Notes under the pieces: generated by a model | Database searches by the model: none | Seen by the model: the letters and a program-made list of their open reading frames with translations, nothing else | Told to the model about the DNA's origin: nothing | Translations under genes and position numbers: made by a program | From: Oceanobacillus timonensis | GTDB taxonomy: Bacteria > Bacillota > Bacilli > Bacillales > Amphibacillaceae | DNA: 64,000 nt | Assembly: GCF_900166635.1 (NCBI RefSeq) | Contig: NZ_LT800497.1 | Location: 248,001-312,000 of the forward strand | Reading direction: 5' to 3' | Shown here: positions 1-64,000 of the stretch, piece after piece | Layout: every line of letters begins with the position of its first letter | Position numbering within the stretch: the first letter of the stretch is position 1

Positions 1-154
1 GTCCTTCACCAGCAAGTTGAGGAAATAAAGGCAACCCATTTAATATTGCAACAAAAAGAGCTGAAATTGGAGCAACAATGAGCAAATTCATCCCCTTCAT
101 TACTAAAACGGTTAATAATATCAACCCTCCAACTAACCCCATCATACTAATCAT
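1..154 (-). CDS. GntP-family permease, N-terminal part (runs off the window)
   Basis: Reading the minus strand from an ATG at 154 gives about 51 residues of hydrophobic sequence beginning MISMMGLVGGLILL. One hydrophobic helix is followed by a short loop and a second helix with PISALFVAILNG. This resembles the N-terminus of GntP/gluconate-type permeases, but too little is present for a firm family call. A G-rich ribosome binding site lies 5 to 10 bases upstream. It starts 34 bp after the dehydrogenase stop on the same strand with no terminator between them, so the two are probably co-transcribed and the permease probably brings in the dehydrogenase substrate (inference). Confidence 0.6.
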   Translation of the reverse strand, partial: MISMMGLVGGLILLTVLVMKGMNLLIVAPISALFVAILNGLPLFPQLAGEG

Positions 155-188
155 ATTGTCCCCCGCCCCCTATTCAGTTAGAAATACA

Positions 189-1472
189 TTATGATTTTTC
201 ACCATATTTACGAACGCGTAATAATGCTTGTTCCGCGTGTCCTGCAAAATTTTCTAGTTGGCAAAGACGTGCAGCGTATTCTCCAAGATAAGCGCTCTGC
301 TCTTCAGAAGTCACTTTTTGGTAAGTTACTGTTTTCAGGAATTTACCAACCCAAAGTCCGCCAGTATATTTTGCGGCTCCTTTTGTTGGCAGTGTATGAT
401 TTGTTCCAATCACTTTATCGCCATAAGCAACATTTGTTTCTGGTCCAAGGAATAAACAGCCGTAGTTCGTCATGTTTTCCAGGAAGAAATCAGGATTCTT
501 CGTTAAGATTTCCACATGTTCGAAAGCTAAGCGATCAGCTTCTGCCAATGCTTCCTGTTCGTCTTCAGCCAGAATAATTTGTCCATAATCCTCCCAGGAA
601 ACACGTGCAACATCAGCGGTAGGCAAGGTTGTCAGTTGACGCTCAATTTCTTTTACAGTTTTCTCTGCAATCGCTTTGGAAGTTGTAATGAGTGCTCCAG
701 GTGATGTTGGTCCGTGTTCTCCCTGACCTAAAAGATCTGTGGCAATCATTTCTGGGTCACTTGTTTCATCCGCAACCACAAGTGTTTCTGTTGGTCCGGC
801 AAACAAATCAATTCCGACACGTCCGTATAATTGACGTTTGGACTCTGCTACAAAAGCGTTTCCTGGTCCGACAATCATATCGACAGATTGAATGCTTTCT
901 GTTCCGATTGCCATCCCAGCCATTGCTTGGATGCCGCCAAGAATATAAATCTCATCGGCTCCAGCCATATGCATCGCGTATACGGTTGTTGCCGGAATTT
1001 CGCCATTTATTGGTGGTGTGCAAGCGATGACGCGTTGGACCCCTGCTACTTTAGCAGTTAACACACTCATATGAGCAGAAGCAACCATCGGATAACGGCC
1101 TCCTGGAATATAGCAGCCTACACTATTTACAGGGATGTTTTTATGACCGAGAATAACGCCGGGCATTGTTTCCACTTCTAAATCTTTGAGGGAATTCTTT
1201 TGGTGTTCAGCAAACTGACGTATATTATTCTGAGCAAATGCAATATCTTTCGCCGTTTGTTCCGGTATAGAATCGCAAATTTCCTCAATCTCTTTTTGGC
1301 TTAATTGGAAACTTTCCGGGCTCCAATTATCGAATTTCTCAGAAAGGTTACGAATTGCCTTATCACCATTGTCCTCGATATCTTGAATCGTTGAACGAAC
1401 AATATCAGCAACCTTTGTATCTGCTTCTTGAATATCGGAAGGGGTCTTTCCTTCTTTTAAGTATGTTGACAT
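189..1472 (-). CDS. Histidinol dehydrogenase-family enzyme, probably sulfopropanediol 3-dehydrogenase-like (HpsN)
   Basis: A 427-aa NAD-dependent alcohol dehydrogenase of the HisD fold. Family motifs include [21 protein letters not shown] and the metal/substrate segment [11 protein letters not shown]. True HisD enzymes usually have EHDP followed by a Q at that segment; the EHGPTSP version and the absence of other his genes favour the HpsN branch (2,3-dihydroxypropane-1-sulfonate oxidation), though another diol or amino-alcohol is possible. The start at 1472 is chosen because AAGGAGTG lies 7 bases upstream; an in-frame upstream ATG at 1508 lies inside an operator. It is followed by a permease and preceded by a LacI regulator, so it is a catabolic gene and not a histidine biosynthesis gene. 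Confidence 0.8.
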
Positions 1473-1492
1473 ATTATTCCACTCCTTATGAA

Positions 1493-1508
1493 TTGCATAC
1501 GTATGCAA
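1493..1508. promoter_or_regulatory. Perfect LacI-type operator upstream of the HisD/HpsN-like gene
   Basis: TTGCATAC/GTATGCAA is a perfect 16-bp palindrome with a central CG, as LacI-family regulators prefer. It lies just upstream of the dehydrogenase ribosome binding site and downstream of its promoter, where bound repressor would block transcription. Confidence 0.7.
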
Positions 1509-1519
1509 AATGCATCATA

Positions 1520-1535
1520 TTGAATGCGTATGCAA
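1520..1535. promoter_or_regulatory. Second, imperfect LacI-type operator
   Basis: TTGAATGC/GTATGCAA repeats the right half of the neighbouring perfect operator exactly and differs at two positions in the left half. The centres are 27 bp apart, so two repressor dimers could bind side by side. Confidence 0.55.
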
Positions 1536-1545
1536 AATATTGATA

Positions 1546-1571
1546 TAAAAAAGCTATGTTTAATAGCTTTA
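1546..1571 (-). terminator. Hairpin with T tract between lacI and the dehydrogenase gene
   Basis: On the minus strand AAAGCTAT pairs with ATAGCTTT around a 5-nt loop and is followed by a T-rich stretch. It could end lacI transcripts. It also lies just downstream of the predicted dehydrogenase promoter, so it may act as a leader hairpin. The stem is AU-rich and therefore weak. Confidence 0.4.
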
Positions 1572-1577
1572 AAAAAG

Positions 1578-1607
1578 ATGATAAACGAAAACGGTTACAA
1601 ATGTCAA
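1578..1607 (-). promoter_or_regulatory. Sigma-A promoter with overlapping cre site for the HisD/HpsN-like gene
   Basis: TTGACA (1607-1602) and TATCAT (1583-1578) are separated by 18 bp on the minus strand. The spacer holds TTGTAACCGTTTTCGT, which matches the CcpA cre consensus at all but one conserved position. This predicts glucose repression on top of LacI control. Confidence 0.6.
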
Positions 1608-1624
1608 GGAGAAATTCAAATTTC

Positions 1625-2614
1625 TCATTTCTTCGTTGTATTCCGATGAATAAATTGCCCTTTTAATTTCACAGCCTTTGGTGAATCCACTTTATGATCG
1701 TGTAAGAGTAGATAAATAGCTTCATCCACCATTTTTTCAATTGGCTGTTCCCAAGTTGATAACATGTAAGAAGGCCAGGAAGCCATTTTTATATTATCAA
1801 AACCTACAACAGCTGTTTTATCCGGTACAGATATATTTTTTTCGCGTAATGCATCTAATGATCCAATCGCAGTAATATCATTTGCGCCAAACACAGCTTC
1901 AGGAACGTGTCCATTTTCAATCATTGCTTTGGTAAGGTAATATGACTTTTCATACGTATAGTCTCCTTCTAAAATGGTCGCTTCTATATTTTTCTCCTTC
2001 AAGTATTCTGTAAATCCTTTTTGCCTATCTTTATTTGTCGATGTATTTTTTTTACCTGTAATGTAGACAATATCTCGATATCCCTGTTCATAGAAATAAG
2101 CTGCAATTTCTATGGAAGCACGGACATTATCACTGGAAACAGAGTTGCACGGAATGTCTTTATGGTAACGGTTAAATAAGGTTATTGGGATATTATTATC
2201 ATGAATTTTCGATACCACTTTGGAGGAAAGGAGGGCATCCGTAATAATGATTCCTTCTACATTGTATTCGAGAAAATGGTTGATCTCTTCTTGTTGGATT
2301 TCCTCGTTTTTCGTATAGACAAATAATACATTATATCCCTGTTCTCTTAACTTCATCGAAAACATACCAAGTACTTCATGATAAAATGGATTTTGAATGT
2401 CCTTCATTGCCAGACCGACGATATTGGTTTTTTTGTTAATTAATCCTCTGGCAAGTGCATTTGGCTGATAGTTTAATTCCTCTGCCACTTCTAATACTTT
2501 TCTTCTTACTTTTTCAGAAACACTGGCTCCCGGAGTGAATACTCTTGAAACAGTGGATTGTGATACATTTGCTAATTTAGCTACATCTTTTGCAGAAACG
2601 AAATTTTTCTCCAT
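1625..2614 (-). CDS. LacI-family transcriptional repressor
   Basis: A 329-aa regulator. Residues 1-55 form the LacI helix-turn-helix and hinge (AKDVAKLANVSQSTVSRVF, then LNYQPNALARGL). The remainder is a periplasmic-binding-like effector domain with the usual VVGFDNI segment near the C-terminus. The start at 2614 has GGAG seven bases upstream; an ATG two codons earlier is too close to the binding site. It lies directly upstream of the dehydrogenase and permease genes on the same strand, and two CG-centred palindromes lie between them, so it is most likely their local repressor. The inducer is unknown. Confidence 0.9.
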   Translation of the reverse strand: MEKNFVSAKDVAKLANVSQSTVSRVFTPGASVSEKVRRKVLEVAEELNYQPNALARGLINKKTNIVGLAMKDIQNPFYHEVLGMFSMKLREQGYNVLFVYTKNEEIQQEEINHFLEYNVEGIIITDALLSSKVVSKIHDNNIPITLFNRYHKDIPCNSVSSDNVRASIEIAAYFYEQGYRDIVYITGKKNTSTNKDRQKGFTEYLKEKNIEATILEGDYTYEKSYYLTKAMIENGHVPEAVFGANDITAIGSLDALREKNISVPDKTAVVGFDNIKMASWPSYMLSTWEQPIEKMVDEAIYLLLHDHKVDSPKAVKLKGQFIHRNTTKK

Positions 2615-2752
2615 CGTCATACTCCAATCAAGTTTTGCGTAATTGTTGGTTTATTAATTATTTTAGCATATTCGAAAGAAGGAGAGTAGGTTAGTAATTT
2701 AATAGAGAAACGAATATCTTTCAATTTCTTTCTAGCTTCCAATATTTCCAAC

Positions 2753-2781
2753 ATGACAACGCAGCAATTTTATGTCATAAT
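2753..2781 (+). promoter_or_regulatory. Promoter for the codBA transcript
   Basis: ATGACA (2753-2758) and CATAAT (2776-2781) lie 17 bp apart, each one or two bases from the sigma-A consensus. They sit about 35 bp upstream of the PyrR-type leader. Confidence 0.5.
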
Positions 2782-2796
2782 ATATATTAATTAAAT

Positions 2797-2933
2797 ACTG
2801 GTACCTTTAAATCAGTCCAGAGAGGCTGACAAGGACAGCGCGAACATAATGATTATCACTTGGGAAAAGTGTATTCAAGTGTGCATTATAAACAAAAGCT
2901 TCTTGTCAGGAATAGGACAAGGAGCTTTTTTTC
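2797..2933 (+). promoter_or_regulatory. PyrR-type attenuator leader upstream of codB
   Basis: The RNA contains a hairpin with stem TCAG/CTGA closing the loop TCCAGAGAGG (2812-2829), which matches the conserved PyrR-binding anti-antiterminator of Bacillus pyr leaders. A terminator follows at 2896-2933. Known PyrR biology is that UMP-bound PyrR stabilises this loop and lets the terminator form. A further 9-base complementarity (ACTGGTACC at 2797-2805 and GGTACCAGT at 2966-2974) spans the leader. Prediction: codBA is shut off when pyrimidine nucleotides are plentiful. Confidence 0.8.
2896..2933 (+). terminator. Attenuator terminator before codB
   Basis: AAGCTTCTTGTC pairs with GACAAGGAGCTT, one mismatch, and is followed by seven Ts. 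It lies upstream of codB, as expected for a regulated terminator. Confidence 0.8.
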
Positions 2934-3005
2934 TTGGTTCTACCTGACTTTTGCCGAAGTCTTTCGGTACCAGTTTCTTATATTTAACATATTGGAGGAA
3001 TTGGT

Positions 3006-4265
3006 ATGTCACAAACAGATAAAGAGTTTTCATTAGAAGCAGTACCTCAGACGCATCGGAATGGGTTTTGGAAGATTTTAGCGGTAATGCTTTCACTCAG
3101 TTTCTTCTCAGCAAGTATGATGTCGGGAGGAACATTAGGAACGGGGTTGACGTTTTCCCATTTCATCTGGGTGGTACTGGCTGGTAACCTGATTCTTGGC
3201 CTTTACACGGGGTCACTTGCTTATATAGCTTCCAAGACAGGGTTGTCGACCCATTTATTAGCACGTTACGCATTTGGGGAGAAGGGTTCTTATTTAACAT
3301 CCTTTTTACTCGCTTCTACACAAGTGTGCTGGTTTGGTGTGGGACTAGCGATGTTTGCTATTCCAGTTGCTACAGCGACAGGGTGGAATGTGTATCTGCT
3401 TATCGGTATTCTGGGGCTATTAATGACAGTTTCGGCGATTTTTGGAATGAAAACTTTAACTATATTAGGATTTGTGGCTGTACCGGCGATTGCTATCTTT
3501 GGTAGTTATTCCATGGTTGATTCAGCGCATGAAATTGGAGGAATGCAGGGGTTATTTGCTTATGAGCCGGCGCAGGCAATCAGTATAGGGTTGGCCTTAA
3601 CCATTTGCGTAGGTTCCTTTATCAGTGCAGGAACGCTTACTCCGGATTTTGCGCGCTTTGCTAAGTCAGCAAAATCAGCCGTGGCGGCAAATATTATTGC
3701 TTTTTTCCTGGGGAATTCATTAATGTTTTTATTCGGCGCAATCGGCGCGATGGCTTTTGGTATCGCGGATATTTCAGATGTGATGTTTTTACAGGGATTG
3801 ATGATTCCTGCTATTATAGTGTTAGGTTTAAACATTTGGACAACCAATGATAGTGCTTTATATGCTTCGGGGTTAGGATTTGCTAATATTACGAAGTTGC
3901 CTAAAAAGAAAATCGTTGTGTTCAATGGAATTATCGGGACAATTGCAGCAATGTGGCTATACAATAATTTTGTCGGATTCTTAAATGTGCTGGGATCGGC
4001 ATTACCATCCATCGGCGCGATTATATTAGCAGATTATTTTCTGGTCCGCCGCAGAAAATATGCGCCTTTTGAAACCATGACGTTTCAATCTGTCAATTGG
4101 GTGGCAATTGTGGCCTGGGCAGGAGGCGTGGCGATTGCTAACTTTGTGCCAGGTATCCCGCCGATAAATGCATTAATAGGAACATCTGTTATTTATGTGA
4201 TTGGAATGAAGTTGTTGCCGCAAGAAGAAACAGTCATCGCACCATTAGAAGAAAGGGTTAGGTAG
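3006..4265 (+). CDS. codB: Cytosine permease CodB (NCS1 family)
   Basis: A 419-aa integral membrane protein, the same length as E. coli CodB, with about 12 hydrophobic segments. It begins with an NCS1-type N-terminus (ending in RNGFWKILAVMLSLSFF) and includes FSASMMSGGTLGTGLTF in the first helices and the NIWTTNDSALYASGLG segment typical of cytosine permeases. It should import cytosine with protons or sodium. GGAGG lies 7 bases upstream of the ATG. The cytosine deaminase gene follows 3 bp downstream, so the pair forms an uptake-plus-deamination salvage unit. A PyrR-type attenuator precedes it. Confidence 0.92.
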   Translation: MSQTDKEFSLEAVPQTHRNGFWKILAVMLSLSFFSASMMSGGTLGTGLTFSHFIWVVLAGNLILGLYTGSLAYIASKTGLSTHLLARYAFGEKGSYLTSFLLASTQVCWFGVGLAMFAIPVATATGWNVYLLIGILGLLMTVSAIFGMKTLTILGFVAVPAIAIFGSYSMVDSAHEIGGMQGLFAYEPAQAISIGLALTICVGSFISAGTLTPDFARFAKSAKSAVAANIIAFFLGNSLMFLFGAIGAMAFGIADISDVMFLQGLMIPAIIVLGLNIWTTNDSALYASGLGFANITKLPKKKIVVFNGIIGTIAAMWLYNNFVGFLNVLGSALPSIGAIILADYFLVRRRKYAPFETMTFQSVNWVAIVAWAGGVAIANFVPGIPPINALIGTSVIYVIGMKLLPQEETVIAPLEERVR

Positions 4266-4268
4266 TCA

Positions 4269-5537
4269 ATGATTATTAAAAATGCAAAGCTGAGAGGCAA
4301 AGAAGGAATTTGGCATATTGTTATAGAGGATGGTAAATTTAGCGAGATAACAGAGGAATTACCGCAGTCTGAGGATAAAGAGATTGTCGATGTAAATGGT
4401 TCACTGGTTCTTCCGCCTTTTATTGAACCGCATATCCATTTAGATACGACGTTAACAGCGGGGGAGCCTGCTTGGAATCAGAGCGGAACATTATTTGAGG
4501 GCATTCAGCGCTGGTCTGAACGCAAAGAATCACTAACGATAGAAGATGTGAAAAAGCGATCAAAAACGGCATTGAAATGGCAAATTGCCCAGGGAATTCA
4601 GTATGTTCGTACACATGTGGACGTGACAGATCCAGAGCTTACTGCTTTAAAAGCCATGTTGGAAGTGAAGCAGGAAATGGCTCCTTATATAGATATCCAG
4701 CTGGTTGCTTTTCCGCAAGAGGGGATTCACTCCTATCCAAATGGAAAAGAGCTTTTGGAAGAAGCTTTGCAATTGGGAGCAGACGTGGTTGGCGGCATCC
4801 CGCATTTTGAATTTACGAGAGAATACGGTGTCGATTCGATGCGCGTGGCGTTTGATCTTGCGGAGAAATATGATAAATTAGTAGACATTCATTGTGATGA
4901 AATCGATGATGAACAATCCCGATTTGTAGAAGTGGTCGCAAAAGAGGCTTATGAGCGCGGTTGGGGAGAACGTACAACGGCAAGTCACACGACGGCGATG
5001 GGATCATATAACGATGCGTATACATCAAAACTCTTCCGTCTGCTGAAGATGTCTCAGATCAACTTTGTATCTAATCCGCTTGTCAATATTCATCTCCAAG
5101 GCCGTTTCGATACGTATCCAAAACGCCGTGGCTTAACGCGGGTAAAAGAAATACAAGAAGCAGGAATGAATATTTGCTTTGGCCATGATGATATTTTTGA
5201 TCCTTGGTATCCGCTGGGAACCGGTAATATGTTACAAGTATTGCATATGGGGATTCATGCGTCGCAATTAATGGGTTATGAGCAAATCGTCAATTCGATT
5301 GACCTGGTTACCAAAAACAGTGCTAAGACACTGCATATTGAAGAACAATATGGCATTGAAGCAGGGAAACCGGCGAATTTCATTGTTTTATCCGCAGATA
5401 ATGAATACGATGTGATTCGTAAGCAGGCTGTGGTGACACACTCCTTCAGAAATGGAGAAATGATCGCTCATACGAAGCCGAGTGAGGCGTCAATTTTGTT
5501 GAATGATACAGAAGAAAAAGTAACCTTTGATCGATAA
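4269..5537 (+). CDS. codA: Cytosine deaminase CodA
   Basis: A 422-aa amidohydrolase that converts cytosine to uracil and ammonia. Metal-binding residues are visible: HIHLD (His55, His57), HCDE (His208 with acidic E211), the [11 protein letters not shown] histidine, and [10 protein letters not shown] carrying the catalytic aspartate. Length and motif order match E. coli CodA (427 aa). It lies 3 bp after codB and shares its PyrR-type leader. Uracil made here would feed uracil phosphoribosyltransferase, which fits repression by PyrR. Confidence 0.93.
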
Positions 5538-5540
5538 AGT

Positions 5541-5582
5541 AAAAAAGCGCAACCTCCGGAATCCGGAAGGTGCGCTTTTTTA
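5541..5582. terminator. Terminator shared by codA and the convergent TauE/SafE gene
   Basis: A GC-rich inverted repeat (GCGCAACCTCCGG against CCGGAAGGTGCGC, with small bulges) flanked by A and T runs, so it can work in both directions. It overlaps the stop codon of the minus-strand gene. Confidence 0.8.
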
Positions 5583-6356
5583 ATGCTCCAACACCAAACT
5601 GCCAAGCATATAAACAGAAGAAATAATCGTAATAACCGCAATGAAAATTTTCAATTGTTCCACCGGCACCCTGTTAGCAATCCGGGACCCAGCTACAATC
5701 CCAATCGTTGTCCCAACTAAACTAAACAAAATAAAGCTCTGCATATTATCAATGCTTGCATATGAGAAATACCCAAAAATAGACGGCAGGGCAATAATAA
5801 CAGAGTTTAATAGCCCGACACCGACGGCAGTGCGGATATTGACACCTAAGCTTGCCAGCAATGGTACAACTAAAATCGGACCGCCTGCACCTGTTAAAGC
5901 GCAAATCACTGCGGTCAGCACACCCAGCAAGATAATCCATACGGGTTGTTTTAACATAAACGATTTACTATTTTCATCCTCACTGTCGGGTTCTGCATTG
6001 TTTTTCTTAAGTATAATCGAAAGTCCGGCAAACAGGACAAATAAGTAAAGCAGCAACTTCGCCAGGGTTTCGGAAATCAGTACGTTAACTTGCACACCGA
6101 GAAAGGCTCCGGGCAGACTGCCGATGCTTAAATAAAGGGCTAATTTGAAATCCATATATTTCAGTTTCCAGTACGAATAGGCACCGATAACACCTGCAAC
6201 CAGAAATGCCAGAAAGCTGAGTGCCAAGGAGTCATAGACAGGTAATCCCAGAAAGCCGACATAAATAATCGGCAGCAGGAAGCCGGAGACACCGGATAAT
6301 CCCACTAATATCCCAATAATTAAATTTGCTATAAATACAATAAAAAACGTTAACAT
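5580..6356 (-). CDS. TauE/SafE-family membrane exporter
   Basis: A 258-aa protein with about eight hydrophobic segments and the duplicated TauE/SafE motifs GLSGVSGFLLP (first half) and ALTGAGGPILVVPLL (second half). Family members move sulfite, sulfonates or organic anions; the substrate here cannot be read from sequence. The start at 6356 (MLTFFIVFIANL) is preferred because GAGG lies 8 bases upstream and the family begins directly with a membrane helix; an ATG 18 codons earlier has no binding site. It is the last gene after the riboswitch-led operon, separated by 110 bp and a hairpin. Confidence 0.82.
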   Translation of the reverse strand: MLTFFIVFIANLIIGILVGLSGVSGFLLPIIYVGFLGLPVYDSLALSFLAFLVAGVIGAYSYWKLKYMDFKLALYLSIGSLPGAFLGVQVNVLISETLAKLLLYLFVLFAGLSIILKKNNAEPDSEDENSKSFMLKQPVWIILLGVLTAVICALTGAGGPILVVPLLASLGVNIRTAVGVGLLNSVIIALPSIFGYFSYASIDNMQSFILFSLVGTTIGIVAGSRIANRVPVEQLKIFIAVITIISSVYMLGSLVLEH

Positions 6357-6415
6357 CGAAGCGACCTCAACTCTCTTAAAACTTGGAAGTTCATAAAACT
6401 GTTTAAACAAGGAGA

Positions 6416-6446
6416 AGAGCGCTTTAACATGGCGTTAAACCGCTCT
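6416..6446 (-). terminator. Hairpin between the amidohydrolase and TauE/SafE genes
   Basis: AGAGCG-GTTTAAC and GTTAAA-GCGCTCT form a stem of about 12 bp on the minus strand. No long T tract follows, so it may be a weak terminator or a transcript-stability hairpin. Confidence 0.35.
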
Positions 6447-6466
6447 GCCCGTTTTAAAAATGATAA

Positions 6467-7798
6467 TTAAATTTTAGCACGAATAATCAAGTCGTCCATA
6501 GCCTTTTTACTTTCATATTGAATGCGTTCTTCGTCCAGTGTCAGCACTTCTCTGTTTTTCATTAATATTTTTCCATTCACAATCACATCTGCCACATCCT
6601 TGCTATTCGCAGATTCAATTAATGTATTTGTCAGCTGATGTGTCGGTGCAATATGCGGCTGATCCATATCGATTAAAATCATATCCGCTTTTTTATCAAC
6701 CTCTATGGTGCCAAACTGATCATCCTGTAACATAGCTTTTGCACCGCCAAGTGTCGCCATATCCAAAATATTCTTGGACGGCATGACGACCGGATCAAAG
6801 ATAGGAACGCCCCAGAAAGCACGCATCAACGATTTGAAAACTTTCATTTGATCGAATAAGCTCAAACCGGAATGCGCGGCACCATCTGTCCCTAAACCGA
6901 TATCGACGCCTTTTTGCATCAGACCGGGAGATTTGGTAAACCCTTTTCCAGCATTACTGATCGGGCAATGAACAACCTTACTATTATATTGTTGGATAAG
7001 CTCCATTTCATGTTCGGATAGGAGAATACTGTGAGCACCTAAGAAATTTTCATCCAGTACGCCTAAGGATTCTAAAAGTTCATATGGACGCATTTGGAAA
7101 TTTTCCAGGCAGTAGCTGATTTCATTCGGATATTCATTCATATGTGTCTGCATGCCTGTTCCGTCTGCCTTTGCCAATTCATAAACTTTCTGAATCAATT
7201 CAGGTGTACATGTAATAAGCGAACGTAAGGAATACCAGACGTGGATACGTCCGTCCGCCTTGCCGTGATAGGTATCAAACAGATTTTTGCTTTTTTGAAT
7301 ATTATCTTCCATAGTTGTTTTCATGGATTCGGGGATAGCTGCACCAGTATCCATTGTAGAACAAGACAGTACACCGCGTAACCCGGAAGACGCTACCGCT
7401 TCCGCAACCTTATGCATATAACTCCCGCCTGCATCAATAAAACCGGTTGTTCCGGACTTCAACATTTCCAGGCAGCTTAATTCTGCGCTGATGGCTACAT
7501 CTTCTTCTCGCAGATTACTTTCAAATGGAACCATAATCCGTGTCCAGATCATCGGATATTCATCAGAAATTCGTCCGCGCAAAAGTTGTTGATTCGTATG
7601 GGTATGTGCATCAATAAGGCCGGGCATGACAAGTTTACCTTTTCCATCTAAAATTTCTTTCGCTTGATATATTTGCGTGGCGTTATCTTCTTCCATCGCT
7701 ATGATTTTTTGATCTTGGATAACGATATTTTGCCCATGTTTGATTTCAAACGCAGGGGTTAATATCGAACAATGCTTTATCAGTAAATCTGCATTCAT
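6467..7798 (-). CDS. Amidohydrolase of the TrzN/SsnA/guanine-deaminase group
   Basis: A 443-aa zinc-dependent deaminase-type amidohydrolase. Visible motifs are the first metal pair HTHTNQQLLRGR, QTHMNEYPNE, the AHSILL histidine and the catalytic aspartate in GLGTDGAAH. This set is shared by guanine, 8-oxoguanine, SAH/MTA and triazine deaminases. The start at 7798 is preferred because AAAGGAGA lies 7 bases upstream, unlike the upstream ATG at 7870. It is the third gene of an operon headed by a guanine riboswitch, so a purine or purine-like heterocycle is the most likely substrate (inference). The exact substrate is not determined. Confidence 0.82.
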   Translation of the reverse strand: MNADLLIKHCSILTPAFEIKHGQNIVIQDQKIIAMEEDNATQIYQAKEILDGKGKLVMPGLIDAHTHTNQQLLRGRISDEYPMIWTRIMVPFESNLREEDVAISAELSCLEMLKSGTTGFIDAGGSYMHKVAEAVASSGLRGVLSCSTMDTGAAIPESMKTTMEDNIQKSKNLFDTYHGKADGRIHVWYSLRSLITCTPELIQKVYELAKADGTGMQTHMNEYPNEISYCLENFQMRPYELLESLGVLDENFLGAHSILLSEHEMELIQQYNSKVVHCPISNAGKGFTKSPGLMQKGVDIGLGTDGAAHSGLSLFDQMKVFKSLMRAFWGVPIFDPVVMPSKNILDMATLGGAKAMLQDDQFGTIEVDKKADMILIDMDQPHIAPTHQLTNTLIESANSKDVADVIVNGKILMKNREVLTLDEERIQYESKKAMDDLIIRAKI

Positions 7799-7901
7799 TT
7801 TCATTCTCCTTTGAAACCACATTGAAAAAGACTGTGTGATCAGTCTTTTCAAAAGTTCGTTTATTTCCATTATAGTATCCAGGCAACTTGGCCTGTTCCG
7901 T

Positions 7902-8351
7902 TTAAAAAGCGTTTGTTACGGTTAAAAATGCTTGCGCAAAGACTGCTTGCAGCAGGAAGGTTCCAGTAAATACAAATATGGCGATAATCACCATTTTCCA
8001 ACTTTGGCTCATAAAGGCTTTAAAATCAAGTCCGATTCCTGCCAGCGTACCAACGATAGTAATTGGCGCTGTAAAGGAAATCAGTGAGGTCCAGTAAATA
8101 ATTGGTTCTGAAATCGGTGAAATCGGAATGGCTAATAGCAAACCGGTCAAGGCAACATACACTACTGCGGGTATTTTTAACGGAACCAGTTTCGCGATAA
8201 ATATACCGATAAATGCAATGCTGGATAAAATTAATACACCAGGGATTGATTCTAAAATCGAAACATCATTTTGAAAAAAGTTTGCAATAATCGTTGTCAG
8301 GACAGATGTAAATAAAAGCGAAATGGTCCAATCTTTCATGCTCATATTCAT
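7902..8351 (-). CDS. Small four-helix membrane protein, partner of the DUF3100 protein
   Basis: A 149-aa, very hydrophobic protein with four or five predicted membrane helices and no soluble domain. I do not recognise a characterised family. Its start overlaps the stop of the upstream DUF3100 gene by 4 bp (ATGA), which suggests translational coupling and a fixed ratio, as in two-subunit transporters. It lies 103 bp upstream of the amidohydrolase start. Best guess: second subunit of a purine-related transporter. Confidence 0.75.
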   Translation of the reverse strand: MNMSMKDWTISLLFTSVLTTIIANFFQNDVSILESIPGVLILSSIAFIGIFIAKLVPLKIPAVVYVALTGLLLAIPISPISEPIIYWTSLISFTAPITIVGTLAGIGLDFKAFMSQSWKMVIIAIFVFTGTFLLQAVFAQAFLTVTNAF

Positions 8352-9208
8352 TGTGAGACCCTGCTTTCTGCTGCTGGTGCATTTTTATATTTCCTTTGAC
8401 GTCTCATTCTCGGCTCTAACCAGGCATACAATTTATTGACTAGTGGCAACGAAATAAACAGCGTAAAGTAAATTCCGGTGATTGCCGATAACATATCACT
8501 CATTCCGGCCAGCATGACGATTTGGTCTGCGTAAGCTGGATAAATGGTTGCCAGGGTACTGGAAGCTGCTGCCATCATCACGCCGCTGCCGACACCGCTT
8601 GCCATGGCCAGCGCCAGTGGATGGAAAAAGTCAAAAGATGCAACAATACTTGCTAATAAACCGAGATACGTTGTTCCAATGAGAAAACCGATAATATATA
8701 TCGAAAGGGAGCCCCGTGCTTCCGCGGAGTTTGCTCCGTACTTACTGCAAATGAGTCCATAATCTTTATCACGGTTGGTAGAACTGGTTGCGCCGATGGC
8801 TTCTCTTTTTAACCCCAGAAATAAAGCGATGGGGAGCGCAAATAACATTGTTCCAATCGTTCCGAACTCCTGAAAAACGAGAGCCGGACCAACATTGACA
8901 AGTTCAGGAAGATTCGATCCTGCCATGACACCGATTTTTGCCATGAATGGAGAAATAGCAACCAAAACAAGCTGGGAAGCCTTTTTCGTTTCTTTCTTTT
9001 TAAGGAACCGGAGTACATCTTTTCCGAATATAATACTGATGATAATAGCAAATAGCATCGGATAAAGCACAATCAAAGCAGAACCGACACTGAATTCGAT
9101 GGTTCCAATAAGCTCGGCGATAAGAACAATTCCAAATGCAATCGTATATAGTCGCCAGTTTTCTTTCAAATGTCCCATAATCGTGGTTTTTTGCTGTGCT
9201 TTTTCCAT
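8348..9208 (-). CDS. DUF3100-family membrane protein, putative transporter subunit
   Basis: A 286-aa membrane protein with about eight hydrophobic segments. The region ALAMASGVGSGVMMAAASSTLA and a charged C-terminal tail match proteins annotated DUF3100. No function is established for this family as far as I know. AAGGAGG lies 10 bases upstream of the ATG. It is the first gene of the operon that starts with a guanine riboswitch and ends in a deaminase-type amidohydrolase, so import of a purine base is the simplest role (inference). Confidence 0.78.
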   Translation of the reverse strand: MEKAQQKTTIMGHLKENWRLYTIAFGIVLIAELIGTIEFSVGSALIVLYPMLFAIIISIIFGKDVLRFLKKKETKKASQLVLVAISPFMAKIGVMAGSNLPELVNVGPALVFQEFGTIGTMLFALPIALFLGLKREAIGATSSTNRDKDYGLICSKYGANSAEARGSLSIYIIGFLIGTTYLGLLASIVASFDFFHPLALAMASGVGSGVMMAAASSTLATIYPAYADQIVMLAGMSDMLSAITGIYFTLFISLPLVNKLYAWLEPRMRRQRKYKNAPAAESRVSQ

Positions 9209-9240
9209 GTTGTGTTTTTCCTCCTTAAATATCTTGCCTG

Positions 9241-9281
9241 AAAATAAAAAACGCTAGTATGTTTCTATTACTAGCGTTTTC
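9241..9281 (-). terminator. Terminator in the leader of the guanine-riboswitch operon
   Basis: AAAACGCTAGTA and TACTAGCGTTTT form a strong stem around a 9-nt loop, followed by a T-rich tract on the minus strand. It lies between the aptamer and the first gene, as expected for a riboswitch-controlled terminator. Confidence 0.8.
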
Positions 9282-9301
9282 GGCTTGATATATGAAAAAC
9301 A

Positions 9302-9337
9302 CAAAAAAGACCAACAGCATATACAGGTTAGGCTGGT
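9302..9337 (-). terminator. Possible second leader terminator
   Basis: ACCAGC pairs with GTTGGT (one G-U) and is followed by CTTTTTT on the minus strand. Its loop holds ACCTGTA, complementary to TACAGGT at about 9435-9441, so an upstream segment could compete with it. Weaker than the next hairpin downstream. Confidence 0.4.
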
Positions 9338-9492
9338 ACACGTGATATGACAGCTTTTCTTTACTTATCTAAGCAAAGGGTGCGTTAACGTACACTGAAA
9401 GAGAGATGAAAAGAATTCAATCTCATCACAGCAACATATACCTGTAAGTGGAAAAAGATAACATCTTAATCTGATTGATCGATTGTGATTTT

Positions 9493-9557
9493 CCATAGTC
9501 AAACCATTTACGGTAGTTTGGTAGAAACTTTTGGACCCTATTTCCAAATTTATATGG
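9493..9557 (-). ncRNA. Guanine-class purine riboswitch aptamer
   Basis: The minus strand carries all main elements of the purine aptamer. P1 is CCATA/TATGG; P2 is TTTGGA/TCCAAA; J2/3 is AGTTTCTACC; the P3 loop contains ACCGTAAA; and J3/1 is GACTATGG. The specificity base is C (GAC, not GAT as in adenine riboswitches), so guanine or hypoxanthine is predicted as ligand. Loop L2 reads AATAGGG, slightly different from the usual GATATGG but keeping the two Gs that pair with L3. In Bacillus these riboswitches turn genes off when guanine is abundant. It controls the DUF3100/amidohydrolase operon. Confidence 0.92.
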
Positions 9558-9569
9558 ATAATCAAAATG

Positions 9570-9603
9570 CGAACGTTTTTTGTTCGTTTCATTTAATTGT
9601 TCG
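9570..9603. promoter_or_regulatory. Possible PurR box pair
   Basis: CGAAC at 9570-9574 and GTTCG at 9599-9603 are inverted and 24 bp apart, close to the spacing of B. subtilis PurR PurBoxes, with A/T-rich flanks. An extra GTTCG lies at 9582-9586. The pair sits just downstream of the predicted start site. This would add PurR repression to riboswitch control. Confidence 0.45.
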
Positions 9604-9612
9604 TTTATTAGT

Positions 9613-9641
9613 AATTTACATCAATGTGATTAGAATGTCAA
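9613..9641 (-). promoter_or_regulatory. Sigma-A promoter of the guanine-riboswitch operon
   Basis: TTGACA (9641-9636) and TAAATT (9618-9613) are separated by 17 bp on the minus strand. Start site predicted near 9606, about 50 nt before the aptamer. Confidence 0.75.
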
Positions 9642-9736
9642 AGGGTTTTTTAATAGGAATTATCATATTAAAGCGATAGTATAGGAAATAAAGCTTGATT
9701 AGAAGAATATAGAAAAATGTATCACCCCATATCTTT

Positions 9737-9765
9737 TTGTACGATAGAATCGTTTCTGTTATAGA
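9737..9765 (+). promoter_or_regulatory. Promoter of the sigma factor/clpP pair
   Basis: TTGTAC and TATAGA are separated by 17 bp, a reasonable sigma-A promoter. The palindromic CGATAGAATCG in the spacer might be an operator. Confidence 0.45.
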
Positions 9766-9788
9766 GAAGCGTAAAAGGAGTGAGTGAC

Positions 9789-10454
9789 ATGTGCGCCAGG
9801 CCTGGCATAAATAGAAATGAAGAAGATATTAGCTTTCACACCATGTACCGCCGACTTTCTTATTATTGTTTTTTCTTGTCTCCAAATAAATGGGATGGAG
9901 AAGAATTAGTACAGGAAACCGTGAAGAAAGCACTGATAAGCTATGGAAATCCGGATTCTTGGAATGTAACGTTACTGAAAAAAATAGCTTATCATGTGTG
10001 GATAGATAAAAATCGAAGCAAATTAAATGAATCAGAACATTTTTTGGAAGAGAAACTGGAGCCGAAAAGTAATTATGAAGAAATAGAAGCACTGGTGATG
10101 AGGTTGCTTTCTTTCATGACGGTCAAACAACTGCTGGTATTTCTGATGAAGGATGTATTCGCATATCGGATTAATGAGATTGCAGAGAACTGTGAAATGT
10201 CTGAGACAGCAGTGAAAGCGATGCTAAACAGAGCGAGAAAACATATACAGAATATAAATGAGGAAGAAGTTTCAGAAGCTGCTGGTGACAACCTTTCTGA
10301 AAATACGGAGGAAAGGTTTGTTCAAGTGGTTGTTCATGCAATTAAAGCAAATGATCCGTTCATTCCTGCTATATTTATGACAAATTATCCGATACTGCTA
10401 TTACGTTATCAGACACATCGTCCTTCTTCTTACGCTTTCTCGATGGCAGCATAG
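9789..10454 (+). CDS. ECF-like sigma-70 family RNA polymerase sigma factor
   Basis: A 221-aa protein. Residues about 10-70 resemble sigma region 2 (WDGEELVQETVKKAL). Residues about 105-155 resemble region 4 with a helix-turn-helix (YRINEIAENCEMSETAVKAM). The rest is a C-terminal extension of about 65 residues. The ATG at 9789 has AAGGAG 8 bases upstream; an in-frame GTG at 9780 overlaps that binding site and is unlikely. No anti-sigma gene is adjacent. A clpP paralogue follows 37 bp downstream on the same strand, suggesting co-transcription and a stress role (inference). Confidence 0.8.
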   Translation: MCARPGINRNEEDISFHTMYRRLSYYCFFLSPNKWDGEELVQETVKKALISYGNPDSWNVTLLKKIAYHVWIDKNRSKLNESEHFLEEKLEPKSNYEEIEALVMRLLSFMTVKQLLVFLMKDVFAYRINEIAENCEMSETAVKAMLNRARKHIQNINEEEVSEAAGDNLSENTEERFVQVVVHAIKANDPFIPAIFMTNYPILLLRYQTHRPSSYAFSMAA

Positions 10455-10491
10455 ACTGTCGTAATTTATGCGTGTTACAAGGAGGATGAAT

Positions 10492-11064
10492 ATGAATACG
10501 GTACCTTATGTGATTGAACAATCCAACCGTGGAGAGCGGTCTTACGATATTTTTTCACGATTGTTAAAGGATCGAATTATTATGGTCAGTGATGAAGTAA
10601 ATGACCAGATGGCTAACAGCATAGTTGCGCAACTGTTATTTTTAGCTGCGGAGGATGCAGAAAAGGACATTTCAATTTATGTCAATAGCCCTGGAGGATC
10701 GACTTCCGCAGGTTTTGCTATTTTTGACACGATGCAATTTATTAAGCCGGATGTTCGTACTATATGCACAGGTTTAGCCGCTTCCATGGGAGCATTGCTG
10801 CTGTTGTCTGGAACGAAAGGGAAGCGTTTTGCCCTTCCTAATAGTGAAATCATGCTGCATCAGCCGCTAGGAGGAGCACGCGGACAAGCAACAGAAATTG
10901 ATATTTCAGCAAAGCGAATTATCAAGCTCCGGGAAAAACTTAATCAGATTATTGCGGAGCATTCCGGTCAGCCTGTTGAGAAGGTAGCGGCGGATACAGA
11001 GCGTGATTATTTTTTAAGTGCGGAAGAAGCAAAAGAATATGGGTTAATAGATTCAATTATTTAA
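10492..11064 (+). CDS. clpP: ClpP-type ATP-dependent protease proteolytic subunit (paralogue)
   Basis: A 190-aa ClpP with an intact catalytic triad: Ser98 in GLAASMGA, His123 in MLHQPLGG and Asp172 in DTERDYF. The N-terminus ([16 protein letters not shown]) fits standard ClpP once the ATG at 10492 is used; AAGGAGG lies 6 bases upstream. ClpP forms a 14-mer that degrades proteins fed by ClpX or ClpC. Housekeeping clpP is usually elsewhere and without a sigma factor beside it, so this is probably a second copy whose expression is tied to the upstream ECF-like gene. A terminator follows immediately. Confidence 0.9.
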
Positions 11065-11075
11065 TTGGCGAAATT

Positions 11076-11106
11076 GGGCTGTCCAATAAAGAGACAGCCC
11101 ATTTTT
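11076..11106 (+). terminator. Terminator after clpP
   Basis: GGGCTGTC and GACAGCCC form a perfect 8-bp stem followed by ATTTTT. Confidence 0.85.
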
Positions 11107-11252
11107 ACAATGGGCATGGCATGGTGGTGAAATATCATGTGTTTGTAAGAATGACAAAGAAGTTTAGATAACAGGAAGGGTTCTCCTTTGGTTACACCCC
11201 TCACTTGTAGTAAAGTTATTGTAAGAGAGAAAATATTCTGAGGAGGATTGGT

Positions 11253-12209
11253 ATGTATAACGAGCCTATTTTTTTAGAACCGGTATTGCAGGAACGGATT
11301 TGGGGAGGAAATAAGCTGCATACAGAATTTGGTTACTCGACACCTTATGAGCATACAGGAGAGGCGTGGGTAATCTCTGCGCATCCCAATGGACCAAGCA
11401 GAATCAAAAATGGGCCTTTGGAAGGGCATACACTTCAAGAAGCGTGGGAAGACCATGAAATTTTATTTAATCGGGCAGAAGCTGCAGGCGAAACGTACCC
11501 GCTTCTTGTAAAAATACTGGACGCAAATCAGAATCTCTCCGTGCAGGTGCATCCAGATGATACGTATGCACTGGAAAAGGAGGGCGTTCCTTATGGAAAG
11601 ACAGAATGCTGGTATGTGCTGGATGCGGAACCAGGTGCGGAATTAGTTTTAGGCCATCACGCCAAGACGCGTGAAGAATTAAAACAAGCCATGGCAAATG
11701 GTGAATGGGATACATTATTAAAACGTGTTCCCGTCACAGCAGGAGATTTTGTTTATGTACCCAGCGGAACCATTCACGCCATTGGAGCAGGGATCATGAT
11801 TTTAGAGACACAGCAGAGTTCAGATATTACGTACCGTGTTTATGATTATGAACGGACGGATGAGCAGGGAAATGCGAGAACGTTACACTTGGAGCAGGCT
11901 GCTGAAGTAACAAATATACCTCATGAAGATCCAAAAACGGAAAGCATTCAAGAAACAATAGAAGACTTGACGGCTCGCAAACTGGTCGAGGAAAGTTATT
12001 TTACAGTTTATCATTGGGACCTGAAAGGGGACGCCGTACTGGAACGAAAAAATGATTTTCTGCAGGTGAGTGTGATAAAAGGGAAGGCGGTAATTCAGAC
12101 AGGTAATCAAAGATTCTCCATTGAAAAAGGAACACATTTTATTATTCCAAACACGATAAAGCAATTTTCACTGCAAGGGAATGCGGAAATGATTGTATCG
12201 CACCCTTAA
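11253..12209 (+). CDS. manA: Mannose-6-phosphate isomerase, class I (ManA)
   Basis: A 318-aa cupin enzyme that interconverts mannose-6-phosphate and fructose-6-phosphate. Zinc-site motifs are VQVHPDD with the following KTECWYVL, and the VPSGTIHAIG segment. Length matches the short Bacillus ManA/Pmi type (about 315 aa). A GAGGAGG site lies just upstream of the ATG. It converges on a mannose-family PTS operon across a shared terminator, so it would convert imported mannose-6-phosphate into a glycolytic intermediate. Confidence 0.93.
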   Translation: MYNEPIFLEPVLQERIWGGNKLHTEFGYSTPYEHTGEAWVISAHPNGPSRIKNGPLEGHTLQEAWEDHEILFNRAEAAGETYPLLVKILDANQNLSVQVHPDDTYALEKEGVPYGKTECWYVLDAEPGAELVLGHHAKTREELKQAMANGEWDTLLKRVPVTAGDFVYVPSGTIHAIGAGIMILETQQSSDITYRVYDYERTDEQGNARTLHLEQAAEVTNIPHEDPKTESIQETIEDLTARKLVEESYFTVYHWDLKGDAVLERKNDFLQVSVIKGKAVIQTGNQRFSIEKGTHFIIPNTIKQFSLQGNAEMIVSHP

Positions 12210-12239
12210 AAGACCACCAGACAGCACTGGTGGTCTTTT
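12208..12239. terminator. Bidirectional terminator between manA and the mannose PTS operon
   Basis: AAAAGACCACCAG and CTGGTGGTCTTTT form a perfect 13-bp stem with a 6-nt loop, with A and T runs on either side. Confidence 0.9.
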
Positions 12240-12267
12240 CCTCGTCATATACAAGTTAGACGCATGA

Positions 12268-13182
12268 TTACATCAGATGAAGCACGTGGAATACAATACC
12301 AACGACGAACAGCCCAAGAATCATGGTAATTGGTGACACTCTCTTTCGGAGCAGCCACATACAGAGAAGCGTCAGCAACAAACCTGCCAGGCCGGGAATT
12401 AAACTGTCTAAGTTGTCTTGTAAGGTTGTAACCTCTGTTTGGGTTAATGCCCGGCCCTCATCTTGTTGCAGCAATGCCGACTGAATTCCTTCTGCCCCGG
12501 ATGGTAAGTTATCCCAATCAATATAAGCGCCGTCACCAAGCTGGACTTCCGATACGGTTGGCGTAAAGCTTACATCGACCCAGCGGTTTACCAAGGCACC
12601 GAGGATGAACATACCCAGGATGGAAGCGCCTTTCGTAATATCCTGAAGCAATCCGCCTGATAGGTCATCAGTGATTTTTTCTCCTGCTCTGTAACCAAGT
12701 TCCTGTGAATACCATAAGAATCCCATCCGGACCACATTCCATAAAACGAAGAAGAGGATAGGTCCAAGGATATTTCCGGATACTGCGAGAGAAGCCCCTA
12801 AGGAACCGAGAATCGGCCGGAGGGTAAACCAGAAAATTGGATCTCCAATACCGGCTAAAGGACCCATCATGCCGACTTTTACACCTTGAATTGCCTTGTT
12901 TTCAACAGGTGCACCATTTGCGCGCTCTTCTTCCAGCGCTAACGTGACCCCAATAATCGGAGAAGCAACATAGGGGTGTGTATTAAAAAATTCTAAGTGA
13001 CGCTGCAATGCAGCAGAACGGTCTTCTTTTGTTTTATACAATCTTTTGATTGCGGGAATCATGGAAAATGCCCAGCCGCCGTTTTGCATCCGTTCATAGT
13101 TCCAAGAACCTTGAAGGAATGTGGAGCGCCACCAAATAGCAATGCGGTCTCTTCTGGATAATTTGATTTCTTCTTGTGCCAT
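12268..13182 (-). CDS. manZ: PTS mannose-family transporter subunit IID (ManZ-like)
   Basis: A 304-aa IID component. It starts with the family signature WRSTFLQGSWNYERMQNGGW and contains the conserved GPLAGIGDPIFWFTLRPI segment, with hydrophobic helices toward the C-terminus. Together with IIC it forms the membrane channel that passes mannose/glucose-type hexoses while they are phosphorylated. The ATG at 13182 has GGAGG 8 bases upstream; an in-frame TTG two codons earlier is less likely. An insert at about residues 190-245, rich in Asp, Gln and Thr, interrupts the C-terminal part. Last gene of the operon, 19 bp after IIC. Confidence 0.93.
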   Translation of the reverse strand: MAQEEIKLSRRDRIAIWWRSTFLQGSWNYERMQNGGWAFSMIPAIKRLYKTKEDRSAALQRHLEFFNTHPYVASPIIGVTLALEEERANGAPVENKAIQGVKVGMMGPLAGIGDPIFWFTLRPILGSLGASLAVSGNILGPILFFVLWNVVRMGFLWYSQELGYRAGEKITDDLSGGLLQDITKGASILGMFILGALVNRWVDVSFTPTVSEVQLGDGAYIDWDNLPSGAEGIQSALLQQDEGRALTQTEVTTLQDNLDSLIPGLAGLLLTLLCMWLLRKRVSPITMILGLFVVGIVFHVLHLM

Positions 13183-13201
13183 CTTCAAATCCTCCTTCTT
13201 T

Positions 13202-14005
13202 TTAATAATCGTCTATAATATCGCCCAGCGGGTCACCAGTGTTTCCGCCACCGCCACCAGAACCGCCTTGTTTTGTCAGTGCTATATAAATAAGGGCAAG
13301 TGCTACACCAATACCTCCAAAACCGACAAGCGTAATATCTGGAATTGTTGCCAGTACGAAACCAATAGCAAAGAAAGGCCATACTTCTTTGGTAGCCATC
13401 ATATTGATAACCATTGCATAACCAACAGCTACGACCATTCCGCCGCCGACTGCCAAACCATCTGTTAACCAGTCAGGCATCGCTTGGAGCATATCTCTAA
13501 CTGGAGCTGCACCAATAGCTACAATCAACGCAGCTGGAATCGCAATACGTAAACCTTGCATGCAGATGGCAACTACATGCCACATTTCAATTTTCCTAAA
13601 GTTACCGTCCTTCGCTGCCGCGTCCATTAAATGGACTATCCCGGTTGCGAGGGTCCGCACGATGATAGTCAATAACAGACCTGCAACAGCTAGTGGAATC
13701 GCAATTGCGATAGCAGAGTTTACACCCGATGTTCCCTGTCCTCCTAAAACGAGGATAATAGCAGATGCAACGGAGGCTAAGGCTGCATCCGGTGCTACAG
13801 CAGCTCCAATATTTGCCCAGCCTAATGCAATAAACTGCAAACTGCCGCCCAGGATAACGCAAGCGGTTACTTCGCCGGTAACCAAACCGATTAGCGTACA
13901 AGCAACAAGCGGCTGGTGCAACTGGAATTCATCCAGGATTCCTTCAATACCAGCGATAAATGCCACAATAATAATTAGTATGATTTGAATCATTGTCAAA
14001 TCCAT
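13202..14005 (-). CDS. manY: PTS mannose-family transporter subunit IIC (ManY-like)
   Basis: A 267-aa, strongly hydrophobic protein with the IIC features GIEGILDEFQLHQPLVACTLIGLVTG at the N-terminus and GGSLQFIALGWANIGAAVAPD next. These are hallmarks of mannose/sorbose-family IIC subunits. The C-terminus ends in a glycine-rich tail (GGSGGGGGNTGD), which is unusual. Lies between IIAB and IID with short gaps, one operon. Confidence 0.93.
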   Translation of the reverse strand: MDLTMIQIILIIIVAFIAGIEGILDEFQLHQPLVACTLIGLVTGEVTACVILGGSLQFIALGWANIGAAVAPDAALASVASAIILVLGGQGTSGVNSAIAIAIPLAVAGLLLTIIVRTLATGIVHLMDAAAKDGNFRKIEMWHVVAICMQGLRIAIPAALIVAIGAAPVRDMLQAMPDWLTDGLAVGGGMVVAVGYAMVINMMATKEVWPFFAIGFVLATIPDITLVGFGGIGVALALIYIALTKQGGSGGGGGNTGDPLGDIIDDY

Positions 14006-14034
14006 GGTGGTTAATCCTCCTTTTTATCCAATAA

Positions 14035-15015
14035 TCAGGATGATGCCTGTCTATCTATCTCTGCTTGAGCTCTTCTTAAAATATCGTCCATATTGGCTCC
14101 ATGGTTATCCGGAACTTTACGTACATCAAACGCTACACCTAATTCTTTGAGCTTTTTGAAAGCATCAATATCATTCTGATCAAAGGCCAGTACCTTATCC
14201 AACTGGACTTTACCAGTTGAGTGTGACATGGAGCCGACGTTAATGGTATCCAGCGGAACGCCGCCTTCCACCGCTCGAAGGGCATCTTGCGGATTTTCAA
14301 ACAAGAGTAACGCCCTTTGGCCGCCAAAATGCTGATCATCTTTTGCGAGTTCGATCATTTTTTGAATAGGAACGGTATGTGCTTTTATACCGGAAGGAGC
14401 AGCCTGTTGAATCAACTTCTTACGGAGTTCATCCTTTGCTACCGTGTCCGATACAACAATGATACGAGTGGGTGATGTACTTCTCGTCCAGGAAGTGGCT
14501 ACCTGCCCGTGCAGTAAACGAGAGTCGATACGTGCTAACACGTACTCGAATGACCCCGGAGCTCCTTTGCTGGCTCCGGAAGAATCGCCATCCGCTTCAG
14601 CAGCCGCTGCTGGTTCCAATTCTTCCGGCTTTACTTTCACTGCTTCTTTTGCTGTCCCTATAATATGGCCTGCTATTTCGTGCGCTGTGTTCATGGATAA
14701 ACGCGATGCATAAGATTCAATCACCATTGCCAAGTTCAAACCGGCAACGATAGCCCATTTATCTTCGTGTCCTTCTATCAAACTGTTGGCCTGGTTGAAA
14801 GGAGTTCCGCCCCAAAGATCGACTAAGAATAATACGTCATCTTGGTTATCGAAAGAGGCGATTGCTTTCTCCATTTTTGCTCTAACATCATTGGGGCCTT
14901 CACTAGGCATCAATGTAACGGCTTCTACATTTTCTTGTTCACCGAAGATCATTGCTGCGGATTGCAAGATACCGGTAGCAAATTCACCATGAGTAGCAAT
15001 GATAATTCCTACCAT
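14035..15015 (-). CDS. manX: PTS mannose-family subunit IIAB (ManX-like)
   Basis: A 326-aa soluble fusion. The IIA domain (about 1-130) begins MVGIIIATHGEFATGI with phosphorylatable His9. An alanine/glutamate-rich linker (about 131-153) follows. The IIB domain (about 155-326) carries ARIDSRLLHGQVATSW with phosphorylatable His169. Phosphate passes from HPr to His9 to His169 to the sugar. The ATG at 15015 has GAGGAGG upstream; the longer reading frame start at 15069 lies in the promoter. First gene of manXYZ, with a cre site in its promoter. Confidence 0.93.
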   Translation of the reverse strand: MVGIIIATHGEFATGILQSAAMIFGEQENVEAVTLMPSEGPNDVRAKMEKAIASFDNQDDVLFLVDLWGGTPFNQANSLIEGHEDKWAIVAGLNLAMVIESYASRLSMNTAHEIAGHIIGTAKEAVKVKPEELEPAAAAEADGDSSGASKGAPGSFEYVLARIDSRLLHGQVATSWTRSTSPTRIIVVSDTVAKDELRKKLIQQAAPSGIKAHTVPIQKMIELAKDDQHFGGQRALLLFENPQDALRAVEGGVPLDTINVGSMSHSTGKVQLDKVLAFDQNDIDAFKKLKELGVAFDVRKVPDNHGANMDDILRRAQAEIDRQASS

Positions 15016-15073
15016 CTTTTTACCTCCTCTTGTTATGATAATAAAAAACATGGTGAGCTTATAAAGCAATATC

Positions 15074-15102
15074 TTAACTATGGTAAAGCGCTTTCACAAC
15101 GC
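15074..15102 (-). promoter_or_regulatory. manX promoter with cre site in the spacer
   Basis: On the minus strand TTGTGA and TAAGAT are 17 bp apart. The spacer region contains AAGCGCTTT; read on the plus strand, GTAAAGCGCTTTCA (15083-15096) matches 12 of 14 positions of the CcpA cre consensus. CcpA bound here would block this promoter when preferred sugars are present. Confidence 0.6.
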
Positions 15103-15104
15103 TT

Positions 15105-15303
15105 AAAAATAATAAAAGGCATGAATGAAAATGGATTAAATGAAGACAGAGGTATGCTATCGACCCCTTTATGCTTCATTTAATCACGACCTTTCACCCA
15201 TGCCTGAATATGTCAGTAACACGAAAAATAATTACAAGGCTTATCCAAATTCGTTTTTGAAACCGCCTTCATTATATTATGAAATTTACTTTATTAAGCT
15301 CCC
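15105..15303 (-). ncRNA. Putative small RNA or attenuated leader between manO and manX
   Basis: A strong promoter (see separate entry) would start a transcript near 15303 that meets a long hairpin at 15204-15118 followed by TTTTATTATTTTT. No reading frame with a ribosome binding site was found in this stretch of about 200 nt. Because manX has its own promoter downstream, the transcript could be a free small RNA; it could also be a leader whose terminator is regulated. No known RNA family was recognised. Confidence 0.4.
15118..15204 (-). terminator. Long terminator-like hairpin upstream of manX
   Basis: GGCATG/CATGCC at the base, a perfect 12-bp inner stem GATTAAATGAAG/CTTCATTTAATC, mostly pairable sequence between, and a partly paired apical loop. 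It is followed on the minus strand by a T-rich tract (15117-15104). Much longer than an ordinary intrinsic terminator. Confidence 0.65.
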
Positions 15304-15309
15304 AACTAA

Positions 15310-15338
15310 ATTATAGCACGCCAATTTTTCCCTTTCAA
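15310..15338 (-). promoter_or_regulatory. Strong sigma-A promoter between manO and manX
   Basis: TTGAAA (15338-15333), 17-bp spacer, TATAAT (15315-15310), with a TG one base before the -10 element (extended -10). Confidence 0.7.
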
Positions 15339-15441
15339 TAAGAATTTTATTTTAATTTATCTTATCTAAAACGACTTATCAGGAAACAACGGTAGGGTAG
15401 CGCTAAACATGCTAAGTTACAGGATATCTATTAAAATATTA

Positions 15442-15816
15442 TTATCCTTTTTTAAATACATGTTTGACGTTTCGTTTCATGACGTCAACAGCACTTAGTG
15501 ATTGCACCAAACGGTTTGGATCAACGTATTCACGAATAGATCGCAAGACTTTTTTGGAGTTCTTCGAGGAGAATGAAAATGTTCCATTCTGCTTCGTCTG
15601 AATGGCATAACGTGGAATCCATTTCCCTTTGAACATCACAGAAGCAATTACGTAATCTACTTCTTCCCACGGAATTTGAATATACTTGCGAACGTCCCGT
15701 TTGTTGAAAAATTCAAAACCTTTATCTCCAATCATAATCTTTCCATAATCAGATACGCCTGTATGTGACGTTGCTTCAATAACTAAATCGACTTTTGTAT
15801 TGATAGACTGGACCAT
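15442..15816 (-). CDS. manO: DUF956-family protein (ManO-like), mannose PTS accessory
   Basis: A 124-aa soluble protein beginning MVQSINTKVDLVIEATSHTG and containing YIQIPWEEVDYVIASVMFKG, the typical DUF956 pattern. The family is found almost only beside mannose-family PTS operons in Firmicutes, where it is often called ManO and thought to be regulatory; its mechanism is not established. GGAGG lies just upstream of the start. Here it lies upstream of manX on the same strand, separated by 426 bp that hold a separate promoter and a long hairpin. Confidence 0.85.
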   Translation of the reverse strand: MVQSINTKVDLVIEATSHTGVSDYGKIMIGDKGFEFFNKRDVRKYIQIPWEEVDYVIASVMFKGKWIPRYAIQTKQNGTFSFSSKNSKKVLRSIREYVDPNRLVQSLSAVDVMKRNVKHVFKKG

Positions 15817-15896
15817 TTCATCTCCTCCTATCTTCTTTAATTATTATTATACACGCATTATAAAGGGAAGTAAAAAGACTTGGAACAAGGGAGATA

Positions 15897-15925
15897 TTGC
15901 AAACCCAATACCATACTGCTAGGAT
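15897..15925 (+). promoter_or_regulatory. Promoter of the macrolide phosphotransferase gene
   Basis: TTGCAA (15897-15902) and TAGGAT (15920-15925) are exactly 17 bp apart. The TTG that begins the longest reading frame is part of this -35 element, so it cannot be the translation start. Confidence 0.6.
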
Positions 15926-15953
15926 AAATCTAACGATAATAACGGAGAAGGAT

Positions 15954-16859
15954 GTGGCAGATTTGGATAAACAAACGGTGACAGAGTTAGCTGCAACGTA
16001 TGGATTGGATTTAAGACAGGAGTCGATTCACTTTAATGAATCAGGATTGGATTTTCTGGTTGCTAATGCGGAAGATACAGGTGGAGCGGAATGGATTTTA
16101 AGGATTCCCAGACGGGATGATGTGATGGAGCGGACGGTGGACGAACAAAAAGTTTTAGAAGTGGCCCATCAGTATGTGCCCTTTCAAGTTCCTGTCTGGT
16201 CGATTTATGAAAAAGATTTAATTGCCTATAAAAAACTGGACGGTGTTCCTGCTGGTACCATTGACCCAGACATACAAAATTACGTATGGAAAATGGATAT
16301 TGAAAATATTCCGGAGCAATTTCATCAGACGCAGGGAGAGATACTGGCTTCTTTGCATACGGTTCCTAAAGAAGCAGTGAAAAAAGCGGGTGTCCCTGCC
16401 CATTCAGCAGGAGAAGCGAAAGCATCGATGAAAGAAAGGATAGAGAAGGTGAAGAAGCAGTTTGGCGTTGCAGATGACCTTTGGAATCGCTGGCAGGCAT
16501 GGCTGAATAATGATGAATTATGGCCGCAAGAAACAGGGCTGATGCATGGGGATTTGCATGCTGGACATATGATGATTGATGGAGACACAAGGGTCATTGG
16601 TTTAATTGATTGGACTGAAGCAAAGGTAACAGATGTTTCCAACGACTTTGTCTTTCAATATAAAGCTTTTGGCGAAGAGGCGCTGGAAAAACTGATTCAT
16701 TATTACAAGCAAGCAGGCGGCATCTATTGGCCGAAAATGAAAGAGCATATTATAGAATTGGATGCGGCCTATGCAGTGGCGATTGCAGAATTTGCAATGA
16801 TTTCCGGTGTGGAAGAGTATGAACAGATGGCTAAGGAAGCATTGGGAGTAATTAAGTAA
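15954..16859 (+). CDS. mph: Macrolide 2'-phosphotransferase, MphB-like
   Basis: A 301-aa aminoglycoside-phosphotransferase-fold kinase that inactivates macrolides by phosphorylating the 2'-OH of desosamine with GTP. It follows MphB almost collinearly: [40 protein letters not shown], the catalytic [13 protein letters not shown] and the metal-binding [14 protein letters not shown]. The GTG start at 15954 has GGAG six bases upstream and gives an N-terminus that aligns with MphB (302 aa). No mobile element flanks it, so it is probably a chromosomal, possibly intrinsic, resistance gene. Spectrum cannot be read from sequence. Confidence 0.9.
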
Positions 16860-16930
16860 GACTTATGGTATGATTTCGTTGTATCAAGAAAGACAGAAAC
16901 AGATGAATCGTCATTTTCTGTTTCGCTAAT

Positions 16931-16966
16931 GGGTGCTTTTCTTTAAAAAGGAATGACACCCTTTTT
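16931..16966 (+). terminator. Terminator after the mph gene
   Basis: GGGTG and CACCC close a hairpin with further A/T pairing inside, followed by TTTTT. Another inverted repeat (GAAACAGG/CCTGTTTC, 17009-17036) lies further downstream without a clear role. Confidence 0.6.
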
Positions 16967-17057
16967 GAAAATAAGCAGGGTTCACTCCGTTGATCTTCTT
17001 CATAGTAGGAAACAGGAAAAATCATTCACCTGTTTCTCTAAATTTTATTTTGATACC

Positions 17058-17086
17058 TTGCTTTACGATGTACATCGTAATACAAT
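17058..17086 (+). promoter_or_regulatory. PadR promoter with perfect operator palindrome
   Basis: TTGCTT and TACAAT are 17 bp apart. The spacer is filled by TTACGATGT/ACATCGTAA, a perfect 18-bp palindrome (17063-17080) containing the ATGT-ACAT core typical of PadR operators. It predicts autorepression of the padR operon. Confidence 0.8.
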
Positions 17087-17107
17087 GTCGAAAAGAGGTG
17101 ATATGAA

Positions 17108-17431
17108 ATGGACCGAGAAATCATGAAGGGAAGTATTGATATTTTATTGCTTAATCTACTATCTGGTAAAGATATGTACGGTTATGAAATGGTAAAGGTA
17201 CTGAAAGACAAAAGTGATCAATTGTATAACATGGGGGAGGGAACACTTTACCCTGCTTTAAAGCGAATGGAGAAAAAGCAGTGGCTTCAGTCCTATTGGT
17301 CGGAAACACAACATGGCAGAAGGAAGTACTACCAGATAACAGATGAAGGTAATGCTATTTTAGAAAAGAAACTGGAAGAATGGAATAATATCAATCATTT
17401 AATAACAAAAACATCCGGGGATTTATCATGA
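17108..17431 (+). CDS. PadR-family transcriptional regulator
   Basis: A 107-aa winged-helix protein of the short PadR subfamily (MKGSIDILLLNLLSGKDMYG, then GEGTLYPALKRMEKKQWLQSY and GRRKYYQITDEG). A C-terminal helix (about 85-107) would form the dimer. It likely binds the palindrome in its own promoter and represses this operon until a ligand or stress releases it. Its stop overlaps the start of the next gene by 4 bp (ATGA), so it is translationally coupled to a HAAS-domain membrane protein. Confidence 0.9.
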   Translation: MDREIMKGSIDILLLNLLSGKDMYGYEMVKVLKDKSDQLYNMGEGTLYPALKRMEKKQWLQSYWSETQHGRRKYYQITDEGNAILEKKLEEWNNINHLITKTSGDLS

Positions 17432-18300
17432 ACCGGATTGAAAAACATGTAGAAGATGTGCTGAAACAGATGCAAAGTCCAGAAGATGAACGTGAGGAGA
17501 TAAGAGAGGAGCTGCTCAGTCATTTAAACGAGGCGAAAAGCAATTATATCAGCGAGGGTCTCTCTGAAAAACAAGCAGAGAAACAAGTAATAGACGCATT
17601 TGGGAATTCGCATCGGATTGGACGGGAATTACAGGAATCGAAGTATCCGTTTCAACGGGGGTTATTGTATCTAATAGGTATCATTACACTCTTGTTCGGC
17701 ATTATTTTTTATGTGAATCTTGCCTTTGTTATCCGTGAGCCTGATCCTGTCTGGCTGGCCATTCAGTTGTTGGCGGGTAGTACTGTCGTATTAGCAGCCA
17801 TTAATATTTCCTTCGTCGGGCGTTACTTTTATTTGCTGAATGTACTGCTTATGCTCCACATTATCTGGAATGGGATTAATGTTGTATTGATGCAAAGTTT
17901 ATCACAGTGGCAGGCTGTCCTTTTCAGTGTTTATTTGTTTATTCTGATTGGATTAGACCTTCTATTTGTTTTTCGAAATTCCTATTATTCTACCAATCAA
18001 GCAGAGCGCAAACTGCAGAAACAGGGATTCGTCAAATTCAGTTATATGATGAATCTGCTGTATGGAATCATTATTATCGTTGTGTGTTTGTTCTTCTTGT
18101 GGACATTCCTTGCTTTCACCGGGCCAAGCGTAGCAGCCTTTATTATGCTGATTCCGATTCTGATCTGGTTGATTTTTTATAAATATCAAATGAGATTCAT
18201 TGCCAGAAAACCGGTACTATCTCTTGCGACAGGACTGTTGGTTTCTGCATTAGCTCTTGTGATATCTTTTGCTATTCTCAGATTTTCTATTGGAGGGTAA
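17428..18300 (+). CDS. HAAS/permease-prefix-domain membrane protein
   Basis: A 290-aa protein. Residues 1-75 form a charged helical region (VEDVLKQMQSPEDEREEIREEL, then KQAEKQVIDAFGNSHRIGREL), the prefix/HAAS-type domain often paired with PadR regulators. About seven membrane helices follow to the C-terminus. The family is commonly encoded right after a short PadR protein and is presumed to take part in membrane-stress signalling; no enzymatic motif is visible. Followed by a propeller protein after 3 bp. Confidence 0.75.
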   Translation: MNRIEKHVEDVLKQMQSPEDEREEIREELLSHLNEAKSNYISEGLSEKQAEKQVIDAFGNSHRIGRELQESKYPFQRGLLYLIGIITLLFGIIFYVNLAFVIREPDPVWLAIQLLAGSTVVLAAINISFVGRYFYLLNVLLMLHIIWNGINVVLMQSLSQWQAVLFSVYLFILIGLDLLFVFRNSYYSTNQAERKLQKQGFVKFSYMMNLLYGIIIIVVCLFFLWTFLAFTGPSVAAFIMLIPILIWLIFYKYQMRFIARKPVLSLATGLLVSALALVISFAILRFSIGG

Positions 18301-18303
18301 AAA

Positions 18304-19314
18304 ATGTCATTAAAATGGAAAAATATAAGCTTCATCGCCGGGGTGGTTCTATTATTTCTTATTCTTTGGGGAACAGGCTATTTAGCCGGGGGCGCTGAGG
18401 GTTACTCCGGTTTTGGTGAGTCTACCGATATTTCACCGGATGATGAGGAAATAACCTTTATTTATGAACACGAGGGCAAATCTGCCGTTTATACAGCGCC
18501 TGTTAACGGTGGCAATGCGGAACTGGTAGCCGAAGCCGCGGAAGGAAATTCTCTGCTTAACCCGGTATTTTCCCCTAATGGTGAAGAAATTGCCTATGTT
18601 GAACAATGGGAAGAAGATGATGAACAACCGCTTGGAAAACTGATGCTTATCGATCGTGAAAGTGGAGAGAAAAAAGAAGTCACAGATAAGGAAGGATTAG
18701 TGACCGAAGCTGCTTTTGCGCCCGATGGTCAGACTTTATTTTATCTTGAAGCTGGTGTACACACAAATTATTCTCCAATTGCATCAGAGCGGCCCCATGG
18801 TTTCGATGTTTACCGCGTTGATTTGGAAACAGAGGAGACGGAGCAGGTTACAAACAAAGATGCTTATGATATGTCTGACTTAGATGTAACGCCTGATGGA
18901 GAGGAACTGATGTATCGAAATTATGATGAAAAAGACCAGGTTGTATTTCACAATTTGGAAGATGAAAGCGAGACAAAAGTTGTTCCAAAAGGAAAATTCG
19001 CTTCAGGTGCACCGATTATATCCTCGCCTGCATTGTCACCAGATGGAGAGTATGTTGCTTTTGCTGATGTAGCCAAAACAGGTGAAGATGGTAATTATAT
19101 TTACGAAGGGTTCCAAATGGATTTAGAGACAAAGCAAGCAGAGCAGATAACGTCATTTAGTGAACATGTTACCAAACCAGTCTTTTTTCATAACCAAGAT
19201 AAGCTGATTGTTACGGTGGATAAAGCATTTGCTACTTCTGAGCCGGATTACAACTATTGGGTGATTAGTGCGGATAGTGAAGAACGGGAACGCATTCAAA
19301 TAGAAATTCCATGA
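18304..19314 (+). CDS. Membrane-anchored TolB-like beta-propeller protein
   Basis: A 336-aa protein with one N-terminal membrane helix (about 8-27) that may be a signal anchor, then an acidic extracellular domain. Repeats of the type FSPNGEEIAYV, FAPDGQTLFYL, VTPDGEELMYR and LSPDGEYVAFA mark WD40/TolB-like propeller blades. The surface is rich in Asp and Glu, as in salt-tolerant bacteria. It is the third gene of the PadR operon; with the HAAS protein it could form an envelope sensor (inference). I do not recognise a characterised homologue. Confidence 0.75.
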   Translation: MSLKWKNISFIAGVVLLFLILWGTGYLAGGAEGYSGFGESTDISPDDEEITFIYEHEGKSAVYTAPVNGGNAELVAEAAEGNSLLNPVFSPNGEEIAYVEQWEEDDEQPLGKLMLIDRESGEKKEVTDKEGLVTEAAFAPDGQTLFYLEAGVHTNYSPIASERPHGFDVYRVDLETEETEQVTNKDAYDMSDLDVTPDGEELMYRNYDEKDQVVFHNLEDESETKVVPKGKFASGAPIISSPALSPDGEYVAFADVAKTGEDGNYIYEGFQMDLETKQAEQITSFSEHVTKPVFFHNQDKLIVTVDKAFATSEPDYNYWVISADSEERERIQIEIP

Positions 19315-19399
19315 ATGGAGTTTCGCTTTATAAAGGAGAAGCGGCTATAAAACCCCCACGAGAGAAAGGTTCACTTTATACTAGAAGCTTCAGTTTATC

Positions 19400-19425
19400 G
19401 TTTACCTATATTTACACAAGGGAAT
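19400..19425 (+). promoter_or_regulatory. SigB-like promoter of the aldo/keto reductase gene
   Basis: GTTTAC and GGGAAT are 14 bp apart, close to the SigB consensus GTTTAA-N12-15-GGGTAT. Supports general-stress control of the downstream gene. Confidence 0.55.
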
Positions 19426-19461
19426 AATAGAAGAAATAACAGATAAAAGAGGTGCTCTGTA

Positions 19462-20304
19462 ATGGTTCAATTAGGAAACAAATCATTATTTCCAATCGGG
19501 ATGGGAACCTGGCATATGGGTGACAGCCCGGCAAAACGAAAGCAGGAAATCGAAGCACTCAGATATGGATTGGAAAATGGTATTGAAGTGATTGATACTG
19601 CTGAAATGTACGGAGAAGGTAATTCGGAACAGCTTGTTGGGGAAGCTATTCAAGATGTGAACAGAGAAGATATTTATCTTATTTCTAAATTCTACCCGTT
19701 TCATGCGCAGCAGCCAGAGTTGGAAAAGGCACTGGAGGACTCCTTAAACCGGTTAGGAACGGAATATCTGGATTTGTATTTACTGCATTGGAAAAGCAGC
19801 ACACCACTTGCGGAAACCATTGAAGCTTTAGAAAAATTTGTGAAAGAGGGACGTATTCGCGCTTGGGGCGTTTCCAACTTTGATGTCAAAGATGTCGAGG
19901 GAATGTGGGAAGTAAAAGGCGGAGAAAATAGTACTGCAAATCAGGTTCTGTATAATATAGCCAGCAGAGGAATTGAATATGATTTACTTCCGCTGCAGAG
20001 AAACAGGGGACTTCCGACTATTGCTTATTCGCCCGCTGCTCAAGGTGATACAAGAGGAGATAAAATAACTTCAAACAAGGTGTTGCAGGAAATTGCTAGA
20101 GCGCACAATGCGACAGTGTTTCAAGTCATGCTGGCGTGGACGATTCGTCACGACGATGTTCTGGCTATTCCGCAATCCAGTGATCCAAAGCATATACAGG
20201 AAAATATAGATGCTGCCAGGATAAACTTTTCTGAAGAAGAACTGCAGCAGATAGACAAAGCATTTCCTGCACCAAAACGGAAAATGCCGTTGGATATTAT
20301 TTAA
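19462..20304 (+). CDS. Aldo/keto reductase
   Basis: A 280-aa NADPH-dependent oxidoreductase of the AKR superfamily, TIM-barrel fold. The catalytic tetrad is visible as Asp and Tyr in IDTAEMYGEG, Lys in LISKFYP and His in YLLHWKSS. The C-terminal cofactor region contains AIPQSSDPKHIQEN. The substrate is unknown; relatives reduce aldehydes such as methylglyoxal. A SigB-like promoter upstream fits the general-stress behaviour of several Bacillus AKR genes. Stand-alone gene. Confidence 0.88.
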   Translation: MVQLGNKSLFPIGMGTWHMGDSPAKRKQEIEALRYGLENGIEVIDTAEMYGEGNSEQLVGEAIQDVNREDIYLISKFYPFHAQQPELEKALEDSLNRLGTEYLDLYLLHWKSSTPLAETIEALEKFVKEGRIRAWGVSNFDVKDVEGMWEVKGGENSTANQVLYNIASRGIEYDLLPLQRNRGLPTIAYSPAAQGDTRGDKITSNKVLQEIARAHNATVFQVMLAWTIRHDDVLAIPQSSDPKHIQENIDAARINFSEEELQQIDKAFPAPKRKMPLDII

Positions 20305-20375
20305 GTACAATGATGTTACTGCATTACATGTATAAAATAAATCCAAAGTGGCATCATAAATTCTGTCATGAAGAT

Positions 20376-20400
20376 GTTTCGTTTTATGTGAATCGGGAAA
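20376..20400 (+). promoter_or_regulatory. SigB-like promoter of the YflT-type gene
   Basis: GTTTCG and GGGAAA are 13 bp apart, a partial match to the SigB consensus and appropriately placed upstream of a general-stress-protein homologue. Confidence 0.45.
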
Positions 20401-20437
20401 ACAATGAATGTAACATTTTACAGGAGGTAGATAAGAT

Positions 20438-20770
20438 ATGACATTCGTAAAATCTTATACAAACGATGAAATGTTAGAAAAAGACGTTAATAAGCTGAAA
20501 GATAACAACATCAACTCAGATGTAATTTTCATTCTCTCGCACGATGATGACCGGACAGCACGTATTGTGAAGAACACAGCGACAGCAGGTATCGATTATA
20601 ACAAGCAGGACATCGGAGACGATTTTGAAAAACAAGGTGACGAGTTAAGAGAAAAGCTTCGTGAATTGGGAATTTCTAATGAAAATGCTGAAGAATACGA
20701 AGCGGATATGGACGAAGGAAAAGTATTTTTAATTGTGAAAGATAACGCAGCCAAAAGTATATTAGGCTAA
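20438..20770 (+). CDS. YflT-domain general stress protein
   Basis: A 110-aa soluble, acidic protein starting MTFVKSYTNDEMLEKDVNKLKD, the pattern of the YflT/general stress protein 17M family. Members are SigB-induced in Bacillus; their molecular function is unknown. The second half is strongly charged and helical (EKQGDELREKLRELGIS). AGGAGG lies 9 bases upstream. Preceded by a SigB-like promoter and followed by a strong terminator, so it is monocistronic. Confidence 0.8.
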   Translation: MTFVKSYTNDEMLEKDVNKLKDNNINSDVIFILSHDDDRTARIVKNTATAGIDYNKQDIGDDFEKQGDELREKLRELGISNENAEEYEADMDEGKVFLIVKDNAAKSILG

Positions 20771-20808
20771 CTCTATTGGTAAAGAAAATAGAAATAGTGT
20801 CATGAAAC

Positions 20809-20860
20809 AAGCCGAATGCATTCTTCTTTTTGAAGGAGGATGCATTCGGCTTGTTTTGTT
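20809..20860 (+). terminator. Terminator after the YflT-type gene
   Basis: AAGCCGAATGCATTC and GATGCATTCGGCTT form a stem of about 13 bp, followed by GTTTTGTTT. Confidence 0.85.
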
Positions 20861-20915
20861 TGGTATGGGAAATCTGGTGTTCAAACGATAAGTTTCCATT
20901 ATAGATAAAGATGGA

Positions 20916-20954
20916 CATGCCTTTTTGCTATGAAGTAGTTAGCAAAAGGGCATG
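20916..20954. repeat. Inverted repeat in the intergenic region before the srl operon
   Basis: CATGCCTTTTTGCTA and TAGCAAAAGGGCATG pair over 14 of 15 positions around a 9-nt spacer. No T tract follows on either strand. The rest of the 20.86-21.08 kb interval holds only AT-rich sequence and no convincing gene. Confidence 0.5.
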
Positions 20955-21078
20955 GTTATTGGTGAAAATGAGGCTGGCCAAAATAAATACATATACTGAA
21001 ATAGAGGCAAAGAAAACGTTGAGGAAAATGAATTATTTTCTCTTTTTCATCAATCTGCATAAAACAACAAATTAATTT

Positions 21079-21100
21079 TGAAAGCGATTAGAAATATAAT
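21079..21100 (+). promoter_or_regulatory. srl operon promoter region with cre site
   Basis: A TATAAT at 21095-21100 has a poor -35 region, as expected for an activator-dependent promoter. TGAAAGCGATTAGA (21079-21092) overlaps the spacer and matches the cre consensus at all but one position. Confidence 0.55.
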
Positions 21101-21131
21101 GATGGCAGAAGAAAAATAAGGAGGCGTCGTT

Positions 21132-21929
21132 ATGGCAAATAATTGGTTGAATTTAGAGAATAAAGTGGTTATTGTAACAGGCGGGTCATCTGGTATCGGC
21201 AGACAAATTGTTCAATCTTTTTTAGAGCAAGGTGCGATTGTATATAACACAGATTTACAGGATAATCCAATCGATCATCTACATTATCATTTTAAAGAAA
21301 CGAATGTAGCGAATGAAGAAGCGGTTCGTGGTACAGTCTATTCTATTTTGGAAGAGCAGTCCCAAATTGATGTATTGGTGAATAATGCAGGTATTAATTT
21401 ACCAAGGCTACTAGTAGATGCTAAGGGAGAAAGACCAGAATATGAAATGAACATGAAGGATCTTGATCTCATGCTTGGCGTTAACTTGAAAGGTCCAGTT
21501 CTCTTCAGTCAAGAAGTATCCCGTTATTTTATCAAAGCACAAAAAGGTGTTATCATCAATATCTCCAGTGAAGCTGGGCAAGAGGGATCGGAGGGGCAAA
21601 GTGTTTATTCTGCAACCAAAGCAGCTCTTATTGGCTTTACAAGAAGCTGGGCAAAGGAATTAGGAAAACACAATATACGTGTAGTTGCCATTGCACCAGG
21701 AATTTTAGAAGAAACCGGATTGAGAACACAGCAATATGAAGAAGCGCTTGCTTATACAAGAAATACAACCGTGGATCAATTAAACGGGGATTATTCTAAG
21801 TCCATTCCCATTCGCCGTGTCGGTCAATTGAATGAAGTTGCTGATTTGGTATGTTACCTGGGTTCTGAGAAGTCAAGTTATATCACTGGAACAACTATTA
21901 ATATCTCTGGGGGGAAATCAAGAGGTTAA
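21132..21929 (+). CDS. srlD: Sorbitol-6-phosphate 2-dehydrogenase-like SDR
   Basis: A 265-aa short-chain dehydrogenase: NAD-binding TGGSSGIGR near residue 17, NNAG at about 90, catalytic Ser in NISSEAG and YxxxK in YSATKAALIG. It should oxidise sorbitol-6-phosphate to fructose-6-phosphate. The assignment rests on position: it is the first gene of an operon with a complete glucitol/sorbitol PTS. AAGGAGGC lies 7 bases upstream of the ATG. Confidence 0.85.
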   Translation: MANNWLNLENKVVIVTGGSSGIGRQIVQSFLEQGAIVYNTDLQDNPIDHLHYHFKETNVANEEAVRGTVYSILEEQSQIDVLVNNAGINLPRLLVDAKGERPEYEMNMKDLDLMLGVNLKGPVLFSQEVSRYFIKAQKGVIINISSEAGQEGSEGQSVYSATKAALIGFTRSWAKELGKHNIRVVAIAPGILEETGLRTQQYEEALAYTRNTTVDQLNGDYSKSIPIRRVGQLNEVADLVCYLGSEKSSYITGTTINISGGKSRG

Positions 21930-21955
21930 TCCCCGGTTGGAATAGGGGAGAGGTT

Positions 21956-23839
21956 ATGGAACTTAATAAGAAGCATTTAAAAATTGTAGAAGTGCTTATC
22001 TCAGATGATATTTCAACTGAGAAACTTTCCCATATGCTGGATATATCGCAACGAACGTTATCCAATTACGTGACACAAATTAATGATTATTTTAAAGGTG
22101 CTTCTCAAATTATGAAGGAGCATCATATTCTTTCCATGTTAATCCGTGATGAAAATCAATTTTTTGATCGAATGGGTAGTTTACGACAAGAAATGAACAG
22201 TTATGAGAATGAAATAAAGGATCGCCTTGACGCTGTTTTCCATCATTTATTAGATCATCAGAAAAGTACAATCGACGATATTGCCGAGGAATTATTTCTT
22301 AGTAAAAGCGTTATTAATAATATTGTATCTGCGCTAAAAGATAAACTGCAATCTTATGCAGTAGACATCAAAGGTACGCAAAATGTAGGGCTGCGGCTGG
22401 AAGGTAATGAAATTGCTATCCGTATGGTGATTATTGAACAGTTTCCAGACAGTTATCAAGAGCAGCTGATTCCTGAACAAATCGAACAGCATTTATTAGA
22501 TTTGAAAAAGAAGTATAGGTTAGATGAATCTTCTTATGCCAGATTAAGATTGGCTGTACAAGTGACACTTGCCCGGCTTGAAAATGGGTACTTTATCGAA
22601 GGAGACTTAGATATTGATCAGCAGGTGTTTGAATCAGCAGATTTTAAAAACATGAAAACGCTAAAAGAAGTCATCGTCGATAAATATCATCTAGAAAAGC
22701 CAAATGAAGAAGTATTCGTTATTGTTCTCCAGCTTCTTGGACGCAGGGCCTCTATAATCGATGAAATGATGAATGAACATGAGCATTCCATGTTAGAACG
22801 TATTATAAAAAATACAATCAAAGATATTAATTATTACTTCACCATCAAAATTGATGAATCCATGTTTAGTAAAGACATTCAGCTTCATATCAAATATTTA
22901 ATAAACCGTTTGATTTTTGGTGTGAAAGTAAATAACAACTTGATGGAGGATGTACAGCAGCGTTTTCCATTTGCTTATGAGTTATCACGGGTTTTAGCTG
23001 AAAATATTAAAAAAGAAATTAATATGGATGTGCCAATTAATGAGCTCGGATTTTTATCCTTATATTTTAGTGTATACCTGGAGCAGCTGGAGCAACAAAT
23101 CAGGGATATTCAATCAGTCGCTATCATCACCAATCAAGGTTTAAGCACCTCGAAGTTATTAACAACCAATTTACAGAAAATCTTTCATAACCAAATTGAT
23201 ATTGAGGTGTTTTCTGAAGAAGCACTTGAAGCGGAAGATATTAAACAATTTGATTTAATTGTTTCTACCGTTTGGACAAATCGTTTGTTTAATAAAGTAG
23301 TTTATATTGAAAATATACTGGATACGCAATTACTGAAATTGAAAATCGAGCAATTCTTGGTTTATAAAGATGTGAAGAATAAAAAGTTATTCAATCAAAG
23401 TGTGCTTGTAGATTTTATTGAAGAAAAAGATTTTTATCACTTAGATATGTTTGATAATTATGAAGATGTTATCCGTTTTTTGGCGAGGGAGTTAATCCGT
23501 GAAGGAGCAGTCGATAGAGCGTTTGTGGAGCGTATTATTGCACGAGAACAAATGAAATCAACGGTTACAGGGAAATTAGCTTTTCCCCATGTAAGCCATT
23601 TTGAAAACGGTATTTTTATGAAGGTAGCGTTATTAGATAAACCGTTACGTGATTATCAGAATATCAATATCGTTATTTTATTAGCGACGCCGGATCAAGC
23701 TGGAAATGAAGCTGTTTTGATCAGAGTGTATGAAGAGGTGTTAGCTATGACGGCGAATAGTTATCTACTTGATAAATTGACAGACAATACGGATTATACG
23801 TCGTTTGCATATATCTTGAATCAAGAAATGAGGAAATAA
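21956..23839 (+). CDS. PRD-containing BglG/MtlR-type activator of the sorbitol operon
   Basis: A 627-aa regulator. Two N-terminal helix-turn-helix regions (about 8-60 and 95-140) are followed by two PTS regulation domains (about 180-390), a IIB-like region (about 395-490) and a C-terminal EIIA-Mtl/Fru-like domain (about 500-627) with a histidine in KLAFPHVSHF. Such proteins are activated or inactivated by phosphorylation from HPr and the cognate EII, linking srl expression to sorbitol transport. Encoded between srlD and gutM, as in other Firmicutes sorbitol operons. Confidence 0.87.
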   Translation: MELNKKHLKIVEVLISDDISTEKLSHMLDISQRTLSNYVTQINDYFKGASQIMKEHHILSMLIRDENQFFDRMGSLRQEMNSYENEIKDRLDAVFHHLLDHQKSTIDDIAEELFLSKSVINNIVSALKDKLQSYAVDIKGTQNVGLRLEGNEIAIRMVIIEQFPDSYQEQLIPEQIEQHLLDLKKKYRLDESSYARLRLAVQVTLARLENGYFIEGDLDIDQQVFESADFKNMKTLKEVIVDKYHLEKPNEEVFVIVLQLLGRRASIIDEMMNEHEHSMLERIIKNTIKDINYYFTIKIDESMFSKDIQLHIKYLINRLIFGVKVNNNLMEDVQQRFPFAYELSRVLAENIKKEINMDVPINELGFLSLYFSVYLEQLEQQIRDIQSVAIITNQGLSTSKLLTTNLQKIFHNQIDIEVFSEEALEAEDIKQFDLIVSTVWTNRLFNKVVYIENILDTQLLKLKIEQFLVYKDVKNKKLFNQSVLVDFIEEKDFYHLDMFDNYEDVIRFLARELIREGAVDRAFVERIIAREQMKSTVTGKLAFPHVSHFENGIFMKVALLDKPLRDYQNINIVILLATPDQAGNEAVLIRVYEEVLAMTANSYLLDKLTDNTDYTSFAYILNQEMRK

Positions 23840-23842
23840 CCT

Positions 23843-24316
23843 ATGTTTTTAATCATGTTGATTATTATTTTAGCAGTCGGTTTTGTTGTCCAATATTTAT
23901 TTGGTTTTGTCCAAATTAAGCATTTTACAAAACATTATACAGAGCTTAGAGAAAATGGCCGTGTAGCAATTGGAAGGCGACCGGCGGTTATAAGGTCAGG
24001 AACCCTTGTATTATTTCAATTAAATAATAAAAATGAAATCGAAGAAGCCCGTTATATGCAAGGCGTGACCGTATTCTCCAGATTTAAGCAGTTGACAGGT
24101 TTAGAAGGTAAGAAGATGAATAAGCTCCAGGAAGAAGACTTCGCAAATTATAATAAACTTTTAAGGCGTGCCATTGTAGATGCGAAGCATACGTTTAATG
24201 TGGTACAAGCTGGTGGAGAGATTGAACGCATCCCTTCTCCAATGATGAAAGCAATGAAGAGAGTAAATAATATGTTCACAAAGAAAGGAGTCAAAAAACA
24301 TGGAGTTCATAGTTAA
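23843..24316 (+). CDS. gutM: GutM-family glucitol operon regulator
   Basis: A 157-aa protein with one N-terminal membrane helix (about 1-22) and a basic soluble region (GRVAIGRRPAVIRSGTLVLFQL). This matches GutM/SrlM, an activator of glucitol operons whose mechanism is not well understood. It sits 3 bp after the PRD regulator; its last 17 bp overlap srlA, which suggests coupling. Confidence 0.87.
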   Translation: MFLIMLIIILAVGFVVQYLFGFVQIKHFTKHYTELRENGRVAIGRRPAVIRSGTLVLFQLNNKNEIEEARYMQGVTVFSRFKQLTGLEGKKMNKLQEEDFANYNKLLRRAIVDAKHTFNVVQAGGEIERIPSPMMKAMKRVNNMFTKKGVKKHGVHS

Positions 24317-24851
24317 AATTGCAGAAGGATTTATTAATCTGTTTCAAACAGGAGCCGATACATTTATTGATTGGATGGGATCCATCGTACCGTTAGTTTT
24401 AATGTTACTTATCGCAATGAATACGTTAATTCAATTAATTGGAGAAAACCGTATTAATACAATTGCTCAAAAATCATCAGGAAATCCGTTATTAAGGTAT
24501 ATGGTGCTTCCGTTTTTAGGATCTTTTATGTTGGCAAATCCAATGCTACATTCACTTGGAAGATTTATGCCTGAGAAATATAAACCTAGTTACTTCGCAG
24601 CTGCAGGTCAGTTTGCCCATACTAGTAACGGGATTTTCCCTCATATCAACCCGGCTGAGCTGTTTATTTTCTTAGGGATTGCTAATGGGGTTCAACAGCT
24701 TGGATTCCCTATGGCTGACTTGGCTATCCGATATTTATTAGTAGGTTTAGTAATGAACTTTATTGGTGGATGGATAACGGACTTTACAACAAGTTATGTA
24801 GAAAAACAACAAAAAGTAAAACTAAGCAAAAAAGTAAATGTAGAAGGGTAG
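24300..24851 (+). CDS. srlA: PTS glucitol/sorbitol transporter subunit IIC (SrlA)
   Basis: A 183-aa membrane protein with about four helices and conserved GNPLLRYMVLPFLGSFMLANPM and FAHTSNGIFPHINPAELFIFLG segments of glucitol EIIC. Forms the sorbitol channel with SrlE. Overlaps gutM; GGAG lies 9 bases upstream of its ATG. Confidence 0.93.
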   Translation: MEFIVKIAEGFINLFQTGADTFIDWMGSIVPLVLMLLIAMNTLIQLIGENRINTIAQKSSGNPLLRYMVLPFLGSFMLANPMLHSLGRFMPEKYKPSYFAAAGQFAHTSNGIFPHINPAELFIFLGIANGVQQLGFPMADLAIRYLLVGLVMNFIGGWITDFTTSYVEKQQKVKLSKKVNVEG

Positions 24852-24860
24852 GTGCAGACC

Positions 24861-25883
24861 ATGAGTGAAAAAGTGAAAATAGTTAAAGGCCCTGGTGGTT
24901 ACGGCGGCCCTTTAGTAATCGGCATAAGTGGGAAAAAAGATAAATTAATGTATGTAACGGGCGGCCACAAACCGGATATTGTAGATAAAATCTCTGAAAT
25001 CACTGGAGCTACACCGGTAAATGGTTTTGAAACATCTGTACCAGAAGATGAAATCATGGCAGCTATTATTGATTGCGGGGGTACATTACGGTGCGGCATC
25101 TATCCCCAAAAAGGAATCCCTACAATTAATATCATGTCCACGGGGAAAAGCGGCCCTTTAAGACAATATATTACAGAAGACATTTATGTATCGAATGTAG
25201 ACGTGGATCAAGTAAGTCTGGCTGATGAAGAAGAAACTTCTAATGCAGCTCAAAAAGATTCTTCCAAGGATGCTGAGAAAGAGGAAGAGACGGAGCAAGA
25301 AGCAACTTATTCAAAAGATAAAAAGATTATGGAAACAAAAGCAGAGCAAGAAAATAAGAGTTTGCTTACTAAAATTGGTTTAGGGGCAGGGAAAGTTATT
25401 AATACTTTCTACCAAGCTGCGCGTGATGCAGTAGAAACGATGCTACAGACAGTCATTCCTTTTATGGGATTTGTTGCCTTATTAATAGGAATTATTCAAG
25501 GTTCCGGTATTGGTGATTTATTTGCAAATATCATGTCACCACTGGCAGGGAATATCTGGGGTCTCATGGCTATCGGTTTTATCTGTTCTTTGCCATTCTT
25601 AAGTCCGTTACTTGGGCCAGGGGGAGTTATTGGGCAAGTACTCGGGACATTAATCGGTGTTGAAATCAGTAAAGGAAATATCCCTCCGAATTTAGCATTA
25701 CCAGCATTATTTGCTATCAATACACAAAACGCTGCAGACTTCATTCCTGTAGGATTGGGTCTTGCAGAAGCAGAGACAAAAACAATTGAAGTCGGCGTAC
25801 CATCTGTCTTGTATTCCAGATTCTTAAATGGTGTACCAAGGGTGTTTGTCGCCTGGCTGGCAAGCTTTGGCCTGTATAAATAA
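24861..25883 (+). CDS. srlE: PTS glucitol/sorbitol transporter subunit IIBC (SrlE)
   Basis: A 340-aa protein. The IIB domain (about 1-120) includes KIVKGPGGYGGPLVIG and the phosphorylatable cysteine in AIIDCGGTLRCGIYP. A very acidic, low-complexity linker (about 115-165) follows, then a IIC-like membrane domain with GPGGVIGQVLGTLIG and NTQNAADFIPVGLGL. The ATG at 24861 (MSEKVKIVK) is preferred over an in-frame GTG three codons earlier. The acidic linker is longer than in E. coli SrlE. Confidence 0.92.
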   Translation: MSEKVKIVKGPGGYGGPLVIGISGKKDKLMYVTGGHKPDIVDKISEITGATPVNGFETSVPEDEIMAAIIDCGGTLRCGIYPQKGIPTINIMSTGKSGPLRQYITEDIYVSNVDVDQVSLADEEETSNAAQKDSSKDAEKEEETEQEATYSKDKKIMETKAEQENKSLLTKIGLGAGKVINTFYQAARDAVETMLQTVIPFMGFVALLIGIIQGSGIGDLFANIMSPLAGNIWGLMAIGFICSLPFLSPLLGPGGVIGQVLGTLIGVEISKGNIPPNLALPALFAINTQNAADFIPVGLGLAEAETKTIEVGVPSVLYSRFLNGVPRVFVAWLASFGLYK

Positions 25884-25926
25884 TAAAGTAAAAAAAGGAA
25901 ATTAATAGATTTAGGAGTGTTCCATC

Positions 25927-26280
25927 ATGTATCAAACAACCATTAAAAGTATAGGAAATGACGCAAAAGCATTTGAAGCAGAAAAAATGATGATTTTATT
26001 TGGGGATAATGCGCCTAGTGAGTTAGCAGATTTCTGCTACGTGATTGATTTAGTATCTGTTGAGGAAGATATTGTAGCAGGAGATACGTTAAAGTTGGAC
26101 GATGTTTCTTATCAAATTACTAGTGTTGGTAAGGCAGTAAGGAAAAACTTAAACGATTTAGGACATATCACATTAAAATTTGATGGTAGTACAGAACCGG
26201 GGCAGTCTGGATCCCTTTATTTAGAAGATAAAGAGATAGTAGATGTGAAGCCTGGGAGTACGATTACGATTGGGAAATAA
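25927..26280 (+). CDS. srlB: PTS glucitol/sorbitol transporter subunit IIA (SrlB)
   Basis: A 117-aa soluble IIA protein (MYQTTIKSIGNDAKAF, GHITLKFDGSTEPGQSGSLYLE). It receives phosphate from HPr and passes it to SrlE. Glucitol IIA normally uses an N-terminal-half histidine; the usual position here reads MILFGDNAPSELADFC, with no histidine visible in that segment, and the only clear histidine is in LGHITLKF. Worth checking. Last gene of the srl operon. Confidence 0.88.
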   Translation: MYQTTIKSIGNDAKAFEAEKMMILFGDNAPSELADFCYVIDLVSVEEDIVAGDTLKLDDVSYQITSVGKAVRKNLNDLGHITLKFDGSTEPGQSGSLYLEDKEIVDVKPGSTITIGK

Positions 26281-26293
26281 TAGAATAGGTTGA

Positions 26294-26346
26294 TGATGCC
26301 CCCATAAGTGGACAGGAAGGACTGCCGCTTGTGGGGCATTTTATAT
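26294..26346 (+). terminator. Terminator of the srl operon
   Basis: ATGCCCC and GGGGCAT form the base of a long hairpin with further pairing inside, followed by TTTTAT. Between here and the next gene (26347-26590) I see only AT-rich sequence with a weak hairpin (CGACT/AGTCG at about 26509-26527) and no gene. Confidence 0.75.
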
Positions 26347-26590
26347 ACATTGAAAGATGAGATCAATATAAACACCAGATTATCCACCCTATTACTAAGA
26401 TAAACGGGGCGTTAAGCAGATAAAAGAAGAATAACCGTATTTTACAGGGGAATATGCACCATAATAGGGTTTGTTCATCTCCTAATTAATTGATAGTATG
26501 TAAAAGTTCGACTGAGAAAATAGTCGTTTTCTTAAGTAAAACATATGAGGCACAGAATATGTGAAAAAATGTACAAAAGGAGATGATCAT

Positions 26591-27991
26591 ATGAGATCTG
26601 AGATTTCTTCGGATCAAAATCAGGACCAAGAATCAAGTGATGATTACTCATTGGGCAGAGTCCCTGTTCATAAAAGAAATATGGGCTGGTTAAGTATTAC
26701 GAATATTACATTTGGCATTGCAACTGCTATTTTCTATTTTCAAATGGGAAGTGTTATGGCACTTCAATTTGGCGCAATTAACGCCATTATATCTGCTGTC
26801 TATGCCATTGTTGTTGCTGGTATCCTCGGAACATTCATTGCATATCTATCTGCAAAGTCTGGTATGAACGTAAACTTATTATCAAGGGGCGGCGGTTTTG
26901 GCTATATTGGCGCATCCTTGACTTCTCTGATTTACGCCACTAATTTTATTATGTATTGCGCACTTGAGGGGTTAATTCTAGTTGCTGCTGTACATGAATT
27001 CTTTCCTGTTATCCCGGAATGGGCTCTGATTCTTTTCTTCGGCACACTTGTTATTCCTTTGAATTGGTTTGGCATAAAGCAATTAGATAAATTACAAAAA
27101 TGGTCATTGCCATTATTCTTTCTATTTTTACTAGCTGCCATTATTGTAGCGGCAATGAAACCATCTCTTTATGAGGGTAGTTTTTGGACTTATATGCCGG
27201 AAAATGTGCAAGTTGGTGGAACAGCCTTACTGCTTTGCATCGGAATGCAGCACGGTATTATGGGACTAACACCACTTCTGGCTTCCGATTATGCTCGCTT
27301 TCTTAAACCAAAAGACCGGAAAATAGGTATACTCGCTATTGGATTTATCCCGCAAATTTTCTGTTTCGGTGTGATGGGCGGACTTGGAATTTGGTTCGGT
27401 GTTCGTCTAGGAGAAGCCAATCCGGGTGTATATATTGTGACACTGCTTGGAATATGGGGCGCATTATTCACGATGATTACGCAAGTAAGAATTAATGTGA
27501 CGAATATCTATAGTGGATCCCTATCATTATCCAGTTTCTTTGAAAATATTTTTCATTTTAAACCGGGCAGACGTTTTTGGGTTGTTGTAACAGGTGTATC
27601 TGCGATGGTTTTGATGCTCGCAAAAATTGTGAACCATCTTGACACAGCGTTGACATTCCAGGGCGTTTTCCTATTATCTTGGGCGGCTGTTCTTGTAACG
27701 GATGCTGTTTTTGTGAAGCGGGTTTTAAAAATTGGACCTGGATATTATGAGGCGAGACAAGAGAATCTTCATCAATGGAATCCGGTAGGTGTTGCTTCAC
27801 TTGTTATCGCAAGTGGTCTCGGAACGATTGCTGCGCTGGGTTTTATGGGAGAGTTTCTGCAAAGCACGGCAGCATTTTTTGCTGCAGTACTTGCCTCTAT
27901 CTTAACTGTTGTTATCGCCATGATAACGAAAGGAAAATACTATATTAAAAAAGAAGCGCATGATATTGAAAAAGGAGACTATATAGCCTGA
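26591..27991 (+). CDS. NCS1-family cytosine/purine-type permease
   Basis: A 466-aa membrane protein with about 12 hydrophobic segments, starting with a hydrophilic tail and then VPVHKRNMGWLSITNITFGIATAI, which fits the NCS1 (purine/cytosine/thiamine/hydantoin) family. It differs clearly from the CodB at 3.0 kb. The ATG at 26591 has AAAGGAG 8 bases upstream; an upstream in-frame GTG is not favoured. It stands alone between the srl operon and the group II intron, so the substrate cannot be inferred from neighbours. Confidence 0.8.
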   Translation: MRSEISSDQNQDQESSDDYSLGRVPVHKRNMGWLSITNITFGIATAIFYFQMGSVMALQFGAINAIISAVYAIVVAGILGTFIAYLSAKSGMNVNLLSRGGGFGYIGASLTSLIYATNFIMYCALEGLILVAAVHEFFPVIPEWALILFFGTLVIPLNWFGIKQLDKLQKWSLPLFFLFLLAAIIVAAMKPSLYEGSFWTYMPENVQVGGTALLLCIGMQHGIMGLTPLLASDYARFLKPKDRKIGILAIGFIPQIFCFGVMGGLGIWFGVRLGEANPGVYIVTLLGIWGALFTMITQVRINVTNIYSGSLSLSSFFENIFHFKPGRRFWVVVTGVSAMVLMLAKIVNHLDTALTFQGVFLLSWAAVLVTDAVFVKRVLKIGPGYYEARQENLHQWNPVGVASLVIASGLGTIAALGFMGEFLQSTAAFFAAVLASILTVVIAMITKGKYYIKKEAHDIEKGDYIA

Positions 27992-27997
27992 TACGTG

Positions 27998-28029
27998 AAA
28001 CCTTCTACATGAATTTGTAGAAGGTTTTT
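27998..28029 (+). terminator. Terminator of the NCS1 permease gene, intron insertion target
   Basis: AAACCTTCTAC and GTAGAAGGTTT form a perfect 11-bp stem with an 8-nt loop, followed by Ts. The group II intron begins a few bases after this hairpin, as group IIC introns do. Confidence 0.88.
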
Positions 28030-28467
28030 CAGTGTGCGCCCTGCATGGGTGAGAACTTGGTGGTGAAAGTCCACTACAGGCTTGGCAGTAGGAACTGTTA
28101 GCGAAAGACAAGGTGGCTATTGTGAGATAGTGGCTGAAGGAAGTCAGACGCAAACTCCTGGACTGACGAACAGAAATTAGATAGAAGGCTGGATTAGGTC
28201 GGATAAATCTGCACTACAAGATGAAGTCCAATACTGCCCGAAACCTATACAGTAAATCTAGCAGTTATATGGGAGGAAAGTTCTCACTCTTACCGGGGGA
28301 GGTCTTGTGAGGGTGATGAACAAGTTGAAGAATAACGAGTCAACACAACTAAGGTGGTGACATCTTGGTGAATCACAAGAAGTCAGCAGAGGTCGTAGTA
28401 GTGTGAAAAGGCCAAAACATGAAGGACCGAACAATCGTAATTTTGAAAAGTCTAGGAGGTGTGAAAG

Positions 28468-29856
28468 GTGCGAGAACTGCAGAAAACAGGAGAACCTGGC
28501 TATCGGCAGAGAGATAATGTGGAACATGAAGGGTATGTCGAAGTGCATAGTGCCTTTCATGGTGAAAAGAACAATCAAAATGGTGTATCCAATCTGTTTG
28601 AAAGAATCCTTTCAAGGGACAATCTAAATCAAGCTTACCTTCAAGTGGTCAGAAACAAGGGAGCAGCGGGAGTGGATGGTATGACATACGACCAGCTGCT
28701 TCCATACTTGAAGGAGCACAGGGAAGAACTATTAACGCAGTTGTATCTTGGGAAGTATAAACCTCAACCCGTAATGCGGGTTGACATTCCAAAACAAGAC
28801 GGCGGAATAAGAAAACTTGGAATCCCTACCGTTATTGACCGAATGCTTCAACAAGCAATAAACCAAGTGTTACAACCCATATTTGAACCGACGTTCTCCG
28901 ATAATAGTTTTGGGTTTCGTCCAAAACGTAGTGCACATCAAGCCATCATACGGGCAAAATCGCATTACGAACAAGGGTACAAACATGTGGTGGACTTGGA
29001 TATGAAAGCCTATTTCGATACGGTCAATCATGACAAACTGATGTATTTTGTGGAAAAACAGATCACAGATAAACGCGTACTACGCTTGATAAGACAATAT
29101 TTATTAAGTGGAATCATGATTGACGGCATCTTTCAAAAATCAGAGGAAGGAACGCCTCAAGGCGGGAACCTGTCTCCGTTACTCAGTAATATTTACTTAA
29201 ACGAGTTAGACCATTTACTGGAGAAACGAGGACACCGGTTCGTGCGTTACGCAGACGACTGTAACATTTATGTAAAAAGTAAAAGAGCAGGTCAACGCGT
29301 AATGAAAAGTATTACGAAATTTCTCGAGATGGATTTAAGTCTTACCGTGAATCGGGAGAAGAGTGCGGTTGGAAGCCCTCTGAAACGAAAGTTTCTAGGC
29401 TTCTGTCTCCTCGTCACAAAGAAAGGTGTTCAGATTCGTCCGCATTATAAAGCAAAAGAGACCGTTAAACAGAAACTCAGACGAATCACGAAACGTAATC
29501 GTGGACGAAGTATCGATAGGATTTTAAAAGAAATCCAGCAACTTATGACAGGGTGGATAAATTACTATGGCATAGGAGAAATGAAAGGATTTATGAAGAA
29601 TCTGAATGGGTGGTTGAAGCGAAGAATTAGACAATATATCTGGAAACAGTGGAAAAATCCACGTACGAAACGAAAGAATCTAATTCAGTTAGGTATCGAT
29701 AAACGGAAAGCTTATGAATGGTCGAATACAAGAAAAGGTTACTGGATTATATCAGGTAGCTATGTACTCCACCGTTCATTGACAGACAAAGAACTGGCAT
29801 CGAGAGGATATAAAGATATCGCTCTTCAATACCAGTTCGTACACTCAAACTATTGA
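28468..29856 (+). CDS. ltrA: Group II intron reverse transcriptase/maturase
   Basis: A 462-aa intron-encoded protein starting at GTG 28468, with AGGAGG 8 bases upstream. It has the reverse-transcriptase blocks (GAAGVDGMTYDQL, RKLGIPTVIDRMLQQAI, SFGFRPKRSAHQAI, DLDMKAYFDTVNHDKL, GTPQGGNLSPLLSNIYL and the active-site RYADDCNIYV), followed by the maturase domain X (GWINYYGIGEMKGF). No HNH endonuclease follows, in keeping with group IIC introns that insert at terminators. It appears complete and without frameshift. Confidence 0.95.
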   Translation: MRELQKTGEPGYRQRDNVEHEGYVEVHSAFHGEKNNQNGVSNLFERILSRDNLNQAYLQVVRNKGAAGVDGMTYDQLLPYLKEHREELLTQLYLGKYKPQPVMRVDIPKQDGGIRKLGIPTVIDRMLQQAINQVLQPIFEPTFSDNSFGFRPKRSAHQAIIRAKSHYEQGYKHVVDLDMKAYFDTVNHDKLMYFVEKQITDKRVLRLIRQYLLSGIMIDGIFQKSEEGTPQGGNLSPLLSNIYLNELDHLLEKRGHRFVRYADDCNIYVKSKRAGQRVMKSITKFLEMDLSLTVNREKSAVGSPLKRKFLGFCLLVTKKGVQIRPHYKAKETVKQKLRRITKRNRGRSIDRILKEIQQLMTGWINYYGIGEMKGFMKNLNGWLKRRIRQYIWKQWKNPRTKRKNLIQLGIDKRKAYEWSNTRKGYWIISGSYVLHRSLTDKELASRGYKDIALQYQFVHSNY

Positions 29857-29888
29857 ACCGCCGTATACGGAACCGTACGTACGGTGGT
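29857..29888 (+). ncRNA. Group II intron domain V
   Basis: ACCGCCGTA pairs with TACGGTGGT, with an inner TACG-GAAC-CGTA hairpin and a two-base bulge: the shape of the catalytic domain V. It starts right after the maturase stop codon. Confidence 0.8.
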
Positions 29889-30111
29889 GTGAGAGGGGCG
29901 AGAAGTTACTTAGCTTTTCCCTCTACTCGATGTAGAGATGTGAATGTTTGTATTCTTGGTTCTGAAGACCTTGAGGTAGGCAGTCTCTCTCTAATCAATA
30001 GCATGATTTAAGAAGAATTCCGTTAATAAGTGTTTTGAAAATAAATATAAGTAACATAAAATCAGAGATAAACAGTCATTATTAACGAATATTATAACCT
30101 TTAAAAGGTAG

Positions 30112-30140
30112 TTGACAAATAATAAATATTTTAGTAATAT
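30112..30140 (+). promoter_or_regulatory. Promoter of the abg operon
   Basis: TTGACA (30112-30117), 17-bp spacer and TAATAT (30135-30140). The interval 29932-30111 between the intron and this promoter shows no gene. Confidence 0.75.
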
Positions 30141-30175
30141 TTCATCAATTAAGGAAGTATTCCTTAATTGATGAA
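30141..30175. promoter_or_regulatory. Perfect 16-bp-arm palindrome at the abg start site
   Basis: TTCATCAATTAAGGAA is followed, after the 3-nt spacer GTA, by its exact reverse complement. It begins directly after the -10 element, so it covers the transcription start. It may be an operator for the regulator encoded next, or a 5' hairpin in the mRNA. Confidence 0.75.
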
Positions 30176-30212
30176 TTTTCTAAAATTAATCTGATTGGAG
30201 GTGGTAGACGAT

Positions 30213-31538
30213 ATGCATCTTAAATTTGGTGTGATTGGACCTGCTGAGTCCGTGGAGAAGATTCTGGAAGTGGGAAAGGAATTTGAAACGATAACTTTTC
30301 TACCCTTCCCTTATGAAGAAATAGAAGAAATGTCAGAAATAATTGAAATCAATCGTTATGTTGTTGATCAATGGTTGTTTTCTGGTCTTTTTAATTATAC
30401 GTATGCTATGGAAAATAAACTGATTCAAAAAGACGAGGGGGGTTACCCTACTTTATATGGGTCGAGTTTTTTTGGAGAACTGCTTGAAGCGCAATTAAAT
30501 GAAGGAAGGATTTTTACTAAAATCAGTATTGATAATATTGCCAGAACAGAATTGGATAAAATTTTATCTTTTTATCATTTGGATGCTTTGACATATTATA
30601 CCATGCCTTTTCAATCGGATTATTCGAGAAAAGATGTCATTACTTTTCATAAAAAGCTTTATGATGAAGGAAAGATAGAGTTGGCAATAACGACTCTTAA
30701 TGCAGTTTATTATCAGTTGAAGGAAGCGGGAGTCCCGGTATATCGGTTAACAGCTTCATATATGTCTATTAAATTGACAATTGAATTGTTGGTAGAGAAA
30801 GCTCAGGCGAATCTATTTGAGAATCGGCAAATGGCCATTATCGGCTGCAGATTAAAGAATGCAGAGAAAACAATGACACAGCATCAGCTTTTTCAATGGA
30901 AGTATCATCAGCTCAATTGGAACAAATCCCTGCTGGAGATTACGGAATTGCTTCAAGGGTCACTTGTAGAAGAAGGGGATGGCTTATTCTTTATCTTTAC
31001 CACCAAAGGTGAGATTGATAACCAGGCCGAGAGTGCTTTATTGAAACTAATTGAAGAATACCAGATTAGAGATCAGCTTGAGGCATCTATAGCCATTGGT
31101 TTTGGGGAGAACGTACTGCATGCAGAACAGAATGTCAGGTATGGTTTGAGTCAAGATGTATATGAAAAAGAAGCCTCTATTCTCCTTGTGGAAGGAGCGG
31201 GCGAATTATCGGAAAAGTCTGTTGACTCGCTGGGGAAATCGCTGGATTTAAAAAGTTTGGAAGAAGAATTAACGAGAAAATTTGCCGATGGGTCGGCAAG
31301 TCCCCGAGATGTATTACGAATTATTGTGTATTCCCATAAGTATCACCAGCAGGAATTTACTTCAGAGGATATTTCCAGATGGCTGCAAAGTACAGAACGG
31401 AATGGAAGAAGGATATTGGCAGAGCTGGAACAGGCCAACATTATTAAAAAATGCGGGAAAATTCAGTCCAATCAACGAGGAAGACCTAAAAACGTGTATT
31501 GTTTCATTGATGATAATCTTTTACAATTACAAACTTAA
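30213..31538 (+). CDS. Transcriptional regulator with degenerate GGDEF-like domain and C-terminal winged helix
   Basis: A 441-aa protein, not matched to a characterised regulator. The N-terminal two-fifths (about 1-180) is an effector-type domain of unknown fold (MHLKFGVIGPAESVEKIL). The middle part (about 200-330) looks like a degenerate GGDEF-like domain (LFFIFTTKGEI, then ASIAIGFGENVLHAEQNVRYGL) without a GGDEF motif. The last 70 residues form a winged helix-turn-helix (FTSEDISRWLQSTERNGRRILAELE). The ATG at 30213 is preferred over upstream TTG/GTG codons that overlap the binding site. First gene of the abg operon, 29 bp before abgB, so it probably controls it. Confidence 0.72.
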   Translation: MHLKFGVIGPAESVEKILEVGKEFETITFLPFPYEEIEEMSEIIEINRYVVDQWLFSGLFNYTYAMENKLIQKDEGGYPTLYGSSFFGELLEAQLNEGRIFTKISIDNIARTELDKILSFYHLDALTYYTMPFQSDYSRKDVITFHKKLYDEGKIELAITTLNAVYYQLKEAGVPVYRLTASYMSIKLTIELLVEKAQANLFENRQMAIIGCRLKNAEKTMTQHQLFQWKYHQLNWNKSLLEITELLQGSLVEEGDGLFFIFTTKGEIDNQAESALLKLIEEYQIRDQLEASIAIGFGENVLHAEQNVRYGLSQDVYEKEASILLVEGAGELSEKSVDSLGKSLDLKSLEEELTRKFADGSASPRDVLRIIVYSHKYHQQEFTSEDISRWLQSTERNGRRILAELEQANIIKKCGKIQSNQRGRPKNVYCFIDDNLLQLQT

Positions 31539-31567
31539 AATAAATAAGCTAGGAGGAATCAATAAGA

Positions 31568-33004
31568 ATGAAAGAATATATTAAACGCTATCTTGAGGAG
31601 AATAAAGATTATTTTTCAGAAGTTTCAAGTTATATATTCCGTCATCCTGAAACCAGGTTTGAAGAATATGAATCTGCAGCATATCTGGCAGGAGAGTGCG
31701 AAAAACAGGGATTTCGGGTTGAGCGCAATGTCGCTGGTATAGAGACAGCATTTACAGCTGCGTATGGTTCAGGAAAGCCTGTTATTGGATTTTTAGGAGA
31801 GTTTGATGCGCTATCTGGTTTGAGTCAGAAGCCGGGGACGACGCACTATGAACCATTAAAAAATAATGCAGGTCACGGGTGTGGCCATAATTTATTAGGT
31901 ACAGGTGCGTTTGCGGCAGCTTGTGCCGTGAAGAGCTTTTTGGAAGAAAATAACCTCGCTGGCACAGTTGTTTTCTTCGGCTGCCCAGGGGAAGAAGGCG
32001 GATCCGGGAAAACCTTTATGGTTCGGGAGGGTGTTTTTGATAATGTTGATGCAGCGTTGACATGGCATCCATCACCAGCGAATGCGGTGATGAGCCGTCC
32101 AACCTTGGCAAACTATCAGGTATTTTTCCGTTTTAAGGGCACAGCTGCGCATGCAGCCAATTCCCCGCATCTGGGAAGAAGTGCCTTAGATGCAGTCGAA
32201 CTGATGAATGTTGGTGTGAACTACTTACGCGAGCACATTGTAGACGATGCTCGTTTACATTACGCGGTTACGGATTCCGGCGGTATTTCACCGAATGTCG
32301 TTCAATCGAATGCAGAAGTTTTATATTTAGTAAGGGCTGCAAGGGTGCAGGAGGCAGAAGAAATCTTGGAACGCGTCAAAGATATTGCCAAAGGAGCTGC
32401 CTTAATGACCGGAACCAAGTTGACGGTAGAGTTTGATAAAGCTTGCTCAAATTATATTCCGAATCGCAGTTTGGAAAAGATATTGCACCATCAATTAACG
32501 GAATATGGTGCGGATGCAGCAACAAAAGAAGAAGAAGTGTTTGCCGAAGCCATTTGGGAAACGTATACCAAAGAAGAGCAATCCTTTTATGTAGAGTTGA
32601 TGAGAGGGTTTGGCTACATTGGTGATGGAAGTGAGTTTGCTGGTAAATATATTTCAGATTGTATTTCACCGTATGAAGCATCCAGCGAGCTGTTTCATGG
32701 CTCAACAGATGTGTCAGATGTAAGTTGGGTGGTCCCGACAGCGCAATTGACAACAGCCACTTCCGTACTGGGTACACCTTTACACACGTGGCAAATGACA
32801 GCACAAGGATTAAGCAGTATTGCTAATAAAGGAATGCTCCGTGCTGCGGGGAGTATGGCTCTTACTGGAATAAGTTTATTAACTTCTGAAGCTGACTTGA
32901 ATGAGGTGAGAGAAGAATTTCAAGCATTTGCGAAAAGTAATCCATATCAATGTCCTATTCCTCAAAATGTAGAACCATCGAAATTAAATGGACAAAAAAT
33001 CTAA
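31568..33004 (+). CDS. abgB: AbgB-like M20 amidohydrolase (p-aminobenzoyl-glutamate hydrolase subunit B)
   Basis: A 478-aa M20-family metallopeptidase/amidohydrolase. Metal-site motifs are GFLGEFDALSGL, NAGHGCGHNLLG and GCPGEEGGSGK, with a C-terminal histidine region (LGTPLHTWQ). The overall length and the long C-terminal segment match AbgB. In E. coli AbgA and AbgB together cleave p-aminobenzoyl-glutamate. Here abgB, abgT and abgA lie in one operon, which supports the assignment, although other N-acyl or aminoacyl substrates are possible. Confidence 0.87.
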   Translation: MKEYIKRYLEENKDYFSEVSSYIFRHPETRFEEYESAAYLAGECEKQGFRVERNVAGIETAFTAAYGSGKPVIGFLGEFDALSGLSQKPGTTHYEPLKNNAGHGCGHNLLGTGAFAAACAVKSFLEENNLAGTVVFFGCPGEEGGSGKTFMVREGVFDNVDAALTWHPSPANAVMSRPTLANYQVFFRFKGTAAHAANSPHLGRSALDAVELMNVGVNYLREHIVDDARLHYAVTDSGGISPNVVQSNAEVLYLVRAARVQEAEEILERVKDIAKGAALMTGTKLTVEFDKACSNYIPNRSLEKILHHQLTEYGADAATKEEEVFAEAIWETYTKEEQSFYVELMRGFGYIGDGSEFAGKYISDCISPYEASSELFHGSTDVSDVSWVVPTAQLTTATSVLGTPLHTWQMTAQGLSSIANKGMLRAAGSMALTGISLLTSEADLNEVREEFQAFAKSNPYQCPIPQNVEPSKLNGQKI

Positions 33005-33019
33005 TGAAGAGGTGAATTC

Positions 33020-34534
33020 ATGAAAAAGAAAAAGAGCTTTTTTCAAAAATTTCTGGATATCGTTGAAAAAGTAGGAAATAAACTACCGGATCCATTTGTG
33101 TTATTTATTGGACTGGCAGTATTAATGATTATTCTTTCATGGATTTTTAATTTGTTTAATGCGTCTGTTGTTCACCCTGGAAGTGGAGAAGAGGTACCGA
33201 TTAAGAGTCTGCTTTCCGGAGAAGGACTGGAATTTATCTTAACATCGATGCTTGATAACTTTACAGGCTTCGCACCACTTGGTTTAGTTCTGGTAATGAT
33301 GCTCGGTATTGGACTGGCAGAAAAGGTAGGATTGCTTGATTATACGATTCGAAAAACGATTCTGAAGTCACCGCCCTTCCTTTTGACATACACAGTTGTG
33401 TTTGCAGGTATTATGGGAAATCTTGCATCCGATGCAGCGGTTGTTTTAATACCTCCGCTTGCGGCATTGGTTTTCTACAAGGTAGGCCGTCATCCATTAG
33501 CCGGGTTAACAGCCGGATTTGCCGGTGCTGGTGCCGGGTTTACGGCTAACTTGTTTATTGCGGGGACAGATGCCTTGTTAGCCGGGATTTCTACGGAAGC
33601 AGCCCAGATTGTAGATGAAACAATGCTTGTAACTCCTGTTGACAACTGGTATTTCAACATTGTATCTGTATTTGTTCTGACGATTGTTGGAGGCCTTGTC
33701 ACAACGCGTTTTATCGAACCACGCTTAGGTAAATATGAAGGGAATGCCGTGGAAGAGGCGGATGCCGAAGAATTGCCTCATGCAGGTAAAGGCCTGTTAT
33801 ACGCGGTAATTGCAGGACTTATATATATAGGCATTGTTGCGGTGGCAGTATTTATTCCAAATAGTCCGTTGACAAATGAAGAGGGCGGCATTATTCCTTC
33901 TTCACCATTTTTAGACGGGATCGTACCGCTTGTTTTGTTCCTATTTATTATTGTAGGAGTTACCTTTGGAATCACTGTAGGAAAAATAAAATCAGGAAAA
34001 GATGTCAGTGGTTATATGGCTGAATCTATCAAGGACATGGCAAGTTATATCGTACTCGTTTTTGCCATTGCGCAATTTACTGCTTATTTTAACTGGAGTA
34101 ATCTTGGAACATGGCTTGCAGTAAATGGAGCAGACTTTTTAACCTCCATTAACTTTACAGGAATAGGTTTGATTATCGGCTATATTATTTTCACCGCACT
34201 GTTGAACTTTCTGATTACGTCAGGATCAGCGAAATGGGCCATTGAAGCACCTATATTCGTGCCTATGTTCATGCAGTTAGGTTATCATCCTGCATTTACA
34301 CAGGTAGCGTACCGTGTCGCGGATTCATCGTCAAATATCATTACACCATTATTCCCGTATATGGTTATTATTCTGGCATTTATGCAAAGATATGATAAAA
34401 AGGCAAGTATTGGGACATATATTTCTCTCATGCTTCCATATACCATTACATTCCTTGTGACATGGATTATATTAATTCTAATATTCTATTTTACAGGAAT
34501 ACCGTTTGGGCCAGGAATCTATCCGCATTTATAA
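33020..34534 (+). CDS. abgT: AbgT-family transporter
   Basis: A 504-aa membrane protein with about 11-12 hydrophobic segments. Family features include KVGNKLPDPFVLFIGLAVLM at the N-terminus, GNLASDAAVVLIPPLAALVF, GAGAGFTANLFIAGTDALLAG, SGSAKWAIEAPIFVPMFM and RVADSSSNIITPLFPY. AbgT proteins import p-aminobenzoyl-glutamate, and some export sulfonamides. Located between the two hydrolase genes, 15 bp after abgB. Confidence 0.93.
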   Translation: MKKKKSFFQKFLDIVEKVGNKLPDPFVLFIGLAVLMIILSWIFNLFNASVVHPGSGEEVPIKSLLSGEGLEFILTSMLDNFTGFAPLGLVLVMMLGIGLAEKVGLLDYTIRKTILKSPPFLLTYTVVFAGIMGNLASDAAVVLIPPLAALVFYKVGRHPLAGLTAGFAGAGAGFTANLFIAGTDALLAGISTEAAQIVDETMLVTPVDNWYFNIVSVFVLTIVGGLVTTRFIEPRLGKYEGNAVEEADAEELPHAGKGLLYAVIAGLIYIGIVAVAVFIPNSPLTNEEGGIIPSSPFLDGIVPLVLFLFIIVGVTFGITVGKIKSGKDVSGYMAESIKDMASYIVLVFAIAQFTAYFNWSNLGTWLAVNGADFLTSINFTGIGLIIGYIIFTALLNFLITSGSAKWAIEAPIFVPMFMQLGYHPAFTQVAYRVADSSSNIITPLFPYMVIILAFMQRYDKKASIGTYISLMLPYTITFLVTWIILILIFYFTGIPFGPGIYPHL

Positions 34535-34605
34535 AATGAATTCTCAAATCAGTAGAAGTTTGACAACAGGATAAAAATAAATATGAAGAAGGAGTCATGA
34601 TTTTT

Positions 34606-35898
34606 ATGAAGCAAGAAGTGTTGGCAGAACAGTTAGTTGATTGGCGCAGAGATTTTCATCAATATCCTGAAACAGGATTCCTGGAAATCCGGACTGCTTC
34701 CAAGGTTGCAGGAGTTCTGGAGAAATTGGGATATGAACTTTCACTGGGGAAAGAAGTAATGTCAGAAGCAGACTGTATGGGAAAACCGGAAGAACAGGAA
34801 ACGAAGCAACACGTGAAATGGGCCTTGGAAAATGGTGCTGATAAGAAATATGTAGAGTATTTTGCAGAAGGGTATACAGGTATTGTGGCAACACTGGAAA
34901 CTGCGCAGCCAGGTCCAACTATTGCGTATCGGTTTGATATGGATGCACTGCCAATCCATGAATCCGAAGAAGCAGACCATGTTCCGAATCAACTTGAGTT
35001 TCGCTCAGGTGTCGCGAATACGATGCATGCTTGCGGTCATGATTCGCATACGGCAATTGGTTTGGGATTGGCAACACAGATTGCAGAAAATCAAGATAAG
35101 CTTCGTGGAACAATTAAGCTTATTTTTCAGCCCGCTGAAGAAGGTACTCGCGGCGCAAAATCAATGGCCGAAGCGGGCGTAGTCGATCAGGTGGACTACT
35201 TTATTGCTTCCCATATTGGAACTGGCGTGCCGCATCGGCATTTTGTAGCGGCAAACAACGGTTTTCTGGCTACTTCTAAGCTGAATATTACCTTTCAAGG
35301 GGTAGCGTCACATGCTGGTGCTGAACCTCAGGAAGGGAAAAACGCCTTACTCGCAGCAGCTTCTGCCGCTTTGAATATGCACGCTATTGCTCGTCATTCG
35401 AACGGGTCTTCGCGAGTTAATGTCGGTGAGTTGCATGCAGGAACGGGGAGGAATATTATTCCTGATCAGGCAGTATTAATCGCGGAAACAAGGGGAGAGA
35501 CTTCAGAAATAAACCAGTACGTGAAAGAACAGGTACAATCGATTGTAGATGGTGCTGCAAAAATGTATCAACTTGATTATCAATTGGAAGTCGCTGGTGA
35601 AGCATTGAATTGTGATTGCTCCTTAGACTTGGCAGAGATTTTAAAACAATGTGCCACGTCGCACCCTGAAATGGATCAGGCATTGCTGGAAAGCAATGAT
35701 AGCGCTGGATCAGAGGATGCAACGTATTTTATGGAAAGAGTGCAGCGCAATGGCGGTTTGGCAACTTACTGTATCTTTGGAACCGAATTAGCAGCAGGTC
35801 ATCATAATGAAAAATTTGATATTCATGAGGATACGTTATTGCCTGCGGTGGAGATACTGTATCAAGCAGTTGAAAAGCTTGGGGCGAAGGAAAGATAG
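34606..35898 (+). CDS. abgA: AbgA-like M20 amidohydrolase (p-aminobenzoyl-glutamate hydrolase subunit A)
   Basis: A 430-aa M20D-type amidohydrolase. Visible are RRDFHQYPETGF, IAYRFDMDALP, MHACGHDSHTAIGLG, FQPAEEGTRGAK and a C-terminal AAGHHNEKFDI histidine pair, all typical of zinc/manganese amidohydrolases. An insertion at about residues 45-85 separates it from simple aminoacylases and matches AbgA. The ATG at 34606 is preferred over an ATG three codons earlier because the binding site at 34591 would be too close. Last gene of the operon, with a strong terminator after it. Confidence 0.87.
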   Translation: MKQEVLAEQLVDWRRDFHQYPETGFLEIRTASKVAGVLEKLGYELSLGKEVMSEADCMGKPEEQETKQHVKWALENGADKKYVEYFAEGYTGIVATLETAQPGPTIAYRFDMDALPIHESEEADHVPNQLEFRSGVANTMHACGHDSHTAIGLGLATQIAENQDKLRGTIKLIFQPAEEGTRGAKSMAEAGVVDQVDYFIASHIGTGVPHRHFVAANNGFLATSKLNITFQGVASHAGAEPQEGKNALLAAASAALNMHAIARHSNGSSRVNVGELHAGTGRNIIPDQAVLIAETRGETSEINQYVKEQVQSIVDGAAKMYQLDYQLEVAGEALNCDCSLDLAEILKQCATSHPEMDQALLESNDSAGSEDATYFMERVQRNGGLATYCIFGTELAAGHHNEKFDIHEDTLLPAVEILYQAVEKLGAKER

Positions 35899-35903
35899 TA
35901 AGA

Positions 35904-35957
35904 AAAAGAAGTAGAAAAGGCGAACCATTGCGATGTTTAGCCTTTTCTGCTTCTTTT
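35904..35957 (+). terminator. Terminator of the abg operon
   Basis: AAAGAAGTAGAAAAGGC pairs with GCCTTTTCTGCTTCTTT except for one mismatch, and is followed by T. The stretch 35958-36139 shows no gene. Confidence 0.85.
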
Positions 35958-36139
35958 AGCTTGGAAGGTCAAAGAGTAGGAATATTACGTTGAAACGGGA
36001 AGAGAATATGAATTTGTTCCATGACATTTTACTAAACAATTTTAGTTTAATGAAAGGGACATTGAATCATAAATAATTCATGGCTATAACAATGAATAAG
36101 ACCTAATCTTATGGAAGAGAAACAGAATTTATTATCATT

Positions 36140-37336
36140 TTATCTTATAAGCGATGAAATCTCCGCAACATCAGCCAATTCAAAATCCTGCTTTTCCTGC
36201 AAGTACTGATTAAAAAAGCTTTCTTCTATTCCTGTTAATTGATAAAAGAAGCCAAGTTCAGCCCTCCAATCGACATCTATCATATGCCGTATATCAATGA
36301 TACTTTCCTTCACAGCATAAACGATAATAGATTTGATTTTCTGTGGTTTTTGAATAGGTAAGGTATCGTCAAGAGGTTCTTGTTTTTGATATCCTTTTCG
36401 ATGAAGCGCAGCATAAAAGTTGCGATGTTTTTTAGAATCCAGAATACCTAATTTCAATGCCTGATATCCTAAAACCTGAATAGATACAAACCACTTTTTC
36501 TTTAAATCTATATAAGCATCTGGATTAGTTGGTCTTGCAATGGACTGAAACTCTTCTTGCAGGACATGTTCAGGAAGTAGAAAGGCACCTGCAAATTGAT
36601 TGGCTTCATTCTCGAGAGCTCTATACTCTTTGCGATCTAAGTTCGTAAATTCTACGCGATAATGGAGTAATAAATGACCGAGTTCATGAGCAATATCAAA
36701 ATTCCGACGAACGGCAGAGCGTTTTAAGTTTCCCAAGATAATAAAAGGTCTATCCTGCTCCGTCCATAAGCTATAAGCATCTATTTCCTCGCCAATAGCT
36801 CTTTCAAAAATAAAAACACCACTTTTTTCAACTAGAAACATCAGATTATGGTTCGTCATCTCATTAAGACCCAGCTCTTTACGTGCTAACTTAGCTATTG
36901 CATTTATTTTTTCTTGTCTACTATCTGTTGCAGAATTTAAATAATGAATGACTCGGTTTCTTAGCTGAATAATTCTCTGAGTTGGATAAGAAATCTTATT
37001 GGATAAATAATCTACAAACCGATCGAGAAATTCCATTTGTTTTGCCTCTGCTTGTGTTTTAGACGTCCGGTTCATTTCTTTTGATCGATAAGCAATATTC
37101 ATTATGTTAATATTCATCTGGTTATTCGCATTTTGGAGTACATCCTTTTTATAAAAATATTTGCTTTTTACATGAAATATACTCTTTAAATCATTAACTA
37201 TCTGCATTTTTGGTGATGTATAATTATTTTCATATTGCCAAACTGCTTGCTCCGTTATTCCCAACATATCAGAGAGCTGTTTACGTGAATATCCATGCAT
37301 CATCCGTAAATTAGTTAGATTTTCACCTTGAAACAT
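36140..37336 (-). CDS. XRE helix-turn-helix plus ImmA/IrrE metallopeptidase-domain protein, possible antitoxin/repressor
   Basis: A 398-aa protein. Residues about 6-60 are an XRE-type helix-turn-helix (MHGYSRKQLSDMLGITEQAV). Residues about 145-280 are an ImmA/IrrE (M78) domain with the zinc motif AHELGHLLLH and the downstream ENEANQFAGAFLLPE glutamate. The C-terminal 110 residues are not recognised. This layout is that of regulators of COG2856 type and of the repressor/antitoxin reported beside a ClpXP-sensitive toxin in Streptococcus pneumoniae (spr1629-type, from memory). It follows the companion gene by 24 bp on the same strand. Confidence 0.82.
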   Translation of the reverse strand: MFQGENLTNLRMMHGYSRKQLSDMLGITEQAVWQYENNYTSPKMQIVNDLKSIFHVKSKYFYKKDVLQNANNQMNINIMNIAYRSKEMNRTSKTQAEAKQMEFLDRFVDYLSNKISYPTQRIIQLRNRVIHYLNSATDSRQEKINAIAKLARKELGLNEMTNHNLMFLVEKSGVFIFERAIGEEIDAYSLWTEQDRPFIILGNLKRSAVRRNFDIAHELGHLLLHYRVEFTNLDRKEYRALENEANQFAGAFLLPEHVLQEEFQSIARPTNPDAYIDLKKKWFVSIQVLGYQALKLGILDSKKHRNFYAALHRKGYQKQEPLDDTLPIQKPQKIKSIIVYAVKESIIDIRHMIDVDWRAELGFFYQLTGIEESFFNQYLQEKQDFELADVAEISSLIR

Positions 37337-37360
37337 GCGTTGCCCTCCTTGTCGTAAAAA

Positions 37361-38104
37361 CTATTCTTGATCTTCTTCTAATATGCCAATGTCAAATGCT
37401 GCAGGGTCAATTATATCATCATCTTGTTCTGGAGCAATGATATCCCTTTCTTCATCGGTTAATTCAGAACCTGAAATATATTCAGAAAGGTCTTCAATCA
37501 TATACGCTTTATTATCATCAGGATTTGGAAGATAATGCGTGATATCAGATATTTGATAAGCTTCATCTATTTTATAGGTAAGAATATGAAATTCATTATA
37601 AGTTGTTTGCAGATTTGTCAGTTCCTCTTTTGCTTGCCTGTCAGTCATAAATAAAGAAAGTTGCTCGCTCATTTCATTTGGATGATTCACATTCTTAGAT
37701 GTATGTGTGAAATCAAGGTGTTTATTTATTTTTGAAAGTTCATGGAGATAAGTTCTTTTCGCTTTTTTATGGTTAGTGTTTCCGGGAAGTACCGCTTGTG
37801 AAAAACAATCTTTATTGAAGTAGGCTGCATTTTTAATTAAAAAAAGTTTTTTGGTATCACAATGAACGAATTGTAAATAATCCAATGTCAAACCAGCTTT
37901 AGCACGCCTATATGTTAAATGAAGTCTGTCACTATTTTCGGCAAGCTTACTTTCGATAAAGTTTCCCTTTGTCCAAGCAAAGGCAGAGCTGATTTCCATG
38001 TGTTGATGACGTTCTTTACGATGGTCTACATAATCCCGGTAACCTTCTACAATAGCTTCTACGATACATTTACTGTCATTTGGGTCAAATTTATATTGCT
38101 CCAT
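37361..38104 (-). CDS. Hypothetical protein, putative toxin partner of the ImmA-type regulator
   Basis: A 247-aa soluble protein with no motif I can assign with certainty. It is charged and mostly alpha/beta in appearance, with a very acidic C-terminus (about 205-247, EERDIIAPEQDDDIIDP). The N-terminal part (YKFDPNDSKCIVEAIVEGYRDYV) and its place directly upstream of an XRE-ImmA gene resemble the DUF5986/spr1630-type proteins described as ClpXP-sensitive toxins. That assignment comes from memory of the gene order and is not proven by the sequence. A palindromic ATCAT-AATAGA-ATGAT lies upstream. Confidence 0.55.
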   Translation of the reverse strand: MEQYKFDPNDSKCIVEAIVEGYRDYVDHRKERHQHMEISSAFAWTKGNFIESKLAENSDRLHLTYRRAKAGLTLDYLQFVHCDTKKLFLIKNAAYFNKDCFSQAVLPGNTNHKKAKRTYLHELSKINKHLDFTHTSKNVNHPNEMSEQLSLFMTDRQAKEELTNLQTTYNEFHILTYKIDEAYQISDITHYLPNPDDNKAYMIEDLSEYISGSELTDEERDIIAPEQDDDIIDPAAFDIGILEEDQE

Positions 38105-38141
38105 GTAATCACCTCGTAAGATATGATTTTAAATAAACATC

Positions 38142-38157
38142 TAACTCTATCATAATA
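38142..38157. promoter_or_regulatory. Candidate operator upstream of the toxin-antitoxin-like pair
   Basis: ATCATAATAGAATGAT is a near-perfect palindrome, about 38 bp upstream of the first gene and overlapping a TATGAT -10-like element on the minus strand. It could be the autoregulatory site of the XRE protein. The remaining divergent intergenic region to 38425 is AT-rich with no gene. Confidence 0.4.
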
Positions 38158-38425
38158 GAATGATTGTATTAAATCCATGAAAAATATAATATTTTTTAAA
38201 GTAAATGTGAAAATAATTGTTTATTTTAAAGATGCGATGATGATTTGATTATAAAAATACCGTTTTATTTTCTCTGTGAATATATGTATTTTCATTTTCA
38301 TACAATTACTGATAACCGCTGCAGCCTTCCCCTATTTGTATTTTCCACCCAAATCATCTAAAATTAAAATTTGGATTCCATATTCTTTAAAAGCAAAACG
38401 ATGGAAATAAAAGGAGTAATTATAG

Positions 38426-39190
38426 ATGAGTCATTTAAAAAATAAAGGCTATGCGCGGTATGATTTAATGCAGCAATTAGACTATGAAGGAATCGAAGCA
38501 GATTACCAAGCTTTATTAGATTATTTTGAGGATCTTCCTGTCGATGAATATGCAAAAGGATTAAATCGTTATAGAAGATATTCTCGTGCCCTTGTGCTGC
38601 CGACATCTGGCCAGATTGAATGGCTTCCGACACTAACGAAAAACGGAGAAGAATATTCCGCGTACTTCCAGGGAAAATTTAATCCGGAGTATACGGGCTC
38701 ATATCGAGAGTTTCCTTATATAGATAAAGAAATACAAGCAAATAAACTGTTAGAAAAAATTATTCTGTTTGATTACCATGAAACATTCTGGAAAGAAGAA
38801 GACCGCATTATGCCGATACATGTTGGCGTGCATTTTGTGAAATTGTATGTAGAGAATGATTCAGATAAAGCTGTTTCTTCTCCAAACTGTTTTCACCAGG
38901 ATGGGGAGCCGTTTACTTTTGCCCATTTAATCAAACGGGAAAATGTCCAAGGCGGTACAAATGCGATTGGTGTTCCGAAAGCAGCAGGAGAAACGTTTGA
39001 TACAGTTAATCAGGATGATGTGATAGAAGTATTTGAGATTACAAAACCTCTGGAGTCCTACGGCGTGGAGGATTCGGCCGTTTCGCACTATGTCAGTCCG
39101 ATTGAAAAAGGAGATGCAGAAGAAGCAGGTGTACGTTCTGTTATCTTAATTGATTATCAGCAGACGGTTGTAGCTGATGTAGACGATTAA
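38426..39190 (+). CDS. 2OG-Fe dioxygenase family protein (BsmA/IDO type)
   Basis: A 254-aa putative 2-oxoglutarate/Fe(II)-dependent dioxygenase. The facial triad is visible as His and Asp in CFHQDGEPFTFAHLI and a distal His in AVSHYVSPI, with a downstream Arg (GVRSVILIDYQQ) that would bind 2-oxoglutarate. This is the pattern of the 2OG-Fe_Oxy_2 family, whose members include amino-acid hydroxylases such as L-isoleucine dioxygenase. The substrate here is unknown. AAGGAG lies upstream; the gene is monocistronic and ends in a strong terminator. Confidence 0.8.
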   Translation: MSHLKNKGYARYDLMQQLDYEGIEADYQALLDYFEDLPVDEYAKGLNRYRRYSRALVLPTSGQIEWLPTLTKNGEEYSAYFQGKFNPEYTGSYREFPYIDKEIQANKLLEKIILFDYHETFWKEEDRIMPIHVGVHFVKLYVENDSDKAVSSPNCFHQDGEPFTFAHLIKRENVQGGTNAIGVPKAAGETFDTVNQDDVIEVFEITKPLESYGVEDSAVSHYVSPIEKGDAEEAGVRSVILIDYQQTVVADVDD

Positions 39191-39210
39191 TAAAATATAT
39201 TCCATATTTG

Positions 39211-39258
39211 AAAAACGTCATGCGAGGGCAGGGGTGTCTGCCTTACATGACGTTTTTT
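39211..39258 (+). terminator. Terminator after the dioxygenase gene
   Basis: AAAAACGTCATG and CATGACGTTTTT form a perfect stem, with an inner GGGCAG/CTGCC pairing, followed by Ts. Confidence 0.85.
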
Positions 39259-39364
39259 ATATAGTCCTTGTTATTTGAATAGGAGCATCTATAATATTTT
39301 TAAACTTTTAAAGCACCTGAAGAGTAGGAATAAGAAAAACATAACAAGCGAATAATCTACCTAC

Positions 39365-40375
39365 TTATTTTTCTAGTTCCTTTTGCAAAAATGCCAGAAC
39401 GGAATCTGGTAATGGAATGCCTTCTTGTTCTCTTTTTTGTGCAGTGTATGTCTCTATTTCACCAGGAACATAAACTCTATCCGTGTTTGAGGAAGGAGCA
39501 GTTCTTCTTAGCTCCTCAATCATTTGGTCCAGACGGGAAGTAAAGATATCAGCAGACACAAATTTTGCCGGATCAATTGCCATAAAGAAATGTCCTAACT
39601 CCCTGTTTTTATCATATTCCCCATACATTTTAGAAACATGAGGTCCAAAAGCTGCGCCAGTCAGCATAGCAGTGAAGATTTCCACAACCATTGCCAGCCC
39701 ATATCCCTTTGGACCGCCAAAAGGAGATAATGCAACAACTTTACTTGGATCATGGGTAGCTTCTCCGTCGTTGTCGACTCCCCAACCATGAGGAATATCC
39801 TCTCCTTTTTCTTTTGCATTTAAAATTTTTCCTAAAGCGACGGTACTCGTAGCAAAATCTAATATCACAGGTTCCTCCTTATTTGCCGGGAAACCAAACG
39901 CCATTGGATTTGTACCGAAAAAGGGTTCTGCTCCGCCAAAGGGAACAACTACTTTATCTGTATGCGTCATAGCTATACCGATTAAATTATTTTGTGCTGC
40001 CTGTTCAACAAAATAGGAAAGTGCACCGCAATGACTGCTGTTTTTAACTGCTACCGCACCTGTTCCAGCTTCTTTTGCTTGTTTTATTGCTAGGTCCATT
40101 GCTGTTTTTGAGATATAGTGACCAAATCCATTATCCCCATCTAAGATACTGGTAGACGGGGATGTTTTTGTTGCTTGCAATTGAGCAGCTGGATTAATTC
40201 CGCCGGATTGAATGCGTTTAATATAATGTTCAACACGTAAAACACCATGAGAATCGACACCTCTTAAATTTGCGTGAACTAATACATCGGCAATTGCCTC
40301 AGCCGCTTCCTCTGTTACCCCATGCTTTAAAAATATTTGCTTCGTTGTATGTTGCAGTTCTTTACTTGAAATCAT
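39365..40375 (-). CDS. Ldh2/malate-lactate dehydrogenase-type oxidoreductase (AllD/YiaK-like)
   Basis: A 336-aa NAD(P)-dependent enzyme of the malate/L-lactate/ureidoglycolate dehydrogenase family. Features are RGVDSHGVLRVEHYIKRI with the catalytic histidine, SHCGALSYFVEQAA, VPFGGAEPFFGTNPMAFGFP and PFGGPKGYGLAM. It follows ureidoglycolate dehydrogenase (AllD) closely in the middle region, but the neighbours handle hexonates, so a 2-keto acid reductase such as the diketogulonate reductase type is also possible. The ATG at 40375 has GGGAG 8 bases upstream. Divergent from the gntR-TRAP operon and sharing its operator region. Confidence 0.82.
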   Translation of the reverse strand: MISSKELQHTTKQIFLKHGVTEEAAEAIADVLVHANLRGVDSHGVLRVEHYIKRIQSGGINPAAQLQATKTSPSTSILDGDNGFGHYISKTAMDLAIKQAKEAGTGAVAVKNSSHCGALSYFVEQAAQNNLIGIAMTHTDKVVVPFGGAEPFFGTNPMAFGFPANKEEPVILDFATSTVALGKILNAKEKGEDIPHGWGVDNDGEATHDPSKVVALSPFGGPKGYGLAMVVEIFTAMLTGAAFGPHVSKMYGEYDKNRELGHFFMAIDPAKFVSADIFTSRLDQMIEELRRTAPSSNTDRVYVPGEIETYTAQKREQEGIPLPDSVLAFLQKELEK

Positions 40376-40396
40376 AAACATTTCTCCCTTCTTTTC

Positions 40397-40410
40397 TGCA
40401 AACGCTTAAA
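40397..40410. promoter_or_regulatory. cre site between the Ldh2-type gene and gntR
   Basis: TGCAAACGCTTAAA matches the CcpA cre consensus at all but one conserved position. It could repress either or both divergent transcripts. Confidence 0.5.
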
Positions 40411-40415
40411 TTTAT

Positions 40416-40437
40416 ACTAGCATACTTGTATGGTAGT
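40416..40437. promoter_or_regulatory. FCD-GntR operator in the divergent promoter region
   Basis: ACTAGCATAC and GTATGGTAGT are inverted halves with one mismatch, separated by TT (22 bp overall). It lies between the two divergent genes, about 35 bp upstream of the regulator, and is the best candidate binding site for that regulator. Confidence 0.6.
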
Positions 40438-40471
40438 GTGGTAGAATAAATTTCAGAAAGGAGCTAAAAAA

Positions 40472-41146
40472 ATGTTAAATCGAACTCCGTTTAAACATTC
40501 CACGAGAGATTTTGTTTATGAATCATTAAGAGAATCTATTATAGATTTAGATTTGCCGCCGGGTACAGCGATTTCTGAAAAAGAAATTTCTGAAGAGCTG
40601 GAGGTTAGCCGTACACCAGTTAGAGAAGCTTTCTTGAGGCTAAAAGAAGATGAGCTTCTGACCGTGCTTCCACAAAGGGGATCATTTGTGGCATTGATTG
40701 ATTTAGACCATGTGGAAGAAGCCCGCTTTTTACGAGAACAGGCAGAAGCCGGAATTATTCGGTTAGCATGTGAAAAGTTCTCTGATGAACATCTGCATAA
40801 ATTAGAAACAAATTTAGCAGAACAGAAGAAAGCTAGAGATAATGAGGATGAAAATACGCTATACGATTTAGATAAAGAATTTCATCGACTGTTTGCAGAA
40901 GGAACAGACAAGTATCGTGTATGGACAACCATTCAAAAAATGGATACGCATTCTTTGCGGCTCAGGAAATTAAGTATCGAATTAAAACTAAATTGGAAAA
41001 AATTAGTTGAACAACATGAGGCAATGGTGGAAGCTATCAAGGAAAAGGATCCAGAAAAGGGAGAAGATCTGATTCGGGAACATCTGACCATGCTGATATA
41101 TGATCAAAAAGCATTAAAAGATAGATATCCAAATTATTTCAGTTAA
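40472..41146 (+). CDS. GntR-family regulator, FadR/FCD subfamily
   Basis: A 224-aa regulator. The winged helix (about 10-75) contains LPPGTAISEKEISEELEVSRTPVREAFLRL, the GntR signature. The rest is the all-helical FCD effector domain (about 80-215), which in related proteins binds a sugar acid through a metal ion (histidines in DKEFHRLF and IREHLTML). It is the first gene of the TRAP/uronate operon and probably represses both divergent transcripts until a hexonate or hexuronate binds. Confidence 0.9.
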   Translation: MLNRTPFKHSTRDFVYESLRESIIDLDLPPGTAISEKEISEELEVSRTPVREAFLRLKEDELLTVLPQRGSFVALIDLDHVEEARFLREQAEAGIIRLACEKFSDEHLHKLETNLAEQKKARDNEDENTLYDLDKEFHRLFAEGTDKYRVWTTIQKMDTHSLRLRKLSIELKLNWKKLVEQHEAMVEAIKEKDPEKGEDLIREHLTMLIYDQKALKDRYPNYFS

Positions 41147-41174
41147 CTAAAAAAATATAAAGGGGTTACACGTC

Positions 41175-42194
41175 ATGTTAAAGAGATTGTTTGTATTCAG
41201 CGTGCTTACTATCCTTATTCTTAGCGGGTGCTCATCAACAAAGGAGAGTGCTGCTAAAGAAGATGATGTGACACATTGGAAGATGACACATATTTCCGAT
41301 GAAAGTCATCTTTGGCATCGCACAGCTGTTAAATTTGCCGATTTGGTAGAAGAAAAAACAGATGGAAAAGTAGTAATTGATATTTACCCAAATAGTCAAT
41401 TGGGCAGTGAAGTAGATAATATCAATTCCATCCGCTATGGGGCAACGGATGTAACTATCACAGGGGAGACATTAGAAGTGTGGACTCCTAACGCTATTAT
41501 GTTAGCGATGCCATATGCGTTTGAAAGTCAAGAGCATATGCGCGATGTCATTGAAGGAGACATTGGAGAAAAAATTGAACAGGATATAAAAAAAGATGTT
41601 GGATTAACGCCGCTGTTTTATATGGAACGCGCTCCGAGAAATTTAACCTCTAATTATCCGATTTCCACACCGGAAGATTTACAAGGGTTCAGTATGCGTG
41701 TGCCGAATGTGCCGTTATTTTTAGATTCCTGGTCATCAGCTGGAGCGCAACCGCAGGTTATCAGCTTGAGTGAGGTATTTACAGGGTTGCAGCAGAGCGT
41801 GATTGATGGACAGGAAAATCCAAATGATTTAATCGAAAGTAATGGTTTTTACGAAGTTCAAAACTATTTAAATACTACAGAACATGTCCGTTCCTGGATT
41901 TATGTGGTGGTCGGTACAGAACAGATGGAAGCGCTGCCTGAAGATCAGCAGGAAGCTGTCAATGAAGCGGCGGCAGAAGCAGAAGCATATTCACAAGAAT
42001 TATTTGAAGAAGAAATGGAAACAGTTCGTCAAAGTCTGGTCGATAATGGAATGGAAATCAACGAAGATGTTGATCAGGAAGCTTTCCGCGAGGCAATGCT
42101 GCCTGCATTGGAAGATTATTTTGATGAAGAACAGCTTGAATTGTATCAGGAAATCTTAGATGCTGCTGATGATAACGGGGGTGAAGAAGAATGA
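41175..42194 (+). CDS. dctP: TRAP transporter substrate-binding lipoprotein (DctP)
   Basis: A 339-aa exported lipoprotein. The signal peptide ends in the lipobox LILSGC, so Cys19-20 would be lipidated. The mature part has the DctP pattern (HLWHRTAVKFADLVEEKTDGKV, YPNSQLGSEVDNINSI, then APRNLTSNYPISTPEDL with the conserved carboxylate-binding arginine). The C-terminus is strongly acidic. It captures a sugar acid outside the cell for the DctQM subunits. Its stop overlaps dctQ. Confidence 0.92.
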   Translation: MLKRLFVFSVLTILILSGCSSTKESAAKEDDVTHWKMTHISDESHLWHRTAVKFADLVEEKTDGKVVIDIYPNSQLGSEVDNINSIRYGATDVTITGETLEVWTPNAIMLAMPYAFESQEHMRDVIEGDIGEKIEQDIKKDVGLTPLFYMERAPRNLTSNYPISTPEDLQGFSMRVPNVPLFLDSWSSAGAQPQVISLSEVFTGLQQSVIDGQENPNDLIESNGFYEVQNYLNTTEHVRSWIYVVVGTEQMEALPEDQQEAVNEAAAEAEAYSQELFEEEMETVRQSLVDNGMEINEDVDQEAFREAMLPALEDYFDEEQLELYQEILDAADDNGGEEE

Positions 42195-42676
42195 ATCTGA
42201 TGAAAAAAGTTGACAAGATTCTCGGGATGGTAACGATGTTGCTGTTTACAGCTTTATTGCTTGTCGTTATTATTCAGATTTTAAGTCGATATTTCCCGTA
42301 TGATTTTATATGGACAGAAGAGCTTTCCCGTTATCTATTTGTATATTCGATTGTTACAGCGGCACCGCTGGCATTGAGGAAACAAGAGTTCATAAGAGTA
42401 GATTTACTTATTGAAAAGTTGCCAGAGCACACTAGGAAAGTATATGAAAGCGTTATTTCTGTTTTGATTTTTGTATTTTCCCTCGTGTTATTTATTTATG
42501 CAATCCAGTTTACCAATCTGGGAATTGATTTCTATGCTCCTACCTTAGGTTTTTCAATGGCTTACGCCTATGCGTCTGTCCCATTGCTAGCCATTTTGTT
42601 AATGATTTATTCGGTGGTGTCTATTATTGATCAATTTCGTAATGAACCACAGGAAGAGGAGGAGGAGCAGTTATGA
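42191..42676 (+). CDS. dctQ: TRAP transporter small permease subunit (DctQ)
   Basis: A 161-aa membrane protein with four helices, the usual size of DctQ. It contains the FIWTEELSRYLFVYSIVTAAPLALRKQEFIRVDLL segment shared by the family. Overlaps dctP by 4 bp at its start and dctM by 4 bp at its end, so all three are coupled. Confidence 0.92.
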   Translation: MNLMKKVDKILGMVTMLLFTALLLVVIIQILSRYFPYDFIWTEELSRYLFVYSIVTAAPLALRKQEFIRVDLLIEKLPEHTRKVYESVISVLIFVFSLVLFIYAIQFTNLGIDFYAPTLGFSMAYAYASVPLLAILLMIYSVVSIIDQFRNEPQEEEEEQL

Positions 42677-43947
42677 TGGCATTATTGCTTTTTGGGTTAT
42701 TCTTTTTATTAATTGCTGTTGGTGTTCCTATTGCATTCAGCTTAAGCATATCTTCATTGGTTTATCTTATCGTTGCTGGGGTCCCGTTTACAGTTATTCC
42801 CCAAACAATGTTTGCTGGATTGGATTCTTTTGTCATGTTAGCTATTCCTGCTTTTATTTTGGCAGGTAATTTAATGAATGCTGGCGGCATTACCAATCGG
42901 ATTATTGATTTCGCAAACGCTGTTGTTGGGCATATCCGAGGCGGTTTAGGGTTAACAAACGTAGCTTCCTCGTTAGGATTTGCGGGGATTTCCGGCACGG
43001 CCTTATCAGATACTGCCAGTATCGGGTCTGTTATGATTCCTGCCATGAAGAAACAAGGTTATGGTGCAGGGTTTTCTGCAGCAGTTACTTCTATTTCTTC
43101 AACGGTGGGTCCAATGTTACCGCCATCTTTACCGATGATTATTATAGGTACACTTGCAGGTATTTCTATTGGAGATTTATTTTTAGCTGGAGCCATTCCA
43201 GGAATCCTTTTAGCTGTAGGATTTCTCATTGTTACATATGCTATTTCTGTTAAACGTCAATACCCAAAGGGAGAAAGACAATCCTTTTCCGTGATTGGAA
43301 AAACATTTTTTGGTGCATTTTGGGCGCTGTTAATGGTTGTTATTATTCTTTGGGGAATACTTGGAGGTTATTTTACTCCGACAGAAGCAGCTGTCGTTTG
43401 CGTTGTTTATGCATTTGTTGTAGGGAAATTTGTTTATAAAGAATTAAAGTTAAAAGAAATTCCAAGCATTTTACTAAGCACGTTACGCTCTACTGCCTCC
43501 ATTTTGTTACTTGTTGGATTTGCCAATACATTTGGATGGGTTTTAGTAAGTGAAGGGGTACCTCTGCAGATTGCCAATGGCATTTTATCACTGACAGACA
43601 ATCCGATTTTGGTGATTTTATTAATTATTTTATTACTGCTTATTGTCGGAATGTTTATGGAGACAATTGCAGCACTAGTGATTTTATTCCCGGTACTGTT
43701 GCCTGTTGCAGAAAGTATTGGAATGGATCCAATTCATTTTGGAGTTGTGATGGTACTGGCACTGATGATCGGCCTGTCCACACCGCCTTTAGGTGTTTGT
43801 CTATTTGTGGCTTCCACATTTGCTAAAATACCAATCACTAGAACAGTAAAAGAATTATTACCTTTCTTTGGCGTGGCAATGCTTGTGTTGATTATAGTTG
43901 CGTTTGTACCCACTCTATCATTGTTTTTACCAAGTTTATTTGAATAA
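42673..43947 (+). CDS. dctM: TRAP transporter large permease subunit (DctM)
   Basis: A 424-aa, very hydrophobic protein with about 11-12 helices and the DctM patterns FVMLAIPAFILAGNLMNAGGITNRII, SGTALSDTASIGSVMIPAM, VGPMLPPSLPMIIIG and GLSTPPLGVCLFVAS. It catalyses sodium-coupled uptake of the substrate delivered by DctP. Upstream of the hexonate-oxidising enzymes. Confidence 0.93.
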   Translation: MMALLLFGLFFLLIAVGVPIAFSLSISSLVYLIVAGVPFTVIPQTMFAGLDSFVMLAIPAFILAGNLMNAGGITNRIIDFANAVVGHIRGGLGLTNVASSLGFAGISGTALSDTASIGSVMIPAMKKQGYGAGFSAAVTSISSTVGPMLPPSLPMIIIGTLAGISIGDLFLAGAIPGILLAVGFLIVTYAISVKRQYPKGERQSFSVIGKTFFGAFWALLMVVIILWGILGGYFTPTEAAVVCVVYAFVVGKFVYKELKLKEIPSILLSTLRSTASILLLVGFANTFGWVLVSEGVPLQIANGILSLTDNPILVILLIILLLLIVGMFMETIAALVILFPVLLPVAESIGMDPIHFGVVMVLALMIGLSTPPLGVCLFVASTFAKIPITRTVKELLPFFGVAMLVLIIVAFVPTLSLFLPSLFE

Positions 43948-43962
43948 AGGATGTGTTGATAT

Positions 43963-44979
43963 ATGAAAGCTATACAAGTTGAAAAACCCGGTCAGTTAGA
44001 TATAGTAGAAGTGAATAAGCCGGTATTGGAGGATGCACATGATGTTATCGTCCATGTGAAGAATGTGGGTATTTGTGGTTCGGACGTTCATATTTATCAT
44101 GGCAGTAACCCATTTACCGTCTATCCGAGAATTATCGGCCATGAAGTTTCCGGCATTGTAGAAGAAATCGGAGAGGCAGTAACTTCCCTGCAAGTGGGGG
44201 ATTTGGTTGCTTTAGAGCCGATTGTCTACTGTGGAGAATGTTATGCTTGCCGTAAAGGACAGCCGAATGTTTGTGAATCACTAGAGGTGTTTGGTGTTCA
44301 CCGGGATGGCGGAATGAGTGAATGGCTTAAAGCAGGAGAAAAGAATTGGCACAAGGTTTCCAATCAAGTGTCCGAAGAAGCTGCAGCACTCATTGAACCT
44401 TTAACCATTGGTGCGCAGGCAACCTTTAGAGGAGAGGTGAAAGAAGGAGAGACGGTCTTTATTATTGGCGCAGGTCCAACAGGGATTGCTTGTCTTTTAT
44501 TAGCCAAGGAGCGGGGAGCCAAGGTATTTATTTCCGATTTTAATCAGACGAGATTAGATTACGCTGCTTCCATCGGTGCGGATGTCACCATTCAGCCCAA
44601 AGAGGTAGAGGTAGCTGACGAGATTGCGAGATTAACAGATGGAGAGCTGGCGAATGTTGTGATTGATGCAGTTGGACTTCCTCAAACGTTCCAACAAGCT
44701 GTTGAAATAGCATCGATTGCAGGGACAGTGGTTACATTAGGGTTTAATGAAAATCCATCTTCTATTCCTTCTTTACTTTTAACCAAAAAGGAGTTAAAAG
44801 TAGTTGGATCACGATTGCAGACACATCAATTTAAAGGTGTAATTGAAAAAGTGGAAAACGGAAATCTGGATCCGAGTCAGATTGTTTCACACCGTTATCC
44901 GATGGAGCAAATCAAGGATGCATTTGAACTACTGGAGAACAATCCGGAAGAAGTAAGGAAAATTGTACTAACATTTTAG
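43963..44979 (+). CDS. Zinc-binding alcohol dehydrogenase, L-gulonate 5-dehydrogenase-like
   Basis: A 338-aa medium-chain dehydrogenase. Catalytic-zinc residues are in NVGICGSDVH and IGHEVSGIVEE; the structural zinc site is the four-cysteine loop CGECYACRKGQPNVC; the NAD fold has VFIIGAGPTGIACLLLA. It resembles the RspB/YjjN (LgoD) group, whose members oxidise L-gulonate or L-galactonate at C5. The next genes turn fructuronate into mannonate and then KDG, so oxidation of an imported hexonate to D-fructuronate fits well (inference). Confidence 0.85.
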   Translation: MKAIQVEKPGQLDIVEVNKPVLEDAHDVIVHVKNVGICGSDVHIYHGSNPFTVYPRIIGHEVSGIVEEIGEAVTSLQVGDLVALEPIVYCGECYACRKGQPNVCESLEVFGVHRDGGMSEWLKAGEKNWHKVSNQVSEEAAALIEPLTIGAQATFRGEVKEGETVFIIGAGPTGIACLLLAKERGAKVFISDFNQTRLDYAASIGADVTIQPKEVEVADEIARLTDGELANVVIDAVGLPQTFQQAVEIASIAGTVVTLGFNENPSSIPSLLLTKKELKVVGSRLQTHQFKGVIEKVENGNLDPSQIVSHRYPMEQIKDAFELLENNPEEVRKIVLTF

Positions 44980-44998
44980 CGGCAGGAGTTGATGGAAA

Positions 44999-46102
44999 GT
45001 GAGAATGACATTTAGGTGGTACGGTGAAAATAATGATTCTGTTTCCTTGGCGCAAATTAAACAAATTCCTGGTGTAGAAGGTCTTGTTTGGGCATTACAT
45101 CATCGTGCAGCAGGAGAAGTTTGGCCGGAGGAAGAAATCAAGGAAGTAAAAAAGCAAGCGGATGCTTACGGCTTTCATTTAGATGTCGTAGAAAGCATTA
45201 ATGTGCATGAAGACATTAAATTAGGAAGACAGACGAGAGATGAATATATTGAAAACTATAAAGCGAGTTTGCGGAATGTTGCTAAGGTCGGCGCAAAGGT
45301 AGTTTGTTTTAACTTTATGCCGGTTTTTGATTGGACCCGTACAGACTTATATAAAGAATTAGAAGACGGTTCCACTGCTTTGTTTTATGAAACGTCAAAG
45401 GTAGATAATATGGATCCGAACGATTTGATTGAACAAATCACGAATTCAGGCTATACGATGCCTGGCTGGGAGCCGGAGCGCTTAAAGACGATAAAAGAAT
45501 CGTTTAAAGCATATGAAGAAGTGGATGAGGAACAGTTATGGAAGAACCTGGAGTACTTTTTAGAAGAAGTTCTCCCTGTTGCGGAGGAGGAAGACATCAA
45601 ACTGGCGATCCATCCGGATGATCCACCTTGGCCAGTGTTTAATCTTCCTCGGCTAATAACGAATGAACAAGCTTTGGAAAGGTATTTAGCTATTTCAGAC
45701 AGTCCATCGCATTGCTTAACGCTTTGCAGTGGTTCATTAGGTGCAAATCCGAATAATGATATTCCAGCTATCATTCGAAAATTTCATGATCGTATTGCGT
45801 TTGCACATATCCGTAATGTACGTACTTATGAAAATGGGGATTTTGTTGAAACATCGCACCGGACACAGGATGGGTCTGTACCCATTGACGATATTGTCAA
45901 AGCCTACCATGAAACAGGCTTTCAAGGCTATGTCCGTCCGGATCACGGCAGACACTTATGGAAAGAAGAATGCCGCCCGGGTTATGGATTATACGATCGG
46001 GCTTTAGGTATTATGCATTTATGGGGATTATGGGATGCTTACGAACTAGTGCAGAAAGAAAAGGAGCGTGAATCATCTTGCTACCAGCATATGAAGGGTT
46101 AA
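44999..46102 (+). CDS. uxuA: Mannonate dehydratase UxuA
   Basis: A 367-aa enzyme that dehydrates D-mannonate to 2-keto-3-deoxy-D-gluconate. It begins [19 protein letters not shown] after a GTG start and contains [37 protein letters not shown] and [10 protein letters not shown], motifs that carry the metal-binding Cys/His/Asp residues of UxuA. Its end overlaps the next gene by 25 bp. KDG kinase and aldolase are not in this window. Confidence 0.94.
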
Positions 46103-46923
46103 TTGGTAAAACAGCAGTTGTCACAGGCGGCAGCGGAGTTCTTTGCCAAGCAATGGCGAAAGAGCTTGCACGTCAAGGTATGAAAGTCGCTATTTTGAAT
46201 CGGAATGTAGAAAATGGCCAAAAGATTGCTAATGAAATTAAAGAACAAGGCGGAACGGCAATTGCGGTTGCCTGTGATGTATTAAATGAAGACAATGTCA
46301 GGGAAGCATATGACACCGTGAAACAGGAATTAGGAGCGTGCGACCTGCTTATTAATGGAGCTGGCGGGAATCATCCGGACGCCATTACAGATAAGGAAAC
46401 ATTTGAAGCTGGAGATATAGAAGATAGCACGATAAAATCATTTTTTGATTTACAATTGAATGGTTTTGATCATGTTTTTCGTTTGAATTTAGTGGGTTCG
46501 CTCATCCCTACGCAAGTATTTGCAAAAGAAATGACAAAACGGGGAGGGAATATCATTAATATTTCTTCCATGGCGGCACCGGCTCCCATGACCAAAGTTC
46601 CGGCCTACAGTGCTGCAAAATCAGGGATTGATAACTTGACTAAATGGTTATCCGTCCATTTTGCTGAGGCAGGTATTCGTATTAATGCCATTGCACCAGG
46701 CTTCTTTTTAACAGAACAAAATCGAGGGCTTTTACTGAATGAAGATGGTTCTCTATCGGCGCGTGCAGAAAAAATTATTAGCCACACACCACAAAGCCGT
46801 TTTGGAAAACCGGAAGATTTATTAGGAACGCTATTATGGCTGGCAGATAATCATACGTCTGGATTTGTCACAGGAATTACTGTTCCTGTAGATGGTGGTT
46901 TTATGGCTTATTCAGGTGTCTAG
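46078..46923 (+). CDS. uxuB: D-mannonate oxidoreductase, SDR type (UxuB)
   Basis: A 281-aa short-chain dehydrogenase: [16 protein letters not shown] for NAD(H), NGAGGNHPD, Ser in NISSMAA and YSAAK catalytic pair. It matches the SDR-type D-mannonate oxidoreductase found beside uxuA in Bacillus, which reduces D-fructuronate to D-mannonate, and not the longer E. coli UxuB. The start appears to be TTG at 46078, with AAGGAG 11 bases upstream, inside the end of uxuA. Last gene of the operon. Confidence 0.88.
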
Positions 46924-46937
46924 GTTAGGAAATAAAG

Positions 46938-46977
46938 AAGGCTTGGAATAAAGGAAAACTTTATCCCAAGCCTTTTT
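46938..46977 (+). terminator. Terminator of the hexonate operon
   Basis: AAGGCTTGGAATAAAG pairs with CTTTATCCCAAGCCTT, one mismatch, then TTTTT. Confidence 0.88.
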
Positions 46978-46989
46978 GATATGTGTCAG

Positions 46990-47017
46990 GAAGAAGAAAA
47001 AACTAACTTTTTTCTTC
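46990..47017 (-). terminator. Terminator overlapping the end of the minus-strand hypothetical gene
   Basis: AGAAGAAAAAA and TTTTTTCTTCT form an AU-rich stem. It overlaps the last codons of the gene ending at 47003. Confidence 0.5.
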
Positions 47018-47512
47018 TTCAACAAGAGAATGAAAATATGCATAGACCGTATTTTCCTTATCCAACACTTTAAACAGCTTCCCATCTTTTTCTGGCGGAA
47101 CCACTCGGATATATTCGTTGGTAAGATAGAGATACAGGCTATTTCCATCAGAAAGACGCATTTCTGCCGTGTATTCCGGACTGTTACTGTTACTGGTGAT
47201 TCGTCCACCATCGTAAATGCGTACATCCTCAATAAGCGTTCTGGTAATCGCATTGGATTGATCCAATACAATTTCCGCCTCATTTTCTGATTGTACAGGC
47301 TCATCGCTATTTAAGTGACTGGTATCCGATTTGGTAATCGTGATGGATTCCACATGTCTCCGTTCCCCTTCCACGGTTAGTTCTTCCGTTAAAACAATAG
47401 GCAAATTTGTTGGCACAGAGGTAAAGGAAATTTTAAAGTAGAAAATAAGTATAAGCAGGATAACGATTGCAACAGCTAGGATACTGCTGAAAATAATGTA
47501 TTTTTTGGGCAT
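47003..47512 (-). CDS. Membrane-anchored hypothetical protein
   Basis: A 169-aa protein with one N-terminal membrane helix (about 6-27) and an extracytoplasmic domain of about 140 residues rich in Glu, Ser and Thr. No cysteine follows the helix, so it is a signal-anchored protein and not a lipoprotein. No motif or family recognised. AGGAG lies upstream of the ATG. It is alone between two convergent or tandem operons. Confidence 0.65.
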   Translation of the reverse strand: MPKKYIIFSSILAVAIVILLILIFYFKISFTSVPTNLPIVLTEELTVEGERRHVESITITKSDTSHLNSDEPVQSENEAEIVLDQSNAITRTLIEDVRIYDGGRITSNSNSPEYTAEMRLSDGNSLYLYLTNEYIRVVPPEKDGKLFKVLDKENTVYAYFHSLVEEEKS

Positions 47513-47698
47513 GGATTCCGCTCCTTATGAATTTGGAAGTTCAAAAAGAGTTCCATTATAATGTTGCATCAAGAAAAGGGAAAATTTCACAAATCTTCTC
47601 TTCTTTTTTATATGCATATTATAATATCATCTCATCAATTAGGATGTTACAAAATGAATGATAACATACTATCCATATGAAGTAGAAAGAGGAAGATG

Positions 47699-47730
47699 AA
47701 AAAAGCCCAGTGTCGTCACTGAGCTTTTTT
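47699..47730. terminator. Terminator of the ketose PTS operon
   Basis: AAAAAAGCCCAGTG and CACTGAGCTTTTTT pair around a 4-nt loop, with runs of A and T on both sides. It follows the aldolase gene on the minus strand. Confidence 0.85.
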
Positions 47731-47742
47731 GGTCTTTCCTTA

Positions 47743-48681
47743 TTAAGAAATAGATGTTGCTGTTTCCTGAACAACTTTATCTAATTCCTGAATGTTACGA
47801 ACGCCTTCTGTCTGCAGCCATTTCGCAGCTGCTTCGCCGTCCACATTTTTGAATTCGGACGTGGCACCGCTCCAAGTGGCTCTGCCGCATAGCACGCCGT
47901 TAAATGTAGATTCCGCTTCTTTGGCAAAACGCAATGTTTCCTGGAATAATTCTGGGGTAACCCCTGCGCTTAAGAAGATGAACGGCAGATTCGTTGCTTC
48001 TGCCTGTTCTTTGAAGATAGCTTTTGCTTCGGCTTGATTTTGGGCAGTTTCGCCTTCTGTATAGCCTTCCACAAAGTTCATATTGACAGGAACCTCTATT
48101 TTTAGCACATCCACATTAAACCTTGATTCGCTGTAGCGTTTCATTGCTTCGATTACTTTTTTCGGTTTTACTTTAGCAAATTCCAACCCTTTCTCATTGC
48201 CGATGGAATCGTCATAGGTGAGAATTTCTAAAAACAATGGAATGTTTTCCGCGGCACACTCACTACCGACGCGTTCTACAAAAGCTTCTTTGGCGTCATT
48301 AATGTCGCTGCTTTCATCTACGTCGACATAGATGAGCAATTTAATGGCGTCAGCGCCTGCTTCTTTCAAATTTTTAACTGAGCAGTTCGGGATTAAATCT
48401 GGGAAGCGACCTGGCGCCTGCTTATCATAGCCCGTTTGTTCATAAGCCAATATTAACCCGCAGTTTTGATCTCTTTGCTTCGCTGCTGCTAATCCATATT
48501 CCGGGTCAAGCAGGATAGAAGAAGCGTACGGAGTGAGCTCCCCTGATACAAGCTGTTTGAAGTCAGAGATTTGCTCGCCGGAAATATCTTCTCCCATCAT
48601 TCGTTTGAGTGCACCACGCTGATCAATAGCGAGTGCGGAAATAATTCCCTGGTCATTCATGAGTTTTTCTAAGTTTTTCAT
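47743..48681 (-). CDS. lacD: Tagatose-1,6-bisphosphate aldolase, class I (LacD-like)
   Basis: A 312-aa class I (Schiff-base) aldolase: [40 protein letters not shown] and [11 protein letters not shown], which carries the active-site lysine, plus the [13 protein letters not shown] phosphate-binding loop. LacD cleaves tagatose-1,6-bisphosphate, and usually fructose-1,6-bisphosphate too, into triose phosphates. It overlaps the PTS gene by 4 bp. With a PTS that yields sugar-1-phosphate and a PfkB kinase it would complete a ketohexose pathway. Confidence 0.88.
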
Positions 48682-50573
48682 TTCTCGACGCCTCCAAGTA
48701 ATAATTCTTTTATTTCAGCTTCGGATTGGGAAGCTTTTAGCTGGTTAATAAAATCTCGATTCATCAGTTTTCTGGAAAGAGCGGATAAGATATCTAAATG
48801 TTCGTCGCTGCTTCCATCGGGTACGAGAATACTAATGACAAAGTCGGTTGGTTGTCCGTCCATTGCCGGCCAGTCAATACCTCCTGCTAATTGCACAACC
48901 ATTAATTTTGCCTGCTGAACGGCTTCACTCTTCACATGCGGGATAGCGATACCATTTTCCATACCTGTTGTGCCTTCTGCTTCTCTCTTTTGCAGGCCGG
49001 TTGCTACTTTTTCTGCATCGGTTGCAATGTTTAATGCTTTTGCTTTTTCTGCTATAAATGTCAGAACGTCCTCTTTGGATTCGAGCTTTTGCTGCAGGTG
49101 AATTTGATTTGTTTCTAACAGTTCACCTTGCTCTTTTGGTGCTGGTTTTTCTTCTTGTACGGGTGCGCTTGTTTGTTCTGGATTGTTTTTCCGTTGATGT
49201 CTTTTTTGTTCCAACGCCATCAGGAATCCGGAAACAAGGGCACCGATTACGATAGCCAGTACCCATAAAAAGGCATGTGTGACAACTGGCAGAACGATAA
49301 ATCCGCCATGTGGTGCAGGTACTTCTACTTTAAACGTATACGTCAGCATGGCGGCGATCGAAGAACCTACCATGATAATTGGAATAATAGTAAACGGTCG
49401 TTTTGCTGCAAAAGGTATGGCACCTTCTGTAATGTGTGTCGAGCCTAATAGAAAGTTGACATAGCCGGCACTTGCTTCTGCCTGGTTGTAGCTGCGCCGT
49501 GCGAATAATACAGAGAACCCTGTTGCGAGCGGCGGCACGATACAAGCAGCAGAAACACCTGCCATAAATAAGAAGTTTCCTTGTGCCAAGAGTGCTGTTC
49601 CTGTGACATAAGCCGCTTTGTTGATTGGGCCGCCCATATCGAAGGCACTCATGATACCAACAATCAATCCTAGTAAGAGTGGATTGGAACCTTGGAAACT
49701 GCTGAGGAAGTCCATCATTCCTTGGTTAATGGCTTCCATCGGAACGGACAGATACCACATGGCAAATCCGCCGATGAAGATACCGAGAACCGGAATTAAG
49801 AAAATCGCTTTTAAACCGTCCAATGATTTTGGCAGGTTCTTTAATGCTTTCATGAGCAGCAGAACCACGCCACCCGCTAAGAACCCGCCGGCAATCCCGC
49901 CTAAAAATCCGGTGCCATTTGTGTCAGCGATCATGCCGACGATAAAACCAATAATCAAGCCGGGCCTATTGGCGATCGATTGTGCGATATAAGCACTTAG
50001 TACAGGAACCATCAATCCCATTGCCAATCCGCCGATTGTATTCATTTGTTCGGCAATGACGTTATACTGGGATGAGTCAGGGTCAGCGGAATAGATGCCG
50101 AACATAAAGGAAACGGCTGTCATTACCCCGCCGGCCACAACTAAAGGAAGCATATGGCTGACACCATTCATTAAATGCACATAAACCTGATGCCAAATGC
50201 TTGCAGATTCCTGGCTGCTGTCCTCATCTGCTTGTGACGCTTCTCCGGAACCTTTGTAGACAGGAACCTCTCCGGAAATAGCCCGGTCGAGCAATTCCTC
50301 AGGATTTTTAATTCCTTTTGAAACGGAAACATTAATCACCTTTTTGCCATGAAATCGGTCAACATCGACGTTTTTATCAGCGGCAATAATAATGACTTCC
50401 GCATCTTTAATCTCTTGGGCAGTGAATTGGTTTTCCGTGCCTCTTTGCCCATGTGTTTCGACTTTGATGGAAACACCTTTTTCTTCCGCCGCTTTTTCCA
50501 GTGCTTCTGCAGCCATGAACGTATGCGCAATGCCTGTTGGACAGCCGGTAACGCCTAGAAAACGATATGTCAT
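48678..50573 (-). CDS. PTS fructose-family transporter, EIIB-EIIC-EIIA fusion
   Basis: A 631-aa PTS enzyme. IIB (about 1-100) begins with [21 protein letters not shown] and the phosphorylatable Cys; IIC (about 125-460) has [20 protein letters not shown] and the [14 protein letters not shown] motif; IIA (about 485-631) has the phosphorylatable His in [12 protein letters not shown]. The domain order is B-C-A. It imports fructose or a similar ketohexose as the 1-phosphate. The LacD-type aldolase beside it hints at tagatose as an alternative substrate. Confidence 0.9.
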
Positions 50574-50591
50574 GATTTTTCACCCTTTCAT

Positions 50592-51512
50592 TTATATGGT
50601 TAATGTTTTGACTTTTACCTTTTCCATCAGTTGATCGACATCCTCAAAATCCGTTAATCCAGATCGAAAAGCGGTAGAGGATCCGGCTGCTACAGCTTTT
50701 TTAAGTGCTTCCTCTGGAGTGCTGTTCTGTAAAGTGCTATAGAAAGTAGCCAGCATTGTATCCCCGGAGCAAGCGGTATTCACGACTTCTCCTGCTGGTG
50801 CGGGGCAATAGATTGCCGTCTCTTTATTGACAAAGTAAGCACCTTGTCCTCCTAATGAAACCAAGATATTGTGGCAGCCTTGATCGACTAATTTCCGAGC
50901 AGCTCCAATAATGGCTTGTTCCGATTCCAGATTATCCTCTGGAAACAGGATTTGCAGCTCTTCCTCGTTCGGTTTGATTAAATAAGGCTGATAGTGAACT
51001 AATTCACTTAAGATGGGGTGACTGATATCTAAAATTAATCGAAATCCAATATCAGAAGCATGCTTTGCGATAGAAACGAGGATGGCTGGATCGACACCTT
51101 TTGGCAGGCTGCCGGATACAAATAACACATCATCCTTTGTAAAGTCGGCAATTTTTGATACGAATTCATCTATTTTTATATCCGTGATTTCCGGGCCGCT
51201 ATTGACGATTTTGTACTCGCCCTGATTGGATTTCACAAATGCGTTAATTCTGGTGATACCATCTACTTCTGTAAAATCCGTATTAATATCCATTTTTTGC
51301 AGTTCATCTTGAATAAAATGGCCGCTGAACCCAGCTATATAACCAATAGCGGTGGAAGGGGTTCCAAGTTTGTTTAAAATAATAGATATGTTAACGCCTT
51401 TGCCATTGGGCTGGAATTCATCGTATATACTTCGGTTCACCTTATCTGGAAGAAAGTCTTCCATTTCAATGAACATATCAATTGCTGTATTTAACGTACA
51501 TGTATAAATCAT
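50592..51512 (-). CDS. fruK: 1-phosphofructokinase/tagatose-6-phosphate kinase-type PfkB kinase
   Basis: A 306-aa PfkB-family sugar kinase: TCTLNTAIDMFIEM start, PNGKGVNISIILNKLG, SGSLPKG and the ATP/anion-hole motif NTACSGDTMLATF with the catalytic Asp. It would add a second phosphate to fructose-1-phosphate or tagatose-1-phosphate. The ATG at 51512 is preferred over one three codons earlier that overlaps the binding site. First gene of the operon, divergent from the RpiR regulator. Sequence alone does not separate the substrates. Confidence 0.85.
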   Translation of the reverse strand: MIYTCTLNTAIDMFIEMEDFLPDKVNRSIYDEFQPNGKGVNISIILNKLGTPSTAIGYIAGFSGHFIQDELQKMDINTDFTEVDGITRINAFVKSNQGEYKIVNSGPEITDIKIDEFVSKIADFTKDDVLFVSGSLPKGVDPAILVSIAKHASDIGFRLILDISHPILSELVHYQPYLIKPNEEELQILFPEDNLESEQAIIGAARKLVDQGCHNILVSLGGQGAYFVNKETAIYCPAPAGEVVNTACSGDTMLATFYSTLQNSTPEEALKKAVAAGSSTAFRSGLTDFEDVDQLMEKVKVKTLTI

Positions 51513-51554
51513 GGCAAACATCCTTTCTTATTCAAAGTATCGCACAGCTTGGGA

Positions 51555-51568
51555 TGAAAATGTTTGCA
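51555..51568. promoter_or_regulatory. cre-like site in the fruK/RpiR intergenic region
   Basis: TGAAAATGTTTGCA matches the cre consensus except for T in place of the central C. It lies between the divergent genes, where CcpA could act on the kinase/PTS operon. Confidence 0.4.
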
Positions 51569-51628
51569 TTATCAGTGGTAACATTAGAAAATAGATGAAA
51601 AAGATTTCAAAATGGGCGGGTGGTTCTT

Positions 51629-52405
51629 GTGAATTTCGAGCAGCGTATGCAATATTACTACAATGAATTAAGCAGCAGTGACAAGCATTTATTAAATTAT
51701 ATTGAAGCGCATGCGGCAACAATGGGTGATATCTCGATCACCCAGCTCAGCGAAGAAGCAAATGTCTCCACATCCACGATTGTCCGTTGTATGAAAAAGC
51801 TTCATTACCGTGGTTTTACCGATTTTAAATTTCAATTTGTTTCTGAGAAGTCGCAGCAATTTCCGGAAGCACTGGAGAAAATAAAAAATATTGATTCACA
51901 AATTCAATCTGCTATTTTCAAGAATCAGGAGGAAGTAACGAATACCATCAATTATCTGGATTCCTCGATTATTGAAGATGCTTTGGTTGCAGTGAGATAT
52001 AGTAAAAAAATCACCATATTTGCCAGGGGATTTTCGGAGCATATTTCCAATGAAATGACGGTAAAGCTGCAATTGCTGGAAAAGCACTGTGAAGAACATA
52101 CTGATCCGAATATTATCCGTATCAAAGCGAAAAAATTTACAAGGGATGATTTAGTTATCTTTGTCTCGTTAAACGGGGAAACAGAAGAATTAGTAGAAGC
52201 GGCACAATTTTGCAAGCGGAATAATGTGAAAACGATTTTGCTGACAACGAACAAGGAAGGCAGGCTGTTTCAGTTATGTGATATCAATTTGCTGGGCTAT
52301 AAGTCGAAACAGAGCTTTTTCCCGGATTATGAGGTGCGTTCACGGTTACCGCTGCAAGTGTTAGCCCGTATATTTCTGGATGCGTATGTGATTCGGTTTA
52401 ATTAA
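51629..52405 (+). CDS. RpiR/MurR-family transcriptional regulator
   Basis: A 258-aa regulator. The N-terminal HTH_6 domain (about 1-75, ISITQLSEEANVSTSTIVRCMKKL) is followed by a sugar isomerase (SIS) domain (about 110-245, VFVSLNGETEELVEAAQFCKRNNVKTILLT) that senses phosphorylated sugars. A GTG start at 51629 with a GGTGG site close upstream is preferred. Divergent from the ketose PTS operon, so it most likely controls it, with a ketose phosphate as effector. Confidence 0.88.
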   Translation: MNFEQRMQYYYNELSSSDKHLLNYIEAHAATMGDISITQLSEEANVSTSTIVRCMKKLHYRGFTDFKFQFVSEKSQQFPEALEKIKNIDSQIQSAIFKNQEEVTNTINYLDSSIIEDALVAVRYSKKITIFARGFSEHISNEMTVKLQLLEKHCEEHTDPNIIRIKAKKFTRDDLVIFVSLNGETEELVEAAQFCKRNNVKTILLTTNKEGRLFQLCDINLLGYKSKQSFFPDYEVRSRLPLQVLARIFLDAYVIRFN

Positions 52406-52560
52406 TTTTTATGATGAGGAAAAGTAACTTGTATTAGTTGGAAAAACGTATAGATTAGCTTATTGAATGCTTTATTCCAGAAAAACATGGAGAAACCGTG
52501 AAAAATATTATTTTCTAAATATTCATCATCCGAATTGGAATATATCACATACCAACATCA

Positions 52561-52607
52561 TAAAGATGTAGAGACACATTTCATCTAGAGTGGATCTACA
52601 TCTTTTT
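52561..52607. terminator. Hairpin terminator downstream of the RpiR gene
   Basis: AAAGATGTAGA and TCTACATCTTT form a perfect stem with internal ATTTCATCTAGAG pairing, followed by TTTT. The rest of 52406-52777 contains only AT-rich sequence and a weak cre-like motif (TGATAGCGCTTTCT at about 52714-52727). Confidence 0.8.
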
Positions 52608-52777
52608 TTGCATGGCAACCAATATAGTTTATTCATATAGAACCTATTTAACAGCAGCAGTACCCGCTTCGGACGAGAAGATTTCAAATACATGTTTTTG
52701 GATTCTTATTTTGATAGCGCTTTCTTTTAGTGGTGAATGGCATGGATTACATTTGAATAGAGAGGGTGTCATTTCTA

Positions 52778-54010
52778 ATGAAAGCTAAAAACCTGACCAG
52801 AAATATCCTTATTGCATTGGTAGCTGGTGCTATTGTCGGTATGGCTTTGACATTTGCTCCTGAAAGTTTTTTTGGTCCGTTGGATAAATACGTATTAGAT
52901 CCGGTTGGACAAATATTTATTAATCTCATTATGATGTTAGTTGTTCCTTTGGTGTTTGTATCTATTGTTCTAGGAACAGCAGGACTTGGTGATCCGGCAA
53001 AATTAGGGAAAATCGGTATATCTACAATTAGTTTCTTTTTAGCAACGACGGCTATTGCGATTACGTTAGGGTTAACGTTAGCTTATCTGGTGAAACCGGG
53101 GAAGGCGGGGATTTTTGATACATCTAATCTTGGTGATTACACCCCAAGTGAAGCGCCGCCCATTATGGAGACCCTTATCAATATCATACCGGAGAATCCA
53201 ATCGCGGCCTTATCTGCCGGAGAAATGCTGCAAATTATTGCGTTTGCCATCTTTATCGGGATTGCTTTAGCTTATTTAAATAATAAGACAAAAGGCATTT
53301 ATAGCTTATTTGAACAGGCAAATGATATCTTAGGATGGCTTGTGATGTTGGTGATGCGGTTTGCTCCGTATGGGGCGTTTGCGTTAATTGCATCAGCAAT
53401 CGCCGGAGCTGGACTGGATGCAGTTGGTTCGATGTTAAGTTATTTATTAACGGTCATTGCGGGACTGATTCTGCATGCTTTCATTATTTATTCACTGGCT
53501 ATATGGTTATTAGGACGTGGGAATCCAATCACGTTTTATAAAGGCTTCTTTCCTGCAATGACAGTGGCATTCAGTACGTCTAGTTCGAATGCGGCGCTTC
53601 CAATGTCGATGAAAACTGCACAAGAAACCCTTGGTGTAAAGAAAGAAATCAGCAGTTTCGTACAACCGCTAGGCGCAACAATCAATATGGATGGTACGGC
53701 AATTATGCAGGCTGTTGCAACGGTATTTATCGCCCAAGTATATAATTTGCCGCTGACAATGACAGAACTTTTAATGGTCGTGCTCGTTGCCACTCTGGCA
53801 AGCGTTGGTACAGCTGGGGTGCCTGGAGTTGGGTTAATTATGCTGGCGATGGTGCTGAACCAAGTTGGCCTGCCTGTTGAAGGGATTGCATTAATTATTG
53901 GTATCGATCGTATTCTGGATATGTTGAGAACAGCTCTGAATATCTCTGGAGATGCGGCATGTGCTTATATTTTATCGGAAAGAGAAAAACGGAAAATAAC
54001 AAGTAAGTGA
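52778..54010 (+). CDS. Dicarboxylate/amino acid:cation symporter (DAACS family)
   Basis: A 410-aa membrane protein with eight-helix-plus-two-hairpin topology. Signatures include MMLVVPLVFVSIVLGTAGLGD, the serine-rich AFSTSSSNAALPMSM hairpin, NMDGTAIMQAVATVFIAQ and GTAGVPGVGLIML. The family imports glutamate, aspartate or C4-dicarboxylates with sodium or protons; exact substrate unclear. The ATG at 52778 is preferred because the earlier in-frame GTG lies within the binding site. Stand-alone gene. Confidence 0.92.
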   Translation: MKAKNLTRNILIALVAGAIVGMALTFAPESFFGPLDKYVLDPVGQIFINLIMMLVVPLVFVSIVLGTAGLGDPAKLGKIGISTISFFLATTAIAITLGLTLAYLVKPGKAGIFDTSNLGDYTPSEAPPIMETLINIIPENPIAALSAGEMLQIIAFAIFIGIALAYLNNKTKGIYSLFEQANDILGWLVMLVMRFAPYGAFALIASAIAGAGLDAVGSMLSYLLTVIAGLILHAFIIYSLAIWLLGRGNPITFYKGFFPAMTVAFSTSSSNAALPMSMKTAQETLGVKKEISSFVQPLGATINMDGTAIMQAVATVFIAQVYNLPLTMTELLMVVLVATLASVGTAGVPGVGLIMLAMVLNQVGLPVEGIALIIGIDRILDMLRTALNISGDAACAYILSEREKRKITSK

Positions 54011-54065
54011 ATGGATGGAAAAAAGGGGAACTTTCTTCATTGGCCTGTTTCAAGAAGAATATATT

Positions 54066-54108
54066 GGAAAAGCAGCGTAATCCCAGCAGGGAGTTACGCT
54101 GCTTTTCC
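54066..54108 (+). terminator. Terminator after the symporter gene
   Basis: GGAAAAGCAGCGTAA and TTACGCTGCTTTTCC form a perfect 15-bp stem. Confidence 0.88.
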
Positions 54109-54141
54109 TTATGAGATATGGGTTGAGTTGCAACAACTTAT

Positions 54142-54432
54142 TTACATGAAAAAAGATAGTATGAATCTAACTATATAAAACACGATGGGAAGTATCGCAA
54201 TAACGATGCCAACTCTTTTTAATTGAAATAAATAGTATAAAATTGCTCCCAAAGCCCAGATAGCAATGAGTAAAAAGAAGTCCAAGCCAACAGAACCACC
54301 ATCTCCCTCAGCCATAGCTCTTCCCGTGAAAAAGAAAGATAAGATGATAGTGATAAATCCCGTTATGATGAAATAAATCAAAGACGAGCGATTAGTGTTT
54401 CCTCTTAATTTATTTTCAGAAGTAGACTTCAT
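54142..54432 (-). CDS. Small membrane protein, hypothetical
   Basis: A 96-aa protein with three predicted membrane helices (about 18-37, 50-66 and 72-95) and a short charged N-terminus. No family recognised. AGGAG/GAGG lies upstream of the ATG at 54432; the frame extends further upstream but the extra residues look non-coding. Confidence 0.6.
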   Translation of the reverse strand: MKSTSENKLRGNTNRSSLIYFIITGFITIILSFFFTGRAMAEGDGGSVGLDFFLLIAIWALGAILYYLFQLKRVGIVIAILPIVFYIVRFILSFFM

Positions 54433-54695
54433 GAGAAATCCTCTCCTATTCAAGTGATTAATTAAATTTTTGTGCAAGAAGTTACATGCTTTCCTATCTT
54501 TAATTGTATACCTGTGAATAGGCTTTGTAAATTTAGGGGGTTTATCCATTCATTTTTTGAATGATTATTATTTTAAGGCGGGAGTTGGAGTGTTTCAGCT
54601 TTTTTTGTTTAATAATAGTACATTCAGGGAATTGATTTCTAAATATTTTAAACAACAATTGTGATGAAGAAGGTATTGACAGTACGAGGTGCCCT

Positions 54696-55004
54696 ATGAA
54701 AAAGAATGCTCTCCTCATCGGTTATTCACTCATTTTTCTCGGATTTGCTTTCATTGTAGTGGATACGAGTGCCCTATTTCATATGTATTATTTTCATTAT
54801 ATATCCATCATTGTTGGTGTCGTTATTCTTCTGACTTATTATTTAACAACCAGAAGGGAAAAGAGCCTGCTTTGCAGAATTGGATTCCATAAATTTGAAC
54901 ATGTCGGCTGGGATGATGACGTTCCATTTCGTCTGATTTATCGCTGTCAACGATGCGGTTACGAGAAAAAAGTAATAAGAAGTTCAGGTGGCGGCGGACC
55001 GTAA
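54696..55004 (+). CDS. Small membrane protein with C-terminal zinc ribbon
   Basis: A 102-aa protein: two N-terminal membrane helices (about 6-27 and 33-50), then a cytoplasmic tail with CRIGFHKF and CQRCGYEK. The cysteines and histidine look like a zinc ribbon of the DUF1660 type. The C-terminus ends GGGGP. The function is unknown. No strong ribosome binding site is visible (GAGGTGCCCT upstream is the best candidate). Confidence 0.6.
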   Translation: MKKNALLIGYSLIFLGFAFIVVDTSALFHMYYFHYISIIVGVVILLTYYLTTRREKSLLCRIGFHKFEHVGWDDDVPFRLIYRCQRCGYEKKVIRSSGGGGP

Positions 55005-55082
55005 TATTTTAAGGCAGATATTCCAACTTTCTTTTTCCTCTCATTTGTAGAGGCCTTGATAGATAGAAGGAAAAGAAAGGCA

Positions 55083-55154
55083 ATGATAACAGGGATATCC
55101 GGATTTATTACATTAATAGGAGCCATATTTGTAGCTATAGCTCCTTTTCTGTAA
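55083..55154 (+). CDS. Tiny hydrophobic peptide, 23 aa
   Basis: ATG at 55083, preceded by GAAAGG, opens a 23-residue frame that is almost entirely one membrane helix (MITGISGFITLIGAIFVAIA). Its stop overlaps the ribosome binding site of the next small membrane protein. This could be a genuine small membrane peptide or a leader; evidence is limited to the start context and composition. Confidence 0.3.
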   Translation: MITGISGFITLIGAIFVAIAPFL

Positions 55155-55167
55155 GGAGATGGTGAAA

Positions 55168-55416
55168 ATGAAATATGTGAACCTTATCAAGTTAGCTACA
55201 GTCGGAGCGGTTTTTATGGTTATTTTCTTTTTTGTTTTAGATTATTTAATGGCAGGAGCGATAACGTATAGAGCCATTACTTTGTCGATAACAGGTATCC
55301 TGATATCAAAAGGAGCCAGCTGGATATTTGGATGGATAGAAAAGCAGAGGATGACATATGATTGGTTAGAAGAGCAAAAGAGGACACAAGGTCGGATCTT
55401 AGAGAAAATGGAATGA
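55168..55416 (+). CDS. Small membrane protein, hypothetical
   Basis: An 82-aa protein with two predicted membrane helices (about 5-28 and 33-55) and a charged C-terminal helix (EKQRMTYDWLEEQKRTQGRI). AAGGAG lies 9 bases upstream of the ATG at 55168; the earlier in-frame ATG abuts that site. No family recognised. Lies 19 bp before a lipoprotein gene on the same strand, so the two may form an operon. Confidence 0.6.
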   Translation: MKYVNLIKLATVGAVFMVIFFFVLDYLMAGAITYRAITLSITGILISKGASWIFGWIEKQRMTYDWLEEQKRTQGRILEKME

Positions 55417-55435
55417 ACGTTAGGAGAGAATACTG

Positions 55436-56179
55436 ATGAAGAAATATATGATATCGATCATCCTTATTCTGATATGTAGTGTCACACTCATAGCTTGTAA
55501 TGATGACGAAGATACAGCTGATAATCAAACGAACAATGACCAGGAAAATATGGAAGAAAACAATGAGGATGCACAAAATGCAAATGGTGACGAAACCAAC
55601 GATAATCAAGATAATATAAATGAAAACGATAGTAATTCAGAAGAAGCTGATGAAGACACTTCTAATAATCCTTCCGATAGTAATAATGATTCGGAAACAG
55701 ATGGAGATACAGAAGTGAAAGAAGATACAGAAGCAGGGGATGAGGACGCTTATGAATCCTATGAAAATGGAAGGTTCGGATTTTCTGTTGAATATCCCTC
55801 TACGTTTGAAGCAGATTATATGCCGGAAAACAATGACGGGATCGAAGTAAATGATGATACGGCCACAATTATTGCATCTGGAAGCCATGCTAGTATGACG
55901 GAAGAAGGCAGTGCCTTTGTGAATGAGGTAGAATCGATTGAGCCTTATTATGAGGGAGATCTGGCAGAGGCAGAAGAGGAAGGGGGATCCATCAGTTATC
56001 AAAGACAGGAAGATAATTGGTACGTCGTTTCTTATCATGATGGAACAAATCATATTTATAAAAAATCGATTTTGGGCGATGACTATATAGCGAACCTTGT
56101 CATTGAATATCCAGCAGACTTACAAGAGGAGTATGAGCCAATGGTGGAACGGGTTTCTGATACATTTTCCATACCGTAA
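55436..56179 (+). CDS. Lipoprotein with long acidic linker
   Basis: A 247-aa exported lipoprotein: signal peptide with lipobox VTLIAC (Cys21), then about 85 residues of almost pure Asn, Asp, Glu, Gln and Ser (about 22-108), then a folded domain of about 140 residues (YENGRFGFSVEYPSTFEADYM to the end). The linker probably acts as a spacer through the cell wall. The folded domain is of the PsbP/DUF-like type seen in Bacillus lipoproteins, function unknown. Confidence 0.75.
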   Translation: MKKYMISIILILICSVTLIACNDDEDTADNQTNNDQENMEENNEDAQNANGDETNDNQDNINENDSNSEEADEDTSNNPSDSNNDSETDGDTEVKEDTEAGDEDAYESYENGRFGFSVEYPSTFEADYMPENNDGIEVNDDTATIIASGSHASMTEEGSAFVNEVESIEPYYEGDLAEAEEEGGSISYQRQEDNWYVVSYHDGTNHIYKKSILGDDYIANLVIEYPADLQEEYEPMVERVSDTFSIP

Positions 56180-56297
56180 CAGCGGTTTTGGAATGAAAAT
56201 ATAAATCTGCAGGATGTGAGAGATTCTATGCTTATCTTAATATATGGAGTGTTGATAACCATTTCCTGTTACCGTTCCATCCTCTTTGGAATAGCGC

Positions 56298-56750
56298 TTA
56301 AAACGGCTTGGTAATCATCAAAGCAATAATAATTAAAAACAGTGTATTGATCAGATGTTCATAGAAAAATAATCGCTTAGACAGCGCGGTATATTCTGCA
56401 GGAATGTCTTCTCCCTTGTGATTATTCAACAATGTTTTGATCGGCTTAGAGCTGGAAACTAATACCGTAGGACCGGAAGCCAGCGCAAGTAAAAAAAGAA
56501 CCAGACTGGTCCAAAACCATCCTTGCTGGAAAAGGTATGAATTCAACAATCCCATGCCGAATCCTGTAATAAGTAACAAGGTGCCTCCAATCATAACGAA
56601 TTGATGCAGTTTATTGCGAATGGCATACGCGTGCCGCAGTTCGGTCATGTTAGAAGCTTTTTTAGCAATGGGGGTCATGACAAAACCGGGTCCCATCCCT
56701 AAAATGGCTGAAAATATATGTATAAATACGAGAACGTCATAAAATGTCAT
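56298..56750 (-). CDS. DUF2269-like membrane protein
   Basis: A 150-aa protein with four membrane helices, beginning MTFYDVLVFIHIFSAILGMGPGF, typical of DUF2269-type small integral membrane proteins. Function unknown. GGAGG lies upstream of the ATG, about 9-12 bases away. It follows the YbaN-like gene on the same strand after about 60 bp. Confidence 0.75.
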   Translation of the reverse strand: MTFYDVLVFIHIFSAILGMGPGFVMTPIAKKASNMTELRHAYAIRNKLHQFVMIGGTLLLITGFGMGLLNSYLFQQGWFWTSLVLFLLALASGPTVLVSSSKPIKTLLNNHKGEDIPAEYTALSKRLFFYEHLINTLFLIIIALMITKPF

Positions 56751-56811
56751 TCGTGCGAGTCACCTCCGCATACAAACAGCATGCGTTCATTGACGGCAAC
56801 AGTTAAGCCGT

Positions 56812-57186
56812 TTAGAAAGCATGCTTTTGAAGTGTTTTTTGTTTTAGAATAAAGCCTGTAATGTACGCACCTATCAATGCAAGCAGAATTTTTACGGCAA
56901 CCAGAGGAATCACAAAAAAGATGGTAAACGATAAAGATAACCATAAAACCGTTACAGCGGTGATTTTTGCTTTTAATGGAATGCCCTTTCCTGCCCGGTA
57001 ATTCTTAATATAAGAGCCAAAATATTTATTTTCAAGCAGCCAATGGTACAGTCTTTCCGAACTTTTGGCGTAGCATGCCGCTGACAATAATAAAAAGGGC
57101 GTCGTCGGTAACAGCGGTAAAATAATACCAATGATACCCAGACCCAGCGATAAAGAACCGCAGCTGACTAAAAATGCCTTTTTCAT
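56812..57186 (-). CDS. YbaN/DUF454-family membrane protein
   Basis: A 124-aa protein with three or four helices and the family pattern GLGIIGIILPLLPTTPFLLLSAACYAKSSERL followed by a short loop with YFGSYIKNYRAGKGIP. DUF454 proteins are common small inner-membrane proteins of unknown role. Probably co-transcribed with the DUF2269-like gene. Confidence 0.85.
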   Translation of the reverse strand: MKKAFLVSCGSLSLGLGIIGIILPLLPTTPFLLLSAACYAKSSERLYHWLLENKYFGSYIKNYRAGKGIPLKAKITAVTVLWLSLSFTIFFVIPLVAVKILLALIGAYITGFILKQKTLQKHAF

Positions 57187-57344
57187 CGTAACACCCGCTT
57201 TAGCTTGGAATAAAATACTGCCTGAAGCAGCAGCTTATATGCCTTTCCATAAGAAACCACTTCTATTTTACAATATAATAGCTGTCTGTGAAGATGCATA
57301 AAATGACTAATTTGTGTAGATTGCAAGTAGTATAACAGAGAATG

Positions 57345-57376
57345 AAAAAAAGCCTTACCTAGGGCAAAGCCTTTTC
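57345..57376 (-). terminator. Terminator after panD
   Basis: AAAAGGCTT and AAGGCTTTTTT pair around a 10-nt loop on the minus strand and end in T. It lies directly after the shortened panD frame. Confidence 0.8.
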
Positions 57377-57385
57377 AAATAGTGT

Positions 57386-57544
57386 TTATAAAATGCGTGC
57401 TCCATTGTTATTATTCACAATAGCGACTTTTTCATTTGGCAGGATATCGACAGTATCTAAAATATCGGCATCAATCGTAATACTGCCGACATCATTCAAG
57501 TTGGCTTCAGTGACACGTGCACGATGAATCTTCCCGTTCATCAT
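57386..57544 (-). pseudogene. panD: Truncated aspartate 1-decarboxylase (panD), about 52 of 127 residues
   Basis: The frame reads [18 protein letters not shown], then [11 protein letters not shown] with the Gly-Ser self-cleavage site (Gly20-Ser21) that makes the pyruvoyl group, and stops after [11 protein letters not shown]. Full-length PanD is about 127 aa, so the second half of the beta barrel is missing. The residues that normally follow NNNNGAR are absent and no other frame restores them; a stop and a terminator come next. It directly follows panC, the usual place for panD. Likely a 3' deletion, so a beta-alanine source other than this gene is needed. The exact start is uncertain because the normal initiation position reads ATT. 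Confidence 0.75.
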
Positions 57545-57554
57545 TGTTCGAATC

Positions 57555-59218
<1,664 letters not shown>

Positions 59219-59321
59219 TTTTGAATCACCTACTATTTTTATTATTGTTCTTATTATAAAATTATCTGTATAGATTCACAATGGCAAGTTATTAGCCTAA
59301 GAAAAAAGGTGGAGCATAAAA

Positions 59322-60182
59322 ATGAATACATTTGGAGTTATTGGACCTGGTGCTGTTGGTTCTGTTATCGGTGAATCATTGCACAATAGCGGTTACCAAG
59401 TGACTTTTCTAGGTCGGAAACCGGGAGAAGTGCATGTTAAAAGAATGGACGAGACAAAAACGGCTGTTTTTTCGGTAGAAGCTATTTCGGAAGTGGAGAC
59501 AGCTTTTGATTATTTATTTATCACAGTGAAAGGAACACAATTGAAGGGAATCATGCCTTATTTAGATAAGCTGACCCATGAAAATACAATTTGTATTCTT
59601 TGTCAGAATGGTTATGGGCAGCTTGATACATTTCACATTCCCAATGCGTATCAAGCAGTTGTTTATATTAGCGGACAGAAGAAAGAGAATGTGGTTACAC
59701 ATTTTCGTGACCGCGTCTTGATGTTGCCTGAGAATACAAAAACGAAAAAACTAAAAGAAGACATCGCAGCAAGTAATCTGGAAATCCGATTAAGCTCTGA
59801 TTATCGTTATGAGGTTTGGTATAAACTGCTCGTTAACGTTGCGATTAATTCTGTCACCGCACTCAGCAGAAATACGGCACTTATTTTACAGGAGGAAAAC
59901 ATACGAACGCTATGCAAAAGATTAATCCAGGAAGGAATCGGTATTGCTGCAGCTGAGGGCGTCCATTTTCAAGAAACAATCATAGGTGAGATTATGAATA
60001 TTTACGCTGGATATCCTCCTTATATGGGGACAAGTATGTATTACGATAGGGTAGATGGTCAGAAAATGGAAGTCGATTATATTCAAGGTTATTTATATCA
60101 AAAAAGTAGAGTATATGGCCTAGATACACCTTGTTTAGATACAGTATACAGTTTATTGGTGGCGAGTGAGATGAAGGAGTAA
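59322..60182 (+). CDS. panE: 2-dehydropantoate 2-reductase (PanE-type)
   Basis: A 286-aa NADPH-dependent reductase: VIGPGAVGSVIGESL for the cofactor at the start, VKGTQL in the central region and YKLLVNVAINSVTAL in the C-terminal helix domain, where the conserved Lys acts in catalysis. GTGGAGC lies about 7 bases upstream. Divergent from panB across 103 bp, so the two operons together make pantoate. Ketopantoate reductase domain identity is clear; substrate is inferred from context. Confidence 0.9.
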   Translation: MNTFGVIGPGAVGSVIGESLHNSGYQVTFLGRKPGEVHVKRMDETKTAVFSVEAISEVETAFDYLFITVKGTQLKGIMPYLDKLTHENTICILCQNGYGQLDTFHIPNAYQAVVYISGQKKENVVTHFRDRVLMLPENTKTKKLKEDIAASNLEIRLSSDYRYEVWYKLLVNVAINSVTALSRNTALILQEENIRTLCKRLIQEGIGIAAAEGVHFQETIIGEIMNIYAGYPPYMGTSMYYDRVDGQKMEVDYIQGYLYQKSRVYGLDTPCLDTVYSLLVASEMKE

Positions 60183-60344
60183 AACAAGGAGCGCGTTAAA
60201 ATAAAAGATAGAAAATGGAAATTTAATATTTCTTTCGATGTTTTGAGATTTCTCTTCAGTGGTATTAGTTAGACATGAAAAGCAGACGGCATCTTCTGAT
60301 TGATGTTGCTAATCCCAATAGGAAGAAGAGAGGAGAAATAAAAA

Positions 60345-61928
60345 ATGGACGCGCCAAATCAGCAGAAGAAAAAAAGCTTTGTTGAGAAGAAAATTGTGAT
60401 TCCTTCTATTGTCATTATAGCTATCATCAGTTTTCTATTTGCCATGTATACGAGTGAGTCCATGGAATTACTGAATAATATTTTTAATAGTTTGGTAGAT
60501 ACCTTTAAATGGGGATATTTATGGTATGCATTTCTCATTGTTATAGCTGCATTGTTTTTTGCTTTTTCTAAATATGGAAGAGTCGTTTTAGGAGATCCGT
60601 CACAAAAACCAAGATATAACTTATTTGAATATGCATCGATTTTAATTGCCATGGGTCTTGGTTCAACAGTCATGCGGACAGGTTTGACACAATGGAGCGA
60701 GGTTGCGAATGATCCGCCATTTGGGCTGGATGCAGGCTCGATGGAAGCGATTCTTGCCGGGAATTCCTATAGTATGTTTTTATGGACCTTCCAGACATTT
60801 GCTGTTTTTGTTATGGTTGCGCCGGCGATGGGATATCTTTTATATGTCCGGAAGAAGCCAAGAATGCGTATTTCCGAAGCGTGCCGTTCTATATTCGGTG
60901 ATAAATTTACAGACGGAATCGGCGGGATTATCCTTGATATTCTTTTCTTAGTCAGTATTTTAGCAGGAGCGGCAGTGACATTAGGTCTTGGTACTCCGAT
61001 TGTTACGTATAATCTGGCAGAATTATTGAATATCGAAGTTACCTTTCCTTTTACGCTCATTGTGACATTAGTATGGGTTTTAGGCTTTTCTATCAGTGCT
61101 TATGTGGGCATTGATAAAGGAATCAAACGGTTAAGTACATGGAATATGTATCTTGCAGGAGCTTTTGCTATCCTTGTACTTGTTATTGGGCCTGGAATCT
61201 TTATTATGAATTTCTTTTCAGATTCCTTACGTCATTTATTCTCTAATTATATCAATTTTTCATTGTATACCAATTCGCTGGACTTAGAGGGCGGTACACA
61301 TATTGAAAGTCATACGGTTTTCTGGTTTGCTTATAACGCAACTTGGGCTATGCTCCATGGTGTTTTTGCAGCTATTGTATCCAAAGGCAGGACCATTAAA
61401 GAAATGATATTAACGTATTTGATGGCACCGATGCTGCTATCGTGGGTAGCGACAGGTGTTCTTGGCGGATTAAGTGTGCACAGGCAAGTGACGGATACCA
61501 TTCCGGTTCTGGATATTGTTCAAGACCAAGGCATTGAAGCATCGATTCCTGCTGTCTTGAGCTCTTTACCAATGTCTGCTGTTATCCTTATCCTGTTTAC
61601 AATTATAGCGACGATTTTCCTGATTACCACATTAGATTCTACAACCTATACCGTAGCAACCTATATGTCTAATCAGGATATGTCCAAATCGAACCCGTAT
61701 AAATCCTTACGCATCTTAGTTGCAGGATTGATTACGGTGCTTGCTCTAACACTGATGAGCGTAGGCGGCTTGTCACCGCTGGAAGTACTCTCAGGACTGA
61801 TGGGCATACCGATTATTATGATTCAGATTCTGACGGTCTTTGCAGCTAAGAAAATGATGGACGAGGATCGGGCTTGGGTAAAAAATGTCCGAAAAGCCAG
61901 GTATGCTACGACAAAGCAAAAGGATTAA
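60345..61928 (+). CDS. BCCT-family transporter with atypical substrate-site motifs
   Basis: A 527-aa BCCT-type membrane protein with about 12 helices and a short charged N-terminus (VEKKIVIPSIVIIAIISFLFAM). The region equivalent to the GIG..YG..EP helix reads MGLGSTVMRTGLTQWSEVANDP, and the usual tryptophan-rich helix reads HTVFWFAYNATWAMLHGVFA. Both differ from betaine/choline transporters, so the substrate may differ. It is transcribed after panE with 160 bp between them. An SD (GAGGAG) lies upstream. Substrate not determined. Confidence 0.82.
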   Translation: MDAPNQQKKKSFVEKKIVIPSIVIIAIISFLFAMYTSESMELLNNIFNSLVDTFKWGYLWYAFLIVIAALFFAFSKYGRVVLGDPSQKPRYNLFEYASILIAMGLGSTVMRTGLTQWSEVANDPPFGLDAGSMEAILAGNSYSMFLWTFQTFAVFVMVAPAMGYLLYVRKKPRMRISEACRSIFGDKFTDGIGGIILDILFLVSILAGAAVTLGLGTPIVTYNLAELLNIEVTFPFTLIVTLVWVLGFSISAYVGIDKGIKRLSTWNMYLAGAFAILVLVIGPGIFIMNFFSDSLRHLFSNYINFSLYTNSLDLEGGTHIESHTVFWFAYNATWAMLHGVFAAIVSKGRTIKEMILTYLMAPMLLSWVATGVLGGLSVHRQVTDTIPVLDIVQDQGIEASIPAVLSSLPMSAVILILFTIIATIFLITTLDSTTYTVATYMSNQDMSKSNPYKSLRILVAGLITVLALTLMSVGGLSPLEVLSGLMGIPIIMIQILTVFAAKKMMDEDRAWVKNVRKARYATTKQKD

Positions 61929-61970
61929 AAAAGTACTTCGAGAAAAGACCTTTGCTTTCTCAATAATAAG

Positions 61971-62031
61971 ATGGAGCTTCCATAAGCAGGTGCGCAACGG
62001 CCTCGTGTCTTATGGAAGCTCCATTTTTTTA
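61971..62031 (+). terminator. Terminator after the BCCT gene
   Basis: ATGGAGCTTCCATAAG and CTTATGGAAGCTCCAT form a perfect 16-bp stem around a 22-nt loop, followed by seven Ts. Confidence 0.9.
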
Positions 62032-62104
62032 TAAAACGAAACTGCACGCAGTGGGCGTTTTACGGAAGGTTCTCCATGATAAACGCAAAATCGGATTTAT
62101 CACG

Positions 62105-63601
62105 TTATGACATTTCCGCGTTCTTGAGCTCCCAAATATCAATGTATTCTGCGGTTGCTCCGGTTCCTTCTGTATATAATGTGATATCGTTGCTTGCAAG
62201 GTCTGGATAAATTCGCGTAGAGAGTGTTGCTTCCCCATCATTTACGAACACTTCGACAGAGCATGTATCGACAAATATATGAAATGTCACCTCGTCGTTT
62301 TTATGCAATAAGCCAGCTTTATTAACCGCTTTGTGAGAAAGTTTCCCTGCATGTGTTGTGTCGACGATTACTTCGTTCGTTGCCAGGTCATAGAAAACGG
62401 TTGTCTGTTCCGAACCATCTTTTGATTGGCGTAAGTGTAAACCAACTTTTCCGTCTGCTTTATTTTCAGGTAATACCCATTTGCATTTTAATTCATAGCT
62501 ATGCTGAAAAGGATAATCAGCATGAAGCGGATGTGTTTCATCTTCGGATAGCACAAGTTTATCATCGTGCATATGGTTATCCCGAAGTGCAGTCAGCTCT
62601 GGAACCGGCTGAGAACGCACATAACCATCCTTACCCAGCGTGAGTTCACGAGGAATCGTCATAGCGCCGGACCACTTGTCCGTCTTGGACGGGAATTCTG
62701 TGAAGGGAAAGTCCATCCAGGCGAAAAGGATACGTCTTCCTTTCTCATCTTCAAAAGTCTGAGCAGCATAAAAGTCAATCCCATAGTCGATTTCATGCTG
62801 TGATTCCGGAATAAAGACACCCTTGTCATAATCCATGCTCCCCACCATCACTGTACTTTTACCACGATCCGTGTTCATGGGGGAGGTCATCAATACATAC
62901 TTGTCTCCTAGTGGAAATAAATCAGGACATTCCCACATATCGCCTTGTGTTCCGTCACTTTTGGCAGCAATACCTACATACTCCCAGTCTATTAGATTAC
63001 TGGACTTGTATAATGCCACGGCACCGTCATGACCTACAGCTGTTCCTACAACCATATACCAAAGTTCACCATGCTTCCATACTTTTGGGTCGCGGAACTC
63101 ATCGCTTAATCCTTCCGGGCTTCCGTTGATAACTGGATTTGCGGCATGTTTGGTAAAGTGTATTCCGTCTGTTGACGTGGCAATAGCTTGTACTTCTTTC
63201 GGGTCGTGTCCTTCTAAATGCCCGGTATAAAATAACATCATGACATCTCCGTTCATGACAGCCGATCCGGAAAAGCAGCCCATCTCGCTCTTTGTTTCGT
63301 CATATTCATAAGGTTCAGAAGGTGCTAGAGCAACCGGTTCATGTTTCCAGTTCACAAGGTCTCTGCTCGTTGCATGTCCCCAATGCATGGCTCCCCAGTG
63401 ATAACTATATGGATTGAATTGATAGAATAAATGGTATACCCCGTTATGCTGGATAAGACCATTCGGATCATTTAACCAGCCTGTCGGAGCCATAAAATGA
63501 TAATGGAGCCGATAGGAAGCTTCCTTCTGTTCATGTTTGGTATCTGTCACGGCCTGATTAGCGCGGGCGAGCTGTTCAAAGTGCGTTTTGTGTTGTGTCA
63601 T
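62105..63601 (-). CDS. scrB: Sucrose-6-phosphate hydrolase/beta-fructosidase (GH32)
   Basis: A 498-aa GH32 enzyme. The three catalytic signatures are present: WLNDPNGL with the nucleophile Asp, EFRDPKVW (RDP) stabilising the transition state, and WECPDLF with the acid/base Glu. A C-terminal beta-sandwich (about 345-498) is also visible. It hydrolyses sucrose or sucrose-6-phosphate. The ATG at 63601 has GAGG 9 bases upstream; the alternative at 63616 does not. It follows a LacY/CscB-type permease, with 26 bp overlap, so free sucrose may be the actual substrate. Confidence 0.9.
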   Translation of the reverse strand: MTQHKTHFEQLARANQAVTDTKHEQKEASYRLHYHFMAPTGWLNDPNGLIQHNGVYHLFYQFNPYSYHWGAMHWGHATSRDLVNWKHEPVALAPSEPYEYDETKSEMGCFSGSAVMNGDVMMLFYTGHLEGHDPKEVQAIATSTDGIHFTKHAANPVINGSPEGLSDEFRDPKVWKHGELWYMVVGTAVGHDGAVALYKSSNLIDWEYVGIAAKSDGTQGDMWECPDLFPLGDKYVLMTSPMNTDRGKSTVMVGSMDYDKGVFIPESQHEIDYGIDFYAAQTFEDEKGRRILFAWMDFPFTEFPSKTDKWSGAMTIPRELTLGKDGYVRSQPVPELTALRDNHMHDDKLVLSEDETHPLHADYPFQHSYELKCKWVLPENKADGKVGLHLRQSKDGSEQTTVFYDLATNEVIVDTTHAGKLSHKAVNKAGLLHKNDEVTFHIFVDTCSVEVFVNDGEATLSTRIYPDLASNDITLYTEGTGATAEYIDIWELKNAEMS

Positions 63602-64000
63602 ATGGTAAGACCTCATTTCGTTTTGAGTTTTGATTGGTTAAGAAAAAGATAGAAGCAATTGTGAAAATATAGACGATAGTGCCAAGGACAAAAAATGTTG
63701 TTATAAAACCTGTATTATCATATAGTTTACCAATAATAGATGAAAAGGCTATGACACCGATTTCACCTGATATTTTAAAACCAATCAAATAAATGGTAGC
63801 AGATAGTCTTTGATCAAAATTAAGTGAAATATATTTAAAAATAGCAATCAGCAAGATAGGCAGTTCAATCCCATGCAAAAGTTTGATGAATGAAATAGCA
63901 ATGGTACTATCGACAAGTGCTGATCCTATAATACGCGTTCCCATAATAACACCTGCTAAAATCAATGACTGCTTTGCTCCGATTCGATTGACAATAAAAG
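63576..64000 (-). CDS. LacY/CscB-like oligosaccharide:proton symporter (MFS), C-terminal part (runs off the window)
   Basis: The last about 140 residues of a membrane protein open at the window edge. The segment KLLHGIELPILLIAIFKYIS followed by FDQRLSATIYLIGFKISGEIG and IIGKLYDNTGF matches the C-terminal half of LacY/CscB sugar symporters. A sucrose-type substrate is inferred from the overlapping GH32 gene downstream. The N-terminal half is not in the window. Confidence 0.85.
   Translation of the reverse strand, partial: FIVNRIGAKQSLILAGVIMGTRIIGSALVDSTIAISFIKLLHGIELPILLIAIFKYISLNFDQRLSATIYLIGFKISGEIGVIAFSSIIGKLYDNTGFITTFFVLGTIVYIFTIASIFFLTNQNSKRNEVLPYDTTQNAL

Follow-up and report, generated by a model that had tools for sequence, protein, structure and literature searches.

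A guanine-type riboswitch and predicted PurR boxes precede a DUF3100 membrane pair, a deaminase-like amidohydrolase and a TauE/SafE permease in a candidate purine-scavenging operon of Oceanobacillus timonensis

The window, a 64,000-nucleotide stretch of the Oceanobacillus timonensis genome, contains an operon of four genes on its reverse strand, on which all features given below also lie. The first gene (8348..9208) encodes a DUF3100 membrane protein of 286 amino acids (PF11299, 295.9 bits against a threshold of 27), and its stop is overlapped by 4 nt by the start of the second, an open reading frame for a small membrane partner of 149 amino acids (7902..8351) with DUF3100-linked homologues elsewhere. 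The third encodes a deaminase-like amidohydrolase of 443 amino acids (6467..7798; PF01979, 192.8 bits), with its stop at 6467 and its probable start at ATG 7798 rather than at the longest-ORF start, 7870. The fourth gene, absent from the initial annotation, encodes a TauE/SafE permease (5580..6410, probable start ATG 6356; PF01925, 118.7 bits against a threshold of 32.6) and accompanies the operon in 18 of 18 switch-bearing relatives.

The guanine-type aptamer that had been proposed upstream of these genes is borne out by the RF00167 covariance model, which matches positions 9476..9577 over its full length with 81.8 bits (gathering score 37). The core residues, which we take by xpt numbering to be U22, U51 and C74, are kept in all 19 aligned loci. 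These are the ligand contacts named for guanine-I switches in PMC9295807. Insertions in J2-3 or J3-1 typical of xanthine-II and guanine-II were found neither in the Rfam alignment nor in the 19-locus alignment. By core and junctions the aptamer is assigned to the guanine-I class, with guanine as the predicted ligand; the xanthine-II, guanine-II and 2'-dG variants are disfavoured, as core and junction lengths match guanine-I. The segment GUCUCUACC occurs in 11 of the 19 aptamers and GUUUCUACC in the other eight, the window among them, and 11/19 carry C at what is presumably position 48. U48 is not mentioned in the text of PMC9295807. Aptamer architecture and core are common to the window and the RF00167 guanine-I switches (xpt-pbuX, pbuG, guaA and purE), in whose leaders a terminator likewise stands before the gene. 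The other riboswitch genes of this genome resemble purine genes, namely xpt-pbuX, guaA, purE and two more permease genes (names by sequence appearance). The difference lies downstream, where this switch is predicted to govern an uncharacterised transporter-like pair, an unassigned amidohydrolase and a TauE/SafE protein. A comparable layout, in which a purine riboswitch precedes transporter genes and PRK12393-type amidohydrolases, is described for NMT1-motif (xanthine-I) operons in PMC7373994, but both the RNA class and the transporters differ from those of the window.

An intrinsic terminator, AAAACGCTAGT...ACTAGCGTTTT (9246..9280, −13.1 kcal/mol), precedes the DUF3100 gene; it was missing from the initial annotation, and a generic terminator scan omits it because its loop exceeds the length permitted by the scan. 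A predicted antiterminator duplex would join strand A (9471..9505), which comprises the P3 3' strand, J3-1, the P1 3' strand and nucleotides beyond, to strand B (9282..9317), which lies directly against the terminator and takes in part of an upstream hairpin and U tract. In the window this pairing reaches −29.0 kcal/mol (z −5.6), and across the 17 loci, out of 19, in which the stricter rule places a terminator, z lies between −3.0 and −6.7, all against single-letter shuffles; that rule located no terminator in L020 or L021, and a looser rule, with poor placement, gave z of −1.3 to +0.8 in L013, L016, L018, L019, L020 and L021. Strands exchanged between loci pair nearly as well as a strand with its own partner (−22.1 on average versus −25.3) because the segments are conserved, so the pairing reflects conservation more than covariation. 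AAACU is common to the pairing segment and the terminator arm in Bacillus/Sporosarcina-type leaders, whereas the window segment abuts the terminator. In energy models of partial window leaders the antiterminator fold is the free fold, but in the complete leader the free fold, which retains the aptamer, is more favourable than the antiterminator fold by 3.6 kcal/mol; energies computed with the aptamer enforced are too pessimistic, the forced P1 pairs being badly positioned. The direction that we infer for the switch is OFF.

A second layer of purine control appears probable. A promoter-like TTGACA-17-TAAATT (9613..9641) matches 10 of 12 positions and is supportively placed, but it is one of three sites at the top score among the 11 found, and shuffles yield 10.2 such sites, so that the scan on its own is no proof. 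Adjacent lie a PurBox, ATAAACGAACAAT (9596..9608), matching 12 of 13 positions of what we take to be the consensus, and an inverted second box, AACGTTCGCATTT (9565..9577), matching 11 of 13. The initial annotation had called such a pair possible, and comparison strengthens the claim: in all 19 loci the best match is a pair with 18 or 19 nt between its boxes, and the shuffle fraction is at most 0.05 in 16 of them (the exceptions being L013 at 0.65, L021 at 0.10 and L022 at 0.06). A strict pattern, designed with the window and purE sites already known, occurs at these two places only (the window site and the purE operon) in the 4.49-Mb genome, against none for a reversed-pattern control. The boxes described for Bacillus subtilis in PMC8789054 are inverted CGAA/TTCG elements of 14 bp with a spacer of 16–17 bp, to which the 18 nt between our 13-mers, equal to 16 bp between 14-bp boxes, corresponds. 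The pair is thus a predicted PurR site that fits the regulon, with purE as positive control: the purE leader also has PurR boxes beside its switch and scores 24/26 (shuffle fraction 0.00), and a second permease gene scores 21 (0.01). Within the 110 nt scanned, no PurBox above chance was found at xpt (18, 0.65), guaA (17, 0.84) or a pbuG-like gene (19, 0.19). Two switch-less loci, L024 and L130, score at chance, and two others, L126 and L135, exceed shuffles without a CGAA core and were not counted.

The switch-operon arrangement recurs in 19 loci, partly closely related, from Oceanobacillus, Sporosarcina, Lysinibacillus, Neobacillus and others (15 of a first set of 17, L131–L133 and the window). 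Model R1 finds the riboswitch in 15/57 loci and in 6/28, always beside the amidohydrolase; among the six, L127, L128 and L134 were judged copies of L020, L021 and L019 and counted once. It is missing from 42 of the 57 DUF3100 loci, from 17 Clostridia loci and from L126 and L130. The expectation that DUF3100 would co-occur with purine riboswitches accordingly holds for one clade (15/17 loci; 19 in total) and fails for the family as a whole: none of the other loci searched carries the switch, and in those lineages the neighbours are mostly M20 hydrolases or dehydrogenases. A purine role for every DUF3100 protein was rejected, the switch being confined, among the loci searched, to one branch, beside the amidohydrolase. 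In a DUF3100 tree of 77 rows, from which the short or split rows L024, L091 and L092 were excluded, a single branch (100/99) holds the 19 riboswitch rows together with two GntR rows, L126 being outermost in it and L130 lying among the riboswitch rows; this group joins its neighbours by long branches, which leaves its nearest relatives unsure. Three switch-less relatives bear a GntR regulator, and the presence of a GntR-type protein in cassettes without riboswitch and PurR boxes looks like regulator exchange.

The two membrane genes, initially described as coupled, are indeed a fixed pair: 79 of the 80 loci have both a DUF3100 gene and a partner homologue. Of 398 genomes sampled from the class, 45 carry the family; the term DUF3100 was not found in the literature searched. 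In fold, CitS comes nearest to the AF2 model of DUF3100 (pLDDT 78), which would be consistent with a carrier of the CitS kind; compared with CitS and other 2-HCT elevator symporters, DUF3100 has 10–13% identity without a sequence match, a shorter chain and a separate partner, and Pfam and PDB profile searches returned no 2-HCT row at E<=10. The partner matched no Pfam family, and no usable structural match was obtained with its model (pLDDT 60). An internal-repeat relation between partner and DUF3100 is not claimed (profile comparison A3 versus A4, probability 0.4%; 27% in a wider set), nor is homology to LysO (5.6% for DUF3100 and 0.2% for the partner in the wider profile set). The possible CitS-like fold, together with the M20 amidohydrolase or ALDH/HIBADH genes that adjoin DUF3100 in other lineages, would suit a pair that carries a non-base, such as an organic acid or an acylated or amide conjugate, the switch having been captured since the product of the enzyme contributes to the purine supply by an indirect route; we consider this unlikely in view of the control by PurR and guanine and of the nucleoside hydrolases that adjoin the enzyme (4/4 loci) and one DUF3100 pair. 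The TauE/SafE family name refers to export, and some partner homologues, although not the window's own partner, show a weak, sub-threshold resemblance to two exporter families, LysO and Asp-Al_Ex. That the membrane proteins are exporters relieving toxic purine analogues or deamination products nevertheless seems very improbable, given that the guanine-riboswitch genes of C. difficile and, according to PMC8789054, the PurR genes of B. subtilis mostly serve purine synthesis and uptake.

The amidohydrolase has the HxH...H-E...H...D residue set of an active superfamily enzyme (H65, H67, H219, E222, H256 and D305, in 120/120 homologues), residues that presumably handle metal and protons, and is predicted to be active. 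Gln70 and Arg192, likewise invariant in 120/120, align with their counterparts in the guanine deaminase GuaD of E. coli, as does the metal-site set, and are missing from SsnA. Among the matches listed, the curated NCBIfam cut-off was missed for all 25 families, including 5'-deoxyadenosine deaminase PRK07228 and MTA-SAH deaminase PRK15493 (312.7 and 192.7 bits versus 522 and 779); some sources label the subfamily 'cytosine deaminase' or '5-methylthioadenosine/S-adenosylhomocysteine deaminase'. The substrates initially suggested, guanine or an oxidised guanine, are possible, although the cut-offs of both deaminases were missed. The pair might carry guanine or hypoxanthine and the enzyme be a diverged guanine deaminase that yields xanthine, as the Gln/Arg pair common to GuaD would suggest. 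Gottschalkia purinilytica, a purine fermenter, also encodes DUF3100 and the amidohydrolase, apparently on one contig, judged from an equal size of 72,535 alone (the accessible text of PMC5737214 makes no mention of these genes). Yet identity to E. coli GuaD is 25%, the enzyme reaches 162.9 bits against the TIGR02967 cut-off of 375.4, the inferred guanine control runs opposite to what a catabolic deaminase would need and the genome apparently has purine permease genes already, all of which makes such an ordinary guanine system doubtful. Beside those same permeases there would still be scope for an unusual base, and a somewhat better, if still rather low, chance may be given to the scavenging or detoxification of 8-oxoguanine, N-methylated guanines or isoguanine. 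The solved-structure relatives of the enzyme include an 8-oxoguanine deaminase of the same superfamily, and PRK08203 scores 213 bits, but its cut-off of 532 was missed and guanine repression is unexpected for detoxification. The aptamer core, moreover, is of the ordinary guanine type, in contrast to the 8-oxoguanine riboswitch, the core of which we take to be a variant that binds 8-oxoguanine. PMC9295807 describes that riboswitch as a variant resembling guanine-I.

A purine link for the amidohydrolase, part of the initial proposal, gains weight outside the switch clade. In all four loci fetched in which the enzyme occurs without DUF3100, a nucleoside hydrolase adjoins it, alongside MFS/IclR genes in three and ECF/ribokinase genes in one; with a different transporter, a base-freeing step thus appears. 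In L090, from another lineage, a homologue of the nucleoside hydrolase (38% identity) comes after the DUF3100 pair.

Overall, the initial interpretation is partly supported. The aptamer, the boxes, the conserved operon, the fixed pair and the replaced regulator, all established at the level of sequence comparison, make the operon a strong candidate for a new purine-scavenging system of Bacillus-type bacteria, and we give a probability of roughly 0.6 to its being a guanine- and PurR-repressed salvage operon through which a purine base is imported and then hydrolysed. During purine shortage, PurR would leave the promoter and the guanine aptamer would be empty, its 3' part pairing with the segment just before the terminator and permitting read-through; with guanine bound, the aptamer would close and termination would be favoured. 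DUF3100 and its partner would form a two-subunit secondary transporter, possibly of the elevator type, for a purine base poorly handled by the usual permeases, and the cytosolic amidohydrolase would hydrolyse the imported base, probably at C2 of a 6-oxopurine. This would yield a base open to salvage, for instance xanthine, from which Xpt and GuaA, of the same regulon, could make GMP. Transport, a base as cargo and C2 chemistry are what we infer from this context; the exact base is a guess, as is the role of TauE/SafE, which probably moves substrate, product or leaving group. More tentatively, DUF3100 and its partner may be halves of a split elevator-type transporter family, the switch clade importing a guanine-like base beyond the reach of NCS1/NCS2 permeases and the amidohydrolase representing a new deaminase subfamily that renders this base salvageable. 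If true, this would be the first function for DUF3100. The guanine-type riboswitch and PurR boxes provide one clade with a class of ligands that can be tested directly, from the fixed partner one would expect joint expression of both genes to be needed, and the same reasoning assigns the amidohydrolase subfamily a purine role. The best 120 DUF3100 and best 120 amidohydrolase matches have 30 contig sizes in common. Two weaker amidohydrolase matches show 31–33% identity.

The purine operon occupies the reverse strand of the window, where a promoter-like site found by sequence scan (9641-9613), a PurR box pair found by motif scan (9608-9596 and 9577-9565), a purine riboswitch aptamer (9577-9476; RF00167, 81.8 bits) and an intrinsic terminator (9280-9246) precede the genes for DUF3100 (9208-8348), its 149-aa membrane partner (8351-7902, overlapping the DUF3100 gene by 4 nt), an amidohydrolase (7798-6467) and, last in transcription order, a TauE/SafE permease (6410-5580). 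The window spans G000:C3:248001-312000 in a genome of 4.49 Mb. The nearest named records for this DUF3100 protein are from Oceanobacillus (90-92%). A protein search of genome contigs recovered 17 loci, 15 of them with the switch, which was not found in L024 (Siminovitchia) or L025 (Clostridium); further stretches contributed three extra unique switch loci (L131-L133), giving 19 with the window, several closely related species among them. The gene order is constant in all 18 relatives with the switch, none of which has a GntR homologue within the stretches examined (that of L012 ends just after TauE). Three cassettes are switch-less (L024, L126 and L130), and each of them has a GntR/UTRA regulator. 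The TauE of L130 differs from that of other cassettes, and L129, whose stretch ends just past the amidohydrolase, was left out of the counts. The Siminovitchia record has its DUF3100 broken into two ORFs (L024:4986-5866); a DUF3100 of intact length (P0051, 293 aa) is listed for Siminovitchia fordii.

The aptamer core is strongly conserved across the 19 aligned loci. In the numbering that has U22, U51 and C74 as contacts, J2-3 reads GUCUCUACC, with C at position 48, in 11 of the 19 aptamers (L013-L021, L132 and L133); the remaining eight, from the window and its fellow Oceanobacillus loci as well as L022 and L131, have U there. All three ligand contacts of the guanine class named in the available text of PMC9295807 (U22, U51 and C74) are present in the window aptamer, and the junction insertions that, according to the same text, mark xanthine-II and guanine-II are absent from it, which bears out the guanine-type aptamer proposed upstream of DUF3100 in the initial annotation. 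The genome carries six purine riboswitches including this one, the others lying upstream of xpt-pbuX, guaA, a pbuG-like gene, a second permease gene and purE, as judged by protein appearance.

The segment just 5' of the terminator can pair with the 3' side of the aptamer (P3 3' strand, J3-1 and P1 3' strand), with z of -3.0 to -6.7 against shuffles in 17 of 19 loci, namely those where a second terminator rule worked, a first having failed in six. Leaders of the Bacillus and Sporosarcina type have AAACU common to this segment and the terminator stem base, so that bound ligand would be expected to promote termination (OFF). The window's own pairing stops just before the terminator and overlaps a preceding hairpin that carries a U tract; folded without constraints, its complete leader keeps both aptamer and terminator, so the OFF direction of the window switch is predicted mainly from its relatives.

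PurR boxes are 14 bp long with a central CGAA/TTCG and lie 16-17 bp apart according to the available text of PMC8789054, a geometry that the window pair reproduces. With 14-19 nt permitted between 13-mers, a pair 18-19 nt apart was the top match in every one of the 19 loci, scoring 18 to 24 (23 in the window, 24 in the genome's own purE leader), with a shuffle fraction <=0.05 in 16 (exceptions L013, L021 and L022); scores were at chance in three of five other riboswitch leaders of the source genome. A strict pattern, designed after inspection of the window and purE sites, matches these two sites and no others in the 4.49-Mb genome, with 0 matches in the control. The box pair, originally noted as a possibility, thus gains strength as a predicted site.

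The best reading is that the operon scavenges a base under purine starvation: expression at low guanine and low purines would argue for supply, not disposal, and the amidohydrolase substrate would, at a guess, be a 6-oxopurine hydrolysed at C2. Amidohydrolase relatives with solved structures include atrazine chlorohydrolase, MTA/SAH deaminases, 8-oxoguanine deaminase and guanine deaminases, and the score stays below the curated cut-off in all 25 NCBIfam families listed (of 64 matched). The catalytic-type residues, together with Gln70, Glu93 and Arg192, are invariant among the homologues compared (120/120); Gln70 and Arg192 align with the E. coli guanine deaminase GuaD, whose residues at these positions contact guanine, and are absent in SsnA. 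At E<=1e-110 the enzyme is rare, occurring in 2/299, 2/299, 7/193, 6/180 and 2/26 genomes, the two samples of 299 being apparently largely the same genomes and the sample of 26 having been searched with another query.

Purine links independent of the switch are also found. A nucleoside hydrolase lies beside the amidohydrolase in all four DUF3100-less loci fetched (L135, L136 and L140, assigned by Pfam, and L139, by 79% identity); an MFS carrier together with a regulator of the IclR type accompanies them in three of these loci, and ECF transporter parts with a ribokinase in one. The amidohydrolases of the four loci carry changes at two adjacent sites (Ser193 to Gln and Tyr223 to His), so the subfamily may comprise two substrate variants. 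Directly after the DUF3100 pair of L090 comes a homologue of that nucleoside hydrolase (38% identity). Gottschalkia purinilytica, a purine fermenter according to the source text available, encodes DUF3100 (52%) and the amidohydrolase (60%), with longest contigs equal in size. The best 120 matches to each protein have 30 contig sizes in common, four of them <6 kb, where chance is possible.

DUF3100 occurs in 45 of 398 genomes of the class, and the small membrane partner is indeed a fixed companion, with a homologue in 79 of 80 loci (the single exception is a 165-aa fragment). Other neighbours vary: an M20 amidohydrolase lies beside DUF3100 in 17 of 41 loci of one set (once at three genes' distance) and near it in 16 of 17 Clostridia loci; aldehyde and hydroxyisobutyrate-type dehydrogenases accompany it at seven (L056, L057, L058, L061, L064, L071 and L091; identities from Pfam and NCBIfam run on one of the seven), where the pair probably serves another, non-purine substrate; and some loci have neither. 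No purine switch was found at DUF3100 loci of the other branches searched, nor at the second DUF3100 pair of the source genome (G000:C3:3.38 Mb; L002/L081). The varied neighbours and the lack of a switch in other branches suggest that DUF3100 and its partner form a transporter-like pair serving in more than one context; judged from sequence, the purine assignment is valid for one DUF3100 clade. The association of DUF3100 with the purine switch proposed initially stands in that clade (19 loci) and was not seen in the other branches searched. In several dehydrogenase loci one gene groups with the PucR-type HTH protein encoded at L056, and a 314-aa gene of regulator appearance lies upstream of the second pair.

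DUF3100 is not mentioned in the non-subscription literature searched, where guanine riboswitches combined with amidohydrolase, transporter, deaminase or unknown-function genes gave no match to this operon, the available text of PMC11477304 and PMC7373994 included. According to the available text of PMC7266159, the ykkC subtype 2d riboswitch, still an orphan, has links to TauE genes as well.

Between the amidohydrolase and TauE genes, a hairpin-like repeat with no clear U tract by eye (6356-6467, reverse strand) may serve in RNA processing or attenuation. A forward-strand unit (2800-5537) runs towards the purine operon; in it a PyrR-binding element (RF00515, 60.8 bits) lies upstream of a permease gene, codB-like by appearance, and a cytosine deaminase gene (768.6 bits against the PRK09230 cut-off of 483); the deaminase is likewise present in three relatives (L009-L011). 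Group II intron pieces (RF02001, RF01998 and RF00029) lie at 28116-29931 on the forward strand.
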